Virus record (IMG/VR): IMGVR_UViG_3300025687_000092
Span: 1-42,978 of that record
DNA length: 42,978 bases
Origin: a virus
Direction: 5' to 3' (one strand)
In this document: positions 1-42,978 of the stretch, piece after piece
How the letters are laid out: each line of letters begins with the position of its first letter
Numbering within the stretch: the stretch's first letter is position 1
Notes under the pieces: model-generated
The model's input: only the letters and a program-made list of their open reading frames with translations
What the model was told of the DNA's origin: nothing
Databases searched by the model: none
Position numbers and translations under genes: made by a program

Positions 1-159
1 ACAAACACTATCACAAAACGTCATCGGACAAGTGGACTTTTTGAACCTCATTAAAGTAAGGAACGAGTTGGATGAGATTAGCGTAGAACTGGACGACAAT
101 TTTACTGAAGAACCCGACCTTGATCAACTTCTTGGTTCGGCACTGATGCACGTAGAATC
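1..159. repeat. Terminal overlap of circular genome (left copy)
   Basis: These bases are repeated at 42820-42978 in the same orientation. The only differences seen are two adjacent bases at 32-33 (gt here, aa in the right copy), which change a Val codon to Lys in the gene crossing the junction. The repeat lies inside a coding gene and one reading frame continues through it. This fits the overlap of a circular or circularly permuted assembly better than a functional long terminal repeat. Confidence 0.93.
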
Positions 160-205
160 TGCTCGTGACGCATTGGATAAAGTTTTGAGTCTCATTGAGG
201 GGTAG
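2..205 (+). CDS. Small early protein, 3' part (continues from 42812)
   Basis: The frame is open from the left edge to TAG at 203-205. Joined across the circular junction with the TTG start at 42812 it gives a protein of 70 residues, acidic and helix-rich. It follows two tiny ORFs downstream of the Cro-like gene, so it lies early in the rightward operon. I recognise no family. The start is inferred from an AAGGAG ribosome-binding site eight bases before the TTG. Confidence 0.7.
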   Translation, partial: QTLSQNVIGQVDFLNLIKVRNELDEISVELDDNFTEEPDLDQLLGSALMHVESARDALDKVLSLIEG

Positions 206-296
206 GTGTTCGGAGAGGTATCACAAGGCGAACATCGTAGGGGTGACTGTTGGGGAACGGTTGCCCCACCCCACAATCTCAAAAAAGGTTACAGCA

Positions 297-515
297 ATGA
301 ATAAGATCGTATGCAAGATTGCAGGTGAATTAGATGAGATTAAACCAGTAGAGGCAAAGTTTAGTCTCCTCGAGACAGCTAATGGTGGCGTTTCTTTAGA
401 GTGTAATGGTTATGCGGTTTTGGATTTTAATTCAAATGGCACTGTAGAGCGATTGTCGGGAAATTACTATCAACCATTCCCCACAGATAACTATGGCAAA
501 ATAATCATTGAATAA
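297..515 (+). CDS. Hypothetical early protein, 72 aa
   Basis: The ATG at 297 has an AAGG eight bases upstream. The frame is open further upstream, but that extension has no ribosome-binding site and reads through a GC-rich hairpin (arms 251-255 and 264-268), so I prefer this start. The product is predicted to be beta-rich and begins MNKIVCKIAGEL. Family unknown. It sits 14 bases before the Rad52-like gene and is probably co-transcribed with it. Confidence 0.65.
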   Translation: MNKIVCKIAGELDEIKPVEAKFSLLETANGGVSLECNGYAVLDFNSNGTVERLSGNYYQPFPTDNYGKIIIE

Positions 516-529
516 CAAGGAGCAGTGCA

Positions 530-1078
530 ATGACAGACCCTAAACACATCGTAAACTTACACGGCAAAGACTTCATCCTGTTTGCAGGGCTTTTGGATGT
601 CGCACACCAAGACAACTTGGAATCCGTAGACACAGATTTGATTCAGGTTCCATCGGTAGAAAACGCCAACACTGCCATTGTTAAGGCGACAGTAAAGACC
701 AAAAAAGGCACGTTCACAGGTATTGGGGACGCAAACCCTAAGAACGTATCTATGGCATCTATTGCATTACACGCTATACGCATGGCAGAGACACGCGCCA
801 TTGCCAGAGCATTACGATTTGCCACAAACATTGGTATGACATCGTTGGAAGAATTGGGCGCAGATGTAGAAGGTTCTCCCGAACTGCCGAAGGTGGAAAC
901 AAAGCCAATGAGCGAGAAACAACGTGGGTTGTTGGACTCATTCGTTGATGCCCAATGGCTGGGCTTGGAAGAACAAGACAAACTGCGTGAGTGGTTGAAA
1001 TCTCCACGCGACTCGCAAACAGCAAGCAAGGCGATTGAAAAGTATTTCGCCCTTCGTGACGAGAGGAACGCGGCATGA
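530..1078 (+). CDS. Putative single-strand annealing protein (Rad52-like family)
   Basis: The 182-residue product contains a block near residues 63-110 with the pattern GIGDANPKNV, then RMAETRAIARALR, then MTSLEELG. I associate this pattern with phage and plasmid proteins annotated as Rad52/ERF-like annealing proteins; that assignment rests on motif memory alone. Such proteins anneal single-stranded DNA during phage recombination, which fits a neighbourhood holding a RusA resolvase and nuclease-like genes. The C-terminal third is a separate helical region. An AAGGAG site precedes the ATG, and the gene end overlaps the next start. Confidence 0.5.
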   Translation: MTDPKHIVNLHGKDFILFAGLLDVAHQDNLESVDTDLIQVPSVENANTAIVKATVKTKKGTFTGIGDANPKNVSMASIALHAIRMAETRAIARALRFATNIGMTSLEELGADVEGSPELPKVETKPMSEKQRGLLDSFVDAQWLGLEEQDKLREWLKSPRDSQTASKAIEKYFALRDERNAA

Positions 1079-1326
1079 GACACTTGATAACAATATACGA
1101 TAACAACGGCAGGCGCACTGGCTTTCACAAGGTCGAAGAATATGACGCACAAGAATTTTCAAACACAGGCACAGAACTTGTATCAGCACCGTTCAAAGAG
1201 GGCGCAACTTTTTACCCTATTGATCTAATGGCCTCAGTATTACAAGATATTGGACAGGATTATTTCGGCAAGGACTTTGAGATCGAAGAATTTGCCGAGA
1301 ACTTTATGAATTGGAAGCCAATATGA
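1075..1326 (+). CDS. Hypothetical early protein, 83 aa
   Basis: The ATG at 1075 overlaps the previous stop in an ATGA arrangement, so translation is probably coupled. The product is acidic and aromatic-rich (for example GKDFEIEEFAENFMNW near the end), with no recognisable domain. Its 3' end overlaps the SWIM-domain gene, again by ATGA. Confidence 0.75.
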   Translation: MRHLITIYDNNGRRTGFHKVEEYDAQEFSNTGTELVSAPFKEGATFYPIDLMASVLQDIGQDYFGKDFEIEEFAENFMNWKPI

Positions 1327-1616
1327 GCGACCCCGATGACAAAACGCTGATACAATGCGTGAAACAGCTACGCAAGGTCGATGACCTGAAGCGTTGTCAT
1401 GGGTTCCTCAGTATGGTCACAGACGGTTATAAAGTCACAAGGGTCACATCATTGCACTATCAGGTGCAAAAGCCCAATGCCCACCCCTACAATGTTACCT
1501 TCGATAAACGTGGCTTAAAACCGTCCTGTGACTGCCCTGCACGTAAAGAATGTAAACACATCCAGTTTCTATATTTCTTGGGAGAGGTTCTCCCACAGTT
1601 ACCAACAGGTGTTTAA
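1323..1616 (+). CDS. SWIM-type zinc-finger protein
   Basis: The 97-residue protein carries the SWIM signature CxC-x(n)-CxH as Cys69, Cys71, Cys77 and His79 (SCDCPARKECKH). SWIM domains are predicted to bind zinc and DNA or protein partners, and in bacteria they often accompany helicases. Here the domain stands alone next to recombination genes, so a DNA-binding accessory role is a reasonable inference. I chose ATG 1323 over 1311 because it makes the usual ATGA overlap with the preceding stop. Confidence 0.75.
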   Translation: MSDPDDKTLIQCVKQLRKVDDLKRCHGFLSMVTDGYKVTRVTSLHYQVQKPNAHPYNVTFDKRGLKPSCDCPARKECKHIQFLYFLGEVLPQLPTGV

Positions 1617-1617
1617 G

Positions 1618-2052
1618 ATGGAGATATATCGGATGATAACAAAAGTTGGGTATCAACTCAAAGAAGGTGGCGTAATAGTAACAATCAATACCGCAGACGA
1701 TGATGGTTCCGTACACAAGTCTGACTTTACGGATTCACCACGACCAGAGTTCTACCAAGCACTTCAAAAACTTTGCCCATACATTTTTTCCTCCATATTG
1801 GGCATCGAACCAAACTGGCCTACACGCAATCCCACCGCAGTTCGCGCAGTAAATTTCAAAGCCAAAGATGATGTGACACTCGTAACCGTTACGCTCAAAG
1901 CTGAGTTGTACGAAGGTTCTGAGTGGACGATTAACACACCGCAGTTCTGTCTCGAAACACAGAACGAACAACTTGCAGAAATGCTTATAGATGTTCGTAC
2001 AGAGGCTGAGTTGTATCTCGGTGGTAATCGCGCCCAATTATCTTTGGTTTAG
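1618..2052 (+). CDS. Hypothetical protein, 144 aa
   Basis: The ATG at 1618 comes two bases after the previous stop. An upstream in-frame extension to 1528 overlaps the SWIM gene and is unlikely. The product has alternating beta-strand-like segments (EGGVIVTINTADDDG, DVTLVTVTLKAEL) and no known motif. Only a weak ribosome-binding site is visible, so it may rely on coupling to the gene before it. Confidence 0.65.
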   Translation: MEIYRMITKVGYQLKEGGVIVTINTADDDGSVHKSDFTDSPRPEFYQALQKLCPYIFSSILGIEPNWPTRNPTAVRAVNFKAKDDVTLVTVTLKAELYEGSEWTINTPQFCLETQNEQLAEMLIDVRTEAELYLGGNRAQLSLV

Positions 2053-2069
2053 TTGTTCAAGTAAAACAT

Positions 2070-2436
2070 TTGCCTTTTGAGTGCCGCACTCCGAGAGAGT
2101 TCCGAAAGTTGGCCGAGGCGCAAAAGTAAAAATCTAAGCAACATATTGGGGTGAAAAAAAACCCTACGCTTTGGATGAAAGTTCCAGAGAGGCGCACCGC
2201 ATCGGGTAGGAAACGCTGATGAATGGTCCGGTGAGCAGATTTTCAGCACTTTCGACGGTGACGATGATAGGCCGACGGCATACGGGGTAGACTCCTCAGG
2301 TACAGTACGTACTTGGGGGGGATATAGGGGGGGTAACTCTACCCCGGAGCCAGAGGTCAGGATTCAGAACTTGAGAGGGTGTTGGGTTGTCTCCTCCCAA
2401 CGAGGTACGTACTCTGTTTTTGGAGGGTTTGGATAA
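2070..2436 (+). pseudogene. Possible frameshifted gene between 1618 gene and PC4-like gene
   Basis: No intact gene fits here, but protein-like stretches succeed each other in different frames. From TTG 2070, frame 0 reads LPFECRTPREFRKLAEAQ. Frame 2 then reads GEKKPYALDESSREAHRIG up to about 2208. Frame 1 reads from about 2212, through DEWSGEQIFSTFDGDDD, to the TAA at 2434-2436. The breaks fall at runs of A or G (about 2121-2132, 2148-2151, 2205-2207). Three single-base corrections would give one protein of about 120 residues. This may be a decayed gene, an indel-damaged assembly or chance. The stretch also holds two G7 runs (2315-2321, 2327-2333) and the palindrome AGTACGTACT at 2304-2313. 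Confidence 0.35.
2402..2416. repeat. GAGGTACGTANTCTG element, copy 1
   Basis: GAGGTACGTACTCTG recurs as GAGGTACGTAATCTG at 2724-2738, one mismatch in 15 bases. Both copies lie 20-50 bases upstream of a gene start (2456 and 2754). GTACGTAC is itself palindromic, and AGTACGTACT at 2304 is related. A protein-binding or RNA-level signal is possible; function is not shown. Confidence 0.45.
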
Positions 2437-2455
2437 ATCCGTCTTGGAGGGAAAT

Positions 2456-2713
2456 ATGTGGATAGCACAGGAAAAAGGTAGAGCGCAGGTTAGGGTGTCA
2501 ATGGTAAAGAAGCATGGCAATGAATGTTTGGATTTGCGGTTGTTTTTGCAAGGTGATGATGGCAAGTATCACTGGACAAAGAACGGTGTCTATATGGATA
2601 CGCGACACTTGGGTAGCCTTTTGGATGCGTTACACAATCTTAAATCTCAACTTCAATCATTGCCGTTTGACCAGACCGATATAAACAATACCACATTCAT
2701 ATCAAAGATTTGA
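2456..2713 (+). CDS. PC4/p15-like single-stranded DNA-binding protein
   Basis: The 85-residue product has the pattern of the PC4 C-terminal domain: a strand with LDLRLF, a turn with dGkYHWTKNGVYM, then a helix with LGSLLDALHNL. Proteins with this fold bind single-stranded DNA as dimers and occur in phages in replication or transcription roles. I chose ATG 2456 because GGAGGG lies just before it; an in-frame TTG at 2387 would add 23 residues but has no good ribosome-binding site. The family call comes from pattern only. Confidence 0.5.
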   Translation: MWIAQEKGRAQVRVSMVKKHGNECLDLRLFLQGDDGKYHWTKNGVYMDTRHLGSLLDALHNLKSQLQSLPFDQTDINNTTFISKI

Positions 2714-2723
2714 AACGCTGTGC

Positions 2724-2738
2724 GAGGTACGTAATCTG
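2724..2738. repeat. GAGGTACGTANTCTG element, copy 2
   Basis: Second copy of the element at 2402-2416, here in a true intergenic gap (2714-2753) just before the nuclease-like gene. The downstream AGGAG at 2741-2745 is the ribosome-binding site. The placement suggests a regulatory role, but two copies are weak evidence. Confidence 0.45.
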
Positions 2739-2753
2739 TCAGGAGACACAAAG

Positions 2754-3152
2754 ATGCCAAACGATGTCCAGATAATAAACTCATTGCGTAGCAACTTATT
2801 AGAAGCAGAATATACGCAGTGGCGCAAAGGTCTTGTCCGACATCCTAACCAATACGTCATCGACATCGACCAAGTAGAGTTTCGTGGAGACACACCTGTT
2901 GCTCTTATAGACCTGAAAACGTGGCCCCGATATGAAACGCCCAGCTATTGGGAAAAGGTGGCTAAGAGCAGTTATACGTTTGCTGGCAAGATGTATCGCA
3001 AGCAAGCGCAGAGTATGGGATGCAAGGCGTATTACGTGTTCCCAAACTTCGACATCGACACGGTGATGGTGTATGGACTAAGTGACAATTTTGGATGGCG
3101 TAGAATAACTGTGGAGGGTTACGAGAAATGGCTTATGACATTGCCAGAATGA
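2754..3152 (+). CDS. Putative PD-(D/E)XK-type nuclease
   Basis: The 132-residue protein has a nuclease-like core: Asp37/Asp39 in YVIDIDQVEFR, then the strand PVALIDLK giving Asp53-x-Lys55. Small phage and bacterial endonuclease-like proteins share this arrangement (D...(D/E)xK). A later strand (AYYVFPNF) and Gln66-region helix fit the fold loosely. Its position between a PC4-like protein and RusA suggests DNA processing. Substrate unknown. Confidence 0.45.
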   Translation: MPNDVQIINSLRSNLLEAEYTQWRKGLVRHPNQYVIDIDQVEFRGDTPVALIDLKTWPRYETPSYWEKVAKSSYTFAGKMYRKQAQSMGCKAYYVFPNFDIDTVMVYGLSDNFGWRRITVEGYEKWLMTLPE

Positions 3153-3442
3153 TTGGAAAGACTGCCCTTGCGCTTACTGCCAGCGACACACCACCAGACA
3201 TACGCTCAGAAGCGCATTGGTGGGCAAATGCAGACGGTAACAGGGGTACAAAGATAGAGTATGACGGTGAGGAAAACGGGATTCATTGGTGGAAGTCGGG
3301 AAGGTGTCGGATGATGCTTAAATCTAAACCACCGCATTTAACGCCTGAAGATGTGCAACGATTGGAGTGGCGTATGAAGCAGTATTACGAGAGAGAGCGT
3401 GAACGAATGATAGAGTCATTCAAACAAGGTAGGCAATTATGA
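3128..3442 (+). CDS. Hypothetical protein, 104 aa
   Basis: The start at 3128 overlaps the nuclease-like gene by 25 bases and has a GGAGGG nearby. The product ends in a charged helix (QYYERERERMIESFKQG) and contains three Trp residues in HWWANAD and GIHWWKSG. No family recognised. It is linked by ATGA overlap to the next gene. Confidence 0.7.
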   Translation: MAYDIARMIGKTALALTASDTPPDIRSEAHWWANADGNRGTKIEYDGEENGIHWWKSGRCRMMLKSKPPHLTPEDVQRLEWRMKQYYERERERMIESFKQGRQL

Positions 3443-3750
3443 CAATAGGCGACTTATACGACAAGCTGGACTGGTCGAGAGCAGACAAAAGTTTAGCAGG
3501 GTGGAACAAGTCACACGGTGAAGAAAATATGTGTATGGATGCACAGGAGACACGTAGGCGCAGGTGCATCGTCATACACAACGCATTGACAGCAGGTGAC
3601 GCAGAGCGTCGTCAGTTTTGTATCAGGAGTTTGATGGGCGCAGGGGTATGGGGACAGATCGAAAACATATTGGAGGCTAACAGTGATAGTAAACCCGAAG
3701 AACCCGACAACAGCGATAGGGGCATTGCATCCACAGAAGGGGTGGCCTAA
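3439..3750 (+). CDS. Hypothetical protein, 103 aa
   Basis: The start overlaps the previous stop (ATGA) and the stop overlaps the next start (TAATG), so it lies inside a coupled chain of small genes. The protein is basic in the middle (QETRRRRCIVIH) and acidic at its C terminus. No domain recognised. Confidence 0.7.
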   Translation: MTIGDLYDKLDWSRADKSLAGWNKSHGEENMCMDAQETRRRRCIVIHNALTAGDAERRQFCIRSLMGAGVWGQIENILEANSDSKPEEPDNSDRGIASTEGVA

Positions 3751-3950
3751 TGGTGAAGATATACGGGAGGCAGACACCACAGTCAGGGGCAGTGTTGCTA
3801 CGAGAGATGGAAGAAGTGGGAACGAGCGAGGACGAACCAACAAACGCTGAGAAAGCAATGGCATATTTCGCTAACACGCACTACAAGGTGGCATTGTTCA
3901 GCGACAGAGAAATACCAGACATCGTGTATGTGAATAGGAGGTTTAAATGA
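3750..3950 (+). CDS. Hypothetical protein, 66 aa
   Basis: A small soluble protein with an acidic middle (EEVGTSEDEPTNAEKAM). Its start and stop each overlap the neighbouring gene by one to four bases. No family recognised. Support is the overlap pattern and an uninterrupted frame. Confidence 0.65.
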   Translation: MVKIYGRQTPQSGAVLLREMEEVGTSEDEPTNAEKAMAYFANTHYKVALFSDREIPDIVYVNRRFK

Positions 3951-4222
3951 AGATTGCGCCATATGTGCACCACCTGACACAGCAACCCAACTATCGGCTC
4001 AGACGTAAGGGTCCACGCAATTATAAAAAGTTGGTAGATCGTGGGTTGACAGTGCCTTTTGTGAGGATTTTAGCGAAGGAATGGGACACCGATTACGAAA
4101 CAGCACACAGGATGATACGGGAGAAACCACTTGATAACATTTACGATACCGGGCAAACCACAGCCCAAGCAAAGACCACGCACAGTTCGCAGGGGCAACA
4201 AATCTACCACATACACCCCTGA
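3947..4222 (+). CDS. Hypothetical basic protein overlapping rusA
   Basis: ATG 3947 overlaps the previous stop. Residues 1-65 look like a small basic helical protein (RLRRKGPRNYKKLVDRG). The last 30 residues lie in the 92 bases shared with the rusA gene in another frame and are low-complexity (TTAQAKTTHSSQGQQ), so the tail may be there only because the frame happens to stay open. An overlap this long is unusual beside the 4-base overlaps elsewhere in the operon. Confidence 0.6.
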   Translation: MKIAPYVHHLTQQPNYRLRRKGPRNYKKLVDRGLTVPFVRILAKEWDTDYETAHRMIREKPLDNIYDTGQTTAQAKTTHSSQGQQIYHIHP

Positions 4223-4505
4223 TGCCACGAAAAAAGCAGAAGATCGTATAAAGCAGATCGCACACATAACAATGCTACAAGCCAAACAAAAGCCTTTTGA
4301 GTGTCCAGTGTGCGTGACGATGACATTCCACGTAGAGAGAAGAGCAACGGCAACACCCGACTTAGACAATCTCGTAAAAGTTGTGGGCGATGCGATCAAC
4401 AAGGTTGTGTATAAAGATGATTCTCAAGTCGTGCTTATGGAGGCAAGAAAGTTTCAAGACAAAGAAAATCCGAGAACAATCGTCAGCGTATGGGGGGTAG
4501 AATGA
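4131..4505 (+). CDS. rusA: RusA-family Holliday junction resolvase
   Basis: The 124-residue product has the RusA features: N-terminal MITFTIPGKPQPKQRPR, the acidic motif TPDLDNLVK with Asp77 and Asp79, and YKDDSQV with Asp96/Asp97 as further metal ligands. RusA dimers cut four-way junctions, resolving recombination intermediates before packaging. Translation starts at TTG 4131 with GGGAG eight bases upstream; starting there keeps the conserved N terminus, and no ATG is available. It overlaps the upstream gene by 92 bases and the next by ATGA. Confidence 0.9.
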   Translation: MITFTIPGKPQPKQRPRTVRRGNKSTTYTPDATKKAEDRIKQIAHITMLQAKQKPFECPVCVTMTFHVERRATATPDLDNLVKVVGDAINKVVYKDDSQVVLMEARKFQDKENPRTIVSVWGVE

Positions 4506-4786
4506 ATATTAAAGATTTGGAAAAACAGCTATCGAAAGAAATGTTTAAGATTCGCGTAGAGGATGATATGACAATGGGGTATTTATACTTTTTGTCGAAC
4601 CAAGGAGAGATTGTGTATGTAGGGCAGAGTGTTAATCCAGAACAGCGAGTAAGACAACACACATTAGAGGGCCGGATAGCATTTGATGAAGCACACGCAT
4701 ATCCAACACACCAAGCCAAACTTGAAGAAATGCTAATCGTATCAACAATCAACCCCACATTTAACCAAAACACATGTGCGCTATGA
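4502..4786 (+). CDS. GIY-YIG family endonuclease
   Basis: The 94-residue protein has a GIY-YIG core: GYLYFL at residues 26-31, VYVGQS at 38-43, Arg49/Arg51, His53, a Glu at 75/76 in KLEEMLI, and a closing Asn-rich segment. The first tyrosine motif is degenerate (GYLYF). No separate DNA-binding domain is visible. It lies directly before, and overlaps by ATGA, the detached nuclease domain of the large terminase. Free-standing GIY-YIG enzymes can be homing endonucleases, so it may be linked to the split. ATG 4502 is preferred to 4490 because of the overlap. Confidence 0.8.
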   Translation: MNIKDLEKQLSKEMFKIRVEDDMTMGYLYFLSNQGEIVYVGQSVNPEQRVRQHTLEGRIAFDEAHAYPTHQAKLEEMLIVSTINPTFNQNTCAL

Positions 4787-5343
4787 GTGACCCTGTAATT
4801 TACCTGGGCTTGGACATCGCCACAGAGCGAGACACGGCGGCATTGGCAGGTGTGTACCAAGAAGAAGATCGTATGGTATTGTGGGGGCATCGTATTTGGG
4901 AACCGCCTGTAAACATACCCAATCAGGTATTGCCCACATTGACCCACCTATTAAAAAACCAACGTATCGGATGCTTGGCATTTGACCCCTACCAATTTAT
5001 CAGTGAGTCGCAACGACTTGTCAACGAGGGGTATGAGCATTTGTTACGAAAGATCAATCAATCATCAGAAAATGTGGCATTTAGTAACGTGTTGCATGAG
5101 CACATGAGGTCAAAAAAGTATATCCAATACACGGATAAGATACGACGCAACCACTACTCATGGGCAGTGGCAAGAGCCGGTGAGCGAGGGTTCAGTATTA
5201 AGAAGAACAAACAGACAAAGCACATCGACGTAGTGATTGCTGAAGCTATGGCGATATACGCATGTGCCGAGTCGTTGCAACACCACCACCATCCGAGTTA
5301 TTCAGAAGGCATCCACTCACGCTCAATACTGGCACTGCCATGA
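4783..5343 (+). CDS. Large terminase, C-terminal nuclease domain as a separate protein
   Basis: The 186 residues match the RNase H-like nuclease half of phage large terminases. A first strand IYLGLDIATERDTAAL carries Asp11; the second motif LAFDPYQ carries Asp68; Asp149 in KHIDVVIAEAMA is the third acidic position. There is no ATPase part; that is encoded 2.3 kb downstream at 7641-8600. Together they equal one normal TerL. There is no intein sequence at the N terminus, so the halves probably associate non-covalently. ATG 4783 overlaps the GIY-YIG stop. Confidence 0.85.
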   Translation: MSDPVIYLGLDIATERDTAALAGVYQEEDRMVLWGHRIWEPPVNIPNQVLPTLTHLLKNQRIGCLAFDPYQFISESQRLVNEGYEHLLRKINQSSENVAFSNVLHEHMRSKKYIQYTDKIRRNHYSWAVARAGERGFSIKKNKQTKHIDVVIAEAMAIYACAESLQHHHHPSYSEGIHSRSILALP

Positions 5344-5552
5344 CAGGACGATGGTATATCACCAAACACGCAGTAGACCAATACATCAAAAGGTTCAATG
5401 GTGTGAGCAGACGACACGCCATAGACCAACTTGTGGGCATCACAAGAACGGCAGAGCATTACGACACGAAGCCAACAGGTTTAGAGGTTTACAAGTCGGG
5501 AGATATGACATTGTTGGTCGATGCAGACCAGAGAGTGATAACCGTTTATTAG
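5340..5552 (+). CDS. Hypothetical protein, 70 aa
   Basis: ATG 5340 overlaps the terminase nuclease stop (ATGA). The protein begins MTGRWYITKHAVDQYIKRF and ends in strands MTLLVDADQRVITVY. This resembles a common small phage family with an N-terminal (I/V)T-HA-xxRY pattern; the function of that family is unknown to me. A longer in-frame start at 5262 lies inside the upstream gene and is unlikely. Confidence 0.75.
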   Translation: MTGRWYITKHAVDQYIKRFNGVSRRHAIDQLVGITRTAEHYDTKPTGLEVYKSGDMTLLVDADQRVITVY

Positions 5553-5561
5553 GGGCAGGCA

Positions 5562-6326
5562 ATGATAAGAATTAAAGACTACGTGCCACCAACATTGGCA
5601 GATGAGAAGGATATGACAGAGAACCAGTTGGTAGAGGCGAGCATACCCTTTGCTCTCACAAGGGCAAAGATGTATTGGGAGGCACACAAGGAAAAGGCGA
5701 GAAGCGTCGAAATGCAAGACTTAGTAGGTGCAGGTATGGAAGGTCTTGTTATTGCGTCAAGAAGATTTGACAAGTCACGTAACCTGAAGTTTATCTCATT
5801 CGCCCGATGGTGGATAGATCGGTGCATAATGCGGTGTATGGAACAAGACCTTGTTGTGCATAAGCCTGTCAATCGCATCAAAGACTACCAAGTGCTCATC
5901 GCCCATTCCAAGTCAACGGGTATGGACTTGTACGAATGTGCTATTGATTTGGGGTGGGATGACCACCAATACAACTGTGCTGTGACAGGCCACTCACCAC
6001 CTGTTAGGGGCAGTGCGGAGTATGACACGGACTATGCAGAAGAAATACCCTGTAACGACGATGTGTATGACGATATGAGTGAAAGTATATCGCAGATGTT
6101 GGAGTTGTTGTCTGCTCGTGAGGCAGAGGTGATATACAGCTACTTCTATATGGGTGAGCGTTTAGATGCCATAGGTAAACGTCTATGCCTTACGAGAGAG
6201 CGCATCAGGCAGATCAAAGAGGTAGCATTGAACAAGATGCGAAAAAAACACGGCAAAAAGGCTAAAGAGTTGCTTGTAAGCTGTGACAGCAGACCATTGA
6301 CATTTTTTGGGAAGGAGTTGTTTTGA
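5562..6326 (+). CDS. RNA polymerase sigma factor, sigma-70 family
   Basis: The 254-residue protein has sigma region 2 at about residues 22-98 (MQDLVGAGMEGLVIASRRFD, then KFISFARWWIDRCI) and region 4 at about 178-230 (LSAREAEVIYSYF, helix-turn-helix LDAIGKRLCLTRERIRQIK). The middle is a weakly conserved region-3-like segment. It should direct host core polymerase to phage promoters, most likely the structural blocks, where a shared non-consensus motif occurs at about 14.3 and 30.1 kb. It lies in the early operon; its TGA overlaps the next TTG start. Confidence 0.95.
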   Translation: MIRIKDYVPPTLADEKDMTENQLVEASIPFALTRAKMYWEAHKEKARSVEMQDLVGAGMEGLVIASRRFDKSRNLKFISFARWWIDRCIMRCMEQDLVVHKPVNRIKDYQVLIAHSKSTGMDLYECAIDLGWDDHQYNCAVTGHSPPVRGSAEYDTDYAEEIPCNDDVYDDMSESISQMLELLSAREAEVIYSYFYMGERLDAIGKRLCLTRERIRQIKEVALNKMRKKHGKKAKELLVSCDSRPLTFFGKELF

Positions 6327-7102
6327 TACATTTAGCGACGGAACGATTTGACGGGGGGCTGATACTTCGATACCACTCGCCAATGTTGGGTCACGACGAT
6401 GATGGCAACCCACTGATTTACGACTTAGAGGCAAGGCGCGTATGGGTAGGGGCTACATATCCCGACGCGGCAATGCAAAACAGAAAGACGGGGCATGGCT
6501 ACGCATGTGTGTTGGCAGAGAGGGTGTATTACAGTCGTAGCGATATGCCCGATGAGAGGGTGTATGTCATTATCGACGAGGCAGAGAGCGCAACAGCTAA
6601 CGAGTTGTTTGACAAGATCATCGCCCTGAAGGACAGGTATTACGTGTCGCAGGTGATCGCACCCGACCAGCCTATACACTTGTCTCAAGCATTGCAACGC
6701 TTAGAAGGTCTTACGCGATACCAGAAGGACATGCACAGGGCAGAGTGCAAGGCGCGATGGGCAACATTCAGAGACAAGAGCATGACAGCATCGGTAAGGA
6801 CAATGGCAATCCCCCACGCTGAGTCAGCACACAGGGGCATAGAGAACATATTGGCAACCAACGCACGAAACCCTGATACGGGCGAGGAAATTGTGGGCAG
6901 TGACGACAAACCCGTACCAAGACTGTATCTGCCGAGCAATTTCAAGAACAAGGTGGCGCGTCAGGAGATCACTCAGGAGTCTATGCCAGAGGTTACACAG
7001 GCGATATGGTTGGTAATGGCAGAGATGGAAAGGTCTAAACCTCCAAAGCCGAGAGATGAGTTTCGGGAAGAACGATCAACCAATAAGATAACGGGGTATT
7101 GA
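6323..7102 (+). CDS. Unknown protein between sigma factor and terminase ATPase
   Basis: 259 residues starting at TTG 6323, which overlaps the sigma stop and has GAAGGAG six bases upstream. Visible segments are a strand VYVIIDEAES followed by a helix, then SQVIAPDQP, and a C-terminal helical stretch ending in a Lys/Arg/Glu-rich tail. The strand-acid-helix pattern loosely recalls an RNase H-like fold, but I see no Walker A and cannot assign a family. Its place between the split terminase genes makes a packaging role possible, as inference only. Confidence 0.75.
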   Translation: MIHLATERFDGGLILRYHSPMLGHDDDGNPLIYDLEARRVWVGATYPDAAMQNRKTGHGYACVLAERVYYSRSDMPDERVYVIIDEAESATANELFDKIIALKDRYYVSQVIAPDQPIHLSQALQRLEGLTRYQKDMHRAECKARWATFRDKSMTASVRTMAIPHAESAHRGIENILATNARNPDTGEEIVGSDDKPVPRLYLPSNFKNKVARQEITQESMPEVTQAIWLVMAEMERSKPPKPRDEFREERSTNKITGY

Positions 7103-7103
7103 T

Positions 7104-7307
7104 ATGGAACACTCTGAAGTAATAAGTAGACTGGAAAGAACAAGAACCCGATGCGATCTGGTGATGCAAGACATAGACAGGATTGGGCTTGGTAATGATA
7201 CGCTACGGCATTGTCGGAACGAAGTTGCCATCAAAGACATAGCGGTAGCACTGACAGACGTTATAGACTTGATGTTAGAGTGTATGAACAATAAAACAAA
7301 AGGCTAA
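7104..7307 (+). CDS. Small helical protein, 67 aa
   Basis: Begins MEHSEVISRLERTRTRC and is predicted to be almost wholly helical. It starts one base after the preceding stop. It could be an accessory packaging protein, but nothing in the sequence shows that. Confidence 0.65.
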   Translation: MEHSEVISRLERTRTRCDLVMQDIDRIGLGNDTLRHCRNEVAIKDIAVALTDVIDLMLECMNNKTKG

Positions 7308-7314
7308 GAATGAT

Positions 7315-7638
7315 ATGGGACGCGACAGTAATATGACCTGCAAAACGTGTAAGAAAAATTATTACTTGGGTTACAATTCTTATTCGGGGTGGATTTATGC
7401 TTCTACGCTTGCAGAGTATGATGCCAAACCAGACGATTTAAAAAAACGGCGTGGCAACCAGAATTTAAGACAAGTCCTTGAAGAACACGAGGGTCATGAA
7501 ATGTTTGGCCCTTGGTCACACGATTACATGTTTAACAATAGGGGTGTCTTAGAGATGAATAGTGGGTATCACGTCGATAAAGTCATCGAAGATTATGGCG
7601 ATTACGAACAAATAAATATGCACGAGGAGGAGGATTAA
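7315..7638 (+). CDS. Putative small zinc-binding protein, 107 aa
   Basis: The N terminus has CxxC (MTCKTCKK) and a later HEGHE, which could bind zinc. The rest is aromatic-rich with an acidic tail. ATG 7315 and ATG 7333 are both possible; the ribosome-binding site is weak for each. Two bases separate it from the terminase ATPase gene, whose GGAGGAGG lies in its last codons. Confidence 0.65.
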   Translation: MGRDSNMTCKTCKKNYYLGYNSYSGWIYASTLAEYDAKPDDLKKRRGNQNLRQVLEEHEGHEMFGPWSHDYMFNNRGVLEMNSGYHVDKVIEDYGDYEQINMHEEED

Positions 7639-7640
7639 GG

Positions 7641-8600
7641 ATGCCACCAAGAAAATATCAAAACAAGATTGCCCACATATTGGCGAATGATTATGTGCTA
7701 CCAGAAACGGGCAAACCCATGAAGTTGGAGGATTTTCAGACGCGCATACTTAATCACGTATTCACTCCGCGCAAAGATGGGCGCATGCCATACAGGACTG
7801 TAATATTGTCAATGCCCAAAAAGTCGGGCAAGACAGAAATCGCCGCAGGTATTGCCTACGCTTGGGCGCGACACTTTGGGGGGGAAATTTATTCTTGTGC
7901 TAATGACAAAGACCAATCATCAGGCCGAATGTTTGATAGAATTTATAAGTCGCTGGATTGGTTGAAGATGAAAAACAAACAACGATACGACAATGAGGTG
8001 CTGAGACACAATTACGATATTATTGAGTTAGCAGACCCAAAGACAGACCGCCACCAAAAAAATCGACTGCCCTACGCAACCATAAAAGCACTTGCAGTTG
8101 ACTCCGCAGGTGAGGCAGGAGCACAGAACAGCTTGGTGGTGTTTGATGAAATATGGGGATATAAAACGGTAGAGGATGAGAATTTTTGGGAAGAAATGCA
8201 ACCAATCCCTACCATACCACACTCAACGCGCTTAGTTGTGACGTATGCAGGATATTATGGAATATCTAACCTTCTGTACGGAATCTATGAGAGATGCCTT
8301 AAGCCCGACCCTGAGACAGAAGAATATATGGGTATCAAGGCGAAAGGCTTGGAAGATTTGCCGTGTTATGTGGATGGTAGCACGTTTGCATATTGGGACC
8401 ACGTGGCACGTATGCCCTGGCACACACCAGAGTTTCTTGCGGCGGCACGAGCAGAGACACGCCCATCGGAATATCTGCGCCTGTGGGAGAATCGGTGGAC
8501 GACAGGACAAGAGGCGTTCATTGATATGGAACTGTTTGACGAGTTGTGTGTTATTGGAGATCGTGAAGGACGCAGAAATCACATGTTGGCAATACCGTAG
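7641..8600 (+). CDS. Large terminase, N-terminal ATPase domain as a separate protein
   Basis: 319 residues with Walker A SMPKKSGKT (residues 57-65), Walker B LVVFDE (165-170, catalytic Glu170) and a coupling motif TYAGY (201-205). It ends after RLWENRWTTGQEAFID and MLAIP, the position where related terminases pass into their nuclease domain (vxLGLDxxxxxD). That domain is missing here and is encoded upstream at 4783-5343. The protein should power DNA translocation through the portal at 15191. GGAGGAGG precedes the ATG. No small terminase is recognised with confidence. Confidence 0.92.
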   Translation: MPPRKYQNKIAHILANDYVLPETGKPMKLEDFQTRILNHVFTPRKDGRMPYRTVILSMPKKSGKTEIAAGIAYAWARHFGGEIYSCANDKDQSSGRMFDRIYKSLDWLKMKNKQRYDNEVLRHNYDIIELADPKTDRHQKNRLPYATIKALAVDSAGEAGAQNSLVVFDEIWGYKTVEDENFWEEMQPIPTIPHSTRLVVTYAGYYGISNLLYGIYERCLKPDPETEEYMGIKAKGLEDLPCYVDGSTFAYWDHVARMPWHTPEFLAAARAETRPSEYLRLWENRWTTGQEAFIDMELFDELCVIGDREGRRNHMLAIP

Positions 8601-8610
8601 GGGGTAGACA

Positions 8611-9099
8611 ATGACGGAGGAATTGTTACGTATACGCAAGGTGTTAGATAGTAATTTGGAGACAAGCAAGAAACTTGGGAAACAAATATGTGAAACAGGG
8701 AGCAAGCAAGCAGAGATAAACCGTATCATAAAAACAGGAAAGAAAAATGGGCCTATTTATGAAAAAAACATTAAGGAGAGGGAGCGATTAAAAAACGTCA
8801 TGGAGGTGTTAAAATCTCAGGCATCCAACCTAAAAGCTGAGAGGTCAAGATTAAGTACAGAAGAAGCGGTCGAGAGGGCAAAGATTAACCGTGGTGTGAC
8901 GGAGGAAGAATTAAACAACGACCCTGTGGGAACAGACGCAATCACCCTAATCGTTGCTTGCTTTGGAGAGTTTACGAAATTAGAGCGCAAAGGGGGATTG
9001 AGCGAAAGGGGCAGACTTATCATGCAAAAATTAGAACCAATAGTAGTAAGGAAACGCGCACAAGAAAATATGCTTAAAAGGCAAATTTTAAACGTATAG
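8611..9099 (+). CDS. Coiled-coil protein, 162 aa
   Basis: A charged helical protein with long heptad-like stretches up to about residue 95 (KERERLKNVMEVLKSQ) and a second helical part ending LKRQILNV. It directly follows the terminase ATPase gene. Helical oligomers next to TerL are sometimes small terminases, but no DNA-binding motif is visible, so that is speculation. Confidence 0.7.
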   Translation: MTEELLRIRKVLDSNLETSKKLGKQICETGSKQAEINRIIKTGKKNGPIYEKNIKERERLKNVMEVLKSQASNLKAERSRLSTEEAVERAKINRGVTEEELNNDPVGTDAITLIVACFGEFTKLERKGGLSERGRLIMQKLEPIVVRKRAQENMLKRQILNV

Positions 9100-9107
9100 G
9101 GGGAACA

Positions 9108-9524
9108 ATGCCAGATAAAAAAGTCACAGTGTCACGACTGAGCGACATTATGGTAGACGAATATTACCACGTTATCGGCACAGACAGTAGCGGTATGAAA
9201 ATCCCACCGCAGATAATACGCATACTTGAACCACCAATAAGAACATCAGGCTTTGGTGTACCAACAGTAAAGGTAGAGGCAATGGTAAAGTTGGGTGATA
9301 CGTTGCTGAGATATACCACCAAGTTTGACCTTTGGAGCATCAATGTTAAAGAGGGAGGCAAAGGCTTACTGACAGGGCATGGTGTCCACGACAGAGAGTT
9401 GGTAAGGATGGTTCACCCGAATGAGTTAAGAACATTTCTTGGTGACGACAGCTACAACGAAGCATTGCAGATGCAACGAGATATGAAGATTATTGTTGCC
9501 GACAAATGGGGCAACTTTAAATAA
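9108..9524 (+). CDS. Hypothetical protein, 138 aa
   Basis: Starts at ATG 9108 after AGGGGGAAC, eight bases downstream of the previous stop. A predicted beta-rich protein (for example RIMxPPIRTSGFGVPTVKVEA-type strands) with a helical C terminus. No family recognised. It is the last gene before a new promoter at 9550, so it may end the early operon. Confidence 0.7.
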   Translation: MPDKKVTVSRLSDIMVDEYYHVIGTDSSGMKIPPQIIRILEPPIRTSGFGVPTVKVEAMVKLGDTLLRYTTKFDLWSINVKEGGKGLLTGHGVHDRELVRMVHPNELRTFLGDDSYNEALQMQRDMKIIVADKWGNFK

Positions 9525-9549
9525 AAATATACCATTTACAACTTTATTA

Positions 9550-9578
9550 TTGACAATAATAGTTATGCGTGATATATT
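9550..9578 (+). promoter_or_regulatory. Sigma70-type promoter for the 9.65 kb genes
   Basis: TTGACA at 9550-9555, a 17-base spacer, and TATATT at 9573-9578: near-perfect consensus. The predicted start near 9585 gives a leader of about 65 bases before ATG 9650. That leader contains short inverted repeats (CACT/AGTG at about 9588-9600). Confidence 0.85.
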
Positions 9579-9649
9579 GGATCCGACCACTAAACCAGTG
9601 AGCGTGTAGGCCAATCAGCTTACAGGCGCACACTATGAGAGGGGCAACG

Positions 9650-9928
9650 ATGATTGATGTGAACATTGAGCAGGTGCGAGAGGCGTTAAGCAAGCCCAAT
9701 TATCCAACATACACGGTGATGGGGAAATGGCTCCGCCAAATGGCAGACGAGATAGAGCGTCTGCGGTCTGAGGTGGAGGATTTGGAAACACCACCACATA
9801 ACGCGATGCAGAAGGAAAACGAAACGGCAATGATGCACGATGAGATAGAGCGTCTGAGGGCTGAGAACGATGAGTTGAAACGCCAGAGTGACAACGCCAA
9901 CAATTATATCCAGAGCCTAAAACGATAA
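9650..9928 (+). CDS. Coiled-coil protein, 92 aa
   Basis: Contains two copies of the heptad segment DEIERLR (about residues 33-39 and 65-71) in long charged helices. ATG 9650 follows GAGAGGGG; the in-frame ATG at 9635 lacks a site. It is preceded by its own strong promoter. The leader GGGGCAACG before this ATG resembles GGAGGTAACG before the next gene. Confidence 0.75.
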   Translation: MIDVNIEQVREALSKPNYPTYTVMGKWLRQMADEIERLRSEVEDLETPPHNAMQKENETAMMHDEIERLRAENDELKRQSDNANNYIQSLKR

Positions 9929-9940
9929 CGGGAGGTAACG

Positions 9941-10720
9941 ATGGCAACGAAAATTCAACTTGAGACACGGATACGAGAACTTGAGCGTAGATTAGAGAAC
10001 GATGAGCAAGATATGGTTGAAGTGTGTGATCGCATTGAGAAGTTGGAGCAGAAGAATAATGATATCTGTGGAGTGATTTACGATATGACTTGGCCTCACA
10101 ATAGGGCTAAGATTCGTGAGCGCATACACTATGCCCGTATCGACACGGGTGACACGGAGGCACAGGATGAACCACAAAGTAGTAAGGATGTATCTGATGG
10201 GCGCGATTCGACTCCGCCTATGGTATCGACAGGAGGCGCAGAGGTGGAATCTGTGAGTGTTGACGCGATAATGGGGGAGTTGCGTGAAGCATCTGCTAAA
10301 AGGTTTATCCCTGAGGTTACTTATAGCGTGAAAAGATTTATAGATTTGGATGTGCGCCCCCACATCGAGAAGTTGGTGGGTGAGATTAGATTGAAGAATA
10401 TTTTTCTGCGTGGCAAAGAGGGGTGTGAGCAAGAAATGATCAAGGCTATTGAAGCCAAAGAACTCGCAGAGGCAGAGGTGGCGCGGTTGCGTGATCTACT
10501 AAAACGTATGCCACATTTGAGCGAAATGCACGAAGGTTACGTAAATTTGGTGGAGAAAGCACTCGCCAAATACGAGACACAGAAAGGTGGCAACGATGAG
10601 CAGGCCGTTCGCAACGCTACACTTGAGGAAGTGGCTAACTATATAAGCAGTGCGTGGTTAAATGCTAAATCTAATATAGAAATTGCGAAAATTGTGCGCC
10701 AGATGAAGGAGTCATCGTGA
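9941..10720 (+). CDS. Coiled-coil protein, 259 aa
   Basis: The N terminus is a coiled coil (IRELERRLENDEQDMVEV), the middle (about residues 70-105) is a Ser/Thr/Gly/Asp-rich linker, and a second coiled coil follows (KELAEAEVARLRDLLKRM). The arrangement suggests an oligomeric scaffold or adaptor; no enzyme motif is visible. GGAGG lies before the ATG. Its end overlaps the GTG start of the membrane protein gene. Confidence 0.75.
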   Translation: MATKIQLETRIRELERRLENDEQDMVEVCDRIEKLEQKNNDICGVIYDMTWPHNRAKIRERIHYARIDTGDTEAQDEPQSSKDVSDGRDSTPPMVSTGGAEVESVSVDAIMGELREASAKRFIPEVTYSVKRFIDLDVRPHIEKLVGEIRLKNIFLRGKEGCEQEMIKAIEAKELAEAEVARLRDLLKRMPHLSEMHEGYVNLVEKALAKYETQKGGNDEQAVRNATLEEVANYISSAWLNAKSNIEIAKIVRQMKESS

Positions 10721-11013
10721 TATACCTATACCTATGGATTATATACAGCACCATCGGTGGCATCATATCAGCGTGGTTCCTATACACTTGGGGATGGGGT
10801 GACGCATCGTGGAACAAGCCACCAATGCACGTAGGCAAATCCAACGATCTATGGCACAGGCGCAGACGTAGAGCGTTTTATGCGGTGGCGATATGGGCCG
10901 TATGTGGAAATCCGGTTGCGTTGGTATTGTTGGCGATATTTGGTAGGCAGATATTTAGACGTGGCGTATGGGATGTGGACTTCGGTAATACACACGACAG
11001 GTGGTATGGGTAG
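10717..11013 (+). CDS. Small membrane protein with two predicted TM segments
   Basis: 98 residues starting at GTG 10717, overlapping the previous stop (GTGA). Hydrophobic segments lie at about residues 2-25 (YLYLWIIYSTIGGIISAWFL) and 53-76, separated by a loop with the run RRRRR. By the positive-inside rule the loop should be cytoplasmic. It could be an inner-membrane exclusion or holin-like protein, but position and length do not decide this. Confidence 0.7.
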   Translation: MIYLYLWIIYSTIGGIISAWFLYTWGWGDASWNKPPMHVGKSNDLWHRRRRRAFYAVAIWAVCGNPVALVLLAIFGRQIFRRGVWDVDFGNTHDRWYG

Positions 11014-11039
11014 TTTCGTTAGCGAGTTTCGTTAGCGAG
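11014..11039. repeat. Perfect 13-bp tandem duplication
   Basis: TTTCGTTAGCGAG occurs twice in tandem immediately after the TAG of the membrane protein gene and before the terminator. CGTTAGCG is itself a near-palindrome, so this could be a paired protein-binding site or a recent slippage duplication. Confidence 0.75.
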
Positions 11040-11042
11040 AAT

Positions 11043-11078
11043 CACCCCCCAGGCCATTAGTGTCGTGGGTGCTTTTTT
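11043..11078 (+). terminator. Probable intrinsic terminator
   Basis: CACCC at 11043-11047 can pair with GGGTG at 11067-11071, followed by CTTTTTT. The stem is short and the loop long, but the T run and the position after a gene and before a new promoter support termination of the 9.6-11.0 kb unit. Confidence 0.55.
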
Positions 11079-11258
11079 GTGTCCACATATCAAAATGTTA
11101 TCATATGAACAATCGTTCAAGTAACCGTTCTAATGTATTGTAGGACAACGACTTAGCGCAAAACAAAAACACGAAAAACTGTTGACTTTTGGGAAAAAGG
11201 GCATATATTCAAGTTGTGATTTTTAACACAATCCACCATACAACAAGGAGCAACGATT
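11079..11258. other. Noncoding promoter gap
   Basis: No gene-sized frame is seen here. The stretch is AT-rich with several CAATCGTTC/AACCGTTC-like words at 11109-11131, and carries the promoter at 11182-11209. Confidence 0.6.
11182..11209 (+). promoter_or_regulatory. Sigma70-type promoter for the 11.26 kb genes
   Basis: TTGACT at 11182-11187, a 16-base spacer, and TATATT at 11204-11209. The predicted leader runs about 45 bases to the AAGGAG and ATG 11259. Confidence 0.75.
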
Positions 11259-11426
11259 ATGGCACAGAACACACAGCAACAGGTTGACAATTTTTGGAAA
11301 AATGCGCGCGTTTATTGTGACCGCAACGAAACGCCAGACAATAAGGCGAGGGCATTGCGTAACATGTACACCGCACAACAGTTTTTTTTAGAAAACGGCT
11401 TTAAATTCATACCGATGCCTCAGTAA
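11259..11426 (+). CDS. Small protein, 55 aa
   Basis: Starts at ATG 11259 with AAGGAG at 11245-11250 and ends at TAA 11424-11426. The product begins MAQNTQQQVDNFWKN and ends GFKFIPMPQ; it is polar and helical. First gene of the accessory block, right behind a clear promoter, which makes it credible despite its size. Family unknown. Confidence 0.7.
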   Translation: MAQNTQQQVDNFWKNARVYCDRNETPDNKARALRNMYTAQQFFLENGFKFIPMPQ

Positions 11427-11437
11427 TTACAAAAAAA

Positions 11438-11470
11438 GGCCGGTCCACTACTCGCAATAGTGAACCGGCC
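11438..11470. terminator. Strong hairpin; terminator-like on the minus strand
   Basis: GGCCGGTCCACTA (11438-11450) pairs with TAGTGAACCGGCC (11458-11470) except for one C-A mismatch, loop CTCGCAA. On the plus strand it is preceded by seven A and followed by CAAAACAACC, so the T tract of an intrinsic terminator exists only on the minus strand. It may stop antisense transcription, or protect or process the mRNA between the 11259 and 11508 genes. Confidence 0.7.
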
Positions 11471-11507
11471 CAAAACAACCAGCAACCCCAACCAGGAGGA
11501 AGCCAGC

Positions 11508-11600
11508 TTGAATATTATAACAATAATCCGCCAATGGCGCAAACGTCGCACGATGCGCCGAAAATACGTCACGCACATTTACAGGAGGCTAAGCCAATGA
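11508..11600 (+). CDS. Arg-rich 30-aa peptide
   Basis: TTG 11508 is preceded by AGGAGG (11494-11499) at good distance and the frame ends at TGA 11598-11600, overlapping the next ATG by the ATGA pattern. The peptide contains RQWRKRRTMRRKYV, strongly basic and helix-prone, suggesting nucleic-acid or ribosome contact, or merely a coupling leader for the next gene. Without proteomics it remains probable only. Confidence 0.5.
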   Translation: MNIITIIRQWRKRRTMRRKYVTHIYRRLSQ

Positions 11601-12298
11601 CAACCGCGGATAAGGTTAAAATATGGCATTCACCCCAAAAAGGTATTTTTGCCGTAATAAATAAGCTCAAAACTAAATCAGAAAACATTAAAACGGGAGA
11701 TATGGCAGGCCTCTATGTGTTACCCATTACAGAGGCGCCTACAGCCAGCATTAAGAACAAGCGCGATATACAATGCGGCACCTGCCCGTTGAAGGGTAAT
11801 GTATGTTATGTGAACCCAATAACTACAAATGGCGTATGGAAGTCGGGTGTTGAGTTGGAAGTAAATATCCCAACAAAAACATCGAAACCGTTGCGCTTAG
11901 GTGTATACGGTGATACCGGATTGCTGCCGTATACATTAATACAAAAAATAGTGTCACGTTTTAGCGGGCATTCTGGATATACCCACCAATGGCAACACAT
12001 CAACCCCAAACATGCAAAATTTCACATGGCAAGCATAGACGATATAAGCGCGAAACAAGCCAATATGACAAGCGCGGAATTAAAACAAAAAGCCAACGAT
12101 TTAGGGTATAGGACGTACCGCATTATTCAGAATGAGGCGCAAATATTGAAAGATGAAATTTTATGTCCACACTATACGCGCGGACTACAATGTGCCGACT
12201 GTTTGCTATGTGACGGAGCAAACAACAAGAAAAATATTGTGGCGCATATACATGGTCCCCAAAATAAAATCAAAACATACAAAACCAACACAAATTAG
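11597..12298 (+). CDS. Cys-rich phage/plasmid protein (DUF7227-like family)
   Basis: 233 residues with an ordered set of conserved motifs: CGTCPLKGNVCYVN (Cys60, Cys63, Cys70), LRLGVYGD (100-106), SGYTHQW (126-132), MASIDD (144-149), RTYRI (172-176), then C-PHYTRGLQC-ADC-LLC (Cys190, 199, 202, 205). I recognise this set from a widespread phage and plasmid family that I believe is DUF7227; its function is unknown to me. The cysteines could hold a metal or an Fe-S cluster. ATG 11597 follows AGGAGG; the longer frame from 11534 overlaps the basic peptide. Confidence 0.8.
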   Translation: MTTADKVKIWHSPQKGIFAVINKLKTKSENIKTGDMAGLYVLPITEAPTASIKNKRDIQCGTCPLKGNVCYVNPITTNGVWKSGVELEVNIPTKTSKPLRLGVYGDTGLLPYTLIQKIVSRFSGHSGYTHQWQHINPKHAKFHMASIDDISAKQANMTSAELKQKANDLGYRTYRIIQNEAQILKDEILCPHYTRGLQCADCLLCDGANNKKNIVAHIHGPQNKIKTYKTNTN

Positions 12299-12318
12299 GA
12301 TATTGGGAGGCTAAACCG

Positions 12319-12558
12319 ATGAATATTGACGAAATAAGAACCAAAGACGGCAAGCTACCACACACAGCCTGGCCGGGATTGTACCCGATGTATTATGTGG
12401 ACGATAATAATTGTGTTTTGTGTCCAGGGTGCGCCAACAAAGAAGGATACGGATTTGAAATTGTGGCCTATGATGCAAACTGGGAAGATGAGAGCCTTTA
12501 TTGTGATGACTGCGGAGAGAAGATTGAAAGCGCATATGGGGGCGACATTGACGAATAA
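12319..12558 (+). CDS. Small zinc-ribbon protein
   Basis: 79 residues with two CxxC pairs (CVLCPGC near residues 32-38 and YCDDCG near 61-66) and the surrounding pattern WPGLYPMYYV and ANWEDESLYCDDC. Small zinc-ribbon proteins of this look are common in phages; their role is unknown. GGGAGG precedes the ATG. The last 23 bases overlap the next predicted gene. Confidence 0.8.
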   Translation: MNIDEIRTKDGKLPHTAWPGLYPMYYVDDNNCVLCPGCANKEGYGFEIVAYDANWEDESLYCDDCGEKIESAYGGDIDE

Positions 12559-12703
12559 ACACAGAAATCAGAAAACACTCAAGACCCTGTTGAACGTGGG
12601 TAATAGTGTACAAGATCGCGAATTTTTACACTGGCTAAGGTTCCGGGCCAGTGAAGCACTTGTCCAGTATTTGATTGATAAGTTTAAGGAGATAAGACAA
12701 TGA
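12536..12703 (+). CDS. Small basic helical protein, 55 aa
   Basis: Read from ATG 12536 inside the end of the zinc-ribbon gene to TGA 12701-12703, which overlaps the next ATG. The body (VQDREFLHWLRFRASEALVQYLIDKF) looks like a real helical protein. TTG 12548 is an alternative start. Neither start has a strong ribosome-binding site, so it may be coupled to the gene before. Confidence 0.55.
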   Translation: MGATLTNKHRNQKTLKTLLNVGNSVQDREFLHWLRFRASEALVQYLIDKFKEIRQ

Positions 12704-12888
12704 CCAGAAGCAAAGCATACACAATAGCACAGGCAAAAGCATTCGAGACACGCAAAGACCATTATGTGGTATATGACCCCACAGCAACCGACGACCCAAA
12801 GCAGTACGCGTTTTTTGTGGCATCAGAAGAAGACCTTGAAACATATTTCTATGGCATGACACCAATAGCAACTATTTGCCCAGCATAA
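12700..12888 (+). CDS. Hypothetical protein, 62 aa
   Basis: ATG 12700 overlaps the previous stop and is preceded by AAGGAGATAAGACA, a leader repeated almost exactly before the next gene at 12901. The protein has a strand-rich middle (DHYVVYDPTATDDP) and no known motif. Confidence 0.7.
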   Translation: MTRSKAYTIAQAKAFETRKDHYVVYDPTATDDPKQYAFFVASEEDLETYFYGMTPIATICPA

Positions 12889-12900
12889 GGAGATAAGACA

Positions 12901-13002
12901 ATGATAACAGAAAATGCACGAGCACCACCAAAAATGTATCGAAACCTGCAAAAGTGTTTTATTATATTCGAGAAAACCCAAAAACAGGAGGCAATACAAT
13001 GA
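12901..13002 (+). CDS. Short ORF, 33 aa
   Basis: ATG 12901 has AAGGAGATAAGACA directly before it, the same leader as the 12700 gene. The frame ends at TGA 13000-13002, overlapping the next ATG. The peptide starts MITENARAPPKMYRN. The signals favour translation; function is unknown and it may serve to couple translation of the next gene. Confidence 0.5.
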   Translation: MITENARAPPKMYRNLQKCFIIFEKTQKQEAIQ

Positions 13003-13634
13003 ACACGACAGTGCACTACCTCGAAACAGGCGATGATGCACCATTACACCCACTTTTTCACCAATATGAGGGGCAAAACACGCCACAAGGGGCACATATC
13101 GCGTTGAGATTAGACACCGGAAAAATTTATGCCGATATAGATTATAACATAGGGGGAGGAATTGACACCGATGTATGGCACGGCAGAGAATTAAACTGGA
13201 CCATAAACCGCAATATGACAGCGGCAGAAATTAACACCCTTATGGACGATTTGCACCCACTATTTGACAAAATACACAGTCTAATGACCGTAGAGTGGGA
13301 CGGGAGCAACCACAGAGGGCGATATATAGACACCAATGCAAGCGCAAAAGGTGCAGAATTGCAGGAAAAAATACACGCCATCACCGAAGCGTCAGACACT
13401 AAGAGCGGCGGTGTTTGGTACGCTGAAAACTGGCTGGAAAATACAACAGACAGCCAGGAAGATGATGACGGTTTTATTTTGGCGTGGACAATAGGGGACC
13501 ACACCATCACAAAAGCCACCACACGCGACGAATTAGAGGCCATCGCCCAGGCCATTTACGAGGAAGCGCGAACCGAAAACGTAACCGTATATAGGGCATA
13601 TGAGCACTTAGAGTATTTACAAGGCCAGATATAA
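12999..13634 (+). CDS. Hypothetical protein, 211 aa
   Basis: ATG 12999 follows CAGGAGG and overlaps the stop of the 33-aa ORF; the longer frame from 12954 lies across that ORF. The protein is acidic, with a repeated look of strand-turn-strand in the first half (GKIYADIDYNIGGGID) and helices in the second (ELEAIAQAIYEEAR). No family recognised. Last sizeable gene of the accessory block. Confidence 0.75.
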   Translation: MNTTVHYLETGDDAPLHPLFHQYEGQNTPQGAHIALRLDTGKIYADIDYNIGGGIDTDVWHGRELNWTINRNMTAAEINTLMDDLHPLFDKIHSLMTVEWDGSNHRGRYIDTNASAKGAELQEKIHAITEASDTKSGGVWYAENWLENTTDSQEDDDGFILAWTIGDHTITKATTRDELEAIAQAIYEEARTENVTVYRAYEHLEYLQGQI

Positions 13635-13659
13635 CAAAACCGCACAAGGAGGCCACATA

Positions 13660-13734
13660 ATGCACACCATAAGACCGCCACCAAATGCACAGAAAAAGCA
13701 AAAAGCAGAATTCGAAAATATTAGCATTGGCTGA
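13660..13734 (+). CDS. Very short ORF, 24 aa
   Basis: ATG 13660 has AAGGAGG (13646-13652) at ideal distance and the frame ends at TGA 13732-13734. The peptide MHTIRPPPNAQKKQKAEF is basic. Good ribosome-binding site but minimal length, so treated as possible only. Confidence 0.35.
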   Translation: MHTIRPPPNAQKKQKAEFENISIG

Positions 13735-13742
13735 AAACATAA

Positions 13743-13758
13743 TTTAGCCATGGCTAAA
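13743..13758. promoter_or_regulatory. Perfect 16-bp palindrome before terminator
   Basis: TTTAGCCATGGCTAAA is an exact palindrome lying between the last small ORF and the terminator. It could be an operator-like protein site or extend the terminator structure. Only one exact copy was noticed. Confidence 0.5.
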
Positions 13759-13767
13759 AATCCACAC

Positions 13768-13800
13768 AAGCCCTTGTGTTTCATACACTTGGGCTTTTTT
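13768..13800 (+). terminator. Strong intrinsic terminator of the accessory block
   Basis: AAGCCC-TT-GTGT pairs with ACAC-TT-GGGCTT around the loop TTCAT, with only a 2-base internal mismatch, and is followed by TTTTTT. It closes the plus-strand unit that begins at 11182. Confidence 0.9.
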
Positions 13801-14284
13801 CTTGCCCTGCATACCTGCTTGCATTTTCGATATGTTGCACGCGATACATCGGAAAACCCACGCACAAACCCACGCACAAACCCAGGCGAGATCCTCACGC
13901 GACACGCCAGCCATAACCCAGGAAGAACCCAGGAAGAACCCAACCAGACCGCCAACCCCCACGCGATGCCAGCAAAAACACGCCAAATATCACGCCATTT
14001 TTTCGTTATGACGCGGAATAGGGGCGCAGAATAGGCCAAAAAAGTATGCTGGATTATAAGTTTGTTTAAAAAAATACCGCATTTTGACGGGCTGAGACAG
14101 GATATTGCCATAAAATATATAAGGAAAGCTAATGCACGCACGTTTGAAGGCGTGAACATATGAACAACTTCTCAAGTGTCCGCCTCCGCATTTCGACCTT
14201 CCCCCACGGCAGGGGGGCCTTCTTCCGCGAGCGAAAATCTAAGGTTCCCCCATTTACATCTCGCTATACGTATCTCTCGCATTT
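13801..14284. other. Gene-free, repeat-bearing gap
   Basis: No convincing gene is seen on either strand. The left part is C- and A-rich with short tandem repeats; the middle is AT-rich (TATAAG, AAAATATATAAGG at about 14113-14126); the right part has a C5/G5 hairpin at about 14200-14216. Frames open on the minus strand are hydrophobic and Trp/Cys-rich, as expected for chance reading of C-rich repeats. An origin or packaging site is possible but not shown. Confidence 0.5.
13857..13936. repeat. Two short tandem repeats
   Basis: CCCACGCACAAA is repeated exactly at 13857-13868 and 13869-13880, and AACCCAGGAAG at 13915-13925 and 13926-13936. Each is followed by a partial third unit starting with CCCA. 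The two arrays share the AACCCA core, so they may be related iterons. Confidence 0.75.
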
Positions 14285-14293
14285 CCAACAACT

Positions 14294-14316
14294 TACAAAA
14301 TATCCCTATATTTCCT
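14294..14316 (+). promoter_or_regulatory. Candidate phage-sigma promoter motif, copy 1
   Basis: ACAAAATATCCCTATATTTC lies 50 bases before the AraC-like gene, at the head of the morphogenesis block. The same AAAANNNCCCTATATTTC occurs at about 30103-30119 before the ejection-protein block. No good sigma70 -35 box is present at either, which is why I connect the motif with the phage sigma factor at 5562; this is inference. Confidence 0.5.
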
Positions 14317-14365
14317 CACAATAATGCCCTCGTTGCCGCCTTACCGATTATGGAGAAAGAGTGTT

Positions 14366-14716
14366 ATGGCGAAGAATCCCACTGGCAGACCTGTCAAGTA
14401 TACTCCTGAGCGTATGAAACAGTTGGAGTCGTGGGTGCGTGGTAATTACCTGCGAAGCGTTACGATTGCTGATGTGTTACGTGCTTTTCCGTGGGCGCGT
14501 CGTCGTGCTTTGAATATGCACAACTTTAACCCTGTGGATATTACTCTACGTGAGCGTCTTAGGCAGAGCATTAAGTATGTCCGTAAGGGTAAGGAATATT
14601 CTTGGGTTGCTCGTAAGTTGAAGTTTTGGGGTGAGTATCATTATGCTCGCAAGTTTAAGGAGCGATATGGTATGACTCCCAAGCAGTATGTGAATAAATA
14701 TTCCAGAAAGCGTTGA
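14366..14716 (+). CDS. AraC-type helix-turn-helix regulator
   Basis: 116 residues. The C-terminal half matches an AraC DNA-binding domain: ITLRERLRQSIKYV, SWVARKLKFWGEYHYARKF (second HTH, about 79-98), and the hallmark KERYGMTPKQYV. The N terminus (GRPVKYTPERMKQL) resembles the opening of several small terminase and transposon-type HTH proteins. It could control the morphogenesis operon; a small terminase is an alternative because it sits just before the portal region. ATG 14366 follows GGAGAAAGAG. Confidence 0.7.
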   Translation: MAKNPTGRPVKYTPERMKQLESWVRGNYLRSVTIADVLRAFPWARRRALNMHNFNPVDITLRERLRQSIKYVRKGKEYSWVARKLKFWGEYHYARKFKERYGMTPKQYVNKYSRKR

Positions 14717-14746
14717 ATATTCCAATTTGACATAATAAATATTCCA
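14697..14746. repeat. Three AATATTCCA direct repeats (operator candidate)
   Basis: AATATTCCA occurs at 14697-14705, 14716-14724 and 14738-14746. The third lies inside the spacer of the 14727 promoter and the second just upstream of its -35 box, an arrangement typical of regulator binding. The adjacent AraC-like product is the obvious candidate ligand. Confidence 0.6.
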
Positions 14747-14755
14747 ATCTATATT
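14727..14755 (+). promoter_or_regulatory. Sigma70-type promoter for the head genes
   Basis: TTGACA at 14727-14732, a 17-base spacer and TATATT at 14750-14755. The predicted transcription start (about 14762) falls on or after the ATG at 14760, which argues that the next gene begins at ATG 14799. Confidence 0.8.
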
Positions 14756-14798
14756 TTGGATGACTGAAAAACATTCGTTACTAATTGGGGGTAGCCAC

Positions 14799-15185
14799 AT
14801 GCCGAGCAAAACTAATTCGTTGGGTGCATTTGTAAGTAATGCAATCGCTCATAACGATGAACACTTACCACCGATGGAGCAAAAGGTTCGTGAGTATATC
14901 AAAGAAAATTTTTTAATACCAACAGGACTGGTTTGGGAGGTTAAAGCAAAGCCTGCCCACCATGGTTTTCCTGGTGGGGTAGAAATTATACAGAGGTGGC
15001 GATTAGAACACCAAGACCCCACTCGTTGTCGAGATATGGCAGGAGCGCAATTTTTAAGCCTCGATACACTTCGATTTCACCATTCTTGGAATGTGTGTGT
15101 ACGTGGCGCATGGAAAGACCTTATAAACCAGTTCGGTAGAACATTGGCCTGTATTGATGAATCAGGTTTAGTTGTAGGATACTAA
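14799..15185 (+). CDS. Hypothetical protein before the portal gene, 128 aa
   Basis: Begins MPSKTNSLGAFVSNAI with GGGGGT before ATG 14799; the longer frame from 14760 is rejected because it would start at the promoter's own start site. The rest mixes strands and helices (GVEIIQRWRLEHQDP, FHHSWNVCVRGAWKDL). No family recognised. Five bases separate it from the portal gene. Confidence 0.7.
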   Translation: MPSKTNSLGAFVSNAIAHNDEHLPPMEQKVREYIKENFLIPTGLVWEVKAKPAHHGFPGGVEIIQRWRLEHQDPTRCRDMAGAQFLSLDTLRFHHSWNVCVRGAWKDLINQFGRTLACIDESGLVVGY

Positions 15186-15190
15186 TTTTT

Positions 15191-17464
15191 ATGAATTTTG
15201 CACTACCACGACCATTAGACTTCGACGCTGACGAGCAAGCAGACATCATAGAGATGGTTACCAGTCTTTATGACGACGGTATTACTGCTCGCACACGTAT
15301 GAATGACGACCACGAAATGTATGAGCAGATGTTCCGTGGTAATTTGCCTCAGCGTGATGGTCCTTGGGATGGTTCAGCAAACTTGCATGTCCAATGCCCT
15401 TATTGGCTTGTGGACACCATATCTGTTCGGACGACTTCTACGATTTTCAACAATGTGCCATTGGTTTCTTGCCATTACGACGACCCCGAAGATGCTGAAA
15501 AGGCGCGTCAGTCGGCACAGCTTGTTGAGTGGCACATGTCACAAAAGCGTATGGATTTGCGCCCGACATACCACCGATTGAACAAGTTGCGTTGTATTCA
15601 TGGCGTATCTGTTGGGTTGATGTCATACGTCACCGATTCGATGAAGGTGCGCCTTGAACAAGACATGCCTGATGCGATACCTGTCACATATAAGACAAAT
15701 CCTGATGGCACATTAGCAGAAGATTCTGACGGTAATCCGATACCACAAGCCCCTGAGCCAAAAGTTGTTGACCAAGAATACTACCGTGGCCCTGTTCTCA
15801 CACCCTTAGACTTCGATGATGTCGTTGTCCCGTTGGGTGCTATGAACCTGCAACCTAACCGCCCATCAAACCCCAAAGGTGCTGATTGGGTGATCTTGCG
15901 ACAGTGGGAACGTCTTTCTCTAATGTTCAAAAAGGCACAGCAAGGTCGCGGTGGTGTTGCCCCATACGCCTTTATGTTCGATGACGACGCGCGTGAAGAT
16001 AAGTCGTGGTGGATAGGCAAACAGCCTTCCCAAGACCGTCGTGGTTCTGGTCGTGCTGATAACAACCGCATGAACCGCAACCAGAACCGCAACGAAGGGC
16101 GCACAGACAACAACAACCGCACACAGAACAAGATAAACCCCGAATTTGAAGTCCTCACATGGTTCGGCTCCTATGAAGTAGACGGAGAAGAACAAGAAGT
16201 GGTTTTTTTCATATCGCCAGAACCTGCTGTGTTTTTGGGCGGTTTCATTCTTTCCGACTACTTCTTCCGTGGCAAACGCCCATTGCCTGAGTGGCACTAC
16301 CAAACAGTAGGCACACGATGGTATTCAATGGGCATCATGGAGATCGTTAAATACCTCTCCGCAGAGTTAGACACCATCCACAATATGCGCTTGGATGTCG
16401 GCTTTGCTACCAATATGCCATGGTTTGCATACCAAGCATCGTCGGGCTTCGACCCTGACGAGATGATCTTAAAGCCCAACCAGGGCATACCTGTCGATGA
16501 TGTCAACGCCATACGCTTTCAGACACACCAAAATGTCACCTCTTTCTACTACCAAGAAGAACAGATGCTGTTCACGCTCATTGAGCGTGTTATGGGCATA
16601 TCAGACCTTTTCTTAGGCACAAACCCTCGCGGTGGAGCCGCCGCACGTCACGCCACTGGCTATGTAGGTGCACAGCAAGAGGGCGAAGCCCGTATGGCAG
16701 AGATCATCAACCAAGATGTCAGAACCTTTGCCTTTATCGCAGAACTTATCTACGAACTCGAATTACAATATGGCCCCGAATATCGCACGATACGCTTAGA
16801 GGGTGAAGGGCGCGTACCTACTGAGACAAAGATGTCGCGCCAAGACCTCATCATGCAAGGCGACTACGACTTCACATTGGGTCCCAACTACGGCACATAT
16901 TCGCAATCGCAACGACAACAGCAAGCAGAGATCGTGATGGGGCTTAAAGGCACGTCACAACTAATGAACCAAGACCCACGACGCATTTGGGAAGCAGAGC
17001 ATTTCTACCTTACCGCCAACGGCATACACGGTGCTGACAGGTTTATCGGCTCATCGGACTCTGTACCTTCTTCTGCTCCTAAGACGCAAGAAGAAGAAAA
17101 CGGTATGATGGATCAATACTACTTCGGCCCAGGCATCCCTGCACCTGTAAACCCCAACGACAACGATGACGAGCACATGCAACAAGAGTGGGAGTATATA
17201 AACAGCGATGTTTATAAGGCGATGGGTTCACCAAATGCTGATGCACACATGGAACATTTAAAGCTACACCAACAAAACAAACAGCAAAAACAGCAGATGA
17301 TGATGCAACAGGCGCAGATGAACAGACGAAATGGTCAAGCGGACCCTATGAACCGCGCACAAGCGCAGATCGGGCAACTTGACCCAATGATGGGCAATAC
17401 TCAACAGCAGGTCGCAACAGATCAGCAGGTTTCCATGCCACAGATACCTGCACCACCGATGTGA
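15191..17464 (+). CDS. Portal protein
   Basis: 757 residues, the size of P22-type podovirus portals. The N-terminal part (ADIIEMVTSLYDDGITAR, GPWDGSANLHVQCPYW), the central wing with EWHYQTVGTRWYSMGIMEIV, the stem-like PNQGIPVDDVNAI, and LFLGTNPRGGAAARHATGYV follow the usual portal order. The C terminus is Gln/Met-rich and disordered. It forms the dodecameric DNA channel and terminase dock. Residues about 270-320 are an Asn/Arg-rich insertion. The ribosome-binding site is weak (TAGGA). Confidence 0.9.
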   Translation: MNFALPRPLDFDADEQADIIEMVTSLYDDGITARTRMNDDHEMYEQMFRGNLPQRDGPWDGSANLHVQCPYWLVDTISVRTTSTIFNNVPLVSCHYDDPEDAEKARQSAQLVEWHMSQKRMDLRPTYHRLNKLRCIHGVSVGLMSYVTDSMKVRLEQDMPDAIPVTYKTNPDGTLAEDSDGNPIPQAPEPKVVDQEYYRGPVLTPLDFDDVVVPLGAMNLQPNRPSNPKGADWVILRQWERLSLMFKKAQQGRGGVAPYAFMFDDDAREDKSWWIGKQPSQDRRGSGRADNNRMNRNQNRNEGRTDNNNRTQNKINPEFEVLTWFGSYEVDGEEQEVVFFISPEPAVFLGGFILSDYFFRGKRPLPEWHYQTVGTRWYSMGIMEIVKYLSAELDTIHNMRLDVGFATNMPWFAYQASSGFDPDEMILKPNQGIPVDDVNAIRFQTHQNVTSFYYQEEQMLFTLIERVMGISDLFLGTNPRGGAAARHATGYVGAQQEGEARMAEIINQDVRTFAFIAELIYELELQYGPEYRTIRLEGEGRVPTETKMSRQDLIMQGDYDFTLGPNYGTYSQSQRQQQAEIVMGLKGTSQLMNQDPRRIWEAEHFYLTANGIHGADRFIGSSDSVPSSAPKTQEEENGMMDQYYFGPGIPAPVNPNDNDDEHMQQEWEYINSDVYKAMGSPNADAHMEHLKLHQQNKQQKQQMMMQQAQMNRRNGQADPMNRAQAQIGQLDPMMGNTQQQVATDQQVSMPQIPAPPM

Positions 17465-17474
17465 CCATAAGGCT

Positions 17475-17753
17475 ATGAGTGACCGGTTCGATAAGTTGGT
17501 GAGACTTGGGTGCATCGTTTGCAAAAAATACTATGGAACGCATAGCGACCCTGAAATCCACCACTTACGAAGCGGTGTTGGCATGGGGCAGAGAAGCCCT
17601 AACGACAGGACGATACCTTTATGTCCTGCCCATCATCGCACAGGTGGCTACGGTATAGCCTTTCACGCAGGTAAAAAAGGTTTCGAGAAGTCTTACGACA
17701 CGGAAGATAACCTGTTGGCAGAGGTAGACCATGAACTTGAAAGAAATTGCTAA
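17475..17753 (+). CDS. HNH-type nuclease (Ref/DUF968-like)
   Basis: 92 residues with CIVC (Cys13, Cys16), PEIHHLR (His29-His30), RTIPLCPAHH (Cys50, His53-His54) and FHAG (His64). This is the zinc-bound HNH layout of the P1 Ref / NinG-like proteins. It lies between portal and scaffold genes, as HNH enzymes often lie near packaging genes. It may aid packaging or recombination. Ten bases after the portal stop; its end overlaps the next gene by 23 bases. Confidence 0.8.
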   Translation: MSDRFDKLVRLGCIVCKKYYGTHSDPEIHHLRSGVGMGQRSPNDRTIPLCPAHHRTGGYGIAFHAGKKGFEKSYDTEDNLLAEVDHELERNC

Positions 17754-17958
17754 CCTACCAGCCTTTGTAAAGTTGCGTGAAGATATAAGGCGTATGGAGG
17801 CTGACAGCATAAACGCCCTTATTGCCAAGACAAAAGCCAACGACATCAACGAGATAAAGGTGCAAGCAGGTATCATCGAGGGCATACAGCGCGTTGAGGC
17901 ACATATCGACAAAGAGGTAAAACGTCATGTTGATGAAAGTAGGCGACGCACAGCGTAA
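17731..17958 (+). CDS. Small helical protein, 75 aa
   Basis: Helical, ending in a basic tail (KEVKRHVDESRRRTA). Its start overlaps the HNH gene by 23 bases and GGCAGAGGTAG lies just before the ATG. Family unknown. Possibly a head-completion accessory protein, by position only. Confidence 0.65.
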   Translation: MNLKEIANLPAFVKLREDIRRMEADSINALIAKTKANDINEIKVQAGIIEGIQRVEAHIDKEVKRHVDESRRRTA

Positions 17959-18133
17959 GCAGGTCATCGTGACACAGAACTTGGGCAGACCATACATCTT
18001 CATCATGTTCGACGAAAACAAGATACCAACCATTATATGCTCTGATGCGGTCACTACTGCTATGGCAGAGAACGCCACACAGGACATTGCCAAATTAACC
18101 AATAAGATAAAATTTGACGCAGAGAGGGGGTGA
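17927..18133 (+). CDS. Hypothetical protein, 68 aa
   Basis: Overlaps the preceding gene by 32 bases from ATG 17927; ATG 17933 is the alternative. Contains a beta hairpin-like region (QVIVTQNLGRPYIFIMFDE) followed by helix. No family recognised. Confidence 0.6.
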   Translation: MLMKVGDAQRKQVIVTQNLGRPYIFIMFDENKIPTIICSDAVTTAMAENATQDIAKLTNKIKFDAERG

Positions 18134-18137
18134 CACC

Positions 18138-18272
18138 ATGAAGAAACCTTCAGTAAAGAAATGTGGGGAGTGCAAGCCCACAAAGGCATCGGATGTCAAC
18201 AAGGGGGGCTTGACGTTGGCTAAGACCAAAGCAAGTCCCAAGACAGGTTCACGAGGCACTAAAATGTATTGA
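18138..18272 (+). CDS. Lys/Thr-rich small protein, 44 aa
   Basis: ATG 18138 follows GAGAGGGGG at ideal spacing; TGA is at 18270-18272. The peptide has CGEC near the start and a basic Lys/Ser/Gly/Thr tail (KASPKTGSRGTKMY). Good translation signals; function unknown. Confidence 0.6.
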   Translation: MKKPSVKKCGECKPTKASDVNKGGLTLAKTKASPKTGSRGTKMY

Positions 18273-18280
18273 GAACTTTT

Positions 18281-18529
18281 ATGGTTACCGATAGACGAGC
18301 ACGTAAACTGTTTCTTCTCTGCGACAAACTCGGACCCGGTGGGGTGGAGAGGTATGTGAGAGAGGGGCGATTCGCCGCAGAGAAGATGCCATTGGTAAAC
18401 GCATGGCTCGACATACAGATACAGCGTGAACTCGAAGAAGTAAAGCGCAAGGCGGAGATTCAAAAGGTCAATGCCGAAAAAGCGCAAGAAGTAACGACAC
18501 CCGTAAAACGGGGCAAGAAATCTAAATAG
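18281..18529 (+). CDS. Small basic helical protein, 82 aa
   Basis: Begins MVTDRRARKLFLLCDKLGPG and ends in a charged coiled coil with a Lys tail (TTPVKRGKKSK). TTG 18269 is a possible earlier start overlapping the previous stop, but ATG 18281 is more usual. It lies directly before the terminator-like structure at 18563. Confidence 0.65.
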   Translation: MVTDRRARKLFLLCDKLGPGGVERYVREGRFAAEKMPLVNAWLDIQIQRELEEVKRKAEIQKVNAEKAQEVTTPVKRGKKSK

Positions 18530-18562
18530 CCTTTGCGACAGGCGTTAAACAGTCAACCATAT

Positions 18563-18632
18563 ATGCCGTTGGGTAGAACGGTTTATGGGATGCTACCCCA
18601 TCCTGTGAACATTCTCCTAACGGCATTTTTTT
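18563..18632 (+). terminator. Branched terminator/attenuator before the scaffold gene
   Basis: ATGCCGTT (18563-18570) pairs exactly with AACGGCAT (18619-18626), followed by a T run to 18632. Inside is a second stem, GGGATG with CATCC around CTACCC. The structure ends 12 bases before the scaffold start, so it either terminates upstream transcription or acts as a leader switch. It contains GTTGGGTAGAAC (18568-18579), which recurs in the leader at 30155. Confidence 0.75.
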
Positions 18633-18643
18633 GTGAGAACAGT

Positions 18644-19483
18644 ATGAACAGACAACGCGGTGATGAACGGTCAGGCTCACCATCTGACAACACTCAACCA
18701 AACGCTGACACCGCTTCTGGCGCGTCAGACCAGACAGCAGACGGGGGAGACAAGAGCAGGTCGATACCTTATGACCGGTTCAAAGAAGTAAACGACGAGA
18801 AGAAGCAATATCAACAACGGGTCTTGCAGTTGGAAGCACAGAACCAACAGATATTGCAACAGCAACAACAGTTTTTCCAGCAACAACAGCAACAGCAAGT
18901 GCCAAAGCCTGAAGCAAAGCCCGACCCAAACATTGAGCGTGTCAAAGACATTCTTGGTCGTGACGAGTTGGGCAAAAAAGCCTTTGAAGCTATGGAAATG
19001 CTCACAGAGACAAAGGCGCGACAGATTGCAATGGGTATGCGCGACGAGTTATTGAACGAGGTAAACAACACTGTTCAACAGCGAGTCGGTGGTGTTACGG
19101 CTTCCCTCCAAACCAAGCAACAAATCGACAACATGGTTGCACAGGGACGACTTAATGCCGAGCAAGGCCAAGCATTGCAACAGCAAGTCGCTCAGGCGAT
19201 ACAGCAATACCCTCAGTGGGAAAATCAACAACCCATTTTGGTAAACACGCTGTTAGGAAATATGTATGCAAATGGGACGCTACAACCGCCCACACAAAGA
19301 CAAAACATGAATGGCACACCGTTACAACCCGGTGGTGGGTTTTCAGGTGACACTGGCTCATCAGCACTGCAACGGGATGCTGAAATTCTTAAAAGGTTTC
19401 CTTCACTGCGTAACAAGCCCGACAAAGACTTACGTGCAGTAGTAGAAGATGTCCGCAAACGACAGGAGGCAGTAAATGGCTAA
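18644..19483 (+). CDS. Probable capsid scaffold protein
   Basis: 279 residues beginning MNRQRGDERSGSPSDN. A disordered Ser/Asp/Thr-rich N terminus leads into a coiled coil (IPYDRFKEVNDEKKQYQQRV) with Gln tracts (up to seven Gln), a helical middle, and a C-terminal segment with DKDLRAVVEDVRKRQ. Helical, Gln-rich proteins just before the capsid gene are usually scaffolds that guide procapsid assembly. An in-frame extension to 18533 crosses the terminator and is rejected. Confidence 0.65.
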   Translation: MNRQRGDERSGSPSDNTQPNADTASGASDQTADGGDKSRSIPYDRFKEVNDEKKQYQQRVLQLEAQNQQILQQQQQFFQQQQQQQVPKPEAKPDPNIERVKDILGRDELGKKAFEAMEMLTETKARQIAMGMRDELLNEVNNTVQQRVGGVTASLQTKQQIDNMVAQGRLNAEQGQALQQQVAQAIQQYPQWENQQPILVNTLLGNMYANGTLQPPTQRQNMNGTPLQPGGGFSGDTGSSALQRDAEILKRFPSLRNKPDKDLRAVVEDVRKRQEAVNG

Positions 19484-20171
19484 ACAAGTAGCAGAGATTG
19501 ATGCCTCTGAAGATGCCTATACAAAAAAGGCGTTAGACTGGTTTGTAGACCTCTCTATGGATGGGCAGACCTGCCCTGTCTGCAACGCTGAGTTCTTCGA
19601 TGGCACAGAAGCAGAGAAACGTCGCAACCTTATACAGCATGGCAAAGCAAAGCACATGGCGCGTATATCCATCGGATATCCGACCCGAAATATCGACGCA
19701 ATTTCAGCCGTAGAGGACGAGGCAGAAACGCCTTTAGATGCCGCAGGCTTGGAGATTGTCGAAACATTAGGACGCTATGACGCGCTTGCCATTCCCGACG
19801 ACATCAAGAAACAGGCCACACGCGATGGGGCCAGTGTTCGGTGGGTGTCGGGTAACAATATGGAAAGGTTCAAACATCACGGTATGGAAGCCGTTAAAGA
19901 CGATCAGGGCAACCCTGTAAAATCGGGTGACTTGATGCTTTACCGTATTCCCAACCGCCTAAGAAACAGGTACGCAGAACAACGTGCTCGCATGAACAAT
20001 TCTGCACCTGCCGCGCGCAAGGAGGACTTGGAGCGCAAGATTGAGGGTCATGCTCGTAATATGTATGATGCCGCAGTCAAAAAAGGCTTAGGCCGTGATG
20101 TTGCGAAGTCTCTCGCTCATGCCGCCGAGAGGGGTCTTGCTACGGGAGTGTTAAACGTCCGTAGAGGATAA
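19476..20171 (+). CDS. Virion-region protein with C2H2-like zinc finger
   Basis: 231 residues. CPVC near residues 34-37 and the later HGKAKH form a C2H2-like finger with a long middle (about 24 residues). The C-terminal part is a basic helical region. ATG 19476 overlaps the scaffold gene by eight bases. Role unknown; location suggests a minor head protein. Confidence 0.65.
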   Translation: MAKQVAEIDASEDAYTKKALDWFVDLSMDGQTCPVCNAEFFDGTEAEKRRNLIQHGKAKHMARISIGYPTRNIDAISAVEDEAETPLDAAGLEIVETLGRYDALAIPDDIKKQATRDGASVRWVSGNNMERFKHHGMEAVKDDQGNPVKSGDLMLYRIPNRLRNRYAEQRARMNNSAPAARKEDLERKIEGHARNMYDAAVKKGLGRDVAKSLAHAAERGLATGVLNVRRG

Positions 20172-20184
20172 GGAGTAACACGAG

Positions 20185-20679
20185 ATGGCTAATGCTGATT
20201 CCCCCTATGGCTTCAAGCCTTGGGGACCATTGCTTTCCGCTTTCCCATTCACCAAAGATGCTTCGGCGGCTGAGTCGTTCATCAATGATGTTATGATGGG
20301 TGAAGCAGACGGTGGTGTCGCACCTGCTACGGCAGGGTCTGTAAATGTTATCGGGGCAAACTTGACATATTCGGCAGGTTCTACCGCCGCCACTGTCATG
20401 ATCGCCAATGACCCCGACCAGTTGTATCAGGCGCAAGAAGATGGAACAGTCACTGGTGGCGTGGCAGGTATTCACGCTGTTATCGACCACATCGCAGGTG
20501 CTGGTTCTTCCGTCACCAAGTTGTCAGGTCACGAACTCGACAGTTCAGACCTCAACACTACGGGTGGTGGCTTCCAGCTTATGGATGTCGTCAACCGTCA
20601 AGACAATACCGTTGCCGCAAATGCCGAGTGGATTTGCCGCGCCAATCTCCACCTTTCCGCCGTCGCTGGTGGTGTGTAA
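20185..20679 (+). CDS. Putative capsid decoration/stabilisation protein
   Basis: 164 residues. Opens MANADSPYGFKPWG, the (A/D)xPxGFxP start typical of a family of beta-rich head proteins placed before the major capsid gene. The rest is Gly/Ala/Thr/Val-rich strands (GSTAATVMIANDPDQLYQ). These proteins bind the capsid surface and stabilise it. AAGGAG precedes the ATG. Assignment by pattern and position. Confidence 0.6.
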   Translation: MANADSPYGFKPWGPLLSAFPFTKDASAAESFINDVMMGEADGGVAPATAGSVNVIGANLTYSAGSTAATVMIANDPDQLYQAQEDGTVTGGVAGIHAVIDHIAGAGSSVTKLSGHELDSSDLNTTGGGFQLMDVVNRQDNTVAANAEWICRANLHLSAVAGGV

Positions 20680-20695
20680 TTAGGAGGGTTATACT

Positions 20696-21646
20696 ATGCC
20701 CGCAGGAGCAGTAGGTTTCACCTCTAACTACACCAATCTGGTGACGTTGAGAGGTATTCAGGAAGTAATTTTTAATAAGTGGGACAACCGCGAAAGCGTT
20801 GGTGACTCCATCTTCAACTTGAAAGATTCCAACCAATTCCGCGAACACTCACAAACAGTGGGTGGCGTGGGCTTGATGGACACCAAGTTGGAAGGACAAT
20901 CCATCAACTACACCTCGCTCAACGAAGGCTTTTCCAACACCTTCACGCACGTTGACTACGGCCTCGGCTTCCGAGTGACCCGTGAGATGTTGCGTGACGA
21001 GTTATACGGTGTCATGGACGACCTCGGTGTCGAGTTGGCTAACAGTGCTCATGCCACAGATGAAACCATCTTGGCAGACCACTTAAACAACGCCTTTGAT
21101 TCCAGCTATACCGGTCCCAATGGTGTTGAGTTGTGTTCTACCGCACACATACGTGAAGATGGTTCCACGTATGCCAACGAGTTGTCAACAGCCTCCGATC
21201 TCTCCTTGTCGAGTCTCGAACAGGCCACATTGGATTTCCGCAACTTCCGCGATGGTGGTGGCAAGCGCATCACCATCCGTCCCAAGTATCTCATTGTCCC
21301 CACGGACTTGATGTACACGGCTTTGAAGTTGGTCGGCTCTACCAATAACCCCCAAATCACAGGTGGTTATGGTGCTACATCTACGCAGTTTGGCGACCAA
21401 GCTGTTAACCCCATCCACGATCTCGGCTTGAAAGTCATCGTGTGGGATTATTTGACAGATACAGATGCTTGGTTCTTGGCGGCAGACAAGGCACACCATG
21501 GTCTTACCAAGTTTGTCCGTGAAAAATTCTGGACAGAAGATATCTACGACTTCGACACCAAAGATTACAAAATCTCTGGTATGTTCGCACAGTCGTCAGG
21601 GTGGGCAGACCCTCGTGGATTCTTTGGCTCTCCGGGTGCGGCTTAA
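20696..21646 (+). CDS. Major capsid protein (HK97-fold, gpT-like)
   Basis: 316 residues with the usual order: N-terminal arm, FRVTREMLRDELYGVMDDL (spine helix), ANSAHATDETILADHLNN, LCSTAHIREDGSTYANELS (P-domain region), PKYLIVPTDLMYTALKLV, and DAWFLAADKAHHGL near the C terminus. This is the layout of Mu gpT-like and related major capsids. AGGAGGG precedes the ATG. Two stacked hairpins follow the stop. Confidence 0.88.
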   Translation: MPAGAVGFTSNYTNLVTLRGIQEVIFNKWDNRESVGDSIFNLKDSNQFREHSQTVGGVGLMDTKLEGQSINYTSLNEGFSNTFTHVDYGLGFRVTREMLRDELYGVMDDLGVELANSAHATDETILADHLNNAFDSSYTGPNGVELCSTAHIREDGSTYANELSTASDLSLSSLEQATLDFRNFRDGGGKRITIRPKYLIVPTDLMYTALKLVGSTNNPQITGGYGATSTQFGDQAVNPIHDLGLKVIVWDYLTDTDAWFLAADKAHHGLTKFVREKFWTEDIYDFDTKDYKISGMFAQSSGWADPRGFFGSPGAA

Positions 21647-21652
21647 TCATTA

Positions 21653-21710
21653 ACGGGGTGGGTCTATGCCCACCCCGTATTACACAAGGTAGGGGCATAT
21701 AGCCCCTACC
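21653..21710 (+). terminator. Two stacked GC-rich hairpins after the capsid gene
   Basis: ACGGGGTGGG/CCCACCCCGT is a perfect 10-bp stem (21653-21678, loop TCTATG) and GGTAGGGGC/GCCCCTACC a perfect 9-bp stem (21688-21710). Neither is followed by a T run. They more likely stabilise or process the capsid mRNA, or cause partial termination that lowers expression of the tail genes. Confidence 0.75.
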
Positions 21711-21729
21711 CTTCATCGTTGGAGCAAAA

Positions 21730-22131
21730 ATGGCGGCCCCTACACCTGTCACAAATACAAAACAAAGCAGTAAGCATGGATGGACTGCGTGGAGTGCCGT
21801 GTGGACAGACACGACAAATATCACTGACAGCGTTGTCGTAGATGTCTCTGCGCTTGCCACTTACAATACATCACTGAAGATCAAGAAACTTACCGTATAT
21901 GGCTCTGCTGGTATATCGGTAAGACTTGAATTTGACGACGACTCTGCCGATGAACTGGTGGCCTATTATCCTCTGGGTGTAACATCGCCACTTGTTCTCG
22001 ACTTCACAAACCTTACCGACGGTGGGTTGACACGCTCTGGTAGTGGTGGCACTGGCGACCTTGTTGTCACGACACTGTCTGCCGCCGCCGCCGATGAGGT
22101 ATTCATCTTTGTTGAGTGGATGGCAAACTAA
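21730..22131 (+). CDS. Beta-rich virion protein, 133 aa
   Basis: Gly/Thr/Val/Asp-rich strands (SVVVDVSALATYNTSLKIKK, SGISVRLEFDDDSADELV-type) suggest a jelly-roll or Ig-like fold. It sits between capsid and adaptor genes, so a decoration or head-completion role is plausible. TTGGAGC precedes ATG 21730. No family recognised. Confidence 0.65.
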   Translation: MAAPTPVTNTKQSSKHGWTAWSAVWTDTTNITDSVVVDVSALATYNTSLKIKKLTVYGSAGISVRLEFDDDSADELVAYYPLGVTSPLVLDFTNLTDGGLTRSGSGGTGDLVVTTLSAAAADEVFIFVEWMAN

Positions 22132-22140
22132 GGATAGAAG

Positions 22141-23124
22141 ATGCCCAATAAGACGCTCGGCAGTATTGTCAACGCAGGACTCAAAGAGATCGGTGAGGCG
22201 AAGATTACAGCGTTCACCTCTACGAACCTCTTACAGCAAAACCTGATAGAGACAATAAACAACACGATTGTAGAGATCAACGAAGAAGATGAGTATGCGT
22301 GGACACTCAAGCGCACCGTCTTGCCCACTGTTGCGAAAATTACCACTGGCAGTGTGGCAGTAACAAACGGTGCTGACACCATAACGAGTGTGACATCCGC
22401 AGGGGCTAATGCTCAAAACTTCGGCTCTGTCACAGCAGGTATGTACATACGCCTGACGGGTGATAACACCTCATACCTTATCACTGCAGTTGATCCGGTA
22501 TCTGACCCCAACACCATCACCATAGAGACTGCCTACGCAGGTACGACTACTACGGCAGGTGGCTATAATATTTTTCAAGACACCTATGCCATCACAACAG
22601 CAAACTTCGACGAGATCAAATATATCTCATACGGAGAGGGCAAGACATTAGAGCAATATGACAACCTGGGCGAGTTACTTATGCTTTCAGGTGGCGACAG
22701 GCACAGAAACGCAGGGGGCAAGCCAACAGCTTTTGCAAGATTCTCTCCCGACTTATCAGATAATGACCAGATCATCCTATGGCCTTATCCCGATGCTGTC
22801 TATGTGATGGAAGTGCTTTACCGACAAAACTTCACAGATGCCAGTGCTTTTGATACCACACTGTTTGGCAACGATGCACCAGACATTGCCTATGTAGCCC
22901 TTGATGCCGCCGCAAGAGCATCTGCATGTATGTGGGATGACGACTCGCAAAAGGCGATGTATTGGGAGGCTAAGAAGCGTGAAAATATCAACAAGGTAAA
23001 AGCGCGAGAGAATAGGACGAATCGTTCAGGTAATGCCATGCGCGTATACACTGGCAGACGTTTTTTTAGAGGCACAGAAGTACGCTCGCAGATAGGTTTC
23101 GATACCAAATCTGCACGGAGATAG
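22141..23124 (+). CDS. Head-tail adaptor / tail tubular protein A-like
   Basis: 327 residues. The N-terminal helices (LGSIVNAGLKEIGEAKITAF, NLIETINNTIVEINEEDEY) and the C-terminal VALDAAARASACMWDDDSQ with WEAKKRENINKVKAREN match the helical adaptor proteins (T7 gp11 / P22 gp4 type) that sit under the portal. Residues about 65-140 form a Thr/Gly/Val-rich strand insertion. It directly precedes the nozzle-type gene, the usual podovirus order. Confidence 0.65.
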   Translation: MPNKTLGSIVNAGLKEIGEAKITAFTSTNLLQQNLIETINNTIVEINEEDEYAWTLKRTVLPTVAKITTGSVAVTNGADTITSVTSAGANAQNFGSVTAGMYIRLTGDNTSYLITAVDPVSDPNTITIETAYAGTTTTAGGYNIFQDTYAITTANFDEIKYISYGEGKTLEQYDNLGELLMLSGGDRHRNAGGKPTAFARFSPDLSDNDQIILWPYPDAVYVMEVLYRQNFTDASAFDTTLFGNDAPDIAYVALDAAARASACMWDDDSQKAMYWEAKKRENINKVKARENRTNRSGNAMRVYTGRRFFRGTEVRSQIGFDTKSARR

Positions 23125-23127
23125 CAC

Positions 23128-24687
23128 ATGCCTACTCAATGGCGCGAGATTGCCAACTACGACTACGGTGAGGGCATCTATCGCGTTACCGCATCCACAG
23201 ACCCAAAGTTCCCCAAAAATGCCTTATATGACGCTTTAAACGTCGTCTATGAGGGTGACTCAAATAACCCATCAGGTATGCCTGGCGCAACACGCCTTGG
23301 TAGCACTGCGATGGGTGGTGCTGTTTCAGGTCTGTTTGATTACAACAATGGCGACAAGGCTGTTGCCACATCGGAAGATGGCAAGATATGGCACTACGGG
23401 TCTGATTGGACTGTCTCATCAGGGGCAAGGGCAACGGGCAATTCTACCACTGCAGGTGTTAGGTGGTCAGGAGAGATGTTCTATGGTGCTACCACAACGG
23501 CAAACCTTTTGGTATTAGCAAATGGTGTTGACGCGCCCATCCGATATGATACCTCCAATGGTGCTGTGTCGTTGGGTGGTTCGCCACCATCTACGGGTAA
23601 TTTCCCCATAGCATGGCAAGGTCGCCTGTGGTTGTTCGCAGGGTCTACGGCATACTATTCTGCCCCTAACGACTGTGAAGATTGGACAACGGGTGGTGGT
23701 GGTGGAAGCGTGACAGTTTACAGGGGTCACGATGGAGACATTACAGGTGCGGCAATATTTGCCAATAACCTGTTTGTTTTTAAGCGTTCAAGCGTATATC
23801 GCATAGCACCGACATCAACATTTACAGAGGTGAATGTTCGCAACGTCAACTCAAGCGTGGGGTGTGTGTCGCACCAAACCATTGCTGAGGTAACGGGTTC
23901 AGATGTCAACTTGTTGGTATGGTGGAGTGAACACGGCATAGAGGCCATCTCACCATCTACTGCCTCTGCAGGATTTGAAACGCGCAACACGGCACGTTGG
24001 GTGCAACCACTGGCATCTTTCAGAAACATAGATGCCATGTCTACGGCATGGTCGCTGTTTAATATCAACCGTATGGAGTATTGGTCTGCCTACCCCACAG
24101 GGTTACGGACGATACCGTCACGTTGGCTTATCGGCAACTTCTCACGATCTCGACAGCGAGCAAGGTGGACACGCTCAGACAGACAAAACATGACCGCAGG
24201 TATGGTGTTCAACACATCAAATACGGGATACGACCAATACGTCGGAGACTCATCAGGCAAGGTGTATAAGATGTTCGATACATCGACAGATAATTGGGAT
24301 GGCGCCAAGTTCTCACGGCGCACACAAACTGCCTTCGATGTCAACAACGCGCCCAACCGTATGAAGCGGTATGGTCATTCCCACGTATCTGTCGAAACCC
24401 CTGCAAGTAGCACAGTAACATCACGACAGATCATGCTCAGACCTTCTATGCCATCACCAGAAAGTTCTAACACGCAAAACCTTGCAAGGGTCGGTGACGC
24501 AGATGGGTGGGGTGTCGGGCAGTGGGGTGTTGCACTGTGGGGCGGTTCAGGGTATTCGGGTGAGCGCATAAGACCAAAAACTGTTCAACGTGCTTTGGGT
24601 ATGGCACACCTTATTGAATCATACAACACATATACTTTGCGCGGTATCACCATAGCATCTAAGGTGCTTACTAACAAGACTTACTAA
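23128..24687 (+). CDS. Tail nozzle/hub protein (beta-propeller type)
   Basis: 519 residues. Repeated propeller-like blades such as LFDYNNGDKAVATSEDGKIW, FPIAWQGRLWLFAGSTAYY and AAIFANNLFVFKRSSVYRI match P22 gp10 / T7 gp12-like short-tail hub proteins, which form the DNA exit tube. This is the main sign of a podovirus-type tail. Four bases separate it from the adaptor gene. Confidence 0.7.
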   Translation: MPTQWREIANYDYGEGIYRVTASTDPKFPKNALYDALNVVYEGDSNNPSGMPGATRLGSTAMGGAVSGLFDYNNGDKAVATSEDGKIWHYGSDWTVSSGARATGNSTTAGVRWSGEMFYGATTTANLLVLANGVDAPIRYDTSNGAVSLGGSPPSTGNFPIAWQGRLWLFAGSTAYYSAPNDCEDWTTGGGGGSVTVYRGHDGDITGAAIFANNLFVFKRSSVYRIAPTSTFTEVNVRNVNSSVGCVSHQTIAEVTGSDVNLLVWWSEHGIEAISPSTASAGFETRNTARWVQPLASFRNIDAMSTAWSLFNINRMEYWSAYPTGLRTIPSRWLIGNFSRSRQRARWTRSDRQNMTAGMVFNTSNTGYDQYVGDSSGKVYKMFDTSTDNWDGAKFSRRTQTAFDVNNAPNRMKRYGHSHVSVETPASSTVTSRQIMLRPSMPSPESSNTQNLARVGDADGWGVGQWGVALWGGSGYSGERIRPKTVQRALGMAHLIESYNTYTLRGITIASKVLTNKTY

Positions 24688-24698
24688 AGAGGTTTCCT

Positions 24699-27326
24699 AT
24701 GTCCGTATCTGCACAACTTGTTGACAACTCCGCAAAAGACAATACCGGGGATGCTATCAATGGCTCAGAGGTTGATGCAAACCCACAAACCATTGCAGAC
24801 ATCTTAGACGGTACAACCGTAATCGCACTTGGAACTGTTGCAGGTGTGCCATTCACTGCCGTAGACATCAACGGTGGCACGATAGATGGTGTTACGATTG
24901 GTGGTGCAAGTGCAGGTGCTGGCACATTTACGACACTGGTTGCCAATACCTCTATCACAGGCACATTGGCAACAGCATCTCAGCCGAACATCACTGCACT
25001 TGGCACTATTGGCAGTTTGGTTGCTACGACAGCAGATATTAACGCAGGAACAGTAGATGCCGTAATTGGTGGCACAACACCTGCCGCTGGCACATTCACG
25101 ACTCTTGCAGGAACAACGAGCGTAGTGGCGGCATCAGATATAACGATTACGAGTGGAAGCATCTTATCAGCGAGTGGCGCGATTACGTTTGGCGATGAAA
25201 ACCTCTCTACCACAGGCACACTTGGCGCAGGTGCTACGACAGTCACGAGTTTGAACGCGAGTGATGGCAATATTACCAATGTGGGAAACATTGCGCTGGA
25301 TAGTATCAGTGCTGACGATGGATCAAGTTCTATACAGGTTAATAACGCCTTGTTTAGTCTTAATGGCACAGCAGTAGCAAACGGTGCTGGCAGTTCGGTT
25401 TTTAATGTGAATGGCACAACGGGTGGCGCAACCATCCACCTCACTAACAACACAACTGGCACAACAAATTCTGATGGCGCATTAATCAATCAAAGTGGCA
25501 ACGATTTATATGTAATTAATCGAGAGAGTGGATTCGTTCAATTCAGAACTGCTGACACAGAACGTATGCGTATCGACAGTAATGGCAACGTGGGGATTGG
25601 TGGCACACCAGCTGGCACACGAAAAGTCGAAATCCATAACTCAAGAGCAACTGCATACTCCGCAGGAAATCTTGAAACTTGGGCAGATCAAATGCTTTGG
25701 AACACTGATGGCACTGCTGGTAGTGCTACTGGTATTGCATTTATGGATCGTGTTACCGCTTACTCAAGTAATGGTGCGGCTGGAATTGTTGGCATAAGGC
25801 AAGCTGGAGATTACGAGATGGATTTGGCCTTCATTGTGAGGCCAAATAGTGCGGCGAGTGCGGAAGCAATGCGTATCAACTCATCTGGCAACGTGGGGAT
25901 TGGGGATAACGACCCCCTTGCAAAAGTCCATATAAAAGGTTCTGGCACATCTGGTCAAGTAACCGTTGGCCAGATAATGGAAAATACTTCAAGCGGAACG
26001 TGGTTTGCTGATATAATAGGAAGCGCAGGCAGTTCTCGTTACCGAATGGGATATTCTGGTGGTGCGGGAACGGGCACAAATAGTATGACCGAGGCATTTT
26101 CAATGATGCTTGAGGGGTCTGGTGCTGGCAACGTGGGGATTGGCGGATCACCAGTTTCATACAAGTTAGAGGTTCACGGCTCTGCGCCTACGCTAATGTT
26201 AAAAAGCACTGGCGCAACAGATGATTTACAGCTCAGACTTGAACAATCTGGTGGCCCTGTTGGAACGATAGGATATGACGACTCAGAAGGTTTATTGTAT
26301 TTCAACCAATTTGGAAACGCCACAGTTGGGCTGGTTGTTGATTCAAGTCATAACGTGGGGATTGGCAAAACTCCGATAGGAACTGCGCCTTTGTCTATGA
26401 AACAATCCACAGCAGACCCATACGGAATCGTTGTTGAAGCGTCTGCCAGTGATGCGTGGTTGCGTATGGGTCACAGCGGAACGATTGGTATTCTTGAAGC
26501 TACATATAATTCAACAGCAGGGTATACACCGCTAACCTTGTGGGCAGGCGGGTCAGAGCAATTACGCATCAGCACATCTGGCAACGTGTTCATTGGCGAC
26601 ACCACCAACGCGAATATGACGCAAGGCTTGACGATCAATCAAGGTGCGAATGATAATGAGATATTTGCGCTGAAGAGTAGTGATATGGCTCACGGTGTTA
26701 CTGACACAACAGAAACAGATACATTTTTTTCTATCAGAAAAACATCACTAACCAGCGGTGGCGTACAGGCGCAATGTTTTAGCGAAGATGATCTTGCTTT
26801 AAATCTTTGGGGTGTCCATACAAACGACAGCACAACAAAAACGACAGGTGGGTCATCCACTGTGCGCGTGACAGCGTTGAAAAAAAATGGCACAACGATT
26901 GGTGGGCCTGGAGCCAATGCCAATCTTTTTTCAGTATTTAATGGGGGTGTTGGCTCAGTTTTTATTGTCGATGCAGAAGGTGACTTATACGCAGATGGTG
27001 GCACATCCAGCACAAATATGGTGACGCAATACGATGAATATGAAGATGCTCAACTGATTCGCGCTTTCTCTACGATGGGTAACGCACAGAGCGTCATTAA
27101 AGATAAGTGGGATAATTTCGTCAGCTACAATGAAGATACACTCGTTGAACTTGGCATACTTGGTGCGCCACTAAAAGACAAACCACTGTATTGTGTGACG
27201 AAATTACAGAAGTTGCAAAATGGCGCAATCTGGCAACTCTACACACAGATTATGGATATGGCAGAACGCATAGAAGAAAACGTGCCTCAATTACGTGGCA
27301 AACTTATCCCTCAGATTGGAGCATAA
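24699..27326 (+). CDS. Tail fibre protein
   Basis: 875 residues of Gly/Thr/Ser/Asn-rich repeats. The first third repeats AGTFTTL blocks; the middle repeats (S/G)GNVGIG about every 75-100 residues, as in many fibres of environmental phages. The C-terminal 90 residues are different: helical (DAQLIRAFSTMGNAQSVIKD, QLYTQIMDMAERIEENVPQL), like a trimerisation or chaperone segment that may resemble the peptidase S74 tail, but I see no clear catalytic pair. Likely receptor-binding fibre. Confidence 0.8.
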   Translation: MSVSAQLVDNSAKDNTGDAINGSEVDANPQTIADILDGTTVIALGTVAGVPFTAVDINGGTIDGVTIGGASAGAGTFTTLVANTSITGTLATASQPNITALGTIGSLVATTADINAGTVDAVIGGTTPAAGTFTTLAGTTSVVAASDITITSGSILSASGAITFGDENLSTTGTLGAGATTVTSLNASDGNITNVGNIALDSISADDGSSSIQVNNALFSLNGTAVANGAGSSVFNVNGTTGGATIHLTNNTTGTTNSDGALINQSGNDLYVINRESGFVQFRTADTERMRIDSNGNVGIGGTPAGTRKVEIHNSRATAYSAGNLETWADQMLWNTDGTAGSATGIAFMDRVTAYSSNGAAGIVGIRQAGDYEMDLAFIVRPNSAASAEAMRINSSGNVGIGDNDPLAKVHIKGSGTSGQVTVGQIMENTSSGTWFADIIGSAGSSRYRMGYSGGAGTGTNSMTEAFSMMLEGSGAGNVGIGGSPVSYKLEVHGSAPTLMLKSTGATDDLQLRLEQSGGPVGTIGYDDSEGLLYFNQFGNATVGLVVDSSHNVGIGKTPIGTAPLSMKQSTADPYGIVVEASASDAWLRMGHSGTIGILEATYNSTAGYTPLTLWAGGSEQLRISTSGNVFIGDTTNANMTQGLTINQGANDNEIFALKSSDMAHGVTDTTETDTFFSIRKTSLTSGGVQAQCFSEDDLALNLWGVHTNDSTTKTTGGSSTVRVTALKKNGTTIGGPGANANLFSVFNGGVGSVFIVDAEGDLYADGGTSSTNMVTQYDEYEDAQLIRAFSTMGNAQSVIKDKWDNFVSYNEDTLVELGILGAPLKDKPLYCVTKLQKLQNGAIWQLYTQIMDMAERIEENVPQLRGKLIPQIGA
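25587..26365 (+). repeat. DNA-level repeats inside the tail fibre gene
   Basis: AACGTGGGGATTGG occurs exactly at 25587-25600, 25890-25903, 26130-26143 and 26352-26365, and a diverged copy near 26584. All are in the same frame, coding NVGIG. Spacings are 303, 240 and 222 bases, all multiples of three, so recombination between them would add or remove fibre modules without a frameshift. Confidence 0.85.
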
Positions 27327-27327
27327 T

Positions 27328-27609
27328 ATGGCAGTTACAGCAGACATCGTCTACAAAGGCGTAGACCTCACAGGCATTGAATTTGCCGTGACGCGAGCAG
27401 AACACATAGAATCAGCAGACAAATCAGTTCTCGTATACAGATGCACCGTCACGATGCCAGATGGCAGTGTGCAAGGTGATACAGGATGGGAGACAGTATC
27501 GAGCGACTCACCAGACTTCACGCTCTCGCCATTGGCAGATGCAGAGGTTCAGATGGTCGCACGACTCACCGCTATTGGCGCAACAAATATTCAAACTGTG
27601 GTAGAATAA
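27328..27609 (+). CDS. Hypothetical protein after tail fibre, 93 aa
   Basis: ATG 27328 begins one base after the fibre stop; TTGGAGC is upstream. The product is acidic and strand-rich (KSVLVYRCTVTMPDGSVQGD). By position it might be a fibre-assembly or baseplate accessory protein; no motif proves this. Confidence 0.7.
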   Translation: MAVTADIVYKGVDLTGIEFAVTRAEHIESADKSVLVYRCTVTMPDGSVQGDTGWETVSSDSPDFTLSPLADAEVQMVARLTAIGATNIQTVVE

Positions 27610-27633
27610 TTAATCTTACATGGGAGGTAGTAA

Positions 27634-27804
27634 ATGAATAATGATACATCTGTGGTAGATGGCTTAAAGAAACAGTTGCAAGAACGAGCAAATCAATTAC
27701 TTGGATCTGATCCTCAATGGGCATATCTCAAGGGTAGGATTGATGGCATCGAAGAATCACAAAAGGCTGAAGTTGCAGACGAACCCAAGAAAGCAGGTAA
27801 GTAA
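27634..27804 (+). CDS. Small helical protein, 56 aa
   Basis: ATG 27634 follows GGGAGG; the TAA at 27802-27804 overlaps the next ATG (TAATG). The product contains LKKQLQERANQLLGSDPQ and an acidic/basic tail. Overlap and ribosome-binding site support it. Function unknown. Confidence 0.7.
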   Translation: MNNDTSVVDGLKKQLQERANQLLGSDPQWAYLKGRIDGIEESQKAEVADEPKKAGK

Positions 27805-28037
27805 TGTTTGGAGCACTTGGAGCAGTTATTGGCATAGCAAAACAGGCAGGGCCAATCATTGGTGGCGTAAAGAAAGTGGTAGGTGCTGTCAGTGGTAGCA
27901 AGAATGAGATAGAGGCATTGTTTAAATCGTTCAAGGAGAAGCTTGATACAGACGGTGATGGACAGTCGGACTTCACCACGAAAGAAGCTATTGAATTTAT
28001 TGGTGAAGTTGTTGTGGTAATAGCCAAACGATTATAG
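27804..28037 (+). CDS. Small membrane-active protein with DxDxDG loop
   Basis: 77 residues. The N terminus is a Gly/Ala/Ile-rich hydrophobic stretch (FGALGAVIGIAKQAGPIIGG), then a helix, then DTDGDGQSDF, an EF-hand-like calcium loop, and a hydrophobic end (EFIGEVVVVIAKRL). Location just before lysis genes makes a holin or lysis-accessory role possible. Calcium binding is inferred from the loop only. Confidence 0.65.
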   Translation: MFGALGAVIGIAKQAGPIIGGVKKVVGAVSGSKNEIEALFKSFKEKLDTDGDGQSDFTTKEAIEFIGEVVVVIAKRL

Positions 28038-28052
28038 AGAAAGGGCAAGCCA

Positions 28053-28267
28053 ATGCTCAAGGCTCCACAGCCCAAGCCACGAGGTAAACATTTCAAGTTT
28101 ACAGTGGTAAGTGGTCAGATAGTGGGGGCGTTATATTTGGCTTAATAAAAAAACTTGGTGGATGGGCAGTAAAAACGCTGAAGCGCGAGGCTAAGGGCGA
28201 GTTGTTAAAGAAGGTGGTTCCAATGCAGGATATTGGTATACCGCGCATAAAGAAACGGGGGCAATGA
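28053..28267 (+). CDS. Probable 71-aa protein interrupted by a -1 frameshift
   Basis: The frame from ATG 28053 stops at 28143-28145 after 30 residues. A second frame, open from 28088 to TGA 28265-28267, has no usable start but reads GVIFGLIKKLGGWAVKTLKR and on to IPRIKKRGQ. Shifting back by one at the five-G run (28124-28128) joins them as VVSGQIVG-GVIFGLIKKLGG. The ggg codon can re-pair with ggg after the slip. Programmed frameshift, a missing base in the G run, or two separate genes remain possible. The TGA overlaps the next ATG. Confidence 0.5.
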
Positions 28268-28416
28268 TGATTGAGCAATGGCTGTTGAGCAACTGGCAAT
28301 ACGTGCTTGTCGGCTTTTACATACCAGAGAAAGTTGTGAAGCTGACACCAACAAAATATGATGACATCTTGTTTGACGTTGTCGGTGGCGCAATCAAAAA
28401 ACTCGTAAAGAAATAG
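28264..28416 (+). CDS. Small protein, 50 aa
   Basis: Begins at ATG 28264 or 28267 (MMIEQWLLSNW), overlapping the preceding TGA. It contains VLVGFYIPEKVVKLTPTKYD and IKKLVKK. The TPTKYDD pattern appears in small phage proteins near lysis genes, to my memory. Hydrophobic N terminus and basic tail suggest membrane contact. Confidence 0.6.
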   Translation: MMIEQWLLSNWQYVLVGFYIPEKVVKLTPTKYDDILFDVVGGAIKKLVKK

Positions 28417-28424
28417 GTAGGGCT

Positions 28425-28787
28425 ATGGACTTGACTTGGCTGACAGAGGCAATGTCTGGTTTGCCCTCTGAATTTCGGTTTATCCTGATACTCGTTGTGT
28501 TGGGCATTACATATAAGTTTCTTGAGATAAAATATCTTAATCGTGGCGAGGTCAGTGATTTGGATATACAAGAGCAGATTGCCAACATAGAGAAGCACGT
28601 CACCAATCACCTGTCGCACGACCTCAAAGATATAGCGGCAGAGATCAAGGCACTTTCCAGTGTCATTCGTGACCTTACTGAACAGACCAACCGAAACGTC
28701 AACACGATGAATGTGGTGCTTGCCAAGCAAGACCAGACACGTGATATGCTCATAGAGTTGCGTGGTGAGATACGGAGAAATGTTTAG
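28425..28787 (+). CDS. Membrane-anchored coiled-coil protein (holin or spanin candidate)
   Basis: 120 residues. One transmembrane segment at about 18-35 (FRFILILVVLGITYKFL), then a long helix to the end with heptads (IANIEKHVTNHL, IKALSSVIRDLTEQTN). One TM plus coiled coil fits an i-spanin or an XhlA-like holin partner, and the endolysin gene follows at once (TAGTG overlap). The exact lysis role cannot be decided from sequence alone. Confidence 0.65.
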   Translation: MDLTWLTEAMSGLPSEFRFILILVVLGITYKFLEIKYLNRGEVSDLDIQEQIANIEKHVTNHLSHDLKDIAAEIKALSSVIRDLTEQTNRNVNTMNVVLAKQDQTRDMLIELRGEIRRNV

Positions 28788-29185
28788 TGCCAAGTTACAG
28801 CAAAAAAAGTAAGGCTATACTCGCCACGTGCGATGAGCGCATACAGCGCGTGTTCAACGAAGTCATTAAGCACTTCGACTGCACCATTACGTGTGGGCAT
28901 CGCACCAAAGAAGAACAAGACGCACTGTATTATGCCACACCCAGGAGGACGCAGGTAAAGTGGCCTAATGGCAAGCATAACACCAAACCGTCACAGGCCA
29001 TTGATGCTGTGCCGTGTCCTGTTGATTGGGATGACAGAGAGCGATTTACATATTTCGCAGGGTTCGTAGTGGCAACAGCATTGTCTATGGGCATCAGGTT
29101 ACGTTGGGGTGGTGATTGGGATGGTGATACTGAATTGGATGACAACAAGTTTGATGATCTCCCCCACTTCGAGTTGGACGATTAG
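28787..29185 (+). CDS. Endolysin, M15-type peptidase
   Basis: 132 residues starting at GTG 28787, overlapping the previous TAG. The zinc motif KHNTKPSQAIDAVP gives His64 and Asp73, and PHFEL gives His127. The N-terminal helix and TCGHRTKEEQDALY also match phage L-Ala-D-Glu / D-Ala-D-Ala peptidases. It cuts peptidoglycan cross-bridges or stems at lysis. There is no signal peptide, so export should depend on a holin. It is followed eight bases later by the phosphoesterase. Confidence 0.85.
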   Translation: MPSYSKKSKAILATCDERIQRVFNEVIKHFDCTITCGHRTKEEQDALYYATPRRTQVKWPNGKHNTKPSQAIDAVPCPVDWDDRERFTYFAGFVVATALSMGIRLRWGGDWDGDTELDDNKFDDLPHFELDD

Positions 29186-29193
29186 GAGTTAAA

Positions 29194-30069
29194 ATGTTCC
29201 AAACCAAGCGCATCAACGAGTATGCGTTGCAGTTGGACGCAGGTAAGATAGGCGCAACAGGATGGACGCACAAGACCCTTGTAATGTTTGACCAACATTT
29301 TGACAGTGATAAGTGTAGGAAAGATTTATTTGAGGGTGGACTAAAAAAGGCCAAAGAGGGCAAACACCCCATACTTTTTGGTGGCGACATGATGGATGTT
29401 ATGCAGACGCGCAACGACCCTCGCAGAAGCAGGGGTGGAAATATGTCTGACAATATGCGCTACCTCAACAACCTCATAGATGAACTTGCCGAGTTTCTTC
29501 TACCATACACCGAGAATATCATTGCGTGGTTTGATGGCAACCACGAAACTGCCATACTGAAAAACTGTGATATTGATCTTGTTGAGACAGTTGTTGGCAA
29601 GTTGCGCGACAAGACGGGTTATGTTATCAACCACATGAATTACAGTGGGTATATCCTGTATTTTATGAAGTCCAGATCGTCAAGCTACGACAACCCAAAG
29701 GTGTGGGTGCATCACGGATATGGTGGCAATGCACCGGTAACAAAAGGCACAAACCACGCTCTATACCGATCTGCCTCTTATCCTGATGCCGACGTATTTG
29801 TTACGGGGCATACACACAACTGTTGGGCAATGCCACACGCACAAGAAAAAATATCTAACGAGGGAACGGTATATAAACGCGTACAGTGGCACGCTCAGAT
29901 ACCATCCTTGAAAGACGAGTCATTAAACAAGAAGGGTAGAGGGTGGGGTGTTGAAAAAGGGTTCATCCCACAGGTCAACGGGTATGGATGGGTAAACTTC
30001 GAGAGAGTCCCTGCAAGTGGCAAGGTAATGGTAGTTCCCACACAGCCAACACTCGTATTAGAACACTGA
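29194..30069 (+). CDS. Calcineurin-like metallophosphoesterase
   Basis: 291 residues with the five motifs of the fold: FDQHFD (Asp33, His35), GGDMMD (Asp65), GNHE (Asn116, His117), VHHGYGG (His173/His174) and GHTH (205-208). Family members cleave phosphoesters with two metals; substrates range from nucleotides to DNA, so none is assigned. Placement in the lysis block, not the recombination block, is odd. GGAG precedes the ATG. Last gene before the 30.1 kb motif. Confidence 0.88.
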   Translation: MFQTKRINEYALQLDAGKIGATGWTHKTLVMFDQHFDSDKCRKDLFEGGLKKAKEGKHPILFGGDMMDVMQTRNDPRRSRGGNMSDNMRYLNNLIDELAEFLLPYTENIIAWFDGNHETAILKNCDIDLVETVVGKLRDKTGYVINHMNYSGYILYFMKSRSSSYDNPKVWVHHGYGGNAPVTKGTNHALYRSASYPDADVFVTGHTHNCWAMPHAQEKISNEGTVYKRVQWHAQIPSLKDESLNKKGRGWGVEKGFIPQVNGYGWVNFERVPASGKVMVVPTQPTLVLEH

Positions 30070-30095
30070 AATTATTTTACGATAAATCCCAAAAA

Positions 30096-30120
30096 TATAA
30101 TAAAACTACCCTATATTTCA
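30096..30120 (+). promoter_or_regulatory. Candidate phage-sigma promoter motif, copy 2
   Basis: ATAAAACTACCCTATATTTC, sharing AAAANNNCCCTATATTTC with 14294-14316. It stands about 70 bases before the 30.2 kb gene block. An overlapping TATAAT at 30096-30101 without a good -35 box is an alternative core promoter. Confidence 0.5.
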
Positions 30121-30150
30121 GTAAGGGTAAAATCAATACACTGTAACCAT

Positions 30151-30180
30151 CGTTGTTGGGTAGAACAATGATAAACAACG
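30151..30180 (+). promoter_or_regulatory. Leader hairpin before the 30.2 kb virion gene
   Basis: CGTTGTT (30151-30157) pairs exactly with AACAACG (30174-30180). It holds GTTGGGTAGAAC (30155-30166), the same 12 bases as in the 18563 structure. The presumed ribosome-binding site GGGTGG starts directly at the stem's end, so folding could influence translation. Confidence 0.5.
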
Positions 30181-30190
30181 GGTGGATTAC

Positions 30191-32998
30191 ATGGACATTT
30201 CCCAAGCATTTCAGCAACTCAACCAGATGCGACCCGGTATGAGCCAAGCGTTTATGGAGTTCCTAAACGCGCAGGGTGGCTTTCAGGGACCAGAAGCACA
30301 ACAGTTTATGAATGACCCGTTGAGTTTCTTACAATCTACGGGCTTCAACCCCATCACCATGCAGGGCAACCAACCAAACCAACAATGGCTTGCAAGCAGA
30401 CAGTCACAGCAACAACCGCAGGGTGGGTATATGACACAGCCTACCCAATACCGACAAGACCAACCCACTCAATACGCACAACCTAACCAACCATCTCCAA
30501 TGATGCAACCTGCACAATATACATCAGTCCAGGACGCATATAATCGGGGCGGTTTTGAGGGCATGCAACAGTATGCGTCACAGCAACCTGCTATGAAAAC
30601 CGCAGGTGGTTCATCGAATCCCGATTGGGGATTGGGCGCAGGTGGTGGAGATTGGGAGCCTACCGAATCAGACACAGGTGGCGACCCTCAACCCGGTGAT
30701 GCTGGTGAGGACGAGTTTAATTGGGGCGCACAACATCCAAGCAATAACGGGCAAGGTGGCGCATCTACTTACGTGTCGCAAGGCCAAGTGCCAATGAACC
30801 CAAACGCACAGGGGCAAATGACGCAAGACCCATACAGCACTGGTGGTATGCAAAACATGACACCAGAAGGTTTGGCGGCGTTTCAGTCGGGTGGCTTTGA
30901 AGGGTATATGAAATATGTTAATGGTGAAAGCACAGGTGGTCAACCCGGCGGTCAACCAAACCCACCGTTGGGTGGTGGAAACACGCGGAATCAAATTCCG
31001 AATAACAGTGGTGCTAATGTCGGGCAATACGAAACAGGTGGTAAATACGGTGGTAGAATACCATCCCCCTCTGAATTGCCGGGTGGACAGCAAAATTTTA
31101 GCCCAAGCAGGTTCTATGATATGGGTTCAAACCAACTGCCTTACGCGCAGAACTATGACTCATCTATGCAAGCACTATTTACTCAGCTAACCGCAAACAA
31201 AACCGACCCCGAAAAGGTAAACCAATACGTTCAGTCTATACAGGGGTTGAACACATTGCCTTTGCAAAACTATTTCAACAATCAATACCCAAAGGTGATG
31301 GACAACACGATGCAGATGGCTAATGCGGCATCGAACCGTTTGAACAACACGCCCACATTGCAGAACAACTCGACACAACAAAACGCACCGACAATACCCA
31401 ATGGCATGTCTACGGCACAAAGCCGAGCAGGTACGCTCAACTCCAACGTGCATACTTCACAAATGCCCAATGTCGGTAGTTTCAACCAATATGGACAGTC
31501 TTTCACCAATGCACAAGATGTTGCAAGCGGTATAGATAAGACAATATCGGATGCCAACTATACCGATGCTTCAAATGCTATGGGCAATATGAAAACGTCT
31601 GTAACTGGACCCAACACGCAACAGTTACAACAGGCACAGTCGGGCATACGGCAGGAAGATGTTGGACGATCATTCACCAACGAGGTGCAAAGAGGTGTCG
31701 GCAACGTAGCAAATTATGGTGGACCCAACGCAGTAAATGGCACGATGCAACCTGCTATACAGGCATTGCAGAACACGCAAGCACTGTCATTGCCACAAGG
31801 CGTTCAATATGAGGATTCTATCGACACTGCCTTGCTTGCCGCATCAGGCAAAGCACAAGAACTTGGCAATGTATTAAACAACCCACAGTATCAGGGCATG
31901 ATCTCTGGACTTGTCGGTGATGTGAACGAAAGTTTTGCAGAGCAAGAGCGACAGTTGGAATCTGCCCTTGCCGCTTCAGGAGCATCTAACTCGACCATTG
32001 CCAATGAGCAACGTAAGCGATTGGCAGATCAAAAGGCGCGAGCATTGGCAAATGTCAACCTGCAAGCGTTGGAGCGTGTCAGTGGTGTAGAGCGTGAGAA
32101 CTTGGGCGCATTGCAAAACGCTGTTCAAGGGTTACAATCGGCACAACTGCAACAGGGACAATTCAACGCAGGTAATCAGATTGCAGGGTCACAGGACTCG
32201 CAAAGTCGTGCCGCACTGATGGGTGATCTGCAAAACACCGCATACGGTCAGGGCATGTCTAATGAGCAGTTACAGCTTGCTGGTCAGGCAGAAAAACGTG
32301 CAGGACTCGGTGCGGTGTCTAATGTCGCAGATCAATACTTCGGTCAAGCAATGGGCAACCGCAACTTAGACCTCGCAAATCTTGGCGCATTAGACCAGGT
32401 TGCCAACAATGAACTAAACCGCAACATCGCATCAGGACAATTTGGTAACGATGCAAACCTCGCCAAAGCAGGTATGTCGCTGAATATGCAAGACTCACGC
32501 ATACAAAAGGCACTTGCTGAGTCGGGTATGGACCAAGCAAAGGTTCAAGCATTGACGAATATTGCCAACTCGCAGGTGGGCGCAGAGCAAGCAGGTAGAG
32601 GCTTTGATCTCGACCTCAACAACCAACAACTGCAAGAAGCACTCGCAGAGGCAGGGTTGAAGCGTGAAGATATACAGATGCTTGCACAGTTGGCACAGGC
32701 GCAGTATGGTATGGATATGAGCAATGCAGGGTTCAACTCCGCAGAAGATCAGCGCATGTATGGCAACGATATGAACACGATGTTGCAGAACGAGAACATC
32801 TGGAACACACGTTTCGGAAATGCACAACAACCCAACTCACAACTGCTTTCAGCACTGTCGGGTGTCAATGTTGCACCGGGAACTATTGGGCAGTTACAGA
32901 TGCCTGTTCAGGGGCCAAGCACCGCACAGCAAGCAGGGGTTTTCGCTGGAAACTTAATATCCAATTTGTTACCGATACCATTTATGCCAAGAGGTTAA
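30191..32998 (+). CDS. Large Gln/Asn-rich virion (ejection-type) protein
   Basis: 935 residues. The first 300 are low-complexity and disordered, rich in Gln, Pro, Asn, Gly and Tyr (PTQYRQDQPTQYAQ). From about residue 530 it becomes helical, with FAEQERQLESALAASGAS and repeated ALAEAGLKREDIQMLAQLAQ-like helices. This resembles the internal/ejection proteins of podoviruses. It lies first in a four-gene block. ATG 30191 is preferred to the in-frame GTG 30182 because GGGTGG lies between. Confidence 0.65.
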   Translation: MDISQAFQQLNQMRPGMSQAFMEFLNAQGGFQGPEAQQFMNDPLSFLQSTGFNPITMQGNQPNQQWLASRQSQQQPQGGYMTQPTQYRQDQPTQYAQPNQPSPMMQPAQYTSVQDAYNRGGFEGMQQYASQQPAMKTAGGSSNPDWGLGAGGGDWEPTESDTGGDPQPGDAGEDEFNWGAQHPSNNGQGGASTYVSQGQVPMNPNAQGQMTQDPYSTGGMQNMTPEGLAAFQSGGFEGYMKYVNGESTGGQPGGQPNPPLGGGNTRNQIPNNSGANVGQYETGGKYGGRIPSPSELPGGQQNFSPSRFYDMGSNQLPYAQNYDSSMQALFTQLTANKTDPEKVNQYVQSIQGLNTLPLQNYFNNQYPKVMDNTMQMANAASNRLNNTPTLQNNSTQQNAPTIPNGMSTAQSRAGTLNSNVHTSQMPNVGSFNQYGQSFTNAQDVASGIDKTISDANYTDASNAMGNMKTSVTGPNTQQLQQAQSGIRQEDVGRSFTNEVQRGVGNVANYGGPNAVNGTMQPAIQALQNTQALSLPQGVQYEDSIDTALLAASGKAQELGNVLNNPQYQGMISGLVGDVNESFAEQERQLESALAASGASNSTIANEQRKRLADQKARALANVNLQALERVSGVERENLGALQNAVQGLQSAQLQQGQFNAGNQIAGSQDSQSRAALMGDLQNTAYGQGMSNEQLQLAGQAEKRAGLGAVSNVADQYFGQAMGNRNLDLANLGALDQVANNELNRNIASGQFGNDANLAKAGMSLNMQDSRIQKALAESGMDQAKVQALTNIANSQVGAEQAGRGFDLDLNNQQLQEALAEAGLKREDIQMLAQLAQAQYGMDMSNAGFNSAEDQRMYGNDMNTMLQNENIWNTRFGNAQQPNSQLLSALSGVNVAPGTIGQLQMPVQGPSTAQQAGVFAGNLISNLLPIPFMPRG

Positions 32999-32999
32999 T

Positions 33000-33995
33000 A
33001 TGAGTTTCTTTAATGGCCTGTTCACAGGCGCACAAGATACGGGTAGTAACATTGCTCGTGCTATTATGCTGAAACGCCAGAAGGAGATCGAAGATCAGCG
33101 CAGGTTGCAAGATCGGGAGTGGAAGCAACAAGACACCGAAACAGCACAGAGAAACCTGTTAGACCGAATGAGGTTTGGTCATGGCTACAACATGGAATTA
33201 CAGAACGACCAACAGGCATTTACTGGTGGAGAGAACGAGAAAGGCCGCCAGTTTCAACTGGACTTGTCAGGACAAAACCACACACAAAACCTCGCAGTCA
33301 TAGCACAGCAAAACAAATACCAATCAGAGCGCATGGACAAGCAGTTTGGTCACGACTCTGCACAGGCGAAGATTGCGCGTGAGTGGCAGATGAAACTTGC
33401 TGATGCTCAGAGAGATTTCTTAGGGTGGCAATCTAACGCTGACAGAGAGGCCAGGCGACGCGAAGGCAACCTAAACCGCGACATGCAAAAGTCTTTCTAC
33501 AACGATAACCAAGCATACCGCAATCAGGCATTGGGTGTCCAAAAGCAGTTGGGCATATTGTCTCAGCTTGAGAAACTTTTGCTCATGGCAGGTGATGACC
33601 CTGCAAAGCAAAAGCAGATACAGGTATTTGGTACGCGACTGCTTACAGAAGGTGCTTCATCGGGCGCAGGTGGCACAGACGCAGAACTTGACGACATCAA
33701 CAAAACATTGGATGCCGTGTTCAACCGCACATCGGCATCTGCCCAGGTTCCTTCTGCCACACCTGAAGCTACACCTGCCGGACGCGTCATACCCTCACTG
33801 TTCTCTCGTATCAATCCAGACGCAAGTATTGGCTCTTACGAAGAATATGCAAAGCGTGTTGACGACTTAATAGACAGAGGCGAGTTAAAATGGGACCAAA
33901 GAGGTCAGGCATTGCAAGAAGGCAAACGCATACTAAACCCAAGTATTGAAAATCGGTTTATGGAAAAACTACGCCAAAGCGCAGGATGGTATTGA
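33000..33995 (+). CDS. Helical virion (ejection-type) protein, 331 aa
   Basis: The N terminus MSFFNGLFTGAQDTGSNIAR leads to long charged/Gln-rich helices (RQKEIEDQRRLQDREWKQQD), then a Thr/Ser/Pro linker and a C-terminal domain (YEEYAKRVDDLIDRGE). Two bases after the previous gene and overlapping the next by one base (TGATG), so co-translated. Ejection-protein identity is inferred from position and composition. Confidence 0.65.
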   Translation: MSFFNGLFTGAQDTGSNIARAIMLKRQKEIEDQRRLQDREWKQQDTETAQRNLLDRMRFGHGYNMELQNDQQAFTGGENEKGRQFQLDLSGQNHTQNLAVIAQQNKYQSERMDKQFGHDSAQAKIAREWQMKLADAQRDFLGWQSNADREARRREGNLNRDMQKSFYNDNQAYRNQALGVQKQLGILSQLEKLLLMAGDDPAKQKQIQVFGTRLLTEGASSGAGGTDAELDDINKTLDAVFNRTSASAQVPSATPEATPAGRVIPSLFSRINPDASIGSYEEYAKRVDDLIDRGELKWDQRGQALQEGKRILNPSIENRFMEKLRQSAGWY

Positions 33996-35281
33996 TGCCT
34001 ATTACACCCGAACAAGAAGCACTTAGAGGGTTGATAGAAAAATACCCACACAGGGCATCCGAGATAGTGCGAAGGTTTATCACTATGCGCGATTCCGTCG
34101 CAAAGATGCGACAAAAGCCACTTGAGCCTCGACCATCTGACCCCGACATTTTAGTGGGCGACGAAATGCCCGAAGATGTGTCGTTAGGCAGTCCGAGCGA
34201 AATACCATTGGAGCCAATAAGACCTGACGTGCCACTTGAACAGGTTGTATATGGAGAAAACCCTGAAGATACTAATATATCACAGAGAGCAGACTTGCCA
34301 TTAGACTCGCCTCTTGCGCGAATTTTTAATCTCAGCTTTTTAAGGCAACGTCCCGACGTGCCATTGGCAAATTCTGAATATATTGAGGAACCGGAAGATA
34401 GTAACATTCCGCAACCGTCCTCATTGCCATTAGACCCTATAAGACCTGACGTGCCATTAGCGAACACATTTCAAGACGACATCCCTGAAGATAAGGGCAT
34501 CCCAAAATCGCCTGACTTAAGGTTAGAAACGATGCGACCTAATGTGCCATTAACCGACGTAGTGGGCGATGAGATACCCGAAGATGTGAAAATGTCGTAC
34601 ACCAACTTACCTATGGAAACTTTAAGGCCATCAGTAGAAATGTCCAGAGCCGATTTTGCCGATGAACCCGACGAGATACAGGTGGACTTCACCGAACTCC
34701 CGCTTGAAGATGTTACTATTGATATGCTCAAGAAAACACAGGAGGTTGCCAAGAACCCAATACTTAGCGATGGCACAGGACTTGTCAGCATTGGTGCGTT
34801 AAAAAAATACCACAAACCCAACGGTAAATACGAGGTAATAGTAGACCTTAATACCAATACCTCTACCCTAATGAAAGACAATAAAGTTATTAAGCAGTTT
34901 GCCATAGCAACGGCAGACACGGGTGGCATAATGCATGGTGGAGTTAAAAAACAAACACCGTCGGGAGAGACAACAATCAAAACCAAAGTGCCTTACCCTC
35001 TTACAACAAAGTCAAAAAATTCGTATGGACCATATTGGATGGGGTTAGGTGATGATGGAGACACTTTTGACCATATAGGATTTCATGGCCCCTACTACCA
35101 AGATAAAAAAGTATTTGACGATGACGGAAATTTCTTAAACAGTGGCAGATTGTCAGCAGGTTGCATACGTTACAAAGTAAACGACCTTAATGAACTTGCC
35201 AAGTATGTTAAAAACGGGACGAGAGTCTATGTTATTGGATTCGACAAGCCTACCCCTGCTCAAAGATTGGTGAACAGATAA
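33995..35281 (+). CDS. Virion-associated protein with L,D-transpeptidase (YkuD) domain
   Basis: 428 residues. N terminus MPITPEQEALRGLIEKYP is shared with the next gene. Residues 76-216 hold five copies of RPDVPL-like repeats (at 76, 119, 150, 181, 211). Residues about 276-415 form a YkuD domain: HGGVKKQTPSGETT, DHIGFHG (His364), and SAGCIRYKVNDL with Cys390 and Arg392. YkuD enzymes make or exchange peptidoglycan cross-links through this cysteine. In an ejection block it may act on the cell wall during DNA entry. ATG 33995 overlaps the previous TGA. Confidence 0.85.
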   Translation: MPITPEQEALRGLIEKYPHRASEIVRRFITMRDSVAKMRQKPLEPRPSDPDILVGDEMPEDVSLGSPSEIPLEPIRPDVPLEQVVYGENPEDTNISQRADLPLDSPLARIFNLSFLRQRPDVPLANSEYIEEPEDSNIPQPSSLPLDPIRPDVPLANTFQDDIPEDKGIPKSPDLRLETMRPNVPLTDVVGDEIPEDVKMSYTNLPMETLRPSVEMSRADFADEPDEIQVDFTELPLEDVTIDMLKKTQEVAKNPILSDGTGLVSIGALKKYHKPNGKYEVIVDLNTNTSTLMKDNKVIKQFAIATADTGGIMHGGVKKQTPSGETTIKTKVPYPLTTKSKNSYGPYWMGLGDDGDTFDHIGFHGPYYQDKKVFDDDGNFLNSGRLSAGCIRYKVNDLNELAKYVKNGTRVYVIGFDKPTPAQRLVNR

Positions 35282-38200
35282 TGCCTATTACACCTGAACA
35301 ACAAGCCGTTGTTGACGACTTAATGCTCAAATACCCTTCGCAGATTCCTAAAATTATGGAGTATGTGAAGAACTACGAACAGCAGAACGAGGGTACGCTT
35401 AGTCGCAGTTGGGACTTGGCAAGCAACTCTTTCATGCGTGAACTGCCTATGGGGTTTGGTGATGAACTTGGACTCAGCGACCCCAATCAACCAGAGGCGC
35501 GTAACATCGTAGAATCTGCCGCATCGGGGCTTGGCTCATTGGCAGGTATGGCTCCTTCATTGGTTGGCACGATGGGGTTGGCAGGAGTAGGTGGGCGCAT
35601 ACTCGGTAGAGCCGTTCCTGCACTGGCAAAAAAGGTTGGCAGTGAAACCGCTAAACGTGTCTTATTAGAGGGGGGAGTAGGTGCAACACACGCCGCTTTG
35701 TCAAAACAGGAAGGTGAGACAGGATTCTTCGATCAAGACTTCGGGCAATCTGCCTACGCTGGTCTTATGGGTGGCGTTACCGGTGCTACTGTTGGTGGTG
35801 CTGTCGCTAAGTTAAACTCCGCAGATTCTAAGTTGGCAGAGACTGTTGCCAATACGATGAAGTCATACTTTACCAACAAGACCGCACAAAATGCCGCCAT
35901 ACGTGGTACTACTATGGGTGCAGGTGCGCTTGCCGGTGCGGTATCGTCAGCACCATTTATGATGGCAGAAGGTGGTACGCCTGAGCAGGTATTGATACAG
36001 TCGTTGGCGATGGGTTTATTGTCGGGCTTTGAAGCCTTGCCTAAGAAGTATCTCAGCGAGGTACGTAATGGCGAGATCGGCAACATTGTCAATGCTGTAA
36101 AGGCCGAAGGGCGCAGACTGACACCTGAAGAAAGCGCAAAGATCATAGAACTGTCACGAGACATGCCCGGTGGTAAAGAGCGTGTCGATGGTGTGCTTGC
36201 AGAGGTAGAGAACAGTTTTTATCAGAACCAAAAGGCACAAGCCTCTGCCATGGCGCAGTCACAAATGCCTGGTATGAACGCATACCTTGAAGGGCAACGA
36301 CCCAATGTAGAGTTCGATACGAACATAGAATTTGATAATGCCATAAAAAATGTCTATAACCTTGTAGATATTCCAGATCGTGCAAGGCGACAACGTGAAT
36401 TGTCTGATACATTCAGAGAAATCCAAGGTCGTGAATACGAAAGAATATTTAACGATGAGGACTTGAGAGCAATACATCAAAAGTCGTTATCAAAACCGCT
36501 TGACGATGAAGTGGCCCGTAAAAAACTATCCGATGCTTACGGCAAAGCCCGCACTACCTTGGACAAAAACCCGGAGTTATTTGATTGGCTACAACAAAAC
36601 CGCGCTGACGAACCCTCTCCCAAACAAATTATTGAAGCAGAACCTTGGACGATTGATGCACGAAACGCAGAGACACACAGGTTGCGCGAAGATGCCCGTA
36701 AAACAAAATTACAGTTTGCCTTACAACACACATCAACGGGTGGTGCGCATGGGGGCATACAGAACAATGGCAAAAAGGTTGTCGGTTGGGACCCGTCAGT
36801 AATCTCTACGGCTAAAGAGGTTGCCGAGAGAGAGTTGAAAAAGGCCAAGGGTCCAGAGGTAGATGATTGGCAATGGGTGGTACAACGCCTCAATGAGGAA
36901 GGTGGCAAGGTCACAAATGTAAAGACCTATGAGCAGTTGTATGACAATGGCACAGTCACCGAAATCGCACAACCGTTGCCCAATACGACATCACCACAAC
37001 GCACCGATGCGCCTATAACGACGCAGTATGAGCAGGGCATTTCTCAATACCAACAGTTGGTTGACGAAATCGACGAGTTGCGTAAAGACCCATCGACACC
37101 TCCTGAAGTTATAGCCAAGAAACAAGATCAAGCCGATGAGTTGGGCGAACAACTGCAAGAGGCGCAAGAGTTTAAAGAATCATATACCAAACGCCCACCA
37201 AAGAGTAGCAAGGCACAGGCGGCAAAGGCTTTCACTCCTACCAAGTCGGTGGGTGCGGCAACAACACTAAACACCGACCCACGAGAAGTATTGCGATCTT
37301 CCGACAAAGGCGCAGAAGTGCTTGCCTTGTTAGATAGAAAAGGTATAGACCCTAACGAACTTGATGAGTGGTTGGCACTCACCCCTGCTATGCGTGGTAA
37401 AGGGTTAGATTATCTATCCGAAGAACACTTGGATGCTTTCTTGCTCATGCACGACGATGCGCCATCTATATTTGGCAGTAATACACTTGGCAAGGTAATT
37501 CACAACACGCGCAAAGTCATCGACTCTATGGCTGACTATGTAAAGGCGTTGGGTAATCGCACCATGCAAGAGGCCGATGAGATCGGGTTGATAGACATAG
37601 ACTCATTCCACGACATGACGGATATGTTGGATGGAACATCTACGCAACCTAAAAACGCTCAAGAATTGTTGGAGCGTGGCCTTATTATGCGTTCAGGTGA
37701 CGTATATCGCCTTACCAATGAGGGCAAGCGTGCCATCGGTGGGCGCATGTTGGTGCAGTATGGTCACAGAGATACCAAAGACTTTGTGCCGGGAACGATA
37801 TTAGAACTTACTGAGACAGGACAAAACGCATCACAAGGCGCATCACCACTATACTTTGACGAAATGGTCATACGCAAAAATGCCAACGGCAAATATGAAC
37901 CCGTTTTTCAAGCAGATGCTGACCTTGCCACATTAAAATTGGACACAGGGCAGTTGGTATTACAAGGCGAACAGGGTGGCATTATGTCTGTTGGCAATCG
38001 CCAATACCAGATGCAACCTGGCGACATCGTTGTAAGAAAACCTGCCGCATTACAACTGTCTGATAAATTGGCCTTGCGACAAAAAACTGCCGACCTCATG
38101 ACAGGTTCCGCCCTTCGAGATTTCAGGCACATATATGACGACCTGCTGGCAGAGATTGAGAGCAGGGGGTTAGATGCTGGCGAAGAACTTATTGACCGAC

Positions 38201-40218
38201 CCACAGAGGTTATGATCAGAGATCGTGACCTTTTCCCCACAGAGAAGCGCATCAGCGACAAGGGCGACGGTAAAGGCCCAACGCGATATGCCTTTATGGA
38301 TGGGTTAGAACAGCGCACCTATACAGATGCCAATGGCAACAAAACATTCATTACCGACATCGACGACTTGCGACGCATTGCAGACCCCAACATACAAAGC
38401 GTCAAAGAACAGGCCGATGGCAGTATGCGTATTCCTGCTTGGTGGATTCCGTATATTGAGCGCATAAAAACACTCACTGACACCTTTGCAGATGCGGCAA
38501 CTGCCGCCGAGTTGCGAATAAAGATTGGCGATGAGGTTGTGCCATGGACTCCGCGAGAATTGTACGCGCCATTTATCCACGACCCCAAGCTATATGACGA
38601 CCCCAACTGGATAAAATCTCAAATATCAGAACTGATGGCAAAGAATGAGGAATGGTCTGTTGCAGATGCTGAGGCACATGTCAAGCGGTTGGTGGACTTA
38701 CGCAAAAAACATGCCAGAAGCTACGCAAACCTCGAATCACGACGCGAGATTACACCGCTTGAAGGGTATGTCGTAAACCCACTGATTCGTTATGGGCAGT
38801 ACTTCATGCGCGCATCTGAGCGCATCACGGATGCACACCTCTTTGGCAATTTCAACCAAGAGGCACGAGCACTGATTACTGAGGCCAAACTGCAAGGTGG
38901 TGACGACTTCATCGAAAAGGTCTTTGACCGTGTGTTGGGATTGGAAGATCGCGCCCTGCCCGGTTCCACACAAGAAGCCTTTGAGCATGTTGCTGACAAG
39001 ATGAAGATGTGGACAATGATCACCAAGATGGGCATGTCGTTTTTGCCACAGATGTCTCAGATTGTAAACACTGCCTCTATGACGGGATATATAGATACGT
39101 TGCGTGGCTTATCTGCTATGATACGCAAGGCAAACAAAGACGTTGTTGAGGACTCTTTCGCTGTCGCCGTAGAGACAATTAGGGGCAATGTGGCGCAGGA
39201 ATTGGGCTTAAAAACCACAGAGTTTCCCAAGTGGGCTGTATGGTTAAAGGCGTTTTCAAAGACCGATGAGTTGGTACGTAACTGGTCAGCAAATACAGCA
39301 GTGGTATATATCAACCGCAACCTTGAGAGATTGGTCAAAGACCCAAGCAATATAGATGCCCAGCTTGCCCTTAAAGAGTTGCGTATAGACCCACAAAAAG
39401 CATATTCCGCATATTTGGACAGAGAGGCAAATCCAAAGGGGTGGGATAAGATGTTGGCCCTTGGAGCAAACACCCTCTCCAAAGAAACACAATTCTTGGC
39501 ACGACCAGAGACATTGCCATACTTTGCAAAAAGCCCTCTCGGTGGCCTTGTCACACAGTTCAAGACGTTCACATTGTTTCAGGCAAACTTCCTAAACAAG
39601 CACATGAACTTCTTACGAAAGAACGACCCTGCAAGGTGGCGAAAGGTAAAGAACGCCATTAAGTATATGGTAGGTGCTACCGTTGTCGGTGAAGGTGTTG
39701 CAGATGTTAAAGGTGTTATATCAGGTGTGAAGCGCGAGGAATGGGATGATGACGATGCTTTGCCATGGGAACGCATCTTGTGGAACATCTCAACAGTCGG
39801 TGGGTTTGGTATTGGCGTGGACATGCTACGTGCTATGGCAGAAGGGCGATACTCTACGGCTGAGTTGTTGATCGGTCCAGCAATGAGCCAGGTTGTACGC
39901 CTTGCCGCAGACAACACATCAGCAGTTGCACAACTCAGCAAATCCGTCATCGACGATGGGGAGTTTGATTGGTCTAAACTTTCAGGGGCTATGCGTACGA
40001 ACATTGGTGCTATGCCAATCGGTATTAATACTCAGATAGCAAGACGCATTGTAACACCAGAGAAAACACGTTGGCAATATGTAGACCCTTTGGAAAAAGG
40101 TGGTATCGAGCACATATTGACAGGCAAAGACCCCGACCCTATGGCGCAGTTCGAGCGACAGAAGAAGAAGATGCGCGAGGAGATGCGGAAGATGATGGCA
40201 AGATACCAACCAAACTAA
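35281..40218 (+). CDS. Giant internal virion/ejection protein, 1645 aa
   Basis: Starts MPITPEQQAVVDDLMLKYP. Residues about 75-255 have Gly/Ala/Leu-rich membrane-like segments (GLGSLAGMAPSLVGTMGLAG, YAGLMGGVTGATVGGAVA, and one near GTTMGAGALAGAVSS). The middle is soluble and mixed. The last 400 residues (MTGYIDTLRGLSAMIRKAN, GGLVTQFKTFTLFQANFLNK, MVGATVVGEGVADV) resemble C-terminal parts of large polyvalent phage proteins. Size, membrane segments and place fit a T7 gp16-type injected protein. It ends convergently, overlapping the integrase gene by four bases. Confidence 0.7.
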   Translation: MPITPEQQAVVDDLMLKYPSQIPKIMEYVKNYEQQNEGTLSRSWDLASNSFMRELPMGFGDELGLSDPNQPEARNIVESAASGLGSLAGMAPSLVGTMGLAGVGGRILGRAVPALAKKVGSETAKRVLLEGGVGATHAALSKQEGETGFFDQDFGQSAYAGLMGGVTGATVGGAVAKLNSADSKLAETVANTMKSYFTNKTAQNAAIRGTTMGAGALAGAVSSAPFMMAEGGTPEQVLIQSLAMGLLSGFEALPKKYLSEVRNGEIGNIVNAVKAEGRRLTPEESAKIIELSRDMPGGKERVDGVLAEVENSFYQNQKAQASAMAQSQMPGMNAYLEGQRPNVEFDTNIEFDNAIKNVYNLVDIPDRARRQRELSDTFREIQGREYERIFNDEDLRAIHQKSLSKPLDDEVARKKLSDAYGKARTTLDKNPELFDWLQQNRADEPSPKQIIEAEPWTIDARNAETHRLREDARKTKLQFALQHTSTGGAHGGIQNNGKKVVGWDPSVISTAKEVAERELKKAKGPEVDDWQWVVQRLNEEGGKVTNVKTYEQLYDNGTVTEIAQPLPNTTSPQRTDAPITTQYEQGISQYQQLVDEIDELRKDPSTPPEVIAKKQDQADELGEQLQEAQEFKESYTKRPPKSSKAQAAKAFTPTKSVGAATTLNTDPREVLRSSDKGAEVLALLDRKGIDPNELDEWLALTPAMRGKGLDYLSEEHLDAFLLMHDDAPSIFGSNTLGKVIHNTRKVIDSMADYVKALGNRTMQEADEIGLIDIDSFHDMTDMLDGTSTQPKNAQELLERGLIMRSGDVYRLTNEGKRAIGGRMLVQYGHRDTKDFVPGTILELTETGQNASQGASPLYFDEMVIRKNANGKYEPVFQADADLATLKLDTGQLVLQGEQGGIMSVGNRQYQMQPGDIVVRKPAALQLSDKLALRQKTADLMTGSALRDFRHIYDDLLAEIESRGLDAGEELIDRPTEVMIRDRDLFPTEKRISDKGDGKGPTRYAFMDGLEQRTYTDANGNKTFITDIDDLRRIADPNIQSVKEQADGSMRIPAWWIPYIERIKTLTDTFADAATAAELRIKIGDEVVPWTPRELYAPFIHDPKLYDDPNWIKSQISELMAKNEEWSVADAEAHVKRLVDLRKKHARSYANLESRREITPLEGYVVNPLIRYGQYFMRASERITDAHLFGNFNQEARALITEAKLQGGDDFIEKVFDRVLGLEDRALPGSTQEAFEHVADKMKMWTMITKMGMSFLPQMSQIVNTASMTGYIDTLRGLSAMIRKANKDVVEDSFAVAVETIRGNVAQELGLKTTEFPKWAVWLKAFSKTDELVRNWSANTAVVYINRNLERLVKDPSNIDAQLALKELRIDPQKAYSAYLDREANPKGWDKMLALGANTLSKETQFLARPETLPYFAKSPLGGLVTQFKTFTLFQANFLNKHMNFLRKNDPARWRKVKNAIKYMVGATVVGEGVADVKGVISGVKREEWDDDDALPWERILWNISTVGGFGIGVDMLRAMAEGRYSTAELLIGPAMSQVVRLAADNTSAVAQLSKSVIDDGEFDWSKLSGAMRTNIGAMPIGINTQIARRIVTPEKTRWQYVDPLEKGGIEHILTGKDPDPMAQFERQKKKMREEMRKMMARYQPN

Positions 40219-41087
40219 AACCTGTCACCGGGCGAAAACCTGTCGTGTTGGTGCTTTATGTTCTTACCTGCAATCTTTGTGTACCTACTCGTCATGTGCT
40301 GAGTCTCATGACCGAGCAGTTTTTGTAATGTGAACGGGTCGCCACCTGCCATTATCCAGTTGACAGCAAAGGTATGACGCAAACGGTGGGGGTGTAGGTG
40401 TATGTCCAACTTATCGGATATACGCTGAAACGCTTGCTGTAACGCTCTCGGCTTAAGCCTGAAGCCCGATCTTGTGAGCCACAGCGCAGATTCGTGAACA
40501 CTGGCATACTTGGCTCTTAAGGCCATATACTCACGCAGAGAACCCAAAGACTTCTTACCAAAGGGCAACCATTGTTCTAATCCACCCTTACGAGTGATAC
40601 GCACCATACGATCAGACCATTGAATATCGCCTATGTCTATGTTGGTACATTCACGCAACCGCATACCGTTGTCTAACATAAGCCTTACTATTGTGCCATT
40701 GCGTCGATCATCGTAACCCTTGCACCGGCTCAGGTGGTCTATGACTCTTACAAGTTCTTCATCGGGCAACGGGTCCGGCGACTCCTTGGGTGTCGGTATT
40801 CTCGGCAGGTCAGGCATATCTACATAGTGGTATAGAGCGCAAAACTTATAAAACGCTCTCAGGCCACGTAGCTGTGCGTGTATCGTGCTATTAGACAATT
40901 TGGGGGATGATTGTCGCAAAGATACGAAATAGGGTCTTATATCACCCACAGATTGCTCTAACGTGCCACCCTTTAAATACCTTTGGTATCTATCCAATAC
41001 ATACTGATAAAATTCGAGGCTTTTGGGGCTGACACCTGCGATCTCACGGTCTTGGATGAACGACCTTTTTGCTTCGGCAAAAGTCAT
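40215..41087 (-). CDS. int: Tyrosine integrase
   Basis: 290 residues. N-terminal core-binding SAM-like domain (about 1-85, SPKSLEFYQYVLDRYQRYL), catalytic domain from about 105 with Arg143 (NGMRLREC), Lys167 (TRKGG), His234-x-x-Arg237 (HPHRLRHTF), His260 (LLGHE) and Tyr269 (TSRYT). It should integrate the phage at the tRNA-Thr sequence found 60 bases upstream. ATG 41087 with GGAG upstream is chosen over the in-frame GTG at 41099. No excisionase was recognised. Confidence 0.95.
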   Translation of the reverse strand: MTFAEAKRSFIQDREIAGVSPKSLEFYQYVLDRYQRYLKGGTLEQSVGDIRPYFVSLRQSSPKLSNSTIHAQLRGLRAFYKFCALYHYVDMPDLPRIPTPKESPDPLPDEELVRVIDHLSRCKGYDDRRNGTIVRLMLDNGMRLRECTNIDIGDIQWSDRMVRITRKGGLEQWLPFGKKSLGSLREYMALRAKYASVHESALWLTRSGFRLKPRALQQAFQRISDKLDIHLHPHRLRHTFAVNWIMAGGDPFTLQKLLGHETQHMTSRYTKIAGKNIKHQHDRFSPGDRF

Positions 41088-41149
41088 AATCAGACGCACT
41101 CCACAAGGTAAATACGATATAACTTGTTGTTTTATATGGGGGAGTTATC

Positions 41150-41201
41150 CACCTGATTTGTAATCAGGCGGTCAGCGGTTCGAATCCGCTGGACGGCTCC
41201 A
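41150..41201 (+). other. attP core: 3' part of tRNA-Thr(TGT)
   Basis: Reads CCTGA-TTTGTAA-TCAGG (anticodon arm, 41152-41168, anticodon TGT), variable CGGTC, T arm AGCGG-TTCGAAT-CCGCT, acceptor strand GGACGGC, T and CCA (41199-41201). The 5' half is absent: upstream bases show no D arm and no GCCGTCC. Such a 3' part next to int is the usual attP; insertion would rebuild the host tRNA. The anticodon arm gives inverted core sites around a 7-base TTTGTAA. Confidence 0.85.
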
Positions 41202-41207
41202 TATCGT

Positions 41208-41247
41208 TACCCCACAATGATTTACGCTCATTGTGGGGTATTTCTTT
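41208..41247 (+). terminator. Perfect 13-bp hairpin after the tRNA 3' part
   Basis: TACCCCACAATGA (41208-41220) pairs exactly with TCATTGTGGGGTA (41228-41240), loop TTTACGC, followed by TTTCTTT. It is placed as a tRNA-gene terminator, so the phage would bring a terminator for the tRNA it rebuilds on integration. Confidence 0.85.
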
Positions 41248-41262
41248 GCTCGATATTGGGGC

Positions 41263-41293
41263 TTACAAATCAGGTGCTCTACCAGCTGAGCTA
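41263..41293 (-). other. tRNA-Thr 5' part in inverted orientation
   Basis: On the minus strand, TAGCTCAGCTGGTAGAGC (bases 8 to the D arm) runs into ACCTGATTTGTAA and then stops matching a tRNA. It is the complementary half to the fragment at 41150-41201, sharing CACCTGATTTGTAA in opposite orientation. The upstream 7 bases (GTAGTCA) do not pair with GGACGGC, so no complete tRNA can form. Confidence 0.8.
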
Positions 41294-41296
41294 TGA

Positions 41297-41668
41297 CTAC
41301 TGCACAGCAGATACCGTAATTTTTGCAGTAGAATTACCCTGATATTCAAATTTATATGCTGAAATTGGAACAGCTATGCTCTTAAGGACAGATGCGCCAG
41401 GTGCAATGTCTAAAATAACTATTTCTATGCGCTGGCCTATTACCGAACCGCTATGGCTTACCGATACGTCCACGTTATAGGCCTTTGTAATGGGCAATTC
41501 ACCGATATTCACCAACTTAACTTGCACATCTACTGCGTTTGAATACCAGAAAAAACCGTTTGTTTCTGCCCTTATGTCGCTGATAGACCCCTCAGTGATC
41601 TGTGCCACAGGATTATCGCTACCACATCCCCATGCGACGAAAGCTAATAATACAATTCTTATTTCATA
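41297..41668 (-). pseudogene. Lipoprotein-like gene with damaged 5' end
   Basis: An intact frame runs from GTG 41608 to TAG 41297-41299 (103 residues, beta-rich: PSAYKFEYQGNSTAKITV-type end). Upstream in the same frame lies FVAWGC-GSDNP, a lipobox-like junction, after a TAG. In another frame, behind GGGAGA and ATG 41668, comes RIVLLAF, a signal-peptide core. A base lost in the T4 run near 41640 and a change near codon 3 would restore a normal lipoprotein. It may be a decayed or mis-assembled lysogenic conversion (exclusion) gene. Confidence 0.45.
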
Positions 41669-41825
41669 ATCTCTCCCATATTTTAGGGTTGCATGATTGC
41701 AAAATGTTTACGATATTATTTCACCATCCGCCAACTACTGCACATGTGTGCAGTAGTGAGTCCACCATTTAATCGTCGAGGTTACATTGGGATTACTGTG
41801 GAGGCGCGTGTGCCACTTTCTAAAT
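41669..41825. other. Gap between repressor and lipoprotein-like gene
   Basis: No gene is seen. The gap holds an inverted repeat with 11-base arms: ACTACTGCACA at 41734-41744 and its complement at 41747-41757. The same ACTACTGCACA occurs at 41296-41306, at the other end of the lipoprotein-like gene. A terminator for the repressor is possible but has no T run. Confidence 0.6.
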
Positions 41826-42203
41826 TTATTTACGACCAAACATATCCATCATTTTGTTTATCATCTCCAACCCATCTTCAGATTTTAGCAACGGTGAGGC
41901 GAGCAGTCTCCGAAGGGCATCTGTTAAACCCGGACTTTCTTGCTCAAGTGCAAACACTAACCGCGCAATCTCTGTCGCCTCAGTCATCTCATGCGTCGGC
42001 TTCCGATCATTCTCACCCATCAACTCGTCGATAGACACGTTAAACAGGCTTGCAATCTTCATAATTGTCTTGGATGAAGGGTTGATTTCTTCGCGTTCAA
42101 TCTTGGACAAATGGCTTTGGGTGGTTCCACACTTTTTAGCCAGTTCTCCTTGCGTCCATCCTAACTGCTTGCGATACAATGATATACGTTTTCCGAGTTT
42201 CAT
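41826..42203 (-). CDS. CI-like repressor, XRE helix-turn-helix
   Basis: 125 residues. The N-terminal HTH covers about 17-36 (TQGELAKKCGTTQSHLSKIE) followed by the helix IMKIASLFNVSIDELMG. The C-terminal half is a helical region (EIARLVFALEQESPGL) without a LexA-type protease motif, so SOS-type self-cleavage is not indicated. It is transcribed leftward from the operator region at 42220 and should repress the rightward early operon, keeping the prophage silent. Confidence 0.88.
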   Translation of the reverse strand: MKLGKRISLYRKQLGWTQGELAKKCGTTQSHLSKIEREEINPSSKTIMKIASLFNVSIDELMGENDRKPTHEMTEATEIARLVFALEQESPGLTDALRRLLASPLLKSEDGLEMINKMMDMFGRK

Positions 42204-42219
42204 AACCTCAACTTTTTTT

Positions 42220-42233
42220 AGTATTATAATACT
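42220..42233. promoter_or_regulatory. Operator palindrome between repressor and Cro-like gene
   Basis: AGTATTATAATACT is an exact 14-base palindrome. On the minus strand it includes TATAAT, the likely -10 box of the repressor promoter, with TTGAAG about 15 bases upstream. Binding here would regulate the repressor gene itself and may affect the rightward promoter 6 bases away. Confidence 0.75.
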
Positions 42234-42239
42234 TTTTTC

Positions 42240-42269
42240 TTGACTTCAATATGCAACTTGTTGTATATT
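42240..42269 (+). promoter_or_regulatory. Rightward early promoter
   Basis: TTGACT at 42240-42245, 18-base spacer, TATATT at 42264-42269. It drives the Cro-like gene at 42314 and, by the gene overlaps that follow, probably the early operon across the junction. Its -35 box and the leftward -35 (TTGAAG) overlap as complementary sequences. Confidence 0.75.
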
Positions 42270-42313
42270 GTTATTACAATCGACGATGACAATGGTATTT
42301 CGGGAGACATAAT

Positions 42314-42526
42314 ATGACTGAAGTAAATTACATTAAAAAGTTTAGAGAAGATGCAGGGCTTACTTATATGGGTGCTTCTAAGCTAATTGGAACATCTCAA
42401 CAAAACTACGATCAGACCGAGAAACGGTGGCCTAACATTACTCTCCCTAACTTTATTAAAATAGCCCAAGCATTTGGCTACAAAGTAAATATCAGTGTGG
42501 TGGGTGAATCCTCAAACCAAGAGTAA
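42314..42526 (+). CDS. Cro-like XRE-type regulator, 70 aa
   Basis: HTH at about residues 17-36 (TYMGASKLIGTSQQNYDQTE) and a following helix (LPNFIKIAQAFGYKVNISV). Small size and divergent position opposite the repressor fit a Cro-type switch protein. CGGGAGA lies before the ATG. It heads the rightward early operon. Confidence 0.85.
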   Translation: MTEVNYIKKFREDAGLTYMGASKLIGTSQQNYDQTEKRWPNITLPNFIKIAQAFGYKVNISVVGESSNQE

Positions 42527-42607
42527 TCCCAAATATTCACCCACCACATAACCAACTACAAACACTGTGTTACCAGCACAGTATTACAGAAAAGGTAAGG
42601 TATCTCA
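42527..42607. other. Short leader/gap after Cro-like gene
   Basis: Contains a 6-bp hairpin, ACTGTG (42564-42569) with CACAGT (42577-42582), no T run. AAGGTAAGG at its end serves the next small ORF. Confidence 0.4.
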
Positions 42608-42694
42608 ATGTTTTACGCAATAAGAAAGACCCGACAGTTTATTCGCGCACTGCGAATGTATGTCAAATTTGGTGGCGTATTTCCATCATTCTGA
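42608..42694 (+). CDS. Short ORF, 28 aa
   Basis: ATG 42608 follows AAGGTAAGG; stop TGA 42692-42694. The peptide is basic and aromatic (FYAIRKTRQFIRALRMYVKF). Possible small regulator or membrane peptide; only the ribosome-binding site supports it. Confidence 0.4.
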   Translation: MFYAIRKTRQFIRALRMYVKFGGVFPSF

Positions 42695-42731
42695 CACAGC
42701 CACCATTCACAATGTTTCAGGGGGGTAGGCC

Positions 42732-42794
42732 ATGAAACGCTTTAGATCACCACCATATCTTGCATTTGATAATCCACCACCAACTAACCCATAG
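42732..42794 (+). CDS. Very short ORF, 20 aa
   Basis: ATG 42732 follows GGGGGTAGG; stop TAG 42792-42794. Pro-rich peptide (MKRFRSPPYLAFDNPPP). The next gene's AAGGAG lies four bases after the stop, so it may be a translated leader. Low certainty. Confidence 0.35.
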   Translation: MKRFRSPPYLAFDNPPPTNP

Positions 42795-42811
42795 GATAAG
42801 GAGATCACACA

Positions 42812-42978
42812 TTGAGCGCACAAACACTATCACAAAACGTCATCGGACAAAAGGACTTTTTGAACCTCATTAAAGTAAGGAACGAGTTGGATGAGATTAG
42901 CGTAGAACTGGACGACAATTTTACTGAAGAACCCGACCTTGATCAACTTCTTGGTTCGGCACTGATGCACGTAGAATC
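42812..42978 (+). CDS. Small early protein, 5' part (continues at 2)
   Basis: TTG 42812 with AAGGAG at 42798-42803. The frame reads SAQTLSQNVIGQKDFLNLIK and continues across the circular junction to the stop at 203-205, 70 residues in all. In the left copy the Lys of GQKD is Val. No family recognised. Confidence 0.7.
   Translation, partial: MSAQTLSQNVIGQKDFLNLIKVRNELDEISVELDDNFTEEPDLDQLLGSALMHVE
42820..42978. repeat. Terminal overlap of circular genome (right copy)
   Basis: Repeats 1-159 with two adjacent substitutions at 42851-42852. See the left copy for interpretation. Confidence 0.93.

What the first reader, a model, noticed from the sequence alone, without database searches (positions are those of the whole stretch)
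4502..8600. Large terminase split into two genes in inverted order, with a GIY-YIG nuclease abutting the detached half
The ATPase half (7641-8600, Walker A SMPKKSGKT, Walker B LVVFDE) stops where a nuclease domain should begin, and the nuclease half (4783-5343, Asp11, Asp68, Asp149) lies 2.3 kb upstream, separated by a sigma factor and three or four other genes. No intein sequence is seen at either break. A GIY-YIG endonuclease overlaps the nuclease gene, as expected if a homing enzyme took part in breaking the gene. The two proteins would have to assemble in trans, a natural separation of motor and cutter, with the cutter made first.
Basis: partly seen in the sequence, partly recalled or inferred. 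Interest (0 to 1): 0.8.

Follow-up and report, generated by a model that had tools for sequence, protein, structure and literature searches.

The report
Phage packaging motor and cutter unlinked
In this virus of bacteria, and in a whole clade of its relatives, the DNA-packaging enzyme that is almost always one protein is made as two separate proteins, the motor and the DNA cutter, from genes that lie far apart and even in swapped order, so the two must come together after they are made.

Summary
7641-8600 is a TerL ATPase (phrog_9 positions 184-342, E 4e-23). 4783-5343 is a TerL nuclease: phrog_9 positions 481-666; AF2 pLDDT 88; best PDB folds are TerL nucleases; Asp11, Asp68 and Asp149 are invariant in 23 homologues. 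No full-length TerL was found in this 42,978-bp genome, which has a 159-bp terminal repeat and looks complete. A 99.5%-identical contig has the same order.

The proposed cause does not hold. About 36 related viral contigs carry the nuclease as a separate ~190-aa gene and lack the GIY-YIG gene. Where the ATPase is also on the contig it is a separate ~320-aa gene, 0.9 kb to over 20 kb away. The window's close inverted order is a local reshuffle. More distant phages have one fused gene matching both profiles, with a 10-23 residue linker where they meet end to end. Split members form one clade in both trees, so the split arose once and is old. Selection keeps both halves.

Precedent: Arthrobacter cluster AY phages also split TerL, but as adjacent genes in normal order; their halves do not group with these. 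A third conserved protein (6323-7102) has a predicted TerL-nuclease-like fold without the catalytic aspartates.

The parts
7641..8600 (+). TerL ATPase (motor) gene, 319 aa, stand-alone
   Evidence: phrog_9 E 3.6e-23; separate ORF with the same end point in all split relatives; matches the N-terminal half of fused TerLs
4783..5343 (+). TerL nuclease (RNase H fold) gene, 186 aa from ATG 4783 (189 aa from ATG 4774), stand-alone
   Evidence: phrog_9 E 3.7e-8; catalytic Asp11/68/149 invariant; AF2 and Foldseek; matches the C-terminal half of fused TerLs
6323..7102 (+). Conserved neighbour of the nuclease gene, 259 aa; predicted TerL-nuclease-like fold without the TerL catalytic Asp set; possible third packaging component
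   Evidence: AF2 pLDDT 90; Foldseek top hits TerL nucleases, TM 0.26-0.5; sits between nuclease and portal in the relatives that reach it
4490..4786 (+). GIY-YIG nuclease gene, 98 aa, overlaps the nuclease start by 4 nt; no DNA-binding module seen; bystander
   Evidence: PF01541 E 2.4e-6; no homologue in the split relatives
5562..6326 (+). sigma-70-like factor lying between the two halves
   Evidence: Sigma70_r2 and r4, phrog_351 E 4.9e-24
9108..9524 (+). small conserved gene just after the ATPase gene; in relatives it lies between ATPase and nuclease genes
   Evidence: tblastn in relatives
3439..3750 (+). small conserved gene; in relatives it lies between the 6323-7102 homologue and the portal gene
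   Evidence: tblastn in relatives
15191..17464 (+). portal protein gene, 757 aa, used to collect the phage family
   Evidence: phrog_156 E 2.4e-5; 61 viral loci

Best explanation
The large terminase of this phage family is two proteins. An ancestral single gene was cut once at the linker between the ATPase and nuclease domains. The pieces became independent genes that were later moved apart and, in the window's lineage, reordered around a sigma factor and replication genes. The ATPase should form the ring on the portal that drives DNA in. The RNase H nuclease should be recruited in trans to make the initial and terminal cuts, either by the old inter-domain surface or through the conserved neighbour 6323-7102, a TerL-nuclease-like protein without the catalytic aspartates. 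Shown by sequence, fold prediction and comparison: the split, its single origin, its spread, its conservation and the intact motifs of both halves. Inferred: assembly in trans, and any role of 6323-7102.
For: Both halves match one TerL family at successive, non-overlapping positions. In more than 50 more distant viral contigs both profiles match one ORF of about 480-580 aa in the same order; where the two matches meet end to end, a 10-23 residue linker lies at the break. About 36 related contigs have a separate nuclease ORF; ATPase ORFs in the clade all stop at about the same place. Split rows form one clade in the ATPase tree and in the nuclease tree, SH-aLRT 100 in each (the single stray row L186 is cut by a contig end). 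ATPase and nuclease divergences track each other, Mantel r 0.81, p 0.001 over 9 genomes. Purifying selection on both, dN/dS 0.03-0.06. A second probably complete genome (G041, 123-nt terminal repeat) has the halves about 21 kb apart, and the split-family profiles find no fused TerL in it.
Against: No experiment. No complex could be modelled here, so physical association is inferred. Most family records are fragments; for some the ATPase was not on the contig. Host unknown: no family member found in the GTDB genomes. Tree roots are not inferred; that fused is ancestral rests on TerLs being fused throughout the more distant homologues. When very distant TerLs are added, the nuclease split clade is still one side of a branch but with support of only 41.
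Confidence: 0.9

Rival explanations
1. The GIY-YIG enzyme next to the nuclease gene broke terL in this phage.
For: GIY-YIG gene overlaps the nuclease start; homing enzymes do fragment phage genes, terL included (PMC10448857, PMC12363816).
Against: About 36 relatives have the same split without it; one origin of the split in both trees; the protein is only 98 aa with no DNA-binding module found.
Confidence: 0.03
2. The halves are rejoined after transcription or translation (trans-spliced intron or split intein), so the working enzyme is still one chain.
For: terL introns and inteins are known in other phages (ICP1, Jug phages, Mic1).
Against: No Rfam intron in the window; the ATPase has a stop codon right after its domain and the nuclease its own start, with the same boundaries across the clade and no intein-sized extension; order and distance vary by more than 20 kb.
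Confidence: 0.04
3. 4783-5343 is an unrelated RNase H-like enzyme such as a resolvase, and the packaging nuclease is something else, for example 6323-7102.
For: RNase H folds are common; 6323-7102 also has a TerL-nuclease-like predicted fold.
Against: Foldseek ranks TerL nucleases first and RuvC only from rank 41; the nuclease profile matches the C-terminal half of fused TerLs at E 1e-20 to 1e-37 for most; catalytic Asp invariant in 4783-5343, not in 6323-7102.
Confidence: 0.04

Closest known systems
Arthrobacter cluster AY phages (e.g. BillyTP genes 2 and 3)
   Same: TerL ATPase and nuclease domains encoded by two separate genes (PMC11920828, PMC12820723)
   Different: There the genes overlap, are consecutive and in normal order; the AY halves do not group with the present clade. 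Here they are apart by 0.9 to over 20 kb and can be inverted.
Fused TerL of the phrog_9 / HK97-like group (e.g. L135-L197; HK97 TerL 6z6d)
   Same: Same two domains, same order of profile positions, same catalytic residues
   Different: One polypeptide with a 10-23 residue linker
Intron- or intein-interrupted terL (ICP1, Jug phages, Microcystis phage Mic1)
   Same: terL coding sequence is interrupted, often with homing nucleases near
   Different: Those are rejoined by splicing; here there is no splicing element and the gene order is free
Herpesvirus UL15 (own knowledge)
   Same: TerL-coding parts separated by other genes
   Different: Exons joined by mRNA splicing

Membership tests
Terminase large subunit, ATPase part | Walker A and B and match to a TerL ATPase profile | tested here: met
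   phrog_9 E 3.6e-23; the Pfam TerL_ATPase match is sub-threshold (E 0.011); PKKSGKTE and DE invariant in A4
Terminase large subunit, nuclease part | RNase H fold with three catalytic Asp | tested here: met
   AF2 pLDDT 88, Foldseek HK97/G20c TerL nuclease, Asp11/68/149 invariant; the window's own Pfam PF20441 match is sub-threshold, while 19 of 23 family members match at E <= 0.1, best 8.5e-8
Canonical TerL | Both domains in one polypeptide | tested here: not met
   Separate ORFs in the window and the whole clade
Split TerL as in Arthrobacter AY phages | Two consecutive genes in ATPase-nuclease order | tested here: not met
   Inverted and non-adjacent in the window; non-adjacent in relatives; no grouping with AY in trees
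Homing-endonuclease-interrupted gene | Homing gene at the break across carriers of the break, with intron or intein | tested here: not met
   GIY-YIG absent in relatives; no intron; no intein-sized extension
Working terminase in trans | ATPase and nuclease associate at the portal | not testable with these tools
   No complex prediction available

The most novel reading that the evidence does not exclude
The packaging engine of this clade is a three-part, order-free terminase: a stand-alone motor, a stand-alone active nuclease, and a third conserved TerL-nuclease-like protein that has lost catalysis (6323-7102) and tethers or gates the cutter at the portal, replacing the covalent link lost in the split.
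Probability: 0.3. Interest if true: 0.78.

Novelty: new variant of a known kind. Interest (0 to 1): 0.62.

Why it matters
How TerL switches between pumping and cutting is usually explained through coupling of the two domains within one chain. A clade that has kept motor and cutter as unlinked genes shows that covalent linkage is dispensable, gives a natural system in which each activity can be removed or titrated separately, and warns that marker-gene surveys which expect a full-length TerL will miss or misplace such phages.

Tried and rejected
Full-length TerL elsewhere in the genome: none by PF03237, PF20441, phrog_2, phrog_9. Single-protein scans of viral contigs with each half found only the near-identical contig; the family was reached through the capsid and portal genes. 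Neither half alone reaches close relatives in named phages: only weak matches, mostly to TerL genes. Profile comparison of the nuclease with 6323-7102 gave no sequence homology, so their likeness rests on fold only. Portal family in GTDB genomes: none, host unknown. One ATPase row labelled 'split' outside the clade (L186) is a gene cut by a contig end. Intron search empty. The Pfam TerL models alone are too weak for the window's proteins.

Full report
What was checked. The window is a 42,978-bp virus record with a 159-nt direct terminal repeat (2 mismatches), so it is probably complete. The ORF at 7641-8600 matches TerL family phrog_9 at positions 184-342 (E 3.6e-23) and the ORF at 4774-5343 matches the same family at 481-666 (E 3.7e-8). 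Together they cover both domains of one TerL, with nuclease gene first and ATPase gene second. No other TerL was found in the genome. A second contig, IMGVR_UViG_3300025889_000915, matches window 3427-9566 as one block at 99.5% identity, so the order is real.

The nuclease half. It gave no match in named phages at E 1e-5; at a lax cut-off its best matches fall on TerL genes of Streptomyces, Lactobacillus and Microcystis phages. With 22 family homologues the AF2 model is confident (pLDDT 88, pTM 0.83). The top 22 PDB matches are TerL chains or their nuclease domains, HK97 TerL first; RuvC appears only from rank 41. All 23 match phrog_9, best E 1.9e-19.

The family. Starting from the major capsid protein and a portal alignment, about 60 viral contigs were collected. 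In 31 records beyond the window's species the nuclease is a stand-alone ORF, mostly of about 190-240 aa; in one of these, L097, the open frame runs to 353 aa because the upstream frame happens to be open, and in L073 the ORF is cut by the contig end. The ATPase scan adds five more (L123, L124, L126, L127, L128) with both genes. ATPase ORFs of the clade end within about 20 residues of the same place. Where both are on one contig the distance varies: ATPase end to nuclease start 0.9 kb (L051), 1.5 kb (G047), 2.5 kb (L055), about 16-17 kb (G046, G035) and about 21 kb (G041, with a 123-nt terminal repeat); in G042, G037 and G033 the ATPase lies more than 20 kb downstream of the nuclease. These distances are on contigs that may be permuted. 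Two layouts recur: ATPase - small gene - nuclease - 6323 homologue - small gene - portal, and nuclease - 6323 homologue - portal - capsid - tail - ... - ATPase. The window's compact nuclease-then-ATPase layout, with RusA, GIY-YIG and a sigma factor mixed in, was not seen elsewhere and looks derived.

Fused relatives. The same ATPase scan found more than 50 further contigs in which one ORF, about 480-580 aa for most, matches the ATPase profile and then the nuclease profile. For those checked where the two matches do not overlap, 10-23 residues lie between them. Nearest in identity is L135 (43% over the ATPase). In trees of each domain the split rows form one clade (SH-aLRT 100 in each); with very distant TerLs added they stay together, with support 100 for the ATPase and 41 for the nuclease. 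The root is not inferred, but TerLs of HK97, phiC31-like and other more distant phages are fused, so fission in one ancestor is the simplest history. ATPase and nuclease distances are correlated (Mantel r 0.81, p 0.001, 9 genomes; r 0.95 with 13), as expected for co-inherited parts of one machine. dN/dS is 0.06 for the ATPase and 0.03 for the nuclease between L051 and L055.

GIY-YIG. The 98-aa protein at 4490-4786 is a real GIY-YIG domain, and its stop overlaps the nuclease start (ATGA at 4783-4786), which suggests translational coupling. No homologue was found in the split relatives. It cannot explain a split shared by the clade. Rfam finds no intron and there is no intein-sized extension at either break.

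A possible third part. The gene at 6323-7102 has a homologue between nuclease and portal in the relatives whose contigs reach that far, and none near fused TerLs. Its AF2 model is confident (pLDDT 90). Foldseek puts TerL nucleases first in both libraries, but with modest TM-scores of 0.26-0.5; sequence profiles show no link. The TerL catalytic Asp positions are not conserved; instead Glu86 and Asp104 are invariant, with Asp85 and Glu66 nearly so. It may be an inactive TerL-nuclease-like protein that helps to place the real nuclease. This is inference.

Known precedent. Papers describe Arthrobacter cluster AY phages with the two TerL domains in 'two separate and consecutive genes' (PMC11920828; PMC12820723); in BillyTP the genes overlap and are in normal order. 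In the trees BillyTP does not join the present clade; its nuclease pairs with the fused TerL of Streptomyces phage Heather, though on long branches. Other split terL genes are intron- or intein-based. No paper found describes an unlinked or inverted split, but the paper library is partial. The finding is therefore a new variant of a known kind.

Limits. The host is unknown. Many family records are fragments. Assembly in trans has not been shown. Contig names suggest mostly marine samples, but that is recollection and was not checked.

Noticed in passing
window 6323-7102: Conserved 259-aa protein of unknown family between nuclease and portal genes in the clade; predicted RNase H / TerL-nuclease-like fold without the catalytic Asp set; conserved TGY at its C-terminus in most full-length members.
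   Followed up: partly
window 33986-35281: The protein's C-terminal part looks like an L,D-transpeptidase (YkuD-like, SAGCIRY motif) by eye; a homologue sits just upstream of the portal gene in L051.
   Followed up: no
window 40215-41201: Tyrosine integrase on the minus strand next to a tRNA-Thr gene, so the phage is probably temperate, perhaps with a tRNA attachment site.
   Followed up: no
window 5562-6326: Phage sigma-70-like factor; more distant sigma factors lie on the opposite strand in relatives G041 and G048.
   Followed up: no
L017, L018, L019, L022, L023, L025: Phages with 33-36% identical capsid protein; most of their records carry an ordinary single-gene TerL of another family (phrog_2).
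   Followed up: partly
window 1-159 and 42820-42978: The terminal direct repeats differ at two adjacent bases (positions 32-33), perhaps population variation or assembly error.
   Followed up: no
BFVD Q9G0I4 (Roseobacter phage SIO1 gp2), A0A0K1LM17 (Caulobacter phage Sansa): Small stand-alone phage proteins with fold likeness to 6323-7102; possible further detached TerL-nuclease-like proteins.
   Followed up: no
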